Below are positions 1 to 45,549 of a DNA stretch of 45,549 nt, one piece after another. This DNA comes from Helicobacteraceae bacterium (GTDB lineage Bacteria; Campylobacterota; Campylobacteria; Campylobacterales; Sulfurimonadaceae), in the NCBI GenBank assembly GCA_027066325.1, contig JAMONY010000019.1, forward strand, positions 1 to 45,549, in the 5' to 3' direction. Within the stretch, counting starts at the first letter, position 1; every line of letters starts with the position of its first letter. The translations under genes and the position numbers were made by a program. The notes beneath the pieces were generated by a model, which ran no database searches, was not told the DNA's origin, and worked only from the letters and a program-made list of their open reading frames with translations.

Positions 1-447
1 ACATAGACCACAAGCACCCATTTTAAAAGGTTCATGAAGGACTTTTTTAAGCGGTTTGAACTTTTGAGGAAGATCTTCTAATCGTAAAAAATCAGCCTTT
101 TTAGCCTTAGCTTTTGTATGCTGCAGACTTTTCTCTTTAATGAGCTCTTCTGATGTCATGGCTAAGGCTAGTTCTGTCTCTTTTTTTATAGTATCAAGCT
201 TCTCTGCTTTGCTAACTGTGATACCTTTGCCAATATTTTTAACAATATCAGAGATATTGATCTCATTTAGCTCTTTATCAGTGATGGTAGCCTCTGTAGG
301 ATAGTATTTGTGTGAACCCTCCATGACACCAGTCAATACACTGCTTCCAATCCGCTCTATTCTGTCTAGTTTATCAGAAAATAAGTACAGTAAAGCAGCT
401 ATGCCAATAGCAATAGTGATTAGTAAAATAGCTATTTTTAATCTCAT
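1..447 (-). CDS. Multiheme c-type cytochrome (doubled-CXXCH type), N-terminal part, truncated by left window edge
   Basis: Not in ORF track because it runs off the edge. My translation of the minus strand from ATG at 447 is open to base 1: MRLKIAILLITIAIGIAALLYLFSDKLDRIERIG...LKKVLHEPFKMGACGLC. Ends at the start of a CXXCH motif; N-terminal TM/signal anchor; resembles the HPPFSMGACQICH segment of the neighbouring gene. Confidence 0.8.
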   Translation of the reverse strand, partial: MRLKIAILLITIAIGIAALLYLFSDKLDRIERIGSSVLTGVMEGSHKYYPTEATITDKELNEINISDIVKNIGKGITVSKAEKLDTIKKETELALAMTSEELIKEKSLQHTKAKAKKADFLRLEDLPQKFKPLKKVLHEPFKMGACGLC

Positions 448-459
448 GTCTCTCTACCT

Positions 460-969
460 TTATTGTGGCTGTTTGAACTCTTTGATTTTACAGTTTTGCA
501 CATGAATTTTCTCTCTTATGAGCTTCTTCTTATCTGAATGGTGCGGACTGTGGCATCTGTTACAGTTGATGGCATGTGTTGGGTAGGGCGATGGTGTATG
601 ACACTCAAAACATAACTCTTGAACAGTAGCAGTTAAGATAGCTGCTGGTTTTGATCTTTTTGGTGCATGGCATATCTGGCAAGCACCCATAGAGAATGGA
701 GGGTGTACATAGCGCTTAAATGGTCTTAGTGCTTGTGGTAGTTCTGATTGGTCTATCTTGTCTGTTGAGCCAGTATGATTTTTGATATACTCAACGCTTA
801 CTGGTTCTGTAAAGATATGCTCATCTCCTTTTATGATATTGGAGACTACATTTTGATTTATTTTTATTAGTTTTGGAAAATCTATACTGCTTATGATTAC
901 TACAGCAATCACTAGTAGGAGCAGTATGACAACCATAAGAACTCTGTTATTTTTTATTTTGTCAAACAT
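460..969 (-). CDS. Cytochrome c family protein, 3 CXXCH motifs (CQICH, CFECH, CNRCH), N-terminal TM anchor
   Basis: Track ORF 460..1080; start reassigned to MFDKIKNNRVL (969) because the longer N-terminus overlaps the upstream NapC-like gene. Three CXXCH motifs and a hydrophobic N-terminal helix. Confidence 0.85.
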   Translation of the reverse strand: MFDKIKNNRVLMVVILLLLVIAVVIISSIDFPKLIKINQNVVSNIIKGDEHIFTEPVSVEYIKNHTGSTDKIDQSELPQALRPFKRYVHPPFSMGACQICHAPKRSKPAAILTATVQELCFECHTPSPYPTHAINCNRCHSPHHSDKKKLIREKIHVQNCKIKEFKQPQ

Positions 970-988
970 TTTTACGCCCTTTTTTATC

Positions 989-1699
989 TTAGATGGTACT
1001 GCTGCTGTTGTCCTCTTCTTGCTCATCTTCGTATTCTGTATCATTTGTTTCAATGTATGCACTGTAGTCTGGTTCATCAACTAGGTAGTTGTAGTAATCC
1101 TCAGTGTATACCGTTCCAATCTTATCAAGCTCTTTGCCAAGCTCAAAGTGACCCACATGTTTGTGGCAGTCTACACACATAGCTTGAGCTGGATGTTTAT
1201 CAATTTTGATTTTTAGCTTACCTGAAAAGTATGCTTTGTGAGCTAGTAGAGCTTTTTTATTAGGTTTTGTAGCTCTTAAGAGATTTTCATGACAGTGTAG
1301 ACAGCTGTTGTCGTATGTGAAGTGCCGTCTCTCTTCTCGTTTCTCTTCCCAGTCTATATTGTAGGTGTCAGAAGTGATCTCCATCTGCACATCATGCATT
1401 CCTGTTTTTGCTTTTTGAAACAGGTAGCCTATGAGCGAGCCGTGAGGTAGATGACAGTCTGCACATTTTGCTACAAAGCCACTTTTTCCAAAACCACCGT
1501 GTATGCTGTTGAGGTATGAGTTAGCCATAGGCTTCATCGAGTGACAAGAGCTACAAAAAGCTACACCAGATGTTGATTTTACTGCTACAGTTGTCGTATA
1601 TGCGATAACTAGACCAGCAGCTACACATAACGCACCAAAGATAACCAGAAATTTAAAACCCCGTTTTGACCTAGAGCCTTCATCTTTTGTGTTACTCAC
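989..1699 (-). CDS. NapC/NirT-family membrane-anchored tetraheme cytochrome c (quinol dehydrogenase type)
   Basis: N-terminal TM, CSSCHSMKP signature, four CXXCH motifs (CSSCH, CADCH, CLHCH, CVDCH); GTG start with AAGGAG ribosome site. Confidence 0.88.
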   Translation of the reverse strand: MSNTKDEGSRSKRGFKFLVIFGALCVAAGLVIAYTTTVAVKSTSGVAFCSSCHSMKPMANSYLNSIHGGFGKSGFVAKCADCHLPHGSLIGYLFQKAKTGMHDVQMEITSDTYNIDWEEKREERRHFTYDNSCLHCHENLLRATKPNKKALLAHKAYFSGKLKIKIDKHPAQAMCVDCHKHVGHFELGKELDKIGTVYTEDYYNYLVDEPDYSAYIETNDTEYEDEQEEDNSSSTI

Positions 1700-1815
1700 A
1701 ATAATCTCCTTATCATCGTATATTATCTTTTTAATAATGAACTCTTATGTAAAAGTTAACTTTACTATCTTTAAGCTTATAAAAATATAAAAACTGTTTT
1801 TTTATCTTTGATATA

Positions 1816-2298
1816 ATGCCAAATATGAATGATTGGATAGTATTACTACAAAATGATGACACAATTGGTATCAAAAAACATATAGCATCTGGGGCATTGA
1901 TAGATATCAAGAGCGAACAAGATGAGTCTCTGCTCTGTATCGCTCTTAGACTGCGCTGTTCTGATGAAACACTGAGTATTCTTGTTGAGAGTGGAGCTAG
2001 TCTTTTTGATAGAGACCTTGAGGGTGTTAATGTTCTAGAGGTGGCTATAACTTACAACAACTACTTTATAGCATCAAAAGCGATAGAAGCGGGCATAGAT
2101 GTAAGTAGCACAGAGCGATTTAGTGGTTTTACACCTCTAATGGCAGCAGTCTGTTACAATAGATCTGATCTTGTTGAGTTGCTACTAAGACATGGTGCAG
2201 ATTGTGGCATGAGAGATAGATTGGGTCTTGATGCTGTAGCGTATGCAAAAAAGACTCATAGAAAAAATATGTTAAAACTACTAGAGAGAGAGGTGTAG
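1816..2298 (+). CDS. Ankyrin-repeat protein (true start probably ATG at 1825)
   Basis: Ankyrin-like repeats (e.g. GFTPLMAAVCYNRSDLVELLLRHGADCGMRDRLGLDAVAYAKK). ATG at 1816 overlaps a TATAAT -10 element. Confidence 0.85.
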   Translation: MPNMNDWIVLLQNDDTIGIKKHIASGALIDIKSEQDESLLCIALRLRCSDETLSILVESGASLFDRDLEGVNVLEVAITYNNYFIASKAIEAGIDVSSTERFSGFTPLMAAVCYNRSDLVELLLRHGADCGMRDRLGLDAVAYAKKTHRKNMLKLLEREV

Positions 2299-2299
2299 T

Positions 2300-3181
2300 G
2301 TGCAACAGATAAAAACAGTTCTTCTTTTAACATCACTTACAGTTATGTTTGTAATGCTTGGTGCATATTTTGGTGGTGCTATGGGCGCTATTATTGGGCT
2401 TGTTGTGGCTGGAGGTATGAACTTTTATGCCTATTTTTACTCTGATAAAATGATACTCAAGCACTACAATGCTGTGCCTATCACGCCTGAGCAGAATCCT
2501 AGACTACATAAGATTATAGTCTCATTGGCTCAAAAAGCTGATCTTCCTGAGCCTGCTATGTATATCATACATGACCAGACACCAAATGCTTTTGCAACTG
2601 GTCGAAATCCAGAAAATGCAGCTGTTGCTATAACAGAGGGTCTGCTTGAGATACTGGACGATAATGAGATAGCTGGAGTTATGGCTCATGAGCTCTCTCA
2701 TGTAAAACATCGTGATATGTTGATATCTACAGTTGCAGCTACTATTGCTGGTGCTATTGCTATGATTGCTAATGTGATGCAGTTTAGTAGTATGTTTAGC
2801 CGAAATGGATCAAGAAACCCTATAGTCATGATAGCTTTAGCGATCATATTGCCACTTGCTGCATCTGTAATCCAGATGAGTATTAGTCGCTCAAGAGAGT
2901 TTATGGCTGATCGTGGAGCTGCGGAGATAACAGGACATCCAGAGTGGTTAGCTAGTGCACTCTTAAAACTTGAGAGTTACAATAGTAGAGGCTCTGTACG
3001 GGGTGCTACCCAAGAGAATGCTCATCTGTTTATCATCTCTCCTTTAAGCGGTAAAAATCTATCTTTTTCATCACTATTTAGAACTCACCCAACAACTCAA
3101 GATAGGGTGGAGAAGTTACAGGAGCTACAAGAGCAGATGGGCGGAGTCTCTAGTAGATCATCTAGTAGACATTATAGTTAA
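2300..3181 (+). CDS. htpX: Protease HtpX (M48 family membrane zinc metalloprotease)
   Basis: HELSHVKHRD zinc motif, N-terminal TM pair, SREFMADRGAAEITG motif, C-terminal HPTTQDRVEKL. Confidence 0.95.
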   Translation: MQQIKTVLLLTSLTVMFVMLGAYFGGAMGAIIGLVVAGGMNFYAYFYSDKMILKHYNAVPITPEQNPRLHKIIVSLAQKADLPEPAMYIIHDQTPNAFATGRNPENAAVAITEGLLEILDDNEIAGVMAHELSHVKHRDMLISTVAATIAGAIAMIANVMQFSSMFSRNGSRNPIVMIALAIILPLAASVIQMSISRSREFMADRGAAEITGHPEWLASALLKLESYNSRGSVRGATQENAHLFIISPLSGKNLSFSSLFRTHPTTQDRVEKLQELQEQMGGVSSRSSSRHYS

Positions 3182-3219
3182 ATATTAGCTATAATTGCGA
3201 AAAAATATAGGTTGAGCCA

Positions 3220-3975
3220 TTGAGTAGAGTGTGGTACATAGTATTGTTGAGTGCTATTTTTGCGTTGCAGTGTAGCGCAAAAGATCTGCTCTACTACAAA
3301 GACTACTCTATATATGCCAACGATAGCTTAGATATGGCTATAGAGAAGCTAAGCGAAGAGCATAATGTTACAACTGCTAGCTCCATTATAGACTTTGAGG
3401 CTCACATTGGCAACAATAGTTACGATCTTGTTATCCTCTTTTTGCAAGATGAGCCACACGATGCAGATGAGTTTAGTCACTTTATATCGTATGTTGAAAG
3501 TGGTGGCAAGGTAATCTTTACTGATGCAAATAAAAAAGAGTCATGGAGTAGACTGTTTGATTTTCAGTATAGTGACCAAGATAACTACAATAGAGCACTA
3601 CTAGTAAACAGAGATCTTAAAAACTCCTATGTCGATAGCGAGCTAGTACTGTATAATCCAGGATATCGCACCTACTCTATAGGTCTTAAGCCTCAAGGTA
3701 GAGTTTTGGCAAGCTATAGCGGAGGTGCTGCTATGTTGTGGATTAATGAGCAGACTATCATTAATGGCATACTATCAGACACTATGTTAGCCGAAGCAGA
3801 TGCTAGAGCGGCTACCCAGACTAACAATATCTTTTTAGCACAGATCAATTTTCTACTATCTCCACCATCTAGTTATATCGCAGAAGTACCGCTACTCTTA
3901 GGCAATATTATGCCTGTGATGATGTTAATAGCAGCTCTTTTTTATATGAGCAATAGAAGGAGAAAAGGTGTCTAG
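3220..3975 (+). CDS. Exported/membrane-anchored protein of unknown function (DUF4350-like)
   Basis: Signal peptide, ESGGKVIFTD-type segment, C-terminal TM followed by RRRK; TTG start. Confidence 0.6.
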   Translation: MSRVWYIVLLSAIFALQCSAKDLLYYKDYSIYANDSLDMAIEKLSEEHNVTTASSIIDFEAHIGNNSYDLVILFLQDEPHDADEFSHFISYVESGGKVIFTDANKKESWSRLFDFQYSDQDNYNRALLVNRDLKNSYVDSELVLYNPGYRTYSIGLKPQGRVLASYSGGAAMLWINEQTIINGILSDTMLAEADARAATQTNNIFLAQINFLLSPPSSYIAEVPLLLGNIMPVMMLIAALFYMSNRRRKGV

Positions 3976-4297
3976 TAGAGTATATGTTGTAGCTAAATTT
4001 AGACCAAAAGAGGGCAAGTTTTCTGAACTTTATGAGCGTCTTAGAGCGCTTGAGCCTTGCTCTTTAAGAGAAGATGGGTGTATTCAGTACAGAGTAACAC
4101 ATCAGATAGAGAGTGACTTTGCAACTGGAGATAGATCATTTCCGCTTCTATTTAATGAGATCTGGAGTACCCAAGAGAGCTTTGAGAGACACTGTCAACG
4201 CCAAGAGATAGTAGACTTTTTTGAGCAGGAGTGTTTAAATAGTGGTGGACTAGTTGCCGATTATGATGTTAGCCTATATGGCGATGAGATAGAGTAG
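3968..4297 (+). CDS. Antibiotic biosynthesis monooxygenase (ABM/YgiN-like) domain protein
   Basis: VYVVAKFRPKEGKFSELYERLRALEPCSLREDGCIQYRV and FNEIWSTQESFERHCQ pattern of small ABM dimers; GTG start overlapping the preceding stop. Confidence 0.8.
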   Translation: MSSRVYVVAKFRPKEGKFSELYERLRALEPCSLREDGCIQYRVTHQIESDFATGDRSFPLLFNEIWSTQESFERHCQRQEIVDFFEQECLNSGGLVADYDVSLYGDEIE

Positions 4298-4858
4298 ATG
4301 ATAGTTGGACTAGATGGAGTTGTTGAACGCAAAGAGCCACACTTTATACATCTAAATGTCAATGGAGTTATCTATGAGGTCTCTATATCTTTGCAGAGCT
4401 TTAGTGCCATCTCAACACAGAGCATCAGGCTTCACATATCTCATATTGTTAGAGAAGATGCAGAGTTGCTGTTTGGTTTTATTGAGATTGGCGAGAAGAC
4501 TCTTTTTGAGAGACTTTTGAAGATTAGTGGTGTTGGACCAAAGGTAGCCCTTGCCATATGTTCTACATTTTCACCATCTAGTTTTGCAGATCTTATAGCC
4601 TCTAATGACATAGCTATGCTAAAAAAGGTGCCTGGTATCGGCCCTAAGAGTGCAGGAAGGATACTAGTAGAGCTTAGCGGGTTTGATACAGAACTCTTAA
4701 ATAGCGGATCTTCTGAACTGCCAAAAGCCTCTAGCGAAGCTATGCAAGCTCTAGAGTCACTAGGCTTTAAGCGTAGCGATATCTCTAAAGTGTTAAACAA
4801 GTGTAGCTCTAAAGAGACAGCCTCTTTAGTTAAAGAGGCACTAAAAAAACTTCAATAA
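4298..4858 (+). CDS. ruvA: Holliday junction branch migration protein RuvA
   Basis: [28 protein letters not shown]; HhH motifs [13 protein letters not shown] and [16 protein letters not shown]. Confidence 0.95.
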
Positions 4859-4864
4859 AGGTAG

Positions 4865-5905
4865 ATGATGAAACTAGCGATACTATTTGGCGCAGCTAGC
4901 TATGAGCATGAGATAAGCATAGTTAGTGCTATTACTGTTAGTAAAAAGTTAAAACAGTTTGATTTAACTTATATATTTTGTGATACAGATCATCAGTTCT
5001 ACCTCATAGATAGCAGCGCACTAAAAGCAAACTATTTCTCATCAAAAGGCTACTCTAGTGCACCAAAATTGCAACTTAGCATGGGCGCTTTTGTGCAGAA
5101 GAGGCGATTTAGTACCATTGAGCACACTATGCCAGTGTTAAACTTAATCCATGGCGGTGATGGTGAAGATGGTACCATAAGTTCGTTGCTAGAGTTCTAC
5201 AAGATAGACTATATCGGTCCACGCATTGACGCATCTGTACTTAGCTATGATAAGCGATTGACAAAGATGTACGCTAAGAGTTGTGGCGTTAAGGTGCTAG
5301 AGCATGAAGAGGTGAGTGTTATGAGCAGCTTTGAGATTAAGACTCAGATGCCATTTATCATCAAGCCATCTAGACTAGGAAGCTCCATAGGTGTAAGTGT
5401 TGTTCGTGAAGAGAGAGAGCTCTACTATCATCTTGATGTTGCGCTAGAGTTTGATCAGAGTGTTATTGTAGAGCCGTTTATTGAAAATGTAAAAGAGTAT
5501 AATTTAGCTGGCTATCGCTCAAAACGGGGCATTGTCTACTCTATAGTAGAGGAGCCTCAAAAGGGAGAAATACTGGACTTTGATAAGAAGTATCTTGATT
5601 TCTCACGAGAGTCTGAAGTTCAAAGTGCCCCTATACACAAAACACTCAAGAGAAATTTAGAGGAGGCGTTTGAGCGTATCTATAACACAATGTTTGATGG
5701 TGCGCTAATTCGGTGCGATTTTTTTGTAATAGATGATGAGATCTATCTCAATGAGATCAACTCAGTTCCAGGATCTATGAGCTCTTATCTATTTGAAGAT
5801 TTTGGACTCTGCGTGCAGGAGTTACTTGTTGCGCTACCTAAGAAAAAAGAGATCAAAATAGAGTATCAATACATCAACTCTATCAACAGTGCAAAAGGCA
5901 AATAG
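4865..5905 (+). CDS. ddl: D-alanine--D-alanine ligase
   Basis: LFGAASYEHEISIVSA, GGDGEDGTISSLLEFYKIDYIGP, KPSRLGSSIGVSVV, YLNEINSVPGSMSSYLFE. Confidence 0.95.
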   Translation: MMKLAILFGAASYEHEISIVSAITVSKKLKQFDLTYIFCDTDHQFYLIDSSALKANYFSSKGYSSAPKLQLSMGAFVQKRRFSTIEHTMPVLNLIHGGDGEDGTISSLLEFYKIDYIGPRIDASVLSYDKRLTKMYAKSCGVKVLEHEEVSVMSSFEIKTQMPFIIKPSRLGSSIGVSVVREERELYYHLDVALEFDQSVIVEPFIENVKEYNLAGYRSKRGIVYSIVEEPQKGEILDFDKKYLDFSRESEVQSAPIHKTLKRNLEEAFERIYNTMFDGALIRCDFFVIDDEIYLNEINSVPGSMSSYLFEDFGLCVQELLVALPKKKEIKIEYQYINSINSAKGK

Positions 5906-6627
5906 TGGCACTTAAAAGTTTGGAGTATAGAGGTGAGTCGATCTGCATAAGTTATGAGCTGTGTAATCTAGAAGCCTCTAAGGATCTACTATTTTTACAC
6001 GGCTGGGGCTCATCAAAAGAGCTTATGAAGAGTGCATTTGGCTCAACTTTACAAGAGTTTAAACACATATATATAGACCTAAGTGGATTTGGAGGCTCAA
6101 AAGTCTCTCAAGTGTTAACTACTTTGGATTATGCTCATATCGTGAAGATATTTTTAGACTCTATAGGCTCACGGCCACATATGATAGTTGGTCACTCCTT
6201 TGGTGGTAAAGTGGCAACCTTACTTAATCCAGCTAGGCTAATTCTGCTCTCTTCAGCAGGTATACAGTGGAAGAAACCCCTTAAGGTGCGCCTAAAAATA
6301 GCTCTCTTTAAACTACTAAAACCACTTGGTATCTCAAAGTTTAGATCTTGGTTTGTTGCTAGTGATGCTGCTGCTCTTACTCCAAATATGTATGAGACAT
6401 TTAAAAATGTTGTAGATGAGGATTTTGAGTGTGAGTTTGCAAGCTTTAAAGGTAGGGCGCTTCTGTGTTGGGGCGGTGATGATACAGCTACTCCTCTTGC
6501 AAGTGGCAAAAAGATAGACTCTCTTATGGAGGATAGCTCTTTAGTAGTTTACAAGGGTGATCACTACTTTTTCTTAGAGCACAAAAAGGCAGTAGCAGAG
6601 CAGATTGAGAGGTTTTGTGGTGAGTGA
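5905..6627 (+). CDS. Alpha/beta hydrolase
   Basis: LHGWGSSKELM, GHSFGGKVA nucleophile elbow, GDHYFFLEH; sits between ddl and murF; stop/start TAGTG overlap. Confidence 0.85.
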   Translation: MALKSLEYRGESICISYELCNLEASKDLLFLHGWGSSKELMKSAFGSTLQEFKHIYIDLSGFGGSKVSQVLTTLDYAHIVKIFLDSIGSRPHMIVGHSFGGKVATLLNPARLILLSSAGIQWKKPLKVRLKIALFKLLKPLGISKFRSWFVASDAAALTPNMYETFKNVVDEDFECEFASFKGRALLCWGGDDTATPLASGKKIDSLMEDSSLVVYKGDHYFFLEHKKAVAEQIERFCGE

Positions 6628-8041
6628 TATAGCACTGTTTATAGTAAATCTCATAACCATAACAGCTCTTGGATTTTACCTGATCTTAAACTTACAGTGG
6701 TATAGTTATAGATTATATAGAGTAGTTCTAAAACATCATAAGATTTACTGGCATCTACTCTACTTTATAGCCCCAATAGTTGCCTATTTTACTCTTGGTA
6801 AGCTCTTCTATATAGCCCTACTGATCTATCTTGTAGCTCTTGTGGTTTGGTATAGAGGAGTTGACAAGAAGCTTGTATTTACATGGAGAGTTAAGAGATT
6901 TTTTATCTTATTGATCTCTATGTCGATCTTGTTAAATCTACTCTGTATAGCCGTCTTAGAGTGTGAGATGTTACCACTTGTGCTGCCTCTGATATTGAGC
7001 TATCTGCTCTCATGGGCGATTGAGAAGTATCTAGCTATACTCTACTATAACCGTGCAAAACGCAAGCTCCAAGATAGAGAAGATCTTATCATAGTAGCTA
7101 TCACAGGAAGCTATGGTAAAACTAGTATGAAAAATTTCCTCTCATCTATACTTAGTAGCAAATACCAGACCTACATGACCCCGCGAAGTGTAAATACACT
7201 AGGTGGCATAGTCTATGATATCAATGAAAATTTACCAGATGATTGTGAGATTTACATATGTGAAGCTGGAGCCAGAGAGAGAGGAGATATCTTAGAGATA
7301 GCAGAACTTCTTGAGCATCACTTTGCCATTGTTGGTGAGGTGGGAGAGCAGCATATAGAGTATTTTAAAACTCTTGAAAACATTAAGCGTACTAAGTTGG
7401 AGCTTGTGAGTTCACCTCGACTAAAAAGAGCTTTTGTGCATCATAAAGTGACAGATGAGCCACATGATAGAGTGGAATTTTTTGGCTCCAACATAGAGAT
7501 ACTAAGCTCTACACTAGATGGGTTGCAGTTTAAGATAGGTGATGATACTCTAAACACAAAACTACTAGGCTCTTTTAATGCTATCAATATAGCTGCTGTC
7601 TATAGCGTAGCTCAAAAGTTAGGCATGAGTACAGATGAGATAGGTGCCAATGTAGCAAGGCTTAAAAGTGTAGATCATAGACTCCAGCGCATAGATGCAG
7701 GCGGTAAAATCATCTTAGACGATGGGTATAATGGCAACTTAAGTGGTATCTCAGAGGGTATTCGCCTATGCCAAACTCATACAGGGCGTAAACTTATAGT
7801 CACACCTGGTCTAGTTGAGAGCAACGATCAGTTAAATGCAGACTTGGCAGAGCTTATAAATAAGGTGTTTGATATAGCTATCATCACAGGATCGCTTAAT
7901 GTTGCGCTATTTAGAGATAAGTTAGATATAGAAGAGGTAATCTATCTTGAAGATAAAAGTACACTAGTGGAGATACTAGCGCAAAAAAGTAGAGCTGGCG
8001 ATATAGTGTATTTTGCAAATGATGCGCCAAACTTTATATGA
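6620..8041 (+). CDS. murF: UDP-N-acetylmuramoyl-tripeptide--D-alanyl-D-alanine ligase (MurF-like Mur ligase with N-terminal TM region)
   Basis: ITGSYGKTSMKNFLSSIL P-loop, SVNTLGGIVYDIN, EAGARERGDI, ILDDGYNGN; N-terminal TM helices; start reassigned from track TTG 6605 to GTG 6620. Confidence 0.88.
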   Translation: MSDIALFIVNLITITALGFYLILNLQWYSYRLYRVVLKHHKIYWHLLYFIAPIVAYFTLGKLFYIALLIYLVALVVWYRGVDKKLVFTWRVKRFFILLISMSILLNLLCIAVLECEMLPLVLPLILSYLLSWAIEKYLAILYYNRAKRKLQDREDLIIVAITGSYGKTSMKNFLSSILSSKYQTYMTPRSVNTLGGIVYDINENLPDDCEIYICEAGARERGDILEIAELLEHHFAIVGEVGEQHIEYFKTLENIKRTKLELVSSPRLKRAFVHHKVTDEPHDRVEFFGSNIEILSSTLDGLQFKIGDDTLNTKLLGSFNAINIAAVYSVAQKLGMSTDEIGANVARLKSVDHRLQRIDAGGKIILDDGYNGNLSGISEGIRLCQTHTGRKLIVTPGLVESNDQLNADLAELINKVFDIAIITGSLNVALFRDKLDIEEVIYLEDKSTLVEILAQKSRAGDIVYFANDAPNFI

Positions 8042-8526
8042 AATTTATAGACAAAGTTACAGATCTAGTTGGGATATTTAGCGCTTTTGTGCTTGCGGTT
8101 TTGGTGCTTCTTGTAGTCTACGATGCTACTGCTAGATATCTGTTTAGCACAGGCTCAGTTGCGCTTCAAGAGTTAGAGTGGCATCTTTTTGATATAGTCA
8201 TCATGCTTGGTATAGCATACGCCCTTAAAGAGGGTGCACATGTAAGAGTAGATATCTTTTATGATAGATTTTCAAAACGCATGCAACATATCATCGATAT
8301 CATAACTATAGTACTATTTGTGTTGCCTGTAAGTTTTCTGATCATATATGTGAGTTACGACTTTGTGCTTATGAGCTTTGAGCAGCTTGAGCGCTCATCA
8401 GATGCTGGCGGATTGCCATTTAGGTTTCTCATTAAGTCACTTATACCTCTAGCTTTTGCATTTGTAGTGCTACAGGCTTTGCGTGAAGTGATAGGCTCAT
8501 ACACTAAGCTAAAGGCTCAGAGTTGA
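8038..8526 (+). CDS. TRAP transporter small permease (DctQ family)
   Basis: Four TM segments; ARYLFSTGSVALQELEWHLFDIVIMLGIAYALKEGAHVRVDIFYDRFS. Confidence 0.9.
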   Translation: MKFIDKVTDLVGIFSAFVLAVLVLLVVYDATARYLFSTGSVALQELEWHLFDIVIMLGIAYALKEGAHVRVDIFYDRFSKRMQHIIDIITIVLFVLPVSFLIIYVSYDFVLMSFEQLERSSDAGGLPFRFLIKSLIPLAFAFVVLQALREVIGSYTKLKAQS

Positions 8527-9803
8527 TTGCGCTTGGTATGTTTGTTACTGCCTTGGCTCTACTGCTTTTGGGCATACCAGTAGCTTTTGTTTTTGGAGCA
8601 GTAGCAGTTGGTACGGCTCTCATAGTGCCTGAGTTAGGAGTTGAGGTCTTCTCACTTATGCCTTACCGCATATATGGCATCATGAACAATACAACTCTTA
8701 TGGCAGTTCCACTCTTTATAGCTATGGGTCTCATACTTGAGCGATCAAAAATGGCAGAGCAGCTGTTACTTAGCATGAGCGCTCTTTTTGGTGGAGTAAG
8801 AGGAGGTCTTGCTATCAGTGTTGTGCTTGTGGGCGCTCTGCTTGCTGCCTCCACGGGGATTGTAAGTGCTTCTGTTGTTATGATGAGTGTTATAGCTTTG
8901 CCTTTGATGATTAAAGCTGGGTATGACAAGTCTCTATCATCTGGCACCATAGCCTCTAGCGGTACGCTTGGACAGATTATACCGCCATCGATTATACTCA
9001 TTATTTTAGGCGATGTTATGAGTGTGAGTGTTGGTGATCTGTTTAAAGGCGCACTTCTTCCAGGCTTAGTACTAGTTGCTCTATATATATTGTATATCAT
9101 CATCTTAGGTCTCTTAAAACCATCTCTTATGCCACCTATAAAGAGTGAACGGATAGATATCTTAGCTACCATAAAAGCTATCTTGCCACCACTTGCTCTT
9201 ATGTTTATAGTGTTGGGATCTATATTTGCAGGTGTAGCTTCACCCACTGAATCCGCAGCTTTTGGAGTCATAGGAGCGCTACTACTAGCTGTTATCAATA
9301 GAGCCTTTAGTTTTGCTATGTTAAGATTTGTGCTTTTAGAGAGTGTTAAGCTTAGTGGCATGATATTTATGATTCTCATAGGTGCAACAGCCTTCTCTTT
9401 GGTGTTTAATGAGTTAGGAGGAAGCGATATTATATTGGAGTTTTTTGGTCACGACATAGGCAATGTATGGATCTTTATAGCTATCGCGATGTTGGCAATA
9501 TTTGTATTGGGCTTTTTTATAGATTTTATCGAGATATCATTTATCATCGTACCCATATTGGTACCAGTTATGCACGCATTTGGCATAGACCCGATCTGGT
9601 TTGCAGTACTCATAGCCCTCAATCTTCAAGCCTCATTTCTCACGCCACCATTTGGATTGTCACTCTTTTTTCTCAAAGGTGCGGCTAGAAATAGTGTCAC
9701 AACCCTACAGATCTATAGAGGTGTCATTCCATTCATACTCCTACAGCTCCTAACTATAGCCATAGTAGTCCTATTTCCAGATCTTGTTTTTGCATTTTTA
9801 TAG
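8523..9803 (+). CDS. TRAP transporter large permease (DctM family)
   Basis: Multi-TM; LLLGIPVAFVFGAVAVG, SSGTLGQIIPPSIILIILGD, SPTESAAFGVIGALLL; overlaps DctQ by 4 nt. Confidence 0.93.
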   Translation: MIALGMFVTALALLLLGIPVAFVFGAVAVGTALIVPELGVEVFSLMPYRIYGIMNNTTLMAVPLFIAMGLILERSKMAEQLLLSMSALFGGVRGGLAISVVLVGALLAASTGIVSASVVMMSVIALPLMIKAGYDKSLSSGTIASSGTLGQIIPPSIILIILGDVMSVSVGDLFKGALLPGLVLVALYILYIIILGLLKPSLMPPIKSERIDILATIKAILPPLALMFIVLGSIFAGVASPTESAAFGVIGALLLAVINRAFSFAMLRFVLLESVKLSGMIFMILIGATAFSLVFNELGGSDIILEFFGHDIGNVWIFIAIAMLAIFVLGFFIDFIEISFIIVPILVPVMHAFGIDPIWFAVLIALNLQASFLTPPFGLSLFFLKGAARNSVTTLQIYRGVIPFILLQLLTIAIVVLFPDLVFAFL

Positions 9804-9891
9804 CTAAGACTGCTATCCATCAAGTCTTAATTTGGTGCAACAAAAGGACTACAGGAGATATTTTGAATCTGTTGAGGAGCTTCTCAAACTC

Positions 9892-10545
9892 TTAGAGCTT
9901 CCAGCTATATATAGCAGTTATTCCTAAAGTATACATAGCTAAAAACCAAACATTTCTAGGGTTTCCTGAGAGCTTTGGTGTCTTAACCTCTGAAACATTA
10001 AGTATCGCAAGCAAAACCCCGCTAAAGTATAAAATAGTTGCAAAAGCTTCACTGCTCACAAAGCCCTCTAGGAGAAATATAGCAACTAAAATCAAACTAT
10101 TGTTATCTAATGCTAGTCCTGTGTATTTTGTTCCGCCAGCCAAACCGTAGGTACTAAAATAGCTTAAACGCACAGCAGCAGCAGAGACCATGATAAATGC
10201 TCCAATTAAGAAGAGTGGCTCAAATTTACCATAGCTTAAAAGTAAAATCGCAGGAGTGATGCCGTAGCTGACAATATCTATGAGCATATCAAGTTGTCCT
10301 CCAAACTTTGCATCAGTTGGAGTTCTTCCTTTAAGTCTTCGTGCTACAAGCCCATCTGCCCAATCAAAAGCAACTGCCCAGACCATTCCGATCATCGCAA
10401 GAGCATAAACACCCTCAATGGCGTAGTATATAGCAAGTATCGTACATGCTAACCCTGAGAGCGATAAAAGGTTTGGAATATCTTTGAGATAAGATAAAAT
10501 AGTAGGTTGTTGTAACTTTTTGTATACGCCACTGCCTTCTGACAT
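9892..10545 (-). CDS. pssA: CDP-diacylglycerol--serine O-phosphatidyltransferase
   Basis: IPNLLSLSGLACTILAIYYA; CDP-alcohol phosphatidyltransferase motif DWADGLVARRLKGRTPTDAKFGGQLDMLIDIVSYGITPA. Confidence 0.93.
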   Translation of the reverse strand: MSEGSGVYKKLQQPTILSYLKDIPNLLSLSGLACTILAIYYAIEGVYALAMIGMVWAVAFDWADGLVARRLKGRTPTDAKFGGQLDMLIDIVSYGITPAILLLSYGKFEPLFLIGAFIMVSAAAVRLSYFSTYGLAGGTKYTGLALDNNSLILVAIFLLEGFVSSEAFATILYFSGVLLAILNVSEVKTPKLSGNPRNVWFLAMYTLGITAIYSWKL

Positions 10546-10651
10546 TAAAATTCCTATTTTAAGTATTTTATAATTATTTTTTCAGTATAGCATAAATTTC
10601 AGCATAAAAGAGTATTATGAATACAATAAAGATTACTTAAGGAAATAAATC

Positions 10652-11071
10652 ATGACCGTATATACTGTTGGTACTTTTGACTTGTTGCATATTGGTCATT
10701 TAGACCTTTTAGAACACTGTAGAACATTAGGTGATAAGTTTGTAGTTGGGGTTGCTTCTGATGAAGTGGTAGCTTCATATAAAAGAGATGTGCCTGTGAT
10801 TCCATTGGCAGAGAGAATGAGAATGTTGAAGGCTTTAAAGTGTGTGGATCATGTTGTGTCTTATGATAAGCTTGAGTATGTGACTCAATGTAAAGCTGTT
10901 GATGCTGATATTTTTGTCATTGGAGAGGACTGGGGAGATAAACCTCATAATATCGCAGTAGAAAAATACCTAAAATCAAAGGGCGCAACAATTGTACAAG
11001 TTAGCTATAGTCCCCAAACTTCATCTACAAAAATAAAACAAAATGTCATAGCTCAGATTCATAAAATGTAA
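10652..11071 (+). CDS. Glycerol-3-phosphate cytidylyltransferase-like nucleotidyltransferase
   Basis: YTVGTFDLLHIGHLDLLEHCR (HxGH) and YSPQTSSTKIK motifs of the TagD-like cytidylyltransferase family. Confidence 0.85.
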   Translation: MTVYTVGTFDLLHIGHLDLLEHCRTLGDKFVVGVASDEVVASYKRDVPVIPLAERMRMLKALKCVDHVVSYDKLEYVTQCKAVDADIFVIGEDWGDKPHNIAVEKYLKSKGATIVQVSYSPQTSSTKIKQNVIAQIHKM

Positions 11072-11110
11072 CTATATGGCAGTTGCAAGATATAAAAATG
11101 TAGATAATCT

Positions 11111-12058
11111 TTAAAGTTCACTAGATCTAAAAAAATTATCTACAGCTTCTCTGAAGCTCGTGGCATCATCTATGCTGTTGACTTGGTGTCTAAAAGCCGA
11201 GGCTCTACTATAGCCTTTAGAGTAGGTGTGGATATGTTTTCTAAACATTACAGCGCCTCTAGTTCCATAAAACTCTATCATGCTATCTAGATGCTCTAAG
11301 ATTATCTGATGTTTTAAGGATGGATCAACTGTTGCGCTGTTGGTCTTGAGCTGATGAAATATCCAAGGTTTGCCTATCGCACCTCTGCCTATCATGACAC
11401 CATCACACTTAGTGTGCTCTAGTACCCATTGAGCTTTTTCGTAACTATCTATGTCTCCATTGGCGATGACTGGGATGCTAAGAGCCTCTTTTATCTCTGC
11501 AATAGCATCATAATCTACAACCCCACTAAATTTATCGGCTCTTGTGCGTCCATGTACTGCTATAAAATCTGCTCCACTATCTTCTACAGTTTTAGCTATA
11601 TCAACATGGTTTTTTTTCTCAAATCCAAGTCTGATTTTTGCACTTGTAAGAGGTTTGTTTGAGTTTGCTTTAATGCTTTTGATGATACTGCCTAGCTTGT
11701 CTAGATCTTTAAGAAGTGAGCTACCAGAGCCGTGGCTTACCACCTTTGGTACTGGACAGCCACAGTTGAGATCTATGATATCTATCCCATCTGTGCCATT
11801 TAAGACCTCTACGGCTCTTTTGATGATGTCAACATCTGAGCCTGCAATCTGTACGGAGTATGGTGTCTCGTCTGCAGATTTGGTAAGCATTTTTAGAGTT
11901 TTTGATGAGCCATATGCTAGAGCATTTGAGCTTAGCATCTCGCTAACAGTTAGATCTGCACCAAACTTTTTTACAACTTGCCTAAATGGTAGATCTGTAA
12001 AGCCAGCAAGTGGAGCTAAAACAAAAAGTGGTCTGCTAAAATCTAAAATCTGCATCAA
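11111..12058 (-). CDS. dusB: tRNA-dihydrouridine synthase
   Basis: LAPLAGFTDLPFRQVVKKFGADLTVSEM, DLNCGCPVPKVV, VHGRTRADKFSG, VIANGDI, GVMIGRGAIGKPWIF. Confidence 0.93.
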   Translation of the reverse strand: MMQILDFSRPLFVLAPLAGFTDLPFRQVVKKFGADLTVSEMLSSNALAYGSSKTLKMLTKSADETPYSVQIAGSDVDIIKRAVEVLNGTDGIDIIDLNCGCPVPKVVSHGSGSSLLKDLDKLGSIIKSIKANSNKPLTSAKIRLGFEKKNHVDIAKTVEDSGADFIAVHGRTRADKFSGVVDYDAIAEIKEALSIPVIANGDIDSYEKAQWVLEHTKCDGVMIGRGAIGKPWIFHQLKTNSATVDPSLKHQIILEHLDSMIEFYGTRGAVMFRKHIHTYSKGYSRASAFRHQVNSIDDATSFREAVDNFFRSSEL

Positions 12059-12502
12059 TTAAGCCAATAATCTCTTTACGCAGCTACTAATTCTCTTGCT
12101 ATCAGCTCTGCCAGCAAGACTCTCTTTGAGTAGCGACATGACCCTGCCCATATCTTTCATAGATGACGCACTACTGCTCTTGATCGCCTCTACTACTTTA
12201 GCTTCAAGCTCATCATCACTTAATTGAGTTGGTAGATAGGTCTCGTATATGCCTATCTCTAACATCTCTTTATCATAAAGCTCATCTCTTGAGGCATTTT
12301 TGTATTGTGATGCTGCATCTTCGCGTTGTTTGATCTGTTTTTGTATCAAAGAGATCACATCATCATCACTAAGCTCTCGTCTCTCATCTATCTCTATCTG
12401 TTTAATAGCGCTACTAAGTAGACGAAGCGCATCGCGTCTGTCTGTATCTTTTGCTCTCATCGCATCTTTTATATCATCTCGTACTCTCTTAGCTAGTGAC
12501 AA
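12059..12502 (-). CDS. GatB/YqeY domain protein
   Basis: RDALRLLSSAIKQIEIDERRELSDDDVISLIQKQIKQREDAASQYKNASRDEL; GatB/YqeY family pattern. Confidence 0.92.
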   Translation of the reverse strand: MSLAKRVRDDIKDAMRAKDTDRRDALRLLSSAIKQIEIDERRELSDDDVISLIQKQIKQREDAASQYKNASRDELYDKEMLEIGIYETYLPTQLSDDELEAKVVEAIKSSSASSMKDMGRVMSLLKESLAGRADSKRISSCVKRLLA

Positions 12503-12634
12503 CTCTTATCCTTTTTTAGATAACATTATATCAAAATCTATCTACAATAGAGCAAACCATAGCCTGTCACCGCCTAAAAGCACTCTCTTTAATTATTTTA
12601 AAAGAAAAGTTTGACTACAATGTATAGAGCTATT

Positions 12635-12666
12635 ACTTATTATATTGTCTTATTAATACAATAAGT
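12635..12666. promoter_or_regulatory. Imperfect palindrome upstream of monoheme cytochrome gene; candidate operator
   Basis: ACTTATTATATT (12635-12646) - N8 - AATACAATAAGT (12655-12666): 11/12 complementary, just upstream of a TATAAA-like -10 (about 12671). Confidence 0.45.
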
Positions 12667-12710
12667 CTATATAAAAGTAATTGTTAAGATACTAAAAAAA
12701 GGAGCAAGGA

Positions 12711-13046
12711 GTGAAAAATCTTAGTATTGTTCTACTCATAATGGTTGCTACTTCACTGCAAGCGGACTATATCAAAGATGGTCAAGCGCTATTTGAAAAG
12801 TATAAGTGCAATATGTGTCATAAGTTAAAAGATGAGCCATTGAGCGTTGCACCATCTCTAGCGTTAATAAGAAAACACTATCTTGGCAATGAGCGTGGTT
12901 TGAGTAGTTTTCTAAAGGGTGAAGCAAAACCAATAGTAGATCCAAAGAAATTTGCTATGATGAAGCAGCAGCTCTATAAGACAGATAGTTTAAGTGATAA
13001 AGAGCTTAGGGCGCTATCGGTTTATATAACTTATGAACACAAATAG
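12711..13046 (+). CDS. Monoheme c-type cytochrome, periplasmic
   Basis: Signal peptide, single CNMCH motif, YKTDSLSDKELRALSVYITY C-terminus typical of class I cytochrome c. Confidence 0.88.
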   Translation: MKNLSIVLLIMVATSLQADYIKDGQALFEKYKCNMCHKLKDEPLSVAPSLALIRKHYLGNERGLSSFLKGEAKPIVDPKKFAMMKQQLYKTDSLSDKELRALSVYITYEHK

Positions 13047-13090
13047 TAAAAAATAAGTTACGGTTTTAGCAAAGAGTTGAAGTTTTTAGT

Positions 13091-13120
13091 CACATTTTAT
13101 AGATTATTAGGTAAAATGTG
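13091..13120. promoter_or_regulatory. Perfect 9-bp inverted repeat upstream of multiheme operon; candidate operator
   Basis: CACATTTTA (13091-13099) - N12 - TAAAATGTG (13112-13120); followed by TACAAT (13121-13126). No T-tract follows, so less likely a terminator. Confidence 0.4.
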
Positions 13121-13177
13121 TACAATCGATCATCAGAGTGTAGAGCTTGATGATATATTTTATCGAGGAGTAGGTAG

Positions 13178-14506
13178 ATGAAGTTTTCTATTAATGGATT
13201 GATATCCATAATGTTTATAGCCTCTGTAGCAATGTTTAGTGGCTGTATGGGCGGTGCTGGTGAGAGTGTTAGCACAACAACACCTCAAGAGAGTACAGAA
13301 GTAGTTGCCAAAGCAGCTGAGCAGAGTGTTGCTGCTGAGCCAGTTGCTGTGCCAGAGCCAGAGAGTGTTGCGCAGAGCACACCAGCTGAAGAGGAGTCAA
13401 TATTTGAGCCAAATCTAAGACTGGACAAAGAGATGTTTCACCCACCATTTGAGTGGGGCGATTGTACAGTTTGTCATACCAACAGCGATCCTGAAGGTAG
13501 CGGTGATCATGCAACTATCTTAGATACACCAGATCTCTGCTATCAGTGCCATGATAAAGATGCAAAAGAGGGTAAGAAGTTTATACACGGTCCAGTAGCA
13601 GCTGGTGCTTGTACAGCTTGTCACAATCCACATAAATCTCCAAATAAGAGATTGTTAGTTGCATCAAATATCAATCAGTTGTGTACTATGTGTCACCAAG
13701 CTAAGGGGGACTTTTTACATGAGACCGCTAACATCCACCCTCCAGTTAAAGATCAGTGTACAAACTGTCATGATCCACATACTGAGGACTATAAGTTTCA
13801 ACTTCGTGCTGATGGTAAAAAAGATCTATGTGTCATGTGTCATGTTGATAAAAAAGAGCGCATAGAGAACTCCAAATACAAACATGGTGCTATTGACCGA
13901 CCAAATGGTTGTCAAGAGTGTCACGATCCACACGGTACGGGTCAGCCTAGAATGCTTAAAGCTGACTCTGTTATGGATATGTGTCTTAAGTGTCACAACC
14001 AGACTCTAACAACTGATGAAGATGGATATAAACTTCTCAATATCAAAAAACACCTTGATGAGAACCCAGATTGGCATGGACCTATACAGTGGGGTGATTG
14101 TGCAATGTGTCACAATCCACACGGTAGTGATAATCTAAGAATGCTTAAAAAACCATTTCCAAAGAGCTTCTATTCAAACTTTGATGAGAACAACTACATC
14201 TGTTTTGAGTGTCATGATTCACAAAAAATTATGGCTGAGCAGACAGTTGAAGATACAAACTTTAGAAATGGTACAAGTAACATGCATTATGTACATGTCA
14301 ATAAGAAAAAGGGTAGAACTTGTAGAGCTTGTCATGATTTCCATGGCACAAAAGATTACCCTCACCACCTAAGAAAGAAGACACAGTTTGGTAAGATAAG
14401 CTTTCCAATACGCTACATCGAGACGCCAACTGGTGGCTCATGTGCTCCAGCTTGTCATGCTAGAAGATATTACGATAGAGAAAATCCTGTCGTAAATACA
14501 AAGTAG
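13178..14506 (+). CDS. Dodecaheme-type multiheme cytochrome c lipoprotein (11 CXXCH + 1 CX3CH)
   Basis: Lipobox-like MFSGC near N-terminus, Ala/Glu/Pro-rich linker, eleven CXXCH plus C-terminal CAPACH; many CxxCHxPH doubled-CXXCH repeats. Confidence 0.92.
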   Translation: MKFSINGLISIMFIASVAMFSGCMGGAGESVSTTTPQESTEVVAKAAEQSVAAEPVAVPEPESVAQSTPAEEESIFEPNLRLDKEMFHPPFEWGDCTVCHTNSDPEGSGDHATILDTPDLCYQCHDKDAKEGKKFIHGPVAAGACTACHNPHKSPNKRLLVASNINQLCTMCHQAKGDFLHETANIHPPVKDQCTNCHDPHTEDYKFQLRADGKKDLCVMCHVDKKERIENSKYKHGAIDRPNGCQECHDPHGTGQPRMLKADSVMDMCLKCHNQTLTTDEDGYKLLNIKKHLDENPDWHGPIQWGDCAMCHNPHGSDNLRMLKKPFPKSFYSNFDENNYICFECHDSQKIMAEQTVEDTNFRNGTSNMHYVHVNKKKGRTCRACHDFHGTKDYPHHLRKKTQFGKISFPIRYIETPTGGSCAPACHARRYYDRENPVVNTK

Positions 14507-14512
14507 ATAGAG

Positions 14513-15586
14513 ATGATGAGACGAAACTCTTTGACCCTTGTGCCTCTCTTGCTGTTAGCACTATTTGCTACTTTAAGTGCAAGTGGCACGGACTTTGAGA
14601 TCATCTCACCAAAAGAGAAGGCCTTATATACAGATGCATTTGCCTCTGTATCGGTCAAGCTAGACTACAAAAAAGTTACCAAGTTAGAGGTTTATCATGA
14701 GGGGAATCTAACTAGAGCCTTTAATACGGGCTCATCAAGAGACTTCTACTGCAGTAGTGTAAGGTTGCATCTTGGTAACAACCATATCGTAGTCAAGGCG
14801 TATGATGGCAATGTAAGCCTAGGTGAAAAAAGAGTAGATCTCTACTACTCATCTGAAGTTTTTGAGGATTTTTATGAAGAGCCTTATGGCTATAAAAAAA
14901 GATTTTTTCATGATGAAAAGAGTGAAAGTGTGTGTGTTAAGTGTCATGATATGGATAGAAACTTCAACAAACTAGATAAAAAAACCTTAAAAGCCAAAGG
15001 TGCTGCAACAGCAGATATAGAGATATTAGAAAATCCTCAAGAGTCTAGCTGTTACACATGTCACAATAACCTAGTATCTAGAAAGAATGGACACTCTCCA
15101 TCGGTTAACTTTGCTTGTGTAGCTTGTCATACTGGTGAGGCTGGTGAGAATAATCTTGATGAAGATAGAAGAAGCAGATATATCCAGCCAGATCCCATAG
15201 CTAGTCGCTGCTTTATGTGTCATGAGAGGCTTAAAGAGATTGTGAGTCATAATAACTCTGACCATGGACCTGCTAAGTCTGGGCGTTGCAATAAGTGTCA
15301 CAATCCACACTCATCAGATAATCTATTTTTCTTGCGTAAACCTATATGGGAGCTTTGTACAACTTGCCACTCTGAGAAGATCACTGAGAGACATGTTATA
15401 ACTAGCTTTGTATTTAGGCGCAATAAAAATGGTCACCCAACACGAAAGAGACCAGATCCATCAAGACCTGGTCGTGAGCTTGTCTGTTCAAGCTGTCATA
15501 ATCCACACGGCTCAAAAGGTCCGTTTCTACTAAGAACAGATCAACCAACTCCGTTTAGTGTCTGCAAGAGATGTCATGATAAGTGA
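14513..15586 (+). CDS. Octaheme-type multiheme cytochrome c with N-terminal Ig-like/beta domain
   Basis: Signal peptide; CVKCH, CYTCH, CVACH, CFMCH, CNKCH, CTTCH, CSSCH, CKRCH (8 motifs); non-heme beta-rich N-terminal 100 aa. Confidence 0.9.
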   Translation: MMRRNSLTLVPLLLLALFATLSASGTDFEIISPKEKALYTDAFASVSVKLDYKKVTKLEVYHEGNLTRAFNTGSSRDFYCSSVRLHLGNNHIVVKAYDGNVSLGEKRVDLYYSSEVFEDFYEEPYGYKKRFFHDEKSESVCVKCHDMDRNFNKLDKKTLKAKGAATADIEILENPQESSCYTCHNNLVSRKNGHSPSVNFACVACHTGEAGENNLDEDRRSRYIQPDPIASRCFMCHERLKEIVSHNNSDHGPAKSGRCNKCHNPHSSDNLFFLRKPIWELCTTCHSEKITERHVITSFVFRRNKNGHPTRKRPDPSRPGRELVCSSCHNPHGSKGPFLLRTDQPTPFSVCKRCHDK

Positions 15587-15606
15587 TCTAGCTAGGTTCT
15601 CTTAAT

Positions 15607-16716
15607 ATGAAGAGAGTTGTGATTGCGTTAACAATCGCACTTCTTTTTGCGCTTACCTTTTTGGTGATGGGGCTTAATAAAGAGCGTCAAATCACTAAAA
15701 AAAATATTGCTTATGACAATCTAAACAAGCTACTTATTAACTTTCTTGATAACCAGAAGCTACAAGCTCTATCTATCGCTTTAGCTCTTAGTAAAGATAG
15801 GGCTATTGCTGATGCTATACTAAGAGGTGATAGGGCGCGCGGATATACTATTCTCAATAGTGCCACTAGCTCTTTTGCAGAGCACCTAAATAGCACCAAC
15901 ATATATGCACAAGTCTATCAAAAAGGTTTAAAAGTTTTTGCTAGTAGTTGGGATTCCAAAATCTTAGATACTCAAGCACCAAGCTTTAGAAGTGATCTTA
16001 AAGAGATAGTAGTTCACAGAAAACCTGTAACAACAGTGGAGTCATCTATACCTTTTGGGATCAAAGCCTCTGTTCCAATCATGCGAGAGTCACATATTGT
16101 AGGCATCCTTGAGATTACTACACTACTTGATCGAGTTGTAGCAATGCTGCGTGAGTATCGTATTGAGACTATTGTTTTAGTAGAACAAGAGACTCTTCAA
16201 GACGATAGTTTCTGTAAGATAAATCCTAAACTAAATGGCTTTCAAGTTGTAAATAGTAGCTACAATAGAGATTTTTTAAACAGATTAAGATCTCTTAGTA
16301 GAGCAAAATTTGATAAGCTTATCCATGCAGAATATCTCAAGAGCGATCAGCACTTTTTTGCTACATTTGGCATTAGGAATCACACTGGTAAGGTGGTTGG
16401 CTATTTTATTACAATCTTATCTGATGAAGATTTTGAGATATTTGCTGGCAAGCAGAAGTCTCTTCTTAAGAGCATATTTACCATGGAGAGCACTACAGAA
16501 GATATATATCATCTGGAGGCATCAAGAAGTGAAAATATATTTACAACTTTAAGTGTTGAGCAGATACTAAGAAAAAATTCCCTGCCTGATGAGAAGGATT
16601 ATATCTACTACAATGAGGCGGTGCACAATACTCTACAGAGCCTCACTAAAGATCAGCTTATAAATCTAGTTTTAAAAAGCTACTATACTAAAGATAAATC
16701 AGGAGAGATTAGATGA
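15607..16716 (+). CDS. Membrane-anchored Cache-like sensory protein without recognisable output domain
   Basis: N-terminal TM, extracytoplasmic segment with IPFGIKASVPIMRESHIVGILEITTLLDR (Cache-like); no HisKA, HAMP, GGDEF or MCP motif; overlaps the response regulator by 4 nt. Confidence 0.65.
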   Translation: MKRVVIALTIALLFALTFLVMGLNKERQITKKNIAYDNLNKLLINFLDNQKLQALSIALALSKDRAIADAILRGDRARGYTILNSATSSFAEHLNSTNIYAQVYQKGLKVFASSWDSKILDTQAPSFRSDLKEIVVHRKPVTTVESSIPFGIKASVPIMRESHIVGILEITTLLDRVVAMLREYRIETIVLVEQETLQDDSFCKINPKLNGFQVVNSSYNRDFLNRLRSLSRAKFDKLIHAEYLKSDQHFFATFGIRNHTGKVVGYFITILSDEDFEIFAGKQKSLLKSIFTMESTTEDIYHLEASRSENIFTTLSVEQILRKNSLPDEKDYIYYNEAVHNTLQSLTKDQLINLVLKSYYTKDKSGEIR

Positions 16717-17366
16717 AAATACTACTACTTGAAGATGAGTACTCACTAAGAAAATCATTAAAAGAACTTCTAGAAGATGATGGATATATAGTTAGTGACT
16801 TTAGTGAAGGTGAAGCGGCTCAAGACTCAATCTTCTACACTAAGTATGATCTATTGTTACTCGATGTTAATGTGCCTGGTATCGATGGCTTTAAGCTTTT
16901 AGAGTCTGCTAGACGACATAATATCCAGACTCCAGCTATATTTATCACCTCATTAACACAGATAGACTCTTTGGAGCGCGGGTATAATCTTGGGTGTTGT
17001 GACTACATAAAAAAACCTTTTGATATGAAAGAGCTTAAGTTGCGTGTCTCTTCAGCCCTCTCGTCATCATCAACAACCACGGAGCAGATTATAGAGATAA
17101 AGGGTGGCTATAGGTACAACTTAGCATCATTTGCACTCTTTAAAGATGATGAGGAGATCATGTTGTCTAAAACTGAGAGGATGATTTTTGATCTATTTGT
17201 AAAACATCAATCTCAAGTGCTCACAACAGATATGATTACAGAGTATGTGTGGGATGAGTATGTGGATCCTGCCAATGTTAGAGTGCAGATTAATAACTTG
17301 CGTAAAAAACTCACAAAAGATCTTATTAAAAATATACGAGGCGTGGGGTACAAGCTTGAATCTTGA
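16713..17366 (+). CDS. OmpR/PhoB-family response regulator
   Basis: Receiver: LLLEDEYSLRKSLKELLED, LLLLDVNVPGIDGF, DYIKKPFDMKELKLRV; winged-helix C-terminus VRVQINNLRKKLTKDLIKNIRGVGYKLES. Confidence 0.95.
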   Translation: MKILLLEDEYSLRKSLKELLEDDGYIVSDFSEGEAAQDSIFYTKYDLLLLDVNVPGIDGFKLLESARRHNIQTPAIFITSLTQIDSLERGYNLGCCDYIKKPFDMKELKLRVSSALSSSSTTTEQIIEIKGGYRYNLASFALFKDDEEIMLSKTERMIFDLFVKHQSQVLTTDMITEYVWDEYVDPANVRVQINNLRKKLTKDLIKNIRGVGYKLES

Positions 17367-18534
17367 GATTAATGAGGCTAGGTTTTCTCTTAAATACTCT
17401 ATTATCTACACTACTATTATACTTATTATCCTGCTTGTTCCATTTGCTATATATGATAACTACACCTATAATCTTGAAGAGGTTAAAACAGAGCTAGAGC
17501 TTAAAAAAAAGAGTCTTCTGATCATAAATGAGATAGAGCGATATGATGGTAGGTATCAGAGTTTTTTTAATTTTCCACGATTTAAATCTTTTCAAGCAGG
17601 ACTCTACGATAAAAACTACAACCCAATCTTTACACTTCTAAATCAGCCAACTAGCTCTCTTGAGTTTAGGCAGGGCTATCACAAGCTTGATGAGCAGAGA
17701 TACTATGTGACAAAGTTTTTAGATGATGGTTATTTTGGTGCAACATATCTTATTGTTGAGACAAAGTTCAATATTTACACAATTGTTTTTAACATACTCA
17801 TTGTCTTTTTTTCTATACTCTTTATAACCTTTTTGTTCTCTTTTATGATACTCAAAAACTTCTCAAAACCGTTTAAAGAGATCAATAAAATGTTAGATGA
17901 TTTTATCAAAGACTCTATGCATGAGATTAACACTCCATTGTCGATTATAAACTTAAATGTAGATATATTTACACAAAAACATGGCAAAGATAAAAACCTC
18001 TCACGCATCAAATCTGCTTCAAAGATTCTCTCCTCTTTGTATAATGACATGAACTATCTTATCAAAGAACAAACTATCAATAAGACCAACAAAGAGCAGA
18101 TCAACTTAAGCGAATTTCTGAAAAAATCAGTTGATTACTTTGATGATATTGCTGAACTAAAAGGGATTGTGCTTAAGATCGATATAGAAGATGGAGTGTA
18201 CATAAACTTCTCTGCCGTCAAGCTTCAAAAAATAGTAGATAACAATCTCTCCAATGCCATAAAGTACTCATATGAAGAGCAAGAGGTCATAGTATCTTTA
18301 AAGCGTATCTCCAATAGAGCAGTAGTAAGCTTTAAAGATTACGGCATAGGGATACAAGATCCAGATAAGATCTTCTCAAGATACTACAGAGAAGATCATA
18401 CACAAGGTGGATTTGGTATCGGGCTCAATATTGTGGGTAAGATTGTAAACGAAGAGAAGATTGGTGTCAATATAGTCTCAAAGCTTGGTGAGGGTAGCTG
18501 TTTTGAGTATACTTTTAGAACAAAAACCAGCTAA
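17356..18534 (+). CDS. Sensor histidine kinase
   Basis: Two TM helices, SMHEINTPLSIINLNVDIF (H box), NNLSNAIKYS (N box), DYGIGIQDPDKIFSRYYRE, GGFGIGLNIV. Start moved to TTG 17356; the track N-terminus is out-of-frame response-regulator sequence. Confidence 0.92.
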   Translation: MNLEINEARFSLKYSIIYTTIILIILLVPFAIYDNYTYNLEEVKTELELKKKSLLIINEIERYDGRYQSFFNFPRFKSFQAGLYDKNYNPIFTLLNQPTSSLEFRQGYHKLDEQRYYVTKFLDDGYFGATYLIVETKFNIYTIVFNILIVFFSILFITFLFSFMILKNFSKPFKEINKMLDDFIKDSMHEINTPLSIINLNVDIFTQKHGKDKNLSRIKSASKILSSLYNDMNYLIKEQTINKTNKEQINLSEFLKKSVDYFDDIAELKGIVLKIDIEDGVYINFSAVKLQKIVDNNLSNAIKYSYEEQEVIVSLKRISNRAVVSFKDYGIGIQDPDKIFSRYYREDHTQGGFGIGLNIVGKIVNEEKIGVNIVSKLGEGSCFEYTFRTKTS

Positions 18535-18550
18535 GCTTAAAGGCTCATAT

Positions 18551-21391
18551 ATGAAACAGATAGTTATATTGCTATGTTTTTTTATCTCACAACTTATGGC
18601 ACATGAGTGTAAGTATGAGCTAGATTTACAGATAGATTTGGACTCCAGCACTCTCAAAGGTACAGCACAGATCTACACCTCAAGAGACGACTCTAAGCCG
18701 TTGGTTTTACTACATAGTGATGCTAAAATAACAGCTTTTAAAAACGCAACTTTAAGCATAGACAACGGGATTAGTAAGCTTAGTGATGATGATAAAAATC
18801 TACCTATAACTTTAGATTTTACGCTACCTATAAAGCCTATAAAAGAGACTATATTTCTAACCTCATCTTGGTATCCGCTCATAGAGCACCCATGTAGCTA
18901 TCGAGTATCTATCAAAAAGATACCAGATATGACTTTCATAACAGAGTCAACAGCAACTACACATACTCAAGATAAGATTATATTTGAGTTTAAACATGAA
19001 GTGTCCAGCATACACCTCATAGCCTCATCGCGCTATAAGACTAAAGAGCTAGTACGCAAAGATGGGCTAACTATAAAGAGTGTGTTTTATGGCAATAAAG
19101 ACGCTTTAGCTACACGGTATTTACAAAAGAGTAGTGACTATTTTGATAGATATAAAAAGATTTTTGGCTCACTAGCATTTGATCAATTTAGTATCGTTGA
19201 AGCTCCGTTTCCAGTTGGCTTTGCTATGCCAACTTTTACTCTTATAGGTACACAGATCATCGATAAAGAGTTTATGTTTAAGAGCTCATTGGGTCATGAG
19301 ATAGTGCATCAGTGGCTTGGCAATAGCGTACATGCTATGAGACCTGGCAACTGGAGCGAGGGGCTGAGTACATATTATGCTGATTATCAGTATGCAGCCG
19401 ATAGAGGTGAGGCTAGGGCATACCGTAAAGATATACTGTTAAAATACAACACTTTTGTTGACACTACTAACGATAGGGCACTTATAGAGTTTGTGCAGAA
19501 GAGCGATACAGCATCTGAAGCTATAGGCTATGGTAAAGCGATGTTTTTTTTCTATATGCTAGAGCAGCGCATAGGTAAAAAAGCATTCGATAAAGCAGTC
19601 AAGGAGCTAGTAGGTAATTACACAGATAGAGTTGTTGGCTATAAGATGATGCGCAATCTATTTGAGAAGAGTTCATCGCAAGATCTATATGATTTTTTCA
19701 AAACTTGGGTCTATTTGAGGGGAGCTTTTGCTTTTGATATGACAAACTTAGAGCTTGGGTATGAGATAGATAGTTACTATGTAAGCTTTGATACTATAGG
19801 CAGCTCCATGTTAAAATCACTACCTGTTAAGTTTTGTAAAAAGAGCAGTTGTGTAACAAAGATGATAGATCTTACAAAAACTAGCCACAAAGTCCAACTA
19901 GATGAGGCTCCAGATCGTATCGTTATAGATGATGAGTATAAGATATTTCGTAAGCTTCAACCTCAAGAGATTAGAGCAACTATTGGTACAGTTTTTCAAA
20001 AAGATACTATAGCAGTAGTGGATCCAGCAGATAGGGCAAAATTTGCCAATATCTTAAAAAACTTTAAGCAGATCAGAGATAGTGACAAGATCACCTATAA
20101 AGAGGCATCATCATCTAATCTACTACTGCTAGGAGCTAACAATAACTTCTTAAGACAGCTAGCCATAAAATATGTGCTCGATGAGAGAGGCTCAAAAGTT
20201 GAGGCATTTAAAAATCCACTCAATATCTCTAAAAGTATTGTAGTTATAGACTCAAACTCTACTCTACAAGCGTATAAACTAAAACATCTACATAGATACT
20301 CAACGGTCATCTTTCAAGATCACAAAGTACTACATAAAAGCATAAAACCTTCACAAAATGGTGTTGTATTTAAGATAGATAGTGGCTCAAAAGCTACTCT
20401 ACCTACTACGCTTGAGCTAGATGATATTTTGCCAGATCTATCAAAATCAAAAGTTGTATATATAGGTGAAAATCACACAGAATTTTCAAATCATATCAAT
20501 CAGTTAGAGATTATTAAAGCCATGTATAATACCCATAAGAGACTAGCCATAGGCTTAGAGATGTTTCAACAACCATTTCAGAGCATACTAGATGCATATG
20601 TATCTAGCAAGATAGATGAGAGAGAGATGTTGCAACAAACAGAGTATTTTAAAAGATGGCAGTATGACTATAATCTATATAAACCGATCTTACTTTATGC
20701 TAGAGAGCATAAAATCCCTCTTGTAGCTCTAAATATAGATAGAAATATCACCTCAACGATCTCAAAATCATCACTTGATGGGCTAAATGCAGAGCAAAAA
20801 AGTCTACTACCAGACTCTATAGAATTTGTCTCTAAAGCCTATAGAGACAAACTTTTTAAGATCTATGGCGCACATACAAACTCAAAATTTGGCAGTTTTG
20901 ATGACTTCTTTTATGCGCAGCTGATCTGGGATGAGAGTATGGCATCAAAAGTTGCTTCATATCTGCACGAGAATCCAGATAGTGCTATGGCAGTTCTAGC
21001 AGGCAATGGTCATGTTATGCATGGTTATGGTATACCAGATCGTGCAAAACGACGCGGTATAAAGGAGTATAAGATAGTAGCCCAGTCAATCTCTATCTCA
21101 GACTCTGTAGCCGACTACATACTCTACCCATCACCCATAAAAACTAAAGAGGCAAAAAAGCTTGGAGTTATGCTCGATACAAGTAGCGATAAACTTAAAA
21201 TCATCAAAGTGTTTGCAGACTCTAGTGGTGCTAAAGCTGGCTTGAGACATGGTGATACAATTGTGTCTATTGATGATCGTGCAATATCTAAACTGCATGA
21301 GCTAAAAGAGGTGCTATATTTTACCTCTAAAGAGTTAAATCTTACCATCTTAAGAGATTCAAAAAGTATAGATCTTAATCTATCTTGGTAG
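18551..21391 (+). CDS. M1-family metallopeptidase / ChaN-like (heme-binding, DUF399) / PDZ fusion, exported
   Basis: Signal peptide MKQIVILLCFFISQLMA; GFAMPTFTLIG and HEIVHQWLGN...GNWSEGLSTYYAD (M1); KVVYIGENHTEFSNHINQLEII...IGLEMFQQPFQ...VLAGNGHVMHGYGIP (ChaN); C-terminal VFADSSGAKAGLRHGDTIVSIDDRAISKLHELKEVL (PDZ). Confidence 0.9.
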   Translation: MKQIVILLCFFISQLMAHECKYELDLQIDLDSSTLKGTAQIYTSRDDSKPLVLLHSDAKITAFKNATLSIDNGISKLSDDDKNLPITLDFTLPIKPIKETIFLTSSWYPLIEHPCSYRVSIKKIPDMTFITESTATTHTQDKIIFEFKHEVSSIHLIASSRYKTKELVRKDGLTIKSVFYGNKDALATRYLQKSSDYFDRYKKIFGSLAFDQFSIVEAPFPVGFAMPTFTLIGTQIIDKEFMFKSSLGHEIVHQWLGNSVHAMRPGNWSEGLSTYYADYQYAADRGEARAYRKDILLKYNTFVDTTNDRALIEFVQKSDTASEAIGYGKAMFFFYMLEQRIGKKAFDKAVKELVGNYTDRVVGYKMMRNLFEKSSSQDLYDFFKTWVYLRGAFAFDMTNLELGYEIDSYYVSFDTIGSSMLKSLPVKFCKKSSCVTKMIDLTKTSHKVQLDEAPDRIVIDDEYKIFRKLQPQEIRATIGTVFQKDTIAVVDPADRAKFANILKNFKQIRDSDKITYKEASSSNLLLLGANNNFLRQLAIKYVLDERGSKVEAFKNPLNISKSIVVIDSNSTLQAYKLKHLHRYSTVIFQDHKVLHKSIKPSQNGVVFKIDSGSKATLPTTLELDDILPDLSKSKVVYIGENHTEFSNHINQLEIIKAMYNTHKRLAIGLEMFQQPFQSILDAYVSSKIDEREMLQQTEYFKRWQYDYNLYKPILLYAREHKIPLVALNIDRNITSTISKSSLDGLNAEQKSLLPDSIEFVSKAYRDKLFKIYGAHTNSKFGSFDDFFYAQLIWDESMASKVASYLHENPDSAMAVLAGNGHVMHGYGIPDRAKRRGIKEYKIVAQSISISDSVADYILYPSPIKTKEAKKLGVMLDTSSDKLKIIKVFADSSGAKAGLRHGDTIVSIDDRAISKLHELKEVLYFTSKELNLTILRDSKSIDLNLSW

Positions 21392-21406
21392 AGAGACTAG
21401 CTCTCT
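21390..21406. terminator. Short hairpin spanning both stop codons of convergent genes
   Basis: AGAGAG-ACTAG-CTCTCT, perfect 6-bp stem; overlaps stop of the M1-ChaN-PDZ gene (+) and stop of the Gfo/Idh gene (-). Confidence 0.35.
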
Positions 21407-22293
21407 AAGGCTACCTCTAGCGTAACAATACTGTCTTCTATGCTTGCTAAAGAGCCTCTATTATTGCTCTTTAGATACTCTACAAATGCCTCTATCTCTT
21501 TTAACAAAGGCTCATCTTTTTTTATGTGACAACCTCTAGTCACATATGAGTTGTTTATGTGAAAGTTAGAGTATTCGGTCAGATTTTGGGTGATAAGATC
21601 AGCCTCAAAGTAGCTATCTTTACAAGCTACTTCAATGGTGCGTTTTTTAAATGGTGTGAGCCAGTTTGTCAATATCTCAGCTACTATATCATCTTCTAGA
21701 CGAAAACTAAGCACCGCATTGTCTTCATAGTGGTTGTGAATTTTGCGTGATTTGAAAATGGCCTGCTCTTGGATGTCGCGATGTGTGATAAAGCGCATTA
21801 GGTCTATGTCGTGCACTGATAGATCCGTTAGGACACCAACATCTGCTATGCGTGGAGGAAATGGTCCTACTCTAGTGATAGAGACTGTATATATCTCTTT
21901 GTCTTGTAGCTCCTCTTTTAAGGCTTGGACTACTGGATTGAACCTCTCTACATGACCCACGCAGCTCTTTACGCCAGCCTCTAGCGCTTTTTGTTGGATC
22001 AATAGCGCATCTTCTAAGTTTGATGCTACTGGTTTCTCTACAAATATATCTATATTTGCAGCAATACACTTTAGAGCTATCTCTTTATGTAAAAATGTAG
22101 GAACGGCTATGATAGCAGCATCTATCTCACACTCACAAAGCATACTGTCTATATCACTAAAAAATGGCTCACTATACTCATCCGTATTGATCGCATCACA
22201 AAGTGCAACTATCTCTACAGAGTCTAGCAAACTAGCAACTCTATAGTGATTTTTGCCCATAGAGCCAAGACCTATGATAGCTAACTTAATCAA
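21397..22293 (-). CDS. gnnA: Gfo/Idh/MocA-family oxidoreductase, probable UDP-GlcNAc 3-dehydrogenase (GnnA-like)
   Basis: MIKLAIIGLGSMGKNHYRVASLL Rossmann motif, DIFVEKPVA, GHVERFNPVVQAL, DLSVHDIDLMRFI; next to a DegT aminotransferase and lpxB. Confidence 0.75.
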   Translation of the reverse strand: MIKLAIIGLGSMGKNHYRVASLLDSVEIVALCDAINTDEYSEPFFSDIDSMLCECEIDAAIIAVPTFLHKEIALKCIAANIDIFVEKPVASNLEDALLIQQKALEAGVKSCVGHVERFNPVVQALKEELQDKEIYTVSITRVGPFPPRIADVGVLTDLSVHDIDLMRFITHRDIQEQAIFKSRKIHNHYEDNAVLSFRLEDDIVAEILTNWLTPFKKRTIEVACKDSYFEADLITQNLTEYSNFHINNSYVTRGCHIKKDEPLLKEIEAFVEYLKSNNRGSLASIEDSIVTLEVALES

Positions 22294-23390
22294 GATAGAG
22301 CCTTTTTTAGAGCCTCGACTACCATATCTTGCTCACTAGTTGTTAAAAATGGACTCATAGGAAGAGAGAGTATCTGTGCACTCACTCTCTCGCTAACAGC
22401 AAAATCACCCTCTCGATATCCAAGTGAGTTAAATGCCTCTTGTAGATGAAGTGGTAGCGGGTAGTGAACAGCTGTTGGTATGTCGGCTCTACTTAATGCC
22501 TCAACTACATTGGCTCTATCTTTAACACGAATGGAGTACTGCGCATATACACTACTGTTACCATCAGCAACCACTGGTGTAACAGCTTCTGTATCTTTTA
22601 AAAGATCACTATATCTTTGACCTATTGCTACTCTTTGTGCTACTTCGCTACTAAAGTGTTTTAGCTTAACTCTTAGTATGGCAGCTTGTATAGCGTCTAA
22701 TCTGGCATTTAGACCTATGAGTGAGTGCCTATATCTCTGTTTTTGACCATGATTTAATAGCACTCTCATTTTAGCAGCTACTGCATCATCATCGGTAAAT
22801 ATCGCACCACCATCGCCATATGCTCCAAGTGGTTTTGATGGGAAAAATGATGTACAGCCTATGGTCGATAGGGCACAAGATTTTCTACCTTGGTACTCTG
22901 CACCAAAGCTCTGGCAACCATCTTCTATGACTATGAGGTTGTGTTTTGAAGCTATAGCATTGATGCTAGTCATATCTGCGCACTGTCCATAGAGTGAGAC
23001 TGGAAGTATCGCTTTTGTGCGCTCTGTGATGGCATCTTCTATAAGAGCTGGATTGATGTTGTAGCTACTCTCGTCTATATCTACAAAGACAGGCTTTGCT
23101 CCTAAAAATGAGATCACCTCAGCAGTAGCTATAAAAGTAAAAGGTGTAGTGATTACCTCGTCACCAGCCTTGATATCAAGTGCCATCAAAGAGAGCAGAA
23201 GTGCATCTGTACCACTGCTACACCCTATGGCATGTTTGACTCCAACAAAAGAGGCTATCTCACTCTCAAAGCTATCAAGCTCTGATCCTCCAATGAACTG
23301 TGCGCTATCGAGCACTTTGGCTATAGCCTCATCAATCTCATCTTTGTACTTAGCATACTGCGCTTTTAAGTCTATAAAATTAATCTTCAT
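22290..23390 (-). CDS. gnnB: DegT/DnrJ/EryC1 PLP-dependent sugar aminotransferase (GnnB-like)
   Basis: INFIDLKAQYAKYKDEIDEAI, CSSGTDALLLSLMAL, EDGCQSFGAEYQGR, TSFFPSKPLGAYGDGGAIFTDDD (PLP lysine). Confidence 0.8.
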   Translation of the reverse strand: MKINFIDLKAQYAKYKDEIDEAIAKVLDSAQFIGGSELDSFESEIASFVGVKHAIGCSSGTDALLLSLMALDIKAGDEVITTPFTFIATAEVISFLGAKPVFVDIDESSYNINPALIEDAITERTKAILPVSLYGQCADMTSINAIASKHNLIVIEDGCQSFGAEYQGRKSCALSTIGCTSFFPSKPLGAYGDGGAIFTDDDAVAAKMRVLLNHGQKQRYRHSLIGLNARLDAIQAAILRVKLKHFSSEVAQRVAIGQRYSDLLKDTEAVTPVVADGNSSVYAQYSIRVKDRANVVEALSRADIPTAVHYPLPLHLQEAFNSLGYREGDFAVSERVSAQILSLPMSPFLTTSEQDMVVEALKKALS

Positions 23391-24436
23391 CTCTCACCTT
23401 TTATGATATCGGCAACCCGTTTTGAGCTACCATGTTTGAGGTAGTCTCTTAGTCTTTTTGAGTCATCTAAAAACTGCTCACAATCAAACTCTCTCATACA
23501 CTCTATGAGAGCTTCAGTATTTACGCCATCTTGTATAAACTCAGGATGTATAATCCTGCCATTACTGCGACTAAACATGATATTTGCTAGCCCTATGTGC
23601 TCTAGCTTCACTAGCTTTTTTGCTATGATATAGTCTAGCGGTTTAGCTATGTAGCAGAGTGCAAATGGCATGCCTATGAGTGATGCTTCAAGTGTTGCTG
23701 TACCGCTACAGATAAAACCAAAATCACTCTGCATTAAAGCCATGTGTGCATCACTAGTGACAACAAACTGTGATAGATTACCATAAAGTTCATCTCTTTT
23801 ATCTAAAGCGATGTGATCAGGCACTACAATAACTGCCTCTGCATCTATCTTTTTCTGTACAGCATGAAAAATTGGCATAAGTTTTTTGATCTCACTTCGC
23901 CTGCTACCCGGCATAAAAACTACCCTTTTTATCTCTTTTGAGGCACTCTGTTTAAACTCTCTTATCTCATCCAAAAGTGGGTGCCCTACATACTCTATTG
24001 GTGCATCTAGAGCGTAGTACTCTCTCTCAAAAGGGAGTATCGATGCAAGAGTGTCTATATTGCTCTGAAGAGTAGCAATACGACCTCTTTTCCAAGCCCA
24101 AGCTTGAGGTAAGATGTAGTATATGATCTCAAGATCTGGATGAGCTTTTTTAAGCCTCTTTGCTAGTGGTAGATTAAAGCCTGATGAGTCTATGAGAAGC
24201 ACTTTATCAACACCACAGGAGAGTTCAACCATCTGTGCAGCTAGCTTGAAAAAGAGTCTAAGCTTAAAAAGTGCATCTGTAAATCCCATGATGGCTAAAG
24301 AGCGTAGATCTACAATCGGATCTCCAAGTGATGAGTCAAAGATCCCAACTAGCTCAACACTCTCATCAAGCTCACAGCAGAGCGCTTTTAGATGGACATT
24401 GGCAGAGTGCTCTAGTGCGCTTACTAAAAGTCTCAT
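23387..24436 (-). CDS. lpxB: Lipid-A-disaccharide synthase
   Basis: MRLLVSALEHSANVHLKALCCEL, LIDSSGFNLPLAKRLKKAHPDLEIIYYILPQAWAWKRGR, PFEREYY, YVGHPLLDE, MPGSRRSEIKKLMP, SGTATLEASLIGMPFALCY. Start moved to the MRLLV ATG. Confidence 0.94.
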   Translation of the reverse strand: MRLLVSALEHSANVHLKALCCELDESVELVGIFDSSLGDPIVDLRSLAIMGFTDALFKLRLFFKLAAQMVELSCGVDKVLLIDSSGFNLPLAKRLKKAHPDLEIIYYILPQAWAWKRGRIATLQSNIDTLASILPFEREYYALDAPIEYVGHPLLDEIREFKQSASKEIKRVVFMPGSRRSEIKKLMPIFHAVQKKIDAEAVIVVPDHIALDKRDELYGNLSQFVVTSDAHMALMQSDFGFICSGTATLEASLIGMPFALCYIAKPLDYIIAKKLVKLEHIGLANIMFSRSNGRIIHPEFIQDGVNTEALIECMREFDCEQFLDDSKRLRDYLKHGSSKRVADIIKGER

Positions 24437-24461
24437 CTCTTTTTTTCCTTTTATGTTATAC

Positions 24462-24473
24462 AATTGCGCAATT
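24462..24473. promoter_or_regulatory. Perfect 12-bp palindrome AATTGCGCAATT between overlapping divergent promoters (lpxB / ABC exporter)
   Basis: Plus strand TG-T-TATACA extended -10 (24457-24462) and minus strand TATAAT (24476-24471) flank the palindrome. Confidence 0.45.
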
Positions 24474-24493
24474 ATAACTAAAAAAGGATTGCT

Positions 24494-26257
24494 TTGAGCA
24501 AGCAGATCACCTATAGATCACTACTGCAAGATGCACTAAAATTTCGCTCTCATATAGTCTTAGGTCAGAGTATTGCACTTTTTGTAGTGCTTGTATCACT
24601 GCCTATACCACTACTTTTTCCACTACTTATAGATCAAGTTCTGCTTCACAAGCCAGCTCAATTGACATCATTAATAGATACTCTATTTGCTCCATCACAA
24701 CCATGGGGATATGTGCTCATAGTGCTATTTACAACACTTCTGTTGCGCCTTATTTTTATGGTTACTAACATCTACCAACTGCGCCTATTTACACTGATAT
24801 CAAAACATCTAGTTTATAAAATAAGGAAAAAAATTCTTAACCATTTAGGATCTGTAAGTGTAGCCGAATATGAGTCATTAGGTGGAGGTGGTGTGAGTGC
24901 TAAGATGGTTACCGATATAGATACAGTTGATGCGTTTATAGGTGTGAGTATTGGGCGTGCGATAGTCTCTGTATTGTCACTCATAGGCATAGCTATTATA
25001 CTGCTCTATATCAACTATCAGCTAGCACTTATGATACTTATACTCAACCCAACCATTATAGCTATAACAAACTTATTGGCTAGGCGTATTAGAAGATTAA
25101 AAAAAGATGAAAACTCTCAGATAGAGAAATTTCAAAACCGACTCAGTGAGACACTAGATCTTTTTGTACAGATACGCACCTACAATCAAGAGAGCAGATA
25201 TATAGCTAAGATGGCTCAAGATGCAGCGTCTATTAAAAAGGCATCATCGGCATTTGGCTGGAAGAGTGAAGCGGCTTCTCAGGGGTCTGCATTTCTGTTT
25301 CTTAGTGGATTTGAGTTTTTTCGTGCTGCCTCTATGGTTATGGTGCTCTCATCGTCGCTATCTATTGGTGAGATGTTTGCAGTTATTGGATATTTATGGT
25401 TTATGGTGACGCCTCTTCAGGATCTGTTAAACATAGTCTTCTCTTACCAAAATGCAACAGTGGCACTAACACGCTTAAATGCCCTACTAGATCTTAAAAA
25501 AGAGCCATCATACCCACACATACACAACCCGTTTAAAGATCAAGTAACAAATGCCATTACGCTAAAAAATATCAACTTCTCATACGCCTCAACGCGTGTG
25601 TTACATGATATCAACATGCATATACCACACGGTAAAACAGTAGCCCTCATAGGTCATAGCGGAAGCGGTAAAACTACACTAGCACACCTCATACTAGGAC
25701 TATATGCACCAGAGTCTGGCTCTATATATATAGACAATGTGCCTGTAGAGCAGATAGGCTTAGATGTAGTGCGCTCTCATGTCGCCTTGGTTCTGCAATC
25801 ACCTAAGATGTTTAACGACACACTAAGACAAAATCTTACACTAGGTCGCAATATTGATGATAGCACCATAGAGCAAGCACTAAAGATAGCACAACTTAGT
25901 ACTCTAGTCTCAAAACTACCAGAGGCTCTGGAGACTATGATTGGTAAAGATGGCGTAAGACTATCAGGCGGTGAGAGGCAGAGAGTCTCAATAGCTAGAA
26001 TGATACTACACTCTGCAAATATCATACTACTAGATGAGTCTACATCTGCACTCGATACAACCACAGAGAGTGATCTATTTAGATCTATGAGAGAGCATCT
26101 TATGGGCAAAACTACACTTATTATTGCACACCGTCAAAGTACCATAGAGCATGCTGATCTTATCTATGTTCTTAAAAATGGTCGCATCATACAGCACGGA
26201 GAGCCTAAAGATCTAAGAGAAGAAGATGGATACTATAAGAACTTTGTACTATCTTAG
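24494..26257 (+). CDS. ABC transporter, fused TM + ATPase domains (MsbA/lipid-exporter-like)
   Basis: TM N-terminus; Walker A GHSGSGKTTL, LSGGERQRVSIARMIL signature, Walker B IILLDESTSALD, H-loop IIAHR. Confidence 0.92.
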   Translation: MSKQITYRSLLQDALKFRSHIVLGQSIALFVVLVSLPIPLLFPLLIDQVLLHKPAQLTSLIDTLFAPSQPWGYVLIVLFTTLLLRLIFMVTNIYQLRLFTLISKHLVYKIRKKILNHLGSVSVAEYESLGGGGVSAKMVTDIDTVDAFIGVSIGRAIVSVLSLIGIAIILLYINYQLALMILILNPTIIAITNLLARRIRRLKKDENSQIEKFQNRLSETLDLFVQIRTYNQESRYIAKMAQDAASIKKASSAFGWKSEAASQGSAFLFLSGFEFFRAASMVMVLSSSLSIGEMFAVIGYLWFMVTPLQDLLNIVFSYQNATVALTRLNALLDLKKEPSYPHIHNPFKDQVTNAITLKNINFSYASTRVLHDINMHIPHGKTVALIGHSGSGKTTLAHLILGLYAPESGSIYIDNVPVEQIGLDVVRSHVALVLQSPKMFNDTLRQNLTLGRNIDDSTIEQALKIAQLSTLVSKLPEALETMIGKDGVRLSGGERQRVSIARMILHSANIILLDESTSALDTTTESDLFRSMREHLMGKTTLIIAHRQSTIEHADLIYVLKNGRIIQHGEPKDLREEDGYYKNFVLS

Positions 26258-26324
26258 CGCTACAATTTAGTACTTTTATAGGCAAGAGTGCTATAATTGC
26301 ACTAAAAATAGTAGTGGAGTTTTT

Positions 26325-27209
26325 ATGTTGACATTTGATGAGTTGTTGTTAAAGTTACAAGAGTTTTGGGTTAGTGAGGGGTGTAGCATAGTTCAACCTT
26401 ATGATATACCAGCTGGTGCTGGTACATTTCATCCTGCTACATTTTTACGCTCACTAGATAGCACACCTCACTCAGTTGCATATGTTGCACCTAGCCGTCG
26501 CCCAACAGATGGTAGATATGCTCAAAATCCAAATCGTCTTGGAAGCTACTATCAGTTTCAAGCATTTATCAAACCGAGTCCAGATGATATACAGCAGATC
26601 TACCTTAGAAGCTTAGAGTACTTAGGACTTGATCTTAGCCGACATGATGTGCGCTTTGTAGAGGACAACTGGGAGTCACCAACACTTGGGGCTTGGGGGC
26701 TTGGTTGGGAGGTGTGGCTTGATGGTATGGAGATTACGCAGTTTACATATTTTCAACAAGTTGGAGGTATATCTTGTGACAGCGTTGGTGTAGAGATCAC
26801 TTACGGCACAGAGAGATTGGCTATGTACCTACAGGGCGTTGAGTCAATTTTTGACATAGTGTGGAGTAGAAATGGCTCAACAGAAGTGCTCTATAGCGAT
26901 ATACACAAAGAGAGTGAGATAGAGTTCTCAAAGTACAATTTTGAGATAGCAGATATAGAGTATCTTTTTGCAGACTTTGATGCAAAGTCACTAGAGTGTA
27001 AAAGAGCTCTTGAGGCGGGACTTCCACTGCCTGCGTATGATCTTTGCATGATGGCAAGTCACACTTTTAATACACTAGATGCTAGAAAAGCGCTCTCTCA
27101 AACCCAAAGAGCCGAATATATACTAAAGATAAGATCACTAACAAAAGGGTGTGCAGAGCTCTATAAAGAGCAAGAGCAAGAGCGTTTTAAGAGAGTAAAA
27201 AATAACTAA
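26325..27209 (+). CDS. glyQ: Glycine--tRNA ligase alpha subunit
   Basis: [103 protein letters not shown]. Confidence 0.97.
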
Positions 27210-27288
27210 CTTTAAATTTCAGCCTATTTTTAGCTCTATATATGGTAAACTTACTACATAAGTTAAATTATAGAGTCTGGAAAAGATC

Positions 27289-27912
27289 ATGAACAGCAAA
27301 GTAGTAGAAGCTACATCAGAAGATATACCGTACATTGCCTCATCTATACTCCGCGCAATTCAAACAGATAGTAGCGCGGGTCTACTTAAGCATACGCTAT
27401 GCCACCTTAACGAACAAGACATACTCAAGACAGTCACCTCTTTGCTTAGTACTAAGAGTAAGCACTATGCTCATGTCTCAAACTTTCTTATCGCAAAACA
27501 TGATAAGAGTAATATAGGTCTTATATGTGCATATGAGCCTAGAGTAGCAACAATATCAAAACTTCAAGAGGGGTTAGATGAGATTGGCTCTAGTGTCAAT
27601 GCAGAGCAGAGCGCAGCGCTATTTTTAAAGATGTTGCCAGACTCAGATCGTAAAACTTGGATATTGGATTTTGCCTATGTAGATAGTGAGTTTGAAAAGA
27701 TGACTATCTTCTCAGATCTTGTTAAAAAAGCTCTACTAAAAGCTAGACTTAAGGGTTATAGAAAAGCTCAGACTATCATCGACATAGAGTCTGTTGAGGT
27801 GGCTCTGCTCTACAAGAAGCTAGGCTTTGAAGTTAGTTGTGAGTGTATTGATGAGCTTTATGAGCAGGAGTTTAAGAGAGCTGGTGTTGTTGTGCTAAAC
27901 TCTACTCTATAA
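27289..27912 (+). CDS. GNAT-like N-acetyltransferase
   Basis: EATSEDIPYIASSI N-terminus, ALLYKKLGFEVSCEC C-terminal GNAT-type motif; otherwise divergent. Confidence 0.6.
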   Translation: MNSKVVEATSEDIPYIASSILRAIQTDSSAGLLKHTLCHLNEQDILKTVTSLLSTKSKHYAHVSNFLIAKHDKSNIGLICAYEPRVATISKLQEGLDEIGSSVNAEQSAALFLKMLPDSDRKTWILDFAYVDSEFEKMTIFSDLVKKALLKARLKGYRKAQTIIDIESVEVALLYKKLGFEVSCECIDELYEQEFKRAGVVVLNSTL

Positions 27913-28888
27913 TCTGCATGGTAACACAGTGTAGTGAGCCGTGTTGGCGTATGAGAGTTGTGCAGTCTATGGGAACTACCTCTCTTGATCTAAATAGTTC
28001 TGCTACTATCTTTAGTGCCACCTGATCGCTCTTAAGATTATATGTGGGAACTAGTACAGCGCTGTTTAAGATAAGAAAATTAGCATATGTGGCTGGTAGT
28101 CTCTTTCCGTTGTAATAGATAGGCTCTGGTAGTGGGAGTGGTGTGAGTCTATAGTGGTTATTGTCTAAGTTAACAAACTCTTTAAGCTCAGCCTCCATCT
28201 TCTCAAGCTCCTCAAAGTGCTCATCATCTATATCATAACACTTTACATAACATATATCTGTAGGGCTACAGAAGCGTGCAAGTGTATCTATGTGTGAGTC
28301 TGTATCATCTCCTACTAGATACCCACTTGTAAGCCATAGAATCTTCTTGATGCCAAGTTCATCTTGAAGCTTTTGCTCAATCTGTTCTCTGTTGAGATCT
28401 GGATTTCGATTGGCATTTAATAGACAAGCAGTAGTGGTAAGCAAAACTCCATCACCGCTACTCTCAATAGCTCCACCCTCAAGCACCATATCAACCGATA
28501 CAAGCGGTCTGTTATAGTGTGAGGATATAGACCTGCTCATAAGATTGTCACGACTAGCATCAAACTTACTGCCCCATCCATTGAAGATAAAATCTTTATG
28601 CACAACTTTACTATCTTCAATCACTCCAATGACACTACAGTCTCTAGCCCAAGTATCATCACAAAGATACTCTATAAACTCAATATTTATACCATCAACA
28701 AAACCTCTAACGCGCTCTATGTCATCACACACAACAACACACCGCTCAAACTCTGCTATAGCTGTGATAATAGCAGCAAATGTATCACTAGCTTCATCTA
28801 GATACTCCACCCAGTCACTTCTAAAGTGTGGAAATATAACCTGTACGCATGAGTGCTTTTCAAACTCAGCAGGTAGTATAGTGCTCAC
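27902..28888 (-). CDS. aguA: Agmatine deiminase / peptidylarginine-deiminase family
   Basis: DDTWARDCSVIGV, VLEGGAIESSGDGVLLTTTACLLNANRNP, TDSHIDTLARFC, LPATYANFLILN, HGSLHCVTMQ. Confidence 0.9.
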   Translation of the reverse strand: MSTILPAEFEKHSCVQVIFPHFRSDWVEYLDEASDTFAAIITAIAEFERCVVVCDDIERVRGFVDGINIEFIEYLCDDTWARDCSVIGVIEDSKVVHKDFIFNGWGSKFDASRDNLMSRSISSHYNRPLVSVDMVLEGGAIESSGDGVLLTTTACLLNANRNPDLNREQIEQKLQDELGIKKILWLTSGYLVGDDTDSHIDTLARFCSPTDICYVKCYDIDDEHFEELEKMEAELKEFVNLDNNHYRLTPLPLPEPIYYNGKRLPATYANFLILNSAVLVPTYNLKSDQVALKIVAELFRSREVVPIDCTTLIRQHGSLHCVTMQIIE

Positions 28889-28906
28889 AATCAGACTCCT
28901 TATTTG

Positions 28907-28915
28907 GTATAATAC
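28907..28915. promoter_or_regulatory. Shared near-symmetric -10 element for alr (+) and aguA (-)
   Basis: GTATAATAC reads TATAAT on + (28908-28913, in TTTGGTATAAT) and TATTAT on -. alr ATG is 7 nt downstream of the -10. Confidence 0.5.
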
Positions 28916-28919
28916 GCAA

Positions 28920-29957
28920 ATGGCATATATAAAAATCGACCAAGAAGCTTTTTTTTACAATCTTGACACTATAGCAGAAGAGATTGGTACAAAAGATAAA
29001 ATTGCGCTAGTTTTAAAAGATAACGCATATGGACATGGGCTTTTGCTTATGGCGCAATTAGCATCTACATACGGCATAAGCAAAGCTGTTGTGAGATCTG
29101 AAGATGAGGCTAGACTTATAGATGATCTTTTTGGCTATATTCTCATACTAGATGGTGTAGCAACTACTACACAATCAAACTTCTATTATGCTATCAACTC
29201 TATAGAGCAACTAAAGCAGATAGACCCATCTGCCAATATCGAGATCAAGATAGATAGTGGTATGCATAGAAATGGTATAGAGATGGATGAGCTAAATGAG
29301 AGCTTTTTTATTGCCAAAGAGCGTGGTCTAAATCTACATGCTATTTTTACACATTTTAGATCTGCTGATGAACTCACAAGTGAACTATTTTGGCAATATA
29401 AGAATTTTGAAGCCATCAAAAAGAGGAGTCTAGACTTAAATAGAGAGTATCTTTTTGGCACACTTAAGTTCCACTCTAGTAACTCTGCTGCTCTTTTTAG
29501 ATTGCCAGATCATCAAGATATGGTTAGAGTTGGAATAGCCGCCTATGGACTCTTAGATACCACAAATTCATCTAAAACTCTACTGATGAAACCTGTGCTT
29601 AGTCTACATGCTAAAAGGATCTCAACAAGAGTGCTTCAAAGCGGGCAGAGAGTTGGTTATGGTGGCAGGTATGAGGCTAAAAAAGAGCAAGTTGTAAGCA
29701 GTTATGATGCTGGTTATGCTGATGGACTACCACGATCACTTTATGTAGCTTGTTACACTACTCCAGATGCTCTAATGTTACTTGGTACTGTCTCAATGGA
29801 TAGCTGTATGTTGGCTACTAAAGCAGATGAGGTGTGTCTGTTCGATGATGCTAGAGAAGTGGCAAAAGCACTCAATACGATATCGTATGAGATTGTTGTT
29901 AATTTAAGTAGAGATCTTCACAGATTAGTAAGTCAGACCTTCTCCCTAAACACTTGA
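28920..29957 (+). CDS. alr: Alanine racemase
   Basis: ALVLKDNAYGHGLLLMAQLA (PLP lysine), HRNGIEMDEL, FHSSNSAALF, MVRVGIAAYGLL, RVGYGGRYEA, GYADGLPRSLY. Start moved from the 28545 track start to ATG 28920. Confidence 0.94.
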   Translation: MAYIKIDQEAFFYNLDTIAEEIGTKDKIALVLKDNAYGHGLLLMAQLASTYGISKAVVRSEDEARLIDDLFGYILILDGVATTTQSNFYYAINSIEQLKQIDPSANIEIKIDSGMHRNGIEMDELNESFFIAKERGLNLHAIFTHFRSADELTSELFWQYKNFEAIKKRSLDLNREYLFGTLKFHSSNSAALFRLPDHQDMVRVGIAAYGLLDTTNSSKTLLMKPVLSLHAKRISTRVLQSGQRVGYGGRYEAKKEQVVSSYDAGYADGLPRSLYVACYTTPDALMLLGTVSMDSCMLATKADEVCLFDDAREVAKALNTISYEIVVNLSRDLHRLVSQTFSLNT

Positions 29958-29982
29958 CTTAGGTCATCTTTTTCAATATAAT
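29954..29982 (+). promoter_or_regulatory. Near-consensus sigma70 promoter for the DUF11-protein gene run
   Basis: TTGACT (29954-29959) - 17 bp - TATAAT (29977-29982); the -35 overlaps the alr stop codon TGA (29955-29957). AAGGA ribosome site follows at 30001. Confidence 0.65.
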
Positions 29983-30012
29983 GTAATCCTATCATCTAAA
30001 AAGGATTATGTT

Positions 30013-30969
30013 TTGCGTAAAGTCGTCTTTGTGACTATCTTGCTTACGATTTTTTACTCATCGCTTAATGCTAAGGGTGCAGCTGCTGGAACACACATAA
30101 GCAACATAGCCTACATACACTACTCTGCTGATGGGCGTGACTATAACAACTCTAGCAATACGGTGATAGATGTTGTAGATCAGCTTATAGATGTATATGT
30201 GAGTTTCTCTCAAAATATGCCAACCTATATAGAGAGTGGTGATAGAGATCAACCATTAGCTTTTAAAGTTACCAATGTAGGAAATGGAGCTGATAAATTT
30301 ACACTATATAGTGACTCCAATAACTCTGTATTGACCAACTCTCCAGCTAGAATATACATAGACACCAACAGCAACAACATCTTAGATCTCTCCTCAGACT
30401 TACAAGTAGTAGATATCAACCTAAGCGCTGATGAGAGTGTGACTGTATTTGTAGTTAACAATATAATTGACGGTGACTTTGCTCGCAGTAGCCGTTACTA
30501 CCATCGCCTAAAAGCGGTCTCATTCAGGGGTGGATCTGGCATAAAAGCTACTCTGCATAACGCCAAAGGCGTAGATGGTGTTAATGCTATTGATGGTCTA
30601 AGAGGTGGAGTAAGTGTGGCAACAGGCATATATGAGATGTTGGCTTTTAAGATCAAAATAGACAAAAGCATAGCACAGATACAAAACTCACTAGGTGAGC
30701 CAAATGCTACAACAGGAGCAGTGATAGTCTACTCTCTTGAGGTCTACATCGATGGTAGTGGTGAGGCTACAGACATACTTATATCAGATCAGATTCCAGA
30801 TGGTATGAAGTATGTTAGTGGCTCTTTGAAGCTAAATAGCAAAACCTTAAGTGATAGCATAGATAGTGATGATGGAGATTTTGATGGCAGAGCTATTCAT
30901 GTCAATATAGCAAAGATTACAGATAGTGACGAGAAGCAGATAGTAACATTTGCAACCGTTATCCAATAA
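30013..30969 (+). CDS. Exported DUF11-like domain protein
   Basis: Signal peptide; N-terminal GTHISNIAYIHYSADG module; DUF11-like TGAVIVYSLEVYIDGSGEATDILISDQIPDGMKYVSGSLKLN. TTG start with AAGGA site. Confidence 0.8.
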   Translation: MRKVVFVTILLTIFYSSLNAKGAAAGTHISNIAYIHYSADGRDYNNSSNTVIDVVDQLIDVYVSFSQNMPTYIESGDRDQPLAFKVTNVGNGADKFTLYSDSNNSVLTNSPARIYIDTNSNNILDLSSDLQVVDINLSADESVTVFVVNNIIDGDFARSSRYYHRLKAVSFRGGSGIKATLHNAKGVDGVNAIDGLRGGVSVATGIYEMLAFKIKIDKSIAQIQNSLGEPNATTGAVIVYSLEVYIDGSGEATDILISDQIPDGMKYVSGSLKLNSKTLSDSIDSDDGDFDGRAIHVNIAKITDSDEKQIVTFATVIQ

Positions 30970-30978
30970 AGGGAGATT

Positions 30979-31440
30979 ATGAAAAAGATAGCATTATTAT
31001 GCATAGTTGTAGCAGGTCTTAGTGCTTCAGGTATAGAGTTTGTATCAAACTCCTATCAGGAGAGAGTTGTTAAGGATGAGAGTGGCAAAGAGAGCATTAA
31101 GCTTCTAAGTGCTACAAAAGTGCTACCAGGAGACACAGTGATATATGTAAATAGCGCAACCAATAAAACAGCAAAAACTATTGACCATGTGCTTGTTACT
31201 AATCCGATCTCTGAGCATATGGAGTATGTAGCATATAGTGCTCAATGTAGTACAGAGTGCACCATACTTTTTTCGATAGATGGTGGTAAGAGTTACGCAC
31301 CTGCTGCAGAACTTTTTGTCAAACAAGAAGATAAGATGGTCTTAGCTAAGCCAAGCCAGTATACAACTGTAAGGTGGAACATAGATACAGTAGCGCCATC
31401 TAGCACTACAGATGTAACTTTTAGAGCAAAATTAAAATAG
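30979..31440 (+). CDS. Small exported DUF11-like protein
   Basis: Signal peptide; single domain LPGDTVIYVNSATNKTAKTIDHVLVTNPISEHMEYVAYSAQC; includes CSTEC cysteine pair. Confidence 0.8.
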   Translation: MKKIALLCIVVAGLSASGIEFVSNSYQERVVKDESGKESIKLLSATKVLPGDTVIYVNSATNKTAKTIDHVLVTNPISEHMEYVAYSAQCSTECTILFSIDGGKSYAPAAELFVKQEDKMVLAKPSQYTTVRWNIDTVAPSSTTDVTFRAKLK

Positions 31441-31574
31441 GTTGCAGCAGGTTAACTTCTAAGAAGAGCATTTGCAGAGTGTTGTTTTTAGGAGTTGATC
31501 CTGATCAGAGACCATGTATGAGCGTAAGCTTTCACAAAAACGGTATAAAAATATCGCAATAGAAGGAGAAGATT

Positions 31575-32600
31575 ATGAAAAAGTATCTCATAGTAGCATC
31601 GATTGTGCTACTAGGGTTTGTAAGTAGTGCAAATGCACTAACAGGAGCTGGTGTAGCTATCAATAATACAGCTACATTAAGCTATAGCGTTGGTGCACTG
31701 CCTCAATCAGATATCAATGCTAGTGATGCAGGATTTGTTGTTGATAGGAAGATAGATATTATCGTAGCAAGCACAGATCCAGCTAAAACAGTCAATACTA
31801 CACCTAGTAGTAGTGAAGTTGTACTCACTTTTCAAGTTGCCAACTCAGGTAATGATGATGAGACATTCAACTTTAGTACAGCTGATATCTCTGGTGGAGA
31901 TGATTTTAATCCAAATAGCTGTCTTATCTATGATAATGCAGCACCACTAACAGCAATCACATCGCTACCGATTACAGCTGAGACAAATGTTACGATTTTA
32001 GTTAAGTGTGATATGCCTCCAGCACTGCCAGCAGTAGGTGGTATTAGTGATGGTGATAATGGAACGATTGTTCTAACAGCAGCTATTGATGCTGCTACTA
32101 GACCAAACCATACAGCAGATGCAGATATAGCAGCAACTATCCAAAATGTCTATGCAGATGGCGCAGGAGCTGATGGAGACACTGCCAACAATGGTGCCCA
32201 TGCAGATCAGGGCACATACCACATAGTTAGTCCTGATATATCTATGGTAAAGAGCTCCATAGTTATAAGTGACCCAGTCAATACAGCAGCAGGTGGTACA
32301 ACTCCACACCGCATACCAGGAGCTACAGTAAGATACTGTTTTACAGTTGATAATAACGGCTCTGCAGATGCAACTAGTGTTAATATAGTAGATGACTTTA
32401 CTGTAGGCAATAAAGACAGCATGACATATGTAAACTCTGGCTTTATAGCACAATCAAATGCTCTAGCTTGTGATTGTGCAGCTGTAGCCGATACAAGTGG
32501 TAGCTTTGCAACACCAGATGTCACTATACCAGTAGGTACTATAACATCTGCTCCAGCAACAGCGCGTATATGTGCCTATATTGAGGCAACTATAGATTAG
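31575..32600 (+). CDS. Exported DUF11-like domain protein
   Basis: Signal peptide; AGVAINNTATLSYSVG N-terminal module; IPGATVRYCFTVDNNGSADATSVNIVDDF DUF11-like domain. Confidence 0.8.
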   Translation: MKKYLIVASIVLLGFVSSANALTGAGVAINNTATLSYSVGALPQSDINASDAGFVVDRKIDIIVASTDPAKTVNTTPSSSEVVLTFQVANSGNDDETFNFSTADISGGDDFNPNSCLIYDNAAPLTAITSLPITAETNVTILVKCDMPPALPAVGGISDGDNGTIVLTAAIDAATRPNHTADADIAATIQNVYADGAGADGDTANNGAHADQGTYHIVSPDISMVKSSIVISDPVNTAAGGTTPHRIPGATVRYCFTVDNNGSADATSVNIVDDFTVGNKDSMTYVNSGFIAQSNALACDCAAVADTSGSFATPDVTIPVGTITSAPATARICAYIEATID

Positions 32601-35600
32601 TGTTTAAGATGAGAGCACTTGTGCAGATCTTATATCTCCTTTTTGCACTATTGCCAGTAGTGCTTAGTGCCGCCATACCAGGTGATGTACTAAGCAATAC
32701 AGCAACAAGTAGCTATAGTGCTGGAGTAAAAAAGATACAAGTAAGCTCCAATGAGACCAATGTCACAGTAGTTCGTTCACCATCAAGCATAGAGTTTTTG
32801 CGCTATTTTAAAACAGGAGCTGATGAGAATTTGTCTCTTAGAAATACAAAATATTTTGATGGTTCACACATGAGCGATATGGATCCACCAAGAGCAGCTG
32901 ATGGAACCTTGCTAGATTTCAACAATATAACACCAGCAGTAGTCAGTTCTACTTTTGGCGGAGATGATCTTATCTTGATTCGCGTGACAGACTTAGATCA
33001 AAATGAGGACAATACTGCCATAGATACTATAGAGTTAAACATAAGCAACGGCACTGATATAGAGCTTATAGAGCTTAGAGAGACATCACCATCTAGTGGT
33101 GTCTTTGTAGGCTACATAAGAACCAATACAGAGAGTGTCACGCAAGCTGATGGGCTTTTGAGTGTAGATAGGGGTGATAGTATTACTGCTATATATCGTG
33201 ATGAGTTAGATGTTGTCACAAGCTCAACTGCTGATGCAACAATTGTCTTCTATTCACATGTATTTTTAGCTAGAGATGGTAGGCGACTAGATGGTATAGA
33301 GGTCTCTTTGGTAGATGCTAGTAGTGGCACTCTGCTAGATAGCACAGTAACTCAAAATAGTGGAGAGTATATATTTTATAACATACCTGCTGGCAGATAT
33401 ATACTTGGAGTCAATGATCCAAAAAATATATATCATGCCCCATCTGTCTATGCTCCATCAGAGACCTCTAAGTATGGTTTTGTTGTTTATGATGATGGCT
33501 CATACTCAAAACCATTTATAAATACTGAACTACCTTCTCAAACTAATGCAGGCGCTAGAGCTTCTGCTGTAATTAAGCAGTTACGCAACATAGATATACC
33601 CATGGATGACCTAATCTACTCTATATCTATCCAAAAAAGTGCCTCTAAGCAGGTTGCTAGCGTAGGTGAGTTCATTAAGTTTACTCTTTTTATTGAAAAT
33701 AGTGGCGATGCAGATCTAGTAGATGTTAATGTCACAGATATGCTTCCAACTGGATTAAAATATGAGACATTAAGCGCTAAGCTTGATACCTTAAAGATCA
33801 AGACAGATCTAAGCCTTGATGGAAAAACCATAAGGTGGCAGATAGGTAATTTGCCAGCATCTGCTAGTAGAACCCTTACATATGTTGCGCAGGTTGGCAC
33901 AGGCATAAAGGGCAATAAGATTACAAACCAAGCCATCGCAAGCTCAAAGCGTATAGAGAGCTCAAATATTGCAACAGCAACAGTTAAGATTGAAGAGGAG
34001 TTGTGGCGCAATAGAGCATTTATAGTTGGGCAGATCATAAATCAAGATCAAAATAGTACTGATGGCATAGAGGGCGTTAGGGTCTATCTTGAAGATGGAA
34101 CCTACACCAATACCGATAGAGACGGCAAATACCACTTTGAAGCTCTTAGCATAGGCACACATGTGGTTCAAGTAGATCAAGATAGCTTAAGAGATGGTGT
34201 GGAGCTAGTAGAGTGCACTCAAAACCCAAGGGCTGCATTAAGAACATTTTCTAGATTTGTTGATCTGCGACAAGGAGCTATAAAAAGGGTAGACTTCTGT
34301 CTTAAAGGATCTATCAAAATAGATAGAGTTGTGCCAGATTTAAATGAGACTAAAGATAGCAACACTATGCCCGAATATAGCCCGTCGACTATACGCAATC
34401 TTAAAGATCCTCCATCGATACTCTGGCCTCCAAAGAGGTATGTGCCCAGTATACCAACAACTAAAATAGCCGTTTTACACTCTATCAAAGACTCAGCTCA
34501 GTTATGGCTAAATTCAGAACAAGTGAGTCTGTTAAATTATGACTCTCAAGTTGTAGATAAAAGAAGTGGTAGAGTGCTAACTATCTATAAAGGTGTAGAT
34601 CTGTTGGCTGGTAAAAATAGCCTTGAAGTTCTCATTAAAGATCAAAATGGCAAAGTGCTTAAGAGAGCTATAAGATCTATCCATGTATCTGGTGCTCCTG
34701 TGAAGTTGCGCTATCTACCTGAACTCTCAACGCTTGTTGCAGATGGTAAAAACTCACCAATCATAGCTGTTCAGCTTTTTGATAAAGATAACTACCCAGT
34801 TCGTACAACACTAAAAGGCTCCTATAGCATTGAAGAGCCATACATTTCGCAAGACTCTATAGATAAGTTATCATCTGACCCCTTAGGACTTAGAGGAAGT
34901 GAAGATAGGTATACAGTTGGAGCCCATGGTGTTGCCTATATTAGACTACAGCCTACAACAAGAGCAGGTGAAGCAACCTTACACTTTGATCTTGATGGGC
35001 GCACACAGAGCATAAGAGCTTGGTTGTCACCAAAAGCGCGCGAGTGGATTGTGGTAGGTTTTGGTGAGGGGAGCGTTGGCTATACAACTCTAACACAAAA
35101 ACAAGAAGATGGCTCATCAACTAGCCAAAAAGAGATCACGCGAGATGGTAGAGTTGCCTTTTTTGCCAAAGGCAGCATTAGGGGTGAGTGGCTATTGAGT
35201 ATGGCTTATGATAGTGGCAAAGAGAAGGGTGATAAAGAGCTTTTCTCTAAGATAGATCCAAATAGCTACTACACGCTCTATAATGATGCTTCAAGAGAGA
35301 ACTATGAGGCATCAAGCACAAAAAAGATATACCTTAAGATAGAAAAAGATCGCTTCTATGCACTTTTTGGTGACTACAGTACAGCACTATCGTATACGGA
35401 GCTATCAAGATACTCTAGGAGTTTTACAGGTCTTAAGAGTGAATATAGTGGCGACAACTTTCAGACAAATCTATTTGTTGCCAATACAGATCAGCTCTTT
35501 GTTAAAGATGAGATAAGAGGTGATGGCACATCTGGAGACTACAAGCTAAGCAAAGATAACATAGTGATCAACTCTGAAAAAGTGAGCATTGAGGTTCGCG

Positions 35601-37423
35601 ATAGACTACGCGATCAGATCATTGTATCACGCAAGACTCTACAGAGATTTAGAGACTATGAGATAGATTATGGTAGCGGAACTATAAAATTTAAAAGGGC
35701 AATTTTTGGTAGTGACAGTAACTTTAACCCACAATTTATAGTTATAGATTATGAGGTTGATGGTGATGAGGAGCAGAGCTATACCTATGGAGGGCGTGTA
35801 GCTGTAAGTACAAGCAGTAAAAATCTAGAGTTAGGTGGCACATACATCAAAGAGGATAGAGATAGATCAGATAGCCTACTCATGGGTGTAGATAGTAGAG
35901 TCAACATTGGTGAGCACACACAGATAAGAGCTGAATATGCACAAACAACCAACACAAAAGATAACAACTCAACAACAGCTGATGCTTCACTGTTGTCTAT
36001 TGAGCATGTAGACTCTGGAGTCTATGTTCGCGCATACTACAAAGAGCAGCGTGATGCTTTTGGGTTGTCTCAGATCTCAACATCTCAGCGCGCTACAAGA
36101 AAGATAGGTGTCGATACCAATAAGCGTATCTTAGATAGAGTAAGCCTATCTAGCTCTATGTATAGAGATACTCAACTGCAAGATAAAATAGATCAAGATG
36201 TTGTAGAGGCTAAGGTGAGCTATGATGATCTATTTTGGCAAAATTATCTTGGCTTAAGGTATGCAAAAACGACAGATAAAGACTCAACCCAACAGCTACT
36301 TTTTGGTCTAAGCAGAAGTTTTTTTAATCACTCTTTAAGACTCTCTGTTTCACATGAGAGATCGCTACAGAGAAGTCAAGATGATAAATTTCCAACAAGA
36401 ACACTACTTGGCATAAAATACTCACTAACATCTACCTCTGATATCTTTTTAAATTTTGAGAGAGTTGAGTTGGATGATAGCAAAAAAGATAGTGCTAGAG
36501 CTGGAGTGCGCGTGCGTCCTTGGAGCGGTGCTACTCTCTCAAATGCAGCAGTTAGCGAATTTGATCGTGATCAGACCAGACTCTTTAATACACTAGGCAT
36601 ACAGCAAAATGTCCCCATCACTAAAAATGTCTCAATCATATTGGGGTATGAGAGAGCTCAGGAGTTTAGTGAGTCAAATGGCTCATCTAATGCAGACTAC
36701 TCAGCATATAGTGCTGGTATAAGCTACAATCAAAAGAGCTACACTACAAGAGTAGATGCAGAGTTAAGAGAGAGTGCTCAAGAGGAGAAGATTAATGCAG
36801 ATGCTAGTATCTATACTCAAGCTTCAACAGCATTAGCATTGGCGCTTGGGGCTGGTTACTCTAAGCAGTCCCAAGCACACTCACATACACAGCAAAATAG
36901 CACAAGATTTTCATTGGCATATAGACCTCGTATAACAGAGTGGATTGTGTTTGATAAGCTAGAGTACAAGTATAAAGAAGAGTATGCAAGCCAGCAGAGC
37001 CTAACCACCACTAAGTTTATCAACAATCTGCATCTAAACTATACACCACATAGTGATTTTGAGGTGTCGTTTCAGTATGGGTTTAAGCATGTTATTGATA
37101 ACATAGATAGTGTTGAGTATAGAAGCTATGTAGATCTTCTAAGTGGCGATATTCGGTATGATCTCACAAGGGCTATTGAGATAGGAGTCCATACTAGCAT
37201 CTTGCACTCTTATAGTGCCAATAACTATGACTATAGCTCTGGTTTATATCTTGGCTATAACATATTTGCAAATACATATCTTGGGGTAGGCTATAACTTT
37301 GATGGCTTTAATGATAGTGATTTTGAGCTTCAAAATTATCGCAAAGAGGGTCCATATATAAGATTTAGAATCAAAGTAGATCAGCAGAGCTTAAGAGATC
37401 TACTTAGAGTGTTTGGAGGGTGA
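32600..37423 (+). CDS. Large (1607 aa) multidomain cell-envelope protein: DUF11 + carboxypeptidase-regulatory-like + Big-like domains + predicted C-terminal outer-membrane beta-barrel
   Basis: Signal peptide; GDVLSNTATSSYSAG; two RDG/RDGKYHFEAL CarboxypepD_reg-like domains; VGEFIKFTLFIENSGDADLVDVNVTDMLPTGLKYETLSAKLD; LVADGKNSPIIAVQLFDKDNYPVR Big-like; last about 780 aa are alternating amphipathic beta-strands rich in Tyr/Ser/Arg. Confidence 0.82.
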   Translation: MFKMRALVQILYLLFALLPVVLSAAIPGDVLSNTATSSYSAGVKKIQVSSNETNVTVVRSPSSIEFLRYFKTGADENLSLRNTKYFDGSHMSDMDPPRAADGTLLDFNNITPAVVSSTFGGDDLILIRVTDLDQNEDNTAIDTIELNISNGTDIELIELRETSPSSGVFVGYIRTNTESVTQADGLLSVDRGDSITAIYRDELDVVTSSTADATIVFYSHVFLARDGRRLDGIEVSLVDASSGTLLDSTVTQNSGEYIFYNIPAGRYILGVNDPKNIYHAPSVYAPSETSKYGFVVYDDGSYSKPFINTELPSQTNAGARASAVIKQLRNIDIPMDDLIYSISIQKSASKQVASVGEFIKFTLFIENSGDADLVDVNVTDMLPTGLKYETLSAKLDTLKIKTDLSLDGKTIRWQIGNLPASASRTLTYVAQVGTGIKGNKITNQAIASSKRIESSNIATATVKIEEELWRNRAFIVGQIINQDQNSTDGIEGVRVYLEDGTYTNTDRDGKYHFEALSIGTHVVQVDQDSLRDGVELVECTQNPRAALRTFSRFVDLRQGAIKRVDFCLKGSIKIDRVVPDLNETKDSNTMPEYSPSTIRNLKDPPSILWPPKRYVPSIPTTKIAVLHSIKDSAQLWLNSEQVSLLNYDSQVVDKRSGRVLTIYKGVDLLAGKNSLEVLIKDQNGKVLKRAIRSIHVSGAPVKLRYLPELSTLVADGKNSPIIAVQLFDKDNYPVRTTLKGSYSIEEPYISQDSIDKLSSDPLGLRGSEDRYTVGAHGVAYIRLQPTTRAGEATLHFDLDGRTQSIRAWLSPKAREWIVVGFGEGSVGYTTLTQKQEDGSSTSQKEITRDGRVAFFAKGSIRGEWLLSMAYDSGKEKGDKELFSKIDPNSYYTLYNDASRENYEASSTKKIYLKIEKDRFYALFGDYSTALSYTELSRYSRSFTGLKSEYSGDNFQTNLFVANTDQLFVKDEIRGDGTSGDYKLSKDNIVINSEKVSIEVRDRLRDQIIVSRKTLQRFRDYEIDYGSGTIKFKRAIFGSDSNFNPQFIVIDYEVDGDEEQSYTYGGRVAVSTSSKNLELGGTYIKEDRDRSDSLLMGVDSRVNIGEHTQIRAEYAQTTNTKDNNSTTADASLLSIEHVDSGVYVRAYYKEQRDAFGLSQISTSQRATRKIGVDTNKRILDRVSLSSSMYRDTQLQDKIDQDVVEAKVSYDDLFWQNYLGLRYAKTTDKDSTQQLLFGLSRSFFNHSLRLSVSHERSLQRSQDDKFPTRTLLGIKYSLTSTSDIFLNFERVELDDSKKDSARAGVRVRPWSGATLSNAAVSEFDRDQTRLFNTLGIQQNVPITKNVSIILGYERAQEFSESNGSSNADYSAYSAGISYNQKSYTTRVDAELRESAQEEKINADASIYTQASTALALALGAGYSKQSQAHSHTQQNSTRFSLAYRPRITEWIVFDKLEYKYKEEYASQQSLTTTKFINNLHLNYTPHSDFEVSFQYGFKHVIDNIDSVEYRSYVDLLSGDIRYDLTRAIEIGVHTSILHSYSANNYDYSSGLYLGYNIFANTYLGVGYNFDGFNDSDFELQNYRKEGPYIRFRIKVDQQSLRDLLRVFGG

Positions 37424-39471
37424 TGATGAGAGCTATTTTACTACTAGCCACACTCTTGATGATACAGACACAACTGTTTGCTTGGAAGATGGAGGCAGAT
37501 AAGATCACAGTCTTAAATACAACTGGTAACACTACCACATCGATCACCTTTAGGCAGACCTATGATACAACCCCGCTCATCTTTCTGCTAGCGACAGACC
37601 GTGGTAGTGATCCTGCAACTTTAAGGGTAAAAAATGTCACTACAACGGGTTTTGATGTCTATATAGTTGAGCCTGATGGCAATGATGGTCCACATGCTAG
37701 AATGACATCTGTACCATATATAGCCATAGAGCCAGGAGTACACACTCTGCCAGATGGCACTCAGATAGTAGCTCAGAGTATCTCAACACAAGCTTATAGG
37801 GCTAAACTCTTAGCAGGCAGCAGTTGGGATACGGTCTCTTTAAGTGGATTTAGTACAACTCCAGCCATATTGGCTCAGATACAGACAGCCAATAGTGAAA
37901 GAGTAGATACTCCAGTCCCAAGCGCAGTATCACGACCGTGGATGAGCATCGCCCTTAGAGGTGTCTCGTCTACAGGCTTTCAGATAGCTCTGGAACGCTC
38001 AGAGACAACTCTAGGCACTCTAAATAGTAACGAAGAGATCGCATATTTGGCTATAGATAGTGCTCTTAGTGGCTCAAATCACTACTTTGGCTCATCTACT
38101 GCTGATAGGATCTGGTATGAGAGTATTCGCTCAACCGATACCATAGCTGGTTGGGATAACTCCGCTGCAGGTTACAACATAGCATTCTCAACAGCCTATC
38201 CAGACCCCATAGCAGTTGCCACTAAAAACAGTAGAGATGGTGGAGATGGCGGATGGTTGAGGCGACGATCTATATCTTCTAGTAGTATCTCTTTGGTAGT
38301 AGATGAGGATTTAGCAAATGATACTGAACGCGCACACACAACAGAGAGAGCTGGTGTAGTTATCTTCTCAGAGCCATTTGATGTTGAGTTTATATATAAC
38401 ACTACAGCTGCTATGAGCATCAATGAACTTCTCTACAATGAGGTGACAACTGGTGTAAATAATGATGAGTTTATAGAGCTATATGTGACATCATCTGGTG
38501 ATCTAAATGGCTTTGTACTCACAGATCAAGATACTAACTTTTATAGATTTTCATCTTTGAGTGTTAATGTAGGAGATTATGTGATAGTGCACCTTGGAAC
38601 TGGTGTTGATAGCAGTGCAGGCTCTATACACCACCTCTACAAAAATAGTACAACTATACTTAATAACAATAATGATGATGTGGTGTTATTGAAACCAGCT
38701 CAAGATGTGAGTATCTTGGCAGATAACACAGCATTTAATGCAGAGCCTATGGACTATGTAGCGTATGGCAGAAATAGTGTCGGCTCAAATGTAGATGCTA
38801 TACCAGTTAGTATGAATTTGATAACACTAAGTTACTCATACACTTTTGGCACAGAGTTAACTGGAGCGGTTAATGGTGAGTCTATCTCACTCACTCCAAA
38901 TGCAATAGATAGCGATCAAGCACGCTGTTGGGAGCGCACTACAAGTGGCAATGCAGGCAATAACGGATGTGCTGGATACATACCTACAAGAGCTACAGAT
39001 GCTACATATCTACACTCACAAACACAGAGCAATACTGCTATGCCAAATATCATACTAAGTAAATCTGCGCTACCAACATACGACCCTGTTAATGCAACTA
39101 TCAATCCAAAGGCGATTCCAGGCTCTATCATAGAGTATACTATAGCTGCTAGAAATGAGGGAGCAGGAGCTGCAAATAACATATCTATTGCAGATAAAAT
39201 CCCTACAGATCTAAAGTTGTGTGTAACAGCAATTGGGCAGTGCCAAGTAGCACAGTATACAGATGGTAGCCCAAATAGCACTCTTAGCTTAGGAGTTATA
39301 GAGTACTCTGATGATAACGGTACTACATTTGCCTATACTCCCTCACCAGATATAGATGGATTTGATATCAGCGTAACAGATATTCGCATCAATCTAACAG
39401 GTACATTCGTCGCTAGTATTGGAGCACCTTATCCAAACTTTGAGATCAAACTCTACACTGGTATAAGATAG
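37420..39471 (+). CDS. Exported modular protein: H-type-lectin-like repeat(s), lamin-tail-like domain, C-terminal DUF11-like domain
   Basis: ITFRQTYDTTPLIFLLATDRGSDPATLRVKNVTTTGFDVYIVEPDG; SINELLYNEVTTGVNNDEFIELYVTSSGDLNGFVLTDQD (lamin-tail pattern); IPGSIIEYTIAARNEGAGAANNISIADKIPTDLKLC. Confidence 0.7.
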   Translation: MMMRAILLLATLLMIQTQLFAWKMEADKITVLNTTGNTTTSITFRQTYDTTPLIFLLATDRGSDPATLRVKNVTTTGFDVYIVEPDGNDGPHARMTSVPYIAIEPGVHTLPDGTQIVAQSISTQAYRAKLLAGSSWDTVSLSGFSTTPAILAQIQTANSERVDTPVPSAVSRPWMSIALRGVSSTGFQIALERSETTLGTLNSNEEIAYLAIDSALSGSNHYFGSSTADRIWYESIRSTDTIAGWDNSAAGYNIAFSTAYPDPIAVATKNSRDGGDGGWLRRRSISSSSISLVVDEDLANDTERAHTTERAGVVIFSEPFDVEFIYNTTAAMSINELLYNEVTTGVNNDEFIELYVTSSGDLNGFVLTDQDTNFYRFSSLSVNVGDYVIVHLGTGVDSSAGSIHHLYKNSTTILNNNNDDVVLLKPAQDVSILADNTAFNAEPMDYVAYGRNSVGSNVDAIPVSMNLITLSYSYTFGTELTGAVNGESISLTPNAIDSDQARCWERTTSGNAGNNGCAGYIPTRATDATYLHSQTQSNTAMPNIILSKSALPTYDPVNATINPKAIPGSIIEYTIAARNEGAGAANNISIADKIPTDLKLCVTAIGQCQVAQYTDGSPNSTLSLGVIEYSDDNGTTFAYTPSPDIDGFDISVTDIRINLTGTFVASIGAPYPNFEIKLYTGIR

Positions 39472-39473
39472 CT

Positions 39474-39500
39474 CGATAGTAGATGGTATCTATACTATCG
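39474..39500. terminator. Hairpin between convergent genes (possible bidirectional terminator)
   Basis: CGATAGTAGAT...ATCTATACTATCG: 8-bp outer stem CGATAGTA/TACTATCG plus inner GAT/ATC; overlaps the stop codon of the AraC gene. No strong T-tract. Confidence 0.4.
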
Positions 39501-40350
39501 GTATGTACACCTCTGTCACTATTTTACTAGGATCTGTCTCTCTCCATGCGTTGATATATTTTTCAAAAGATGGCTCATCTCTATATGTGTAGCCATTCTG
39601 CTCTAGCCATGCATAAAGTCCATACCAGGCTCTATCTGCTGCATCCTCTTTGCCTTTGTATTTAGTCATAGCATATCGCCCTCCTGCAATACTTTTTGTC
39701 TCAAAGCCATAGTTGGCTAGCTCATCTATCTCTGCTTCACTCCATGCAAGAGCTGCATCATAGCGGAGGTTATTCTCATCTGTTACCTTTGGATCATCGT
39801 GACATATACCCAATGCTTCACCATTACCCTCACCAAGACTCATTTTGATGCTTGGAGGGTTTTTGGTAAACACTCTCTCTAGATCATGCATCTTCTCACT
39901 CAGCCTTTTCCAAGCAATCTCAGAGCTTCTCATGTACTCACCAAGCTCTCGTGTAAAAACTACTTTAACCTCTTCTCTCTCAACTATTTTAACATTTTTC
40001 ATGTCCAATTCCTTGTATCTATTACAGAGCAAACTTACACTCTCTTTATATGCTGTTGGAGTTGTGCCAAACCGTATCTTAAATGCTTTTAAAAACCCTG
40101 TTGGAGTCTGATATCCAGCATCAAGAGCTACCTCTATCATGCTCCTCTCTCTTAGGACTAGTTCAGATGCTGCGCGCTCAAGTTTTAATCGAGCAACATA
40201 CGACATAGCTGACTCACCTACATGCAGCTTAAATATCCTACAAAAATGAAAATGAGAATATCCAGCAACTTTAGCAAGTGTAACTATATCTAGCTCTTCA
40301 TCTAGATGTGTCTCTATGTAGTATGTCACTTTTTGCATTTGGGTACTCAT
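39490..40350 (-). CDS. AraC-family transcriptional regulator with GyrI-like effector-binding domain
   Basis: N-terminal AraC HTH (LVTLAKVAGYSHFHFCRIFKLHVG-like ... GYQTPTGFLKAFKIRFGTTPTAYKES) and C-terminal GyrI-like region; start moved to MSTQ (40350), preceded by GGAG. Confidence 0.9.
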   Translation of the reverse strand: MSTQMQKVTYYIETHLDEELDIVTLAKVAGYSHFHFCRIFKLHVGESAMSYVARLKLERAASELVLRERSMIEVALDAGYQTPTGFLKAFKIRFGTTPTAYKESVSLLCNRYKELDMKNVKIVEREEVKVVFTRELGEYMRSSEIAWKRLSEKMHDLERVFTKNPPSIKMSLGEGNGEALGICHDDPKVTDENNLRYDAALAWSEAEIDELANYGFETKSIAGGRYAMTKYKGKEDAADRAWYGLYAWLEQNGYTYRDEPSFEKYINAWRETDPSKIVTEVYIPIV

Positions 40351-40462
40351 CTTCTCTCCTTCACTTTTGATAGCACCAGTATAAGATAATTGATTTTTTT
40401 TGTCTCTTCCATGCTTGCTATAAGTTATGCTCAAGCTACTTGTAGCATGTAGTTTATGCTCT

Positions 40463-42229
40463 TTAGAAGTTTATGTAAAAAGTGGCACCATTTTTATCAT
40501 TTAAGATGCCTATATGACCACCTAGACTAGTCTCAACAATCATCTTTGACATATAAAGACCAATCCCCAAACCTCTCTTTTTTGTTGTAAAGTATGGCTC
40601 AAATATCTTCTTAGTGTCATCAACCTTAACACCCCCAGCATTGTCGCTCACTCTAACACAAAGAGCATCAATCTCAATGGTGACTTGAGGTGTATCTATT
40701 TTGCGCTCTAGAAGCACATCTTCAGCATTACTTAGTAGGTTCAATAGTACCTGTTTATACTCATTTTTATGGTTCATAATCTCTATATCTTTTATGACTA
40801 TAAGCTTTAGTTCGATCTTATCAAAAGCGATAAAATCAACTACTTTTTGACTCTCATGGGCTAATGAGAAGTACTCTTTAGCTCTATTGGGCACATAAAA
40901 ATTTCTAAAATCATCAATGGTTTGTGACATAAACTCTAGTTGAGCCGAGGCCTCTTTTAGTTTCTTGGTGTGATGTTTGTGTGTATCTTGACTCTCTATG
41001 TTCATAAAGATATATCCTAGACGCGCCAATGGTTGTCGCCATTGGTGAGCTATGCTGCCTAACATCTCTCCCATGGAGGCGAGTCGACTTTGATGGACTA
41101 GTAGCTCTTGTTGTTCCTCTTTTTCATTCCTAATCTCTCTCATTTTGTAAGATATAGCAATAGCAAGAAAAAAGGCTTCAATGGTTGAGCCAACAAGGAT
41201 GGGATCAAAAAAGAGTAGCTTCTCAGGAAAAAAGTCAGAAATAAACACACCTGCCATCAGTGCAAACCAACCAAAAATAAAAAATAGAGCCGGTTTGTAG
41301 CCCTGTTTTAATCGTAACCAAGCCACCCATATGGTATAAAGTAATATAAATGTATAGAGTTTAAATATCAACATAATAGGGAAAAAGAAGAGCACTAGAT
41401 CAACAACAGCAAAGACTGTTATGTAGCGTAAGATTTTATCGTGAAAAGGCAGATATTTTTTTGTCTCTAAAAAAGAGCGTATGAAAAAAAGAATAAAAAG
41501 AATAACCACTTCAACGATGATAAAGTAGAAAAAAATAGCAATCTCTTCATACTCTATATGTCCAATCACATATGTCTCAATTATGTCAGTTTGATAGATT
41601 AAAACTACTATCATAAAAAGTTGCATCAGCGTATAGTAGAGAAAAGATTTTTCACGATTATAAAGATATAGTGCTCCATTGTAGATAGCTGCCATAAATA
41701 TAAGCCCAAAAAGAAAAAAAGAGATCAGTATTTTTAGACTATATTTATCTATCCAAGTAGAGAAAGTTTGCGGTGTATAGAGTGTTGCAATAGGAGTAAC
41801 ATGAGATTGTGAAGGGGTAGCTTTTAGAAAGTACCTTCTCTGATCTTCAGTTTTTATATAGTAAAAAGATAGGTATTTTCGTCCTAAAAATGAAAATTTT
41901 TCTAAGTTTTGGTGAGGCTTAAAGCTATGTTCTTTAAAATCAAAAGCTGTATGCTCTATCCAGTAGCTTCCACTTGAGAGATTCTCATCTAGCTCAACCA
42001 TTATCCAGTTAGATTGATGTATGCTGTCTTGTTTTATAGAAGATGGCTCTTCACTATCCCATAAGATCTCAACCTCTTCATCTCTTTGCTCTTGTTTTTG
42101 TACTTTAAATTGTGAAGCATAGTTGCAGATATCTGCGATATCTATCTTCTCATCAGTACTATAAGAGCTAAGAGTTACAGAGAAAAGAAGAGATGGCAAT
42201 AGAGCCAACAATACAATAAACTTTTTCAC
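40463..42229 (-). CDS. 7TM-DISM-type sensor histidine kinase
   Basis: Signal peptide, 7TMR-DISM extracellular beta domain, seven TM segments, SMGEMLGSIAHQWRQPLARLGYIF H box, LLNLLSNAEDVLLE N box, GLGIGLYMSKMIVE. Confidence 0.92.
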   Translation of the reverse strand: MKKFIVLLALLPSLLFSVTLSSYSTDEKIDIADICNYASQFKVQKQEQRDEEVEILWDSEEPSSIKQDSIHQSNWIMVELDENLSSGSYWIEHTAFDFKEHSFKPHQNLEKFSFLGRKYLSFYYIKTEDQRRYFLKATPSQSHVTPIATLYTPQTFSTWIDKYSLKILISFFLFGLIFMAAIYNGALYLYNREKSFLYYTLMQLFMIVVLIYQTDIIETYVIGHIEYEEIAIFFYFIIVEVVILFILFFIRSFLETKKYLPFHDKILRYITVFAVVDLVLFFFPIMLIFKLYTFILLYTIWVAWLRLKQGYKPALFFIFGWFALMAGVFISDFFPEKLLFFDPILVGSTIEAFFLAIAISYKMREIRNEKEEQQELLVHQSRLASMGEMLGSIAHQWRQPLARLGYIFMNIESQDTHKHHTKKLKEASAQLEFMSQTIDDFRNFYVPNRAKEYFSLAHESQKVVDFIAFDKIELKLIVIKDIEIMNHKNEYKQVLLNLLSNAEDVLLERKIDTPQVTIEIDALCVRVSDNAGGVKVDDTKKIFEPYFTTKKRGLGIGLYMSKMIVETSLGGHIGILNDKNGATFYINF

Positions 42230-42462
42230 AAATAGGCTCCAGTAAAATAGATCTTAAAAAGATATACCTGTGTTAAAGATACCATTAAGACCCATACATA
42301 CATGTGAGCTAAGCCACATGCTCTAGCTTCTTTTATGGTATGGTATGTTTTGGAAAAAGTATTTTGCATACATAGTCTTAAGTAAGATGTATCTTTTCTC
42401 ATTTTTTTCACATATAGTTCTATTATAATATCACTAAAAGGTAAAAAATAAACTTTGCTCAA
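42226..42462 (-). CDS. Possible small protein upstream of the 7TM-DISM kinase (4-nt overlap); may be spurious
   Basis: 78-aa ORF with ATGA-type coupling to the kinase start; one hydrophobic segment; no recognised family. Confidence 0.2.
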   Translation of the reverse strand: MSKVYFLPFSDIIIELYVKKMRKDTSYLRLCMQNTFSKTYHTIKEARACGLAHMYVWVLMVSLTQVYLFKIYFTGAYL

Positions 42463-42476
42463 AAGGAGAGTTGTTG

Positions 42477-42947
42477 ATGGAAATTTTTGCTATATTGACA
42501 TTGGGACTACTTTTTATTCCTTATCATCTTAAAACTAAGCTTATTATCGATGTGCCTAAAGATAAAGTTTTAAAGACTCTTATCGATACACCAAGCTACT
42601 CTCAATGGAACCCTTTTATTGAAGATATTCAAGGTACTTTAGCACTTGATGAGTCCCTAGAGATCACACTCAATATAGGTGATAAAAAGATGCATTTTTA
42701 TCCTACAGTTATCTGGATGGATCAGAATGGATTTTCTTGGAGAGGTAGTTTGGGGTTACGATATATCTTTGATGGTGAGCACCGATTTTTTCTTGAAGAG
42801 AGCGGGAGTGATAGGACTATTTTTCACCATACAGAGCGTTTTCAAGGACTGTTAGTTTGGTTTTTTTACCCTACCATGAAACAGACTAGGAGACGATTTG
42901 AGTTGATGAATAGAGCTCTGCTTTTAGAAGTTCAAGAGAGGAGTTAG
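42477..42947 (+). CDS. SRPBCC-fold protein
   Basis: IIDVPKDKVLKTLIDTPSYSQWNPFIEDIQG and HTERFQGLLVWFFYP pattern; start at ATG 42477 behind AAGGAG. Confidence 0.85.
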   Translation: MEIFAILTLGLLFIPYHLKTKLIIDVPKDKVLKTLIDTPSYSQWNPFIEDIQGTLALDESLEITLNIGDKKMHFYPTVIWMDQNGFSWRGSLGLRYIFDGEHRFFLEESGSDRTIFHHTERFQGLLVWFFYPTMKQTRRRFELMNRALLLEVQERS

Positions 42948-42950
42948 ATT

Positions 42951-43883
42951 ATGAGAGCTATTGTATGTACAAAGTATGGAGCACCAGAGGTACTCCAGCT
43001 TCAAGATGTTGAAAAACCTACACCTAAAAAGAGTGAGATACTTATCAAAATCCACGCAACAACCGTGCACATAGGAGATACTAAGATTAGAGGTTTTAGA
43101 CCTGATATGGGTATGTTAGATCTTATAGTAAAGCCTATGATGAGAATTATGATAGGCTTTAGAGGTCCTAGAAGAAAGATACTTGGGATGGATTTAGCTG
43201 GAGAGATTGAGGCTGTAGGTAAAGATGTAACACGATTTAAAGTTGGTGATGAAGTTTTTGCATCAAGTGAGATGAAGTTTGGTGCGTATGCAGAGTATAT
43301 CTGCTTAGAAGAAGATGGTATCATAGCCCTTAAGCCAACAAATAGAACCTATCAAGAGGTAGCACCCATTGTCAATGGAGGACTTACAGCTCTACTTCTT
43401 CTAAAAAAAGCCAGTGTCCACAAAGATCAAGATCTGCTTATCTATGGTGCATCGGGTAGCGTTGGTACATTTGCTGTACAACTTGCCAAATATTTCAGAG
43501 CCAAAGTAACAGCAGTTTGTAGCACAACAAACTTAGAGATGGTAAGCTCACTTGGAGCTGATGAGGTTGTAGATTATACTAGAGAGGATTTTACTCAAAA
43601 TCCTAAGCGTTATGATGTTATCTTTGATGCTGTTGGTAAACTCTCTAAATCTAAATGCAAAAGATCACTCAAAGAAAATGGTATCTACATGAATGTACTT
43701 ACTTCAACAGATAGTTTAAAGTTAAAGTCTGAAGATTTAGAGTTTCTTAAAGAGCTTGTAGAGAGTGAGCATTTAAGAGCAGTTATAGATAAAACTTACC
43801 CATTGGAGCAGATGGTAGAAGCTCATAGGTATGTTGACAAGGGGCATAAAAAAGGAAATGTAGTTATAGAAGTTGTTGCATAG
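42951..43883 (+). CDS. NAD(P)-dependent alcohol dehydrogenase / quinone-oxidoreductase-like MDR protein
   Basis: [78 protein letters not shown]. Confidence 0.92.
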
Positions 43884-43900
43884 ATCCTCTTTTGTTATAC

Positions 43901-45549
43901 CTACTTTTGTGAAGTTTGGTTTTTTGGGAGCATAAGCGCTGCTGCTCCTAAATCGTTTGAGTTTGCTCTTTGTTTAAAGTTTAAATGTTTTATATATTGA
44001 TAAGTTAGTGGAAAGTTTGTTAAGTTTTCTGGTAAAGATATAGCTTGATTTTTTATAGATGCTATATCTTTTGGTAAAAGAGTTTCGAGATCTATAGGGA
44101 TCTCTTGTGAAGTTATCGTATTTTCTGCTCCATTGATAGTTGGTCTCTCTCCAATATCTGCATATGGATAGCACTCTGTATCTGTTTCTTGTGTATTCCA
44201 ACCACTACTTATCCAGTTTTTGCCTAAGTTTACAGTTCCGCTGTTGTTACTCATACAGATGTTAGAAGGTACTCCCCCTTCTGTTTCACTAGCAAAGTAG
44301 ATGATATTATTGAACACCTCAATAGTCTCCTTTGAATGGACGATGGGTGTAGATTCAGCAAGTCTCATATCAAAAACTCTAAATCTCCAATCATCATCTT
44401 TGTCATTTAAGATTGAGACTGTGTTGTTAAAAAAGTACAACTTGCCCTCTCTGGCTAACTCGATGTCATTATCCCAGCCATAGTGAACTAAGCTTCCAGC
44501 TACTGTTTTACTACCTATATGATTGAAAAAATTACCATACACATGAGTGCTTCTATATGCTTTTTCAGCCTCTTTGACCTTTTTTAAAATATCTTCATCT
44601 ACACCACCATTGTTAACCGCCCATTTTCTATACTCTTTTTCTATATACCAAGGTGCTGCATCCTCTACCTCTACAAGATCAAGTGAGCGAGAACTGCCGC
44701 TATCGAACCAATTGTAGCGAATTATAGAGCCTGCAACTCTCTCTTTTAGGGTTGTACCTTGTGATAGTGGATCGTTTGGCCCAAAATGGTTGTATTGGTA
44801 AATTGCTCCTATTGCTTGAATATAAAGTGCATGATGTCTAGAGCTTTCTGGTTGGCTATGTCCATGAAAGTAGTTTCCTTCTATGAGGATGTTTCTAGTT
44901 AAATGAGCTTCATTGTACCCTTGAGACATAGTAAAAATTCCGTTGCCACAATTTTCGATCTCATTGTTTTTGATGGTGATGTTGTCACCAGCTTGAATCC
45001 TTATGCAAGCTGCCCCATTTTCATACTCACTACTGCTACCATCGACTCTTGTATAGCTAAATCCTTTTTTTGCATTTTTTATATGAAGACCATCTATGGT
45101 GATGAAGCTATCTTTTAGATCATAGTCTTCATTGTAAATCATAATCATAGCCAAGCCCTCCATGGGTTCATAGGTAGTGTAAGCAGAAGCATCATCAGGA
45201 TCATTTACGGCACCATCACCATCTAAGATAGGTCTCTCACCATTTGATCCGGGAACTCCACAGATTCTTAGAGGCTTATCTTCTGTTCCGCTAGTTCGGA
45301 TAACTATCTTCTCTCTGTAGGGAGTTGGTTTATAAAATATCCTAACACTATCACCAGCTTTTAAGTTATCCCAATCTATATCGCTCAATTTGGCATAATC
45401 TTTACCAGGTCCTACTCTATAATCCACCCCTAAACCACTTGGTTTGCATGCTTGCACTACAGGTGGGGCAGTTGAGCTGCTTGATGAAGAACTTGATGAG
45501 ACAGTTAGGCTGCTTGATGAAGATGCTATGAGGCTGCTTGATGAAGATG
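43901..45549 (-). CDS. Secreted right-handed parallel beta-helix protein with N-terminal poly-Ser linker; 5' end outside window
   Basis: Track start (GTG 45457) is internal: the frame stays open to base 45549, giving ...SSSSSLIASSSSSLTVSSSSSSSSSTAPPVVQACKPSG. Beta-helix pattern ITIDGLHIKNAKKGF, NITIKNNEIENCGNGIF, NILIEGNYFHG. Confidence 0.82.
   Translation of the reverse strand, partial: SSSSSLIASSSSSLTVSSSSSSSSSTAPPVVQACKPSGLGVDYRVGPGKDYAKLSDIDWDNLKAGDSVRIFYKPTPYREKIVIRTSGTEDKPLRICGVPGSNGERPILDGDGAVNDPDDASAYTTYEPMEGLAMIMIYNEDYDLKDSFITIDGLHIKNAKKGFSYTRVDGSSSEYENGAACIRIQAGDNITIKNNEIENCGNGIFTMSQGYNEAHLTRNILIEGNYFHGHSQPESSRHHALYIQAIGAIYQYNHFGPNDPLSQGTTLKERVAGSIIRYNWFDSGSSRSLDLVEVEDAAPWYIEKEYRKWAVNNGGVDEDILKKVKEAEKAYRSTHVYGNFFNHIGSKTVAGSLVHYGWDNDIELAREGKLYFFNNTVSILNDKDDDWRFRVFDMRLAESTPIVHSKETIEVFNNIIYFASETEGGVPSNICMSNNSGTVNLGKNWISSGWNTQETDTECYPYADIGERPTINGAENTITSQEIPIDLETLLPKDIASIKNQAISLPENLTNFPLTYQYIKHLNFKQRANSNDLGAAALMLPKNQTSQK
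45476..45549. repeat. In-frame tandem repeat encoding the Ser-rich linker
   Basis: GCTGCTTGATGAAGA starts at 45476, 45509 and 45533 (spacings 33 and 24, both multiples of 3); continues off the right edge. Confidence 0.8.

Follow-up and report, generated by a model that had tools for sequence, protein, structure and literature searches.

The stretch of DNA analysed here (hereafter the window), 45,549 nucleotides from a Helicobacteraceae bacterium, carries five exported open reading frames, designated A to E, which form one operon-like unit on the + strand between positions 30013 and 39471. Genes A and B are 9 nt apart and B and C 134 nt, while C overlaps D by 1 nt and D overlaps E by 4 nt. The order and lengths of the frames agree with those given in a first-pass annotation, as does the presence in all five of a Sec signal peptide, evident when the sequences are inspected by eye. 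The best promoter-like match within the interval 29700-40600 lies directly 5' of A; across the whole region, such matches are not more frequent than expected by chance. The features of the locus, in window coordinates, are as follows.

29954..29982, + strand: candidate sigma-70-type promoter, TTGACT-17-TATAAT (consensus match only, 11/12)
30013..30969, + strand: gene A, 318 aa, TTG start, secreted, C-terminal DUF11 domain (27.6 bits, above the Pfam cut-off)
30979..31440, + strand: gene B, 153 aa, secreted, with one Ig-like domain (DUF11 match sub-threshold)
31575..32600, + strand: gene C, 341 aa, secreted; tandem Ig-like protein that ends in a T domain (AlphaFold2 pLDDT 80)
32190..32597, + strand: T domain of C, residues 206-341
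32600..37423, + strand: gene D, 1607 aa, GTG start, giant predicted outer-membrane barrel with N-terminal Ig-like domains
33623..33979, + strand: DUF11 domain of D, residues 342-460 (PF01345, 1.2e-15)
34049..34195, + strand: carboxypeptidase regulatory-like domain of D, residues 484-532 (PF13620, 4.9e-12)
34442..35032, + strand: Ig/Big-like region of D preceding the barrel, residues ~615-811 (AlphaFold2 model, strands 6-197)
35048..37378, + strand: predicted beta-barrel of D, residues ~817-1593, ~38-40 strands (AlphaFold2; alternation z = 8)
35519..35728, + strand: conserved non-membrane insert in the D barrel, IEVRDR...DYxIDYxxGTLYF, residues ~974-1043
37420..39471, + strand: gene E, 683 aa, secreted; carries an H-type lectin domain, a Lamin-tail-like domain and, at its C-terminus, a T domain
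37534..37677, + strand: H-type lectin domain of E, residues 39-86 (PF09458, 27.9 bits, cut-off 24)
38416..38703, + strand: Lamin-tail-like domain of E, residues 333-428 (PF00932, 31.9 bits, below the cut-off of 34.3)
39016..39468, + strand: T domain of E, residues 533-683

A DUF11-type segment had initially been assigned to each of the five proteins. Pfam supports this assignment for A and D, and the NCBIfam model TIGR01451 for A, D and E; in B and C the matches remain sub-threshold. The reading of E as lectin-like is borne out by its H-type lectin match, and that of D as Ig-type and carboxypeptidase-regulatory-like domains followed by a barrel is supported by the domain matches and by the structural data below. 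D also contains an SdrD_B domain; for its Ig/Big-like region, sub-threshold matches of Big_1/Invasin_D3 type occur in homologues. Cysteines are even in number in C (6), D (2) and E (4), and also in B once the one in its signal peptide is left out (2), and they are absent from A, a parity compatible with disulfide formation outside the cytoplasm but no more than that. C and E share a C-terminal Ig-like domain, the T domain, with the motif K....DPVN...(N)PK(R/A)IPGA.(R/E)Y.

An AlphaFold2 model of D residues 615-1607, computed with 68 homologues, has a pLDDT of 82.1 and a pTM of 0.78. DSSP assigns to it approximately 38-40 membrane-length strands, which follow the Ig-like domains, and the hydrophobic alternation within these strands lies far above that of within-strand shuffles (z = 8). 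The region is thus predicted to be a very large outer-membrane beta-barrel; the lack of a barrel in such a model would have refuted the original proposal. The strand number rests on one model, and the exact number, as well as closure of the barrel, require a structure. Taken at face value, the prediction would place D among the largest single-chain membrane barrels predicted. No Pfam family covers the barrel in D or in nine homologous barrels scanned (one of them, at locus L080, has a partial Porin_4 match), and no NCBIfam model matches the barrel of D. When PDB sequences were searched with the barrel profile, nothing was retrieved beyond a marginal match (E = 1.2) and the Ig-type regions of two glycoside hydrolases. 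Foldseek likewise gave no good whole-fold match, returning generic large outer-membrane barrels (SlpA, SprA, LptD, FimD) with TM values of ~0.14-0.23.

The insert in the barrel could be a plug or a cap, its role being inferred. Ushers have an insert within the barrel, between strands. In an usher-like alternative, A, B and C might be Ig-like subunits of a fibre that is polymerised through D and tipped by E, the insert acting as plug. As in chaperone-usher pili, genes for several small Ig-like proteins adjoin that of a large barrel into which a domain is inserted. Moreover, C has a subunit-like tandem Ig fold (its AlphaFold2 model yields only generic tandem Ig matches in Foldseek), FimD and PapC are among the generic Foldseek matches of the barrel, and A shows a weak, sub-threshold match to a fimbrial isopeptide domain. 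However, neither the usher family (PF00577) nor a periplasmic chaperone is matched in A-E or, by Pfam, in the homologous barrels, and the D barrel has no sequence relation to ushers in the PDB. Distribution and cargo data described below speak further against this arrangement.

Full-length homologues of D are present in 8 other genomes of a 397-genome sample of the phylum, all belonging to other families, and in 0 of 150 other sampled genomes of the source genome's own family. In the neighbourhoods of these homologues, the order A-B-C-D followed by E-type genes recurs. An alignment search with D over contigs of 84,980 species produced 130 relatives, of which 80 were kept; most homologues derive from metagenome-assembled genomes. 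The relatives occur in Campylobacterota (mostly Sulfurovum-like), Alpha-, Beta- and Gammaproteobacteria, Desulfuromonadales and other groups. As identified with profiles of A, B and C, the A-B-C-D block is found in more than 40 loci, approximately 16 of which lie outside Campylobacterota, the whole spanning Campylobacterota, Pseudomonadota and Desulfuromonadales. The block is conserved far beyond what chance would produce. Scattered homologues would have undone the initial proposal; instead, the genes stay together across the phylum and beyond it, and the putative system, judged by homology, extends outside Campylobacterota. Alphaproteobacterial loci mostly consist of C and D only, which counts against a fibre built from A, B and C. 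At one locus alone, L090 (253-6703), was the order C-B-A-D seen in place of A-B-C-D.

No other neighbouring gene is generally conserved at the cassettes, where only small lineage-restricted clusters were seen. In the window, an AraC/GyrI-like regulator and a 7TMR-DISM sensor histidine kinase adjoin the cassette (39490-42229, - strand); this pair is not kept beside other cassettes. In four loci of Sulfurovum type (L046, L047, L049 and L053), a secreted protein of 163-164 aa is encoded downstream of E and resembles, by eye, an L,D-transpeptidase (ErfK/YkuD).

The T domain is strictly terminal: it ends 128 of 128 confidently matched proteins, starting 116-186 residues from the C-terminus. In the phylum sample it is found in 9 of 397 genomes, which are exactly the nine with full-length D, and always at the D locus; DUF11 is found in 49 of the 397. 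DUF11 is common in genomes without D, and the generic DUF11 motif, originally assigned to all five proteins, is not the key feature in common; the more specific T domain is carried by C and E alone. Chance DUF11 resemblance was considered as an explanation for the grouping and was ruled out by the synteny of the block and by the contrasting distributions of T and DUF11. Of 229 sampled gammaproteobacterial genomes, 18 have T, 19 have full-length D (more than 400 bits) and 16 have both (Fisher test, 9e-20); two genomes have T without full-length D and three have D without T. These figures are uncorrected for linkage and shared ancestry, both of which inflate the association. All 30 D genomes that were searched whole have T proteins, fulfilling our working definition of the system (full-length D and a T-domain protein in the same genome), and in at least 8 of these genomes T proteins are also encoded elsewhere than at the D locus. 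Proteins of this unlinked type mostly have signal peptides, as judged by eye, and include N-terminal H-type lectin domains and Reelin-like repeats. At the D loci themselves, E proteins vary at their N-termini, which comprise LTD, H_lectin, PA14, NIDO, beta-helix or MAM-like modules or long DUF11 arrays; near the D locus of L104, a T protein has a CshA-type adhesin domain. T-domain proteins can exceed 1600 aa. Cargo that is large, modular and sometimes unlinked is unlike pilins, and a fibre of the usher type, although not to be dismissed, is in our judgement an unlikely explanation.

Comparison of closely related cassettes revealed a further division among the components. Between L066 and L088, the A, B and D proteins are 96% identical and the T domain of E 95%, in contrast to 49% for C and 40% for the N-terminal part of E. 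The same contrast is apparent in the DNA: identity is mostly 93-99% in A and B, drops to 54-70% in C, returns to mostly 93-99% in D (with a few windows at 85-88%), falls to 13-59% in the N-terminal part of E and rises to 94-99% in the T domain, with sharp boundaries. In the pair L063/L064, D is 90% and C 35% identical; in L061/L088, the E N-terminus is 41% and T 95% identical. Only few close pairs show the pattern, and one pair (L115/L117) shows no swap. Altogether, A, B, D and the T domain of E appear to behave as conserved machinery, with C and the N-terminus of E as swappable cargo; the alignments show the signature of putative cargo genes exchanged by recombination, with machinery and tag kept. 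Such a pattern is expected if C and the E N-terminus face outward and A, B, D and the E T domain form a conserved interface.

Lectin-like domains in the cargo raise the possibility that D is a receptor-type channel and that the lectin-like proteins capture carbohydrates for import or sensing; some of the wider barrel relatives are indeed annotated as TonB-dependent receptor or OmpA-family in public records. No TonB plug or receptor family was matched in D or its homologues, however, no conserved transporter or enzyme gene adjoins the cassette, and the wholesale exchange of cargo modules better suits surface display. We consider a role in uptake very improbable.

The barrel family reaches beyond the cassette. 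Parts of the D barrel (profile positions ~205-510 and ~660-1000) recur at the C-termini of giant single-chain proteins and also as a separate gene directly 3' of a giant protein, one annotated as SdrD B-like. An extreme instance is found in L130-L132 (G637:C2 425001-468135), which, when joined, contain a single adhesin-like frame of 11,758 aa (3719-38995) whose very end is formed by a D-family barrel (10886-11754). In two Campylobacterota loci (L036, 8370-11879; L039, 5483-8977), the gene of a long DUF11-type protein precedes that of a D-like barrel protein of ~1165 aa and overlaps it by 4 nt, an arrangement amounting to a two-gene version of the same idea. The C-terminal part of the giant protein of L036 matches residues 342-574 of D; D therefore looks like an L036-type module fused to a barrel, as far as such a match can tell. 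That such barrels end giant proteins, or are encoded immediately behind them, supports the inference that the family may generally serve the surface display of large Ig-like proteins. These relatives also bear on whether D exports anything at all. It might merely be an S-layer-like anchor (cf. SlpA of Deinococcus), with T proteins leaving the cell by another route and binding the Ig domains of D. The top Foldseek match of the barrel is the S-layer barrel SlpA, but with a TM of only ~0.2, and several Ig-like domains of D do lie outside the barrel. Conversely, the cassette has no other secretion gene as a conserved neighbour, and C-terminal fusion to giant passengers suggests that N-terminal parts are brought outside by the barrel itself. 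We regard a pure scaffold as decidedly improbable.

All three of these explanations are weaker than a model in which the cassette is a self-contained outer-membrane display system, combining export and anchoring, with D as translocon and anchor, T as docking tag, C and E as cargo and A and B as accessory proteins. The initial proposal, in which the barrel serves to anchor or export the lectin-like protein together with the small DUF11 proteins, is the best-supported model, export itself being inferred. The five proteins would cross the inner membrane via Sec, and D, whose barrel is predicted to be very large, would reside in the outer membrane, with Ig-like domains N-terminal to the barrel. 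The T domain of C and E is inferred to dock on D, possibly on its Ig domains, the proteins being carried through the barrel or held at it, so that their N-terminal lectin-like, LTD, PA14, NIDO or beta-helix modules may be shown on the surface. A and B may be accessory Ig-like subunits that chaperone cargo or bridge it to the barrel; this inferred role is the weakest step. C could be a structural subunit rather than cargo, as its type of T domain evolves fast. We favour the display model, and hold it to be probable though not secure, because of the conservation of A-B-C-D, the giant barrel prediction, the terminal position of T, its co-occurrence with D and the split between machinery and cargo, and also because of the unlinked T proteins with lectin- or adhesin-like N-termini and of barrel relatives at the end of, or directly after, giant adhesin-like proteins. 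Against it stand the lack of an identified energy source and of direct evidence for a gate; it rests on computation only, without prediction of a complex.

The nearest functional parallel is type 9 secretion, whose translocon SprA has 36 strands (PMC10994853). Both systems have a very large single-chain outer-membrane barrel (predicted, in the case of D) and Sec-exported, diverse cargo with a conserved C-terminal beta-sandwich domain, some of it encoded away from the translocon. However, D lacks sequence relation to SprA: the barrel profile found no SprA chain in the PDB at E values up to 5, no NCBIfam SprA model matches D and Foldseek alignment of the two gives a TM of only 0.15-0.17. The T domain resembles DUF11 and is not matched by any C-terminal domain model of type 9; in Pfam and NCBIfam, the C-termini of C and E match only DUF11-type models, with no type 9 sorting domain. 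Unlike type 9, the cassette has dedicated small genes (A and B), has its cargo mostly beside the barrel gene and occurs in Campylobacterota and Pseudomonadota. Genes for a PorV carrier or a GldLM-type motor were not found beside the cassettes, a search confined to neighbourhoods rather than whole genomes. By the features tested, the cassette resembles type 9 in logic without appearing to be a member.

Type V barrels have 12 or 16 strands. Giant relatives of D resemble type V proteins in having an N-terminal passenger and a C-terminal barrel, and the pairs of giant protein and barrel genes likewise recall type V, but the D barrel is predicted to be several times larger, and the cassette has separate cargo with a common C-terminal tag. 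Pfam models for autotransporter, inverse autotransporter and TpsB barrels or POTRA domains find no match in D and nine homologous barrels, nor does the type 11 (Slam/DUF560) outer-membrane protein in A-E or the homologous barrels. An apparent link to type 11 secretion in the literature was discarded: most of the matches concern DUF1194, with DUF11 mentioned merely as a domain that partners it. DUF11 surface proteins (OmcB-like, archaeal, Deinococcus) share the class of Ig-like domain, and in methanogens have been linked to cell aggregation (PMC10787695); they differ in that each is described as a surface protein on its own, with neither a dedicated barrel nor a terminal tag domain. On the features compared, the cassette seems to fit the definition of none of the systems tested (type 9, type V, usher and type 11). 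No description of it was found in the literature searched, most subscription journals lying outside the coverage, and the five-gene cassette is apparently conserved yet undescribed.

A more far-reaching reading would be that of an undescribed secretion and display system independent of type 9, in which a barrel of ~38-40 strands, exceeding SprA, translocates folded, partly unlinked T-tagged cargo; which has spread by horizontal transfer in Campylobacterota and Pseudomonadota; whose cargo is exchanged through recombination at the edge of the tag; and whose barrel family also serves giant single-chain adhesins. We advance it tentatively, our doubts slightly outweighing our confidence. If true, a widespread outer-membrane export or display system that uses a C-terminal tag of its own would exist outside the secretion families tested, and some of the DUF11 domains, which are very common, would gain a concrete role. 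Surface proteins of many environmental bacteria would become predictable as Sec proteins ending in a T domain, the exchange of modular adhesins would have a natural case, and the outer-membrane crossing of giant DUF11/SdrD-type repeat adhesins would become testable.

In the tree of D, the protein from the window lies inside a Campylobacterota clade, among mostly Sulfurovaceae entries, whereas the flanking glyQ is closest to the source genome's own family; the cassette was therefore likely acquired horizontally, as far as these two comparisons can tell. Mis-binning of the contig, conceivable given the absence of D from the 150 family genomes, was ruled out by the affiliation of glyQ. At L119, from a record titled as a Bordetella parapertussis metagenome-assembled genome, D groups with Moraxellaceae in the tree, and the species label is probably wrong. 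Finally, a divergent cassette is carried by a mobilizable plasmid of Acinetobacter haemolyticus (CP085288.1; L126, 2524-16031), where it comprises B-like, NEW3 and DUF11 proteins, a 2008-aa relative of D, an OmpA-family protein and a DUF11 protein of 978 aa.
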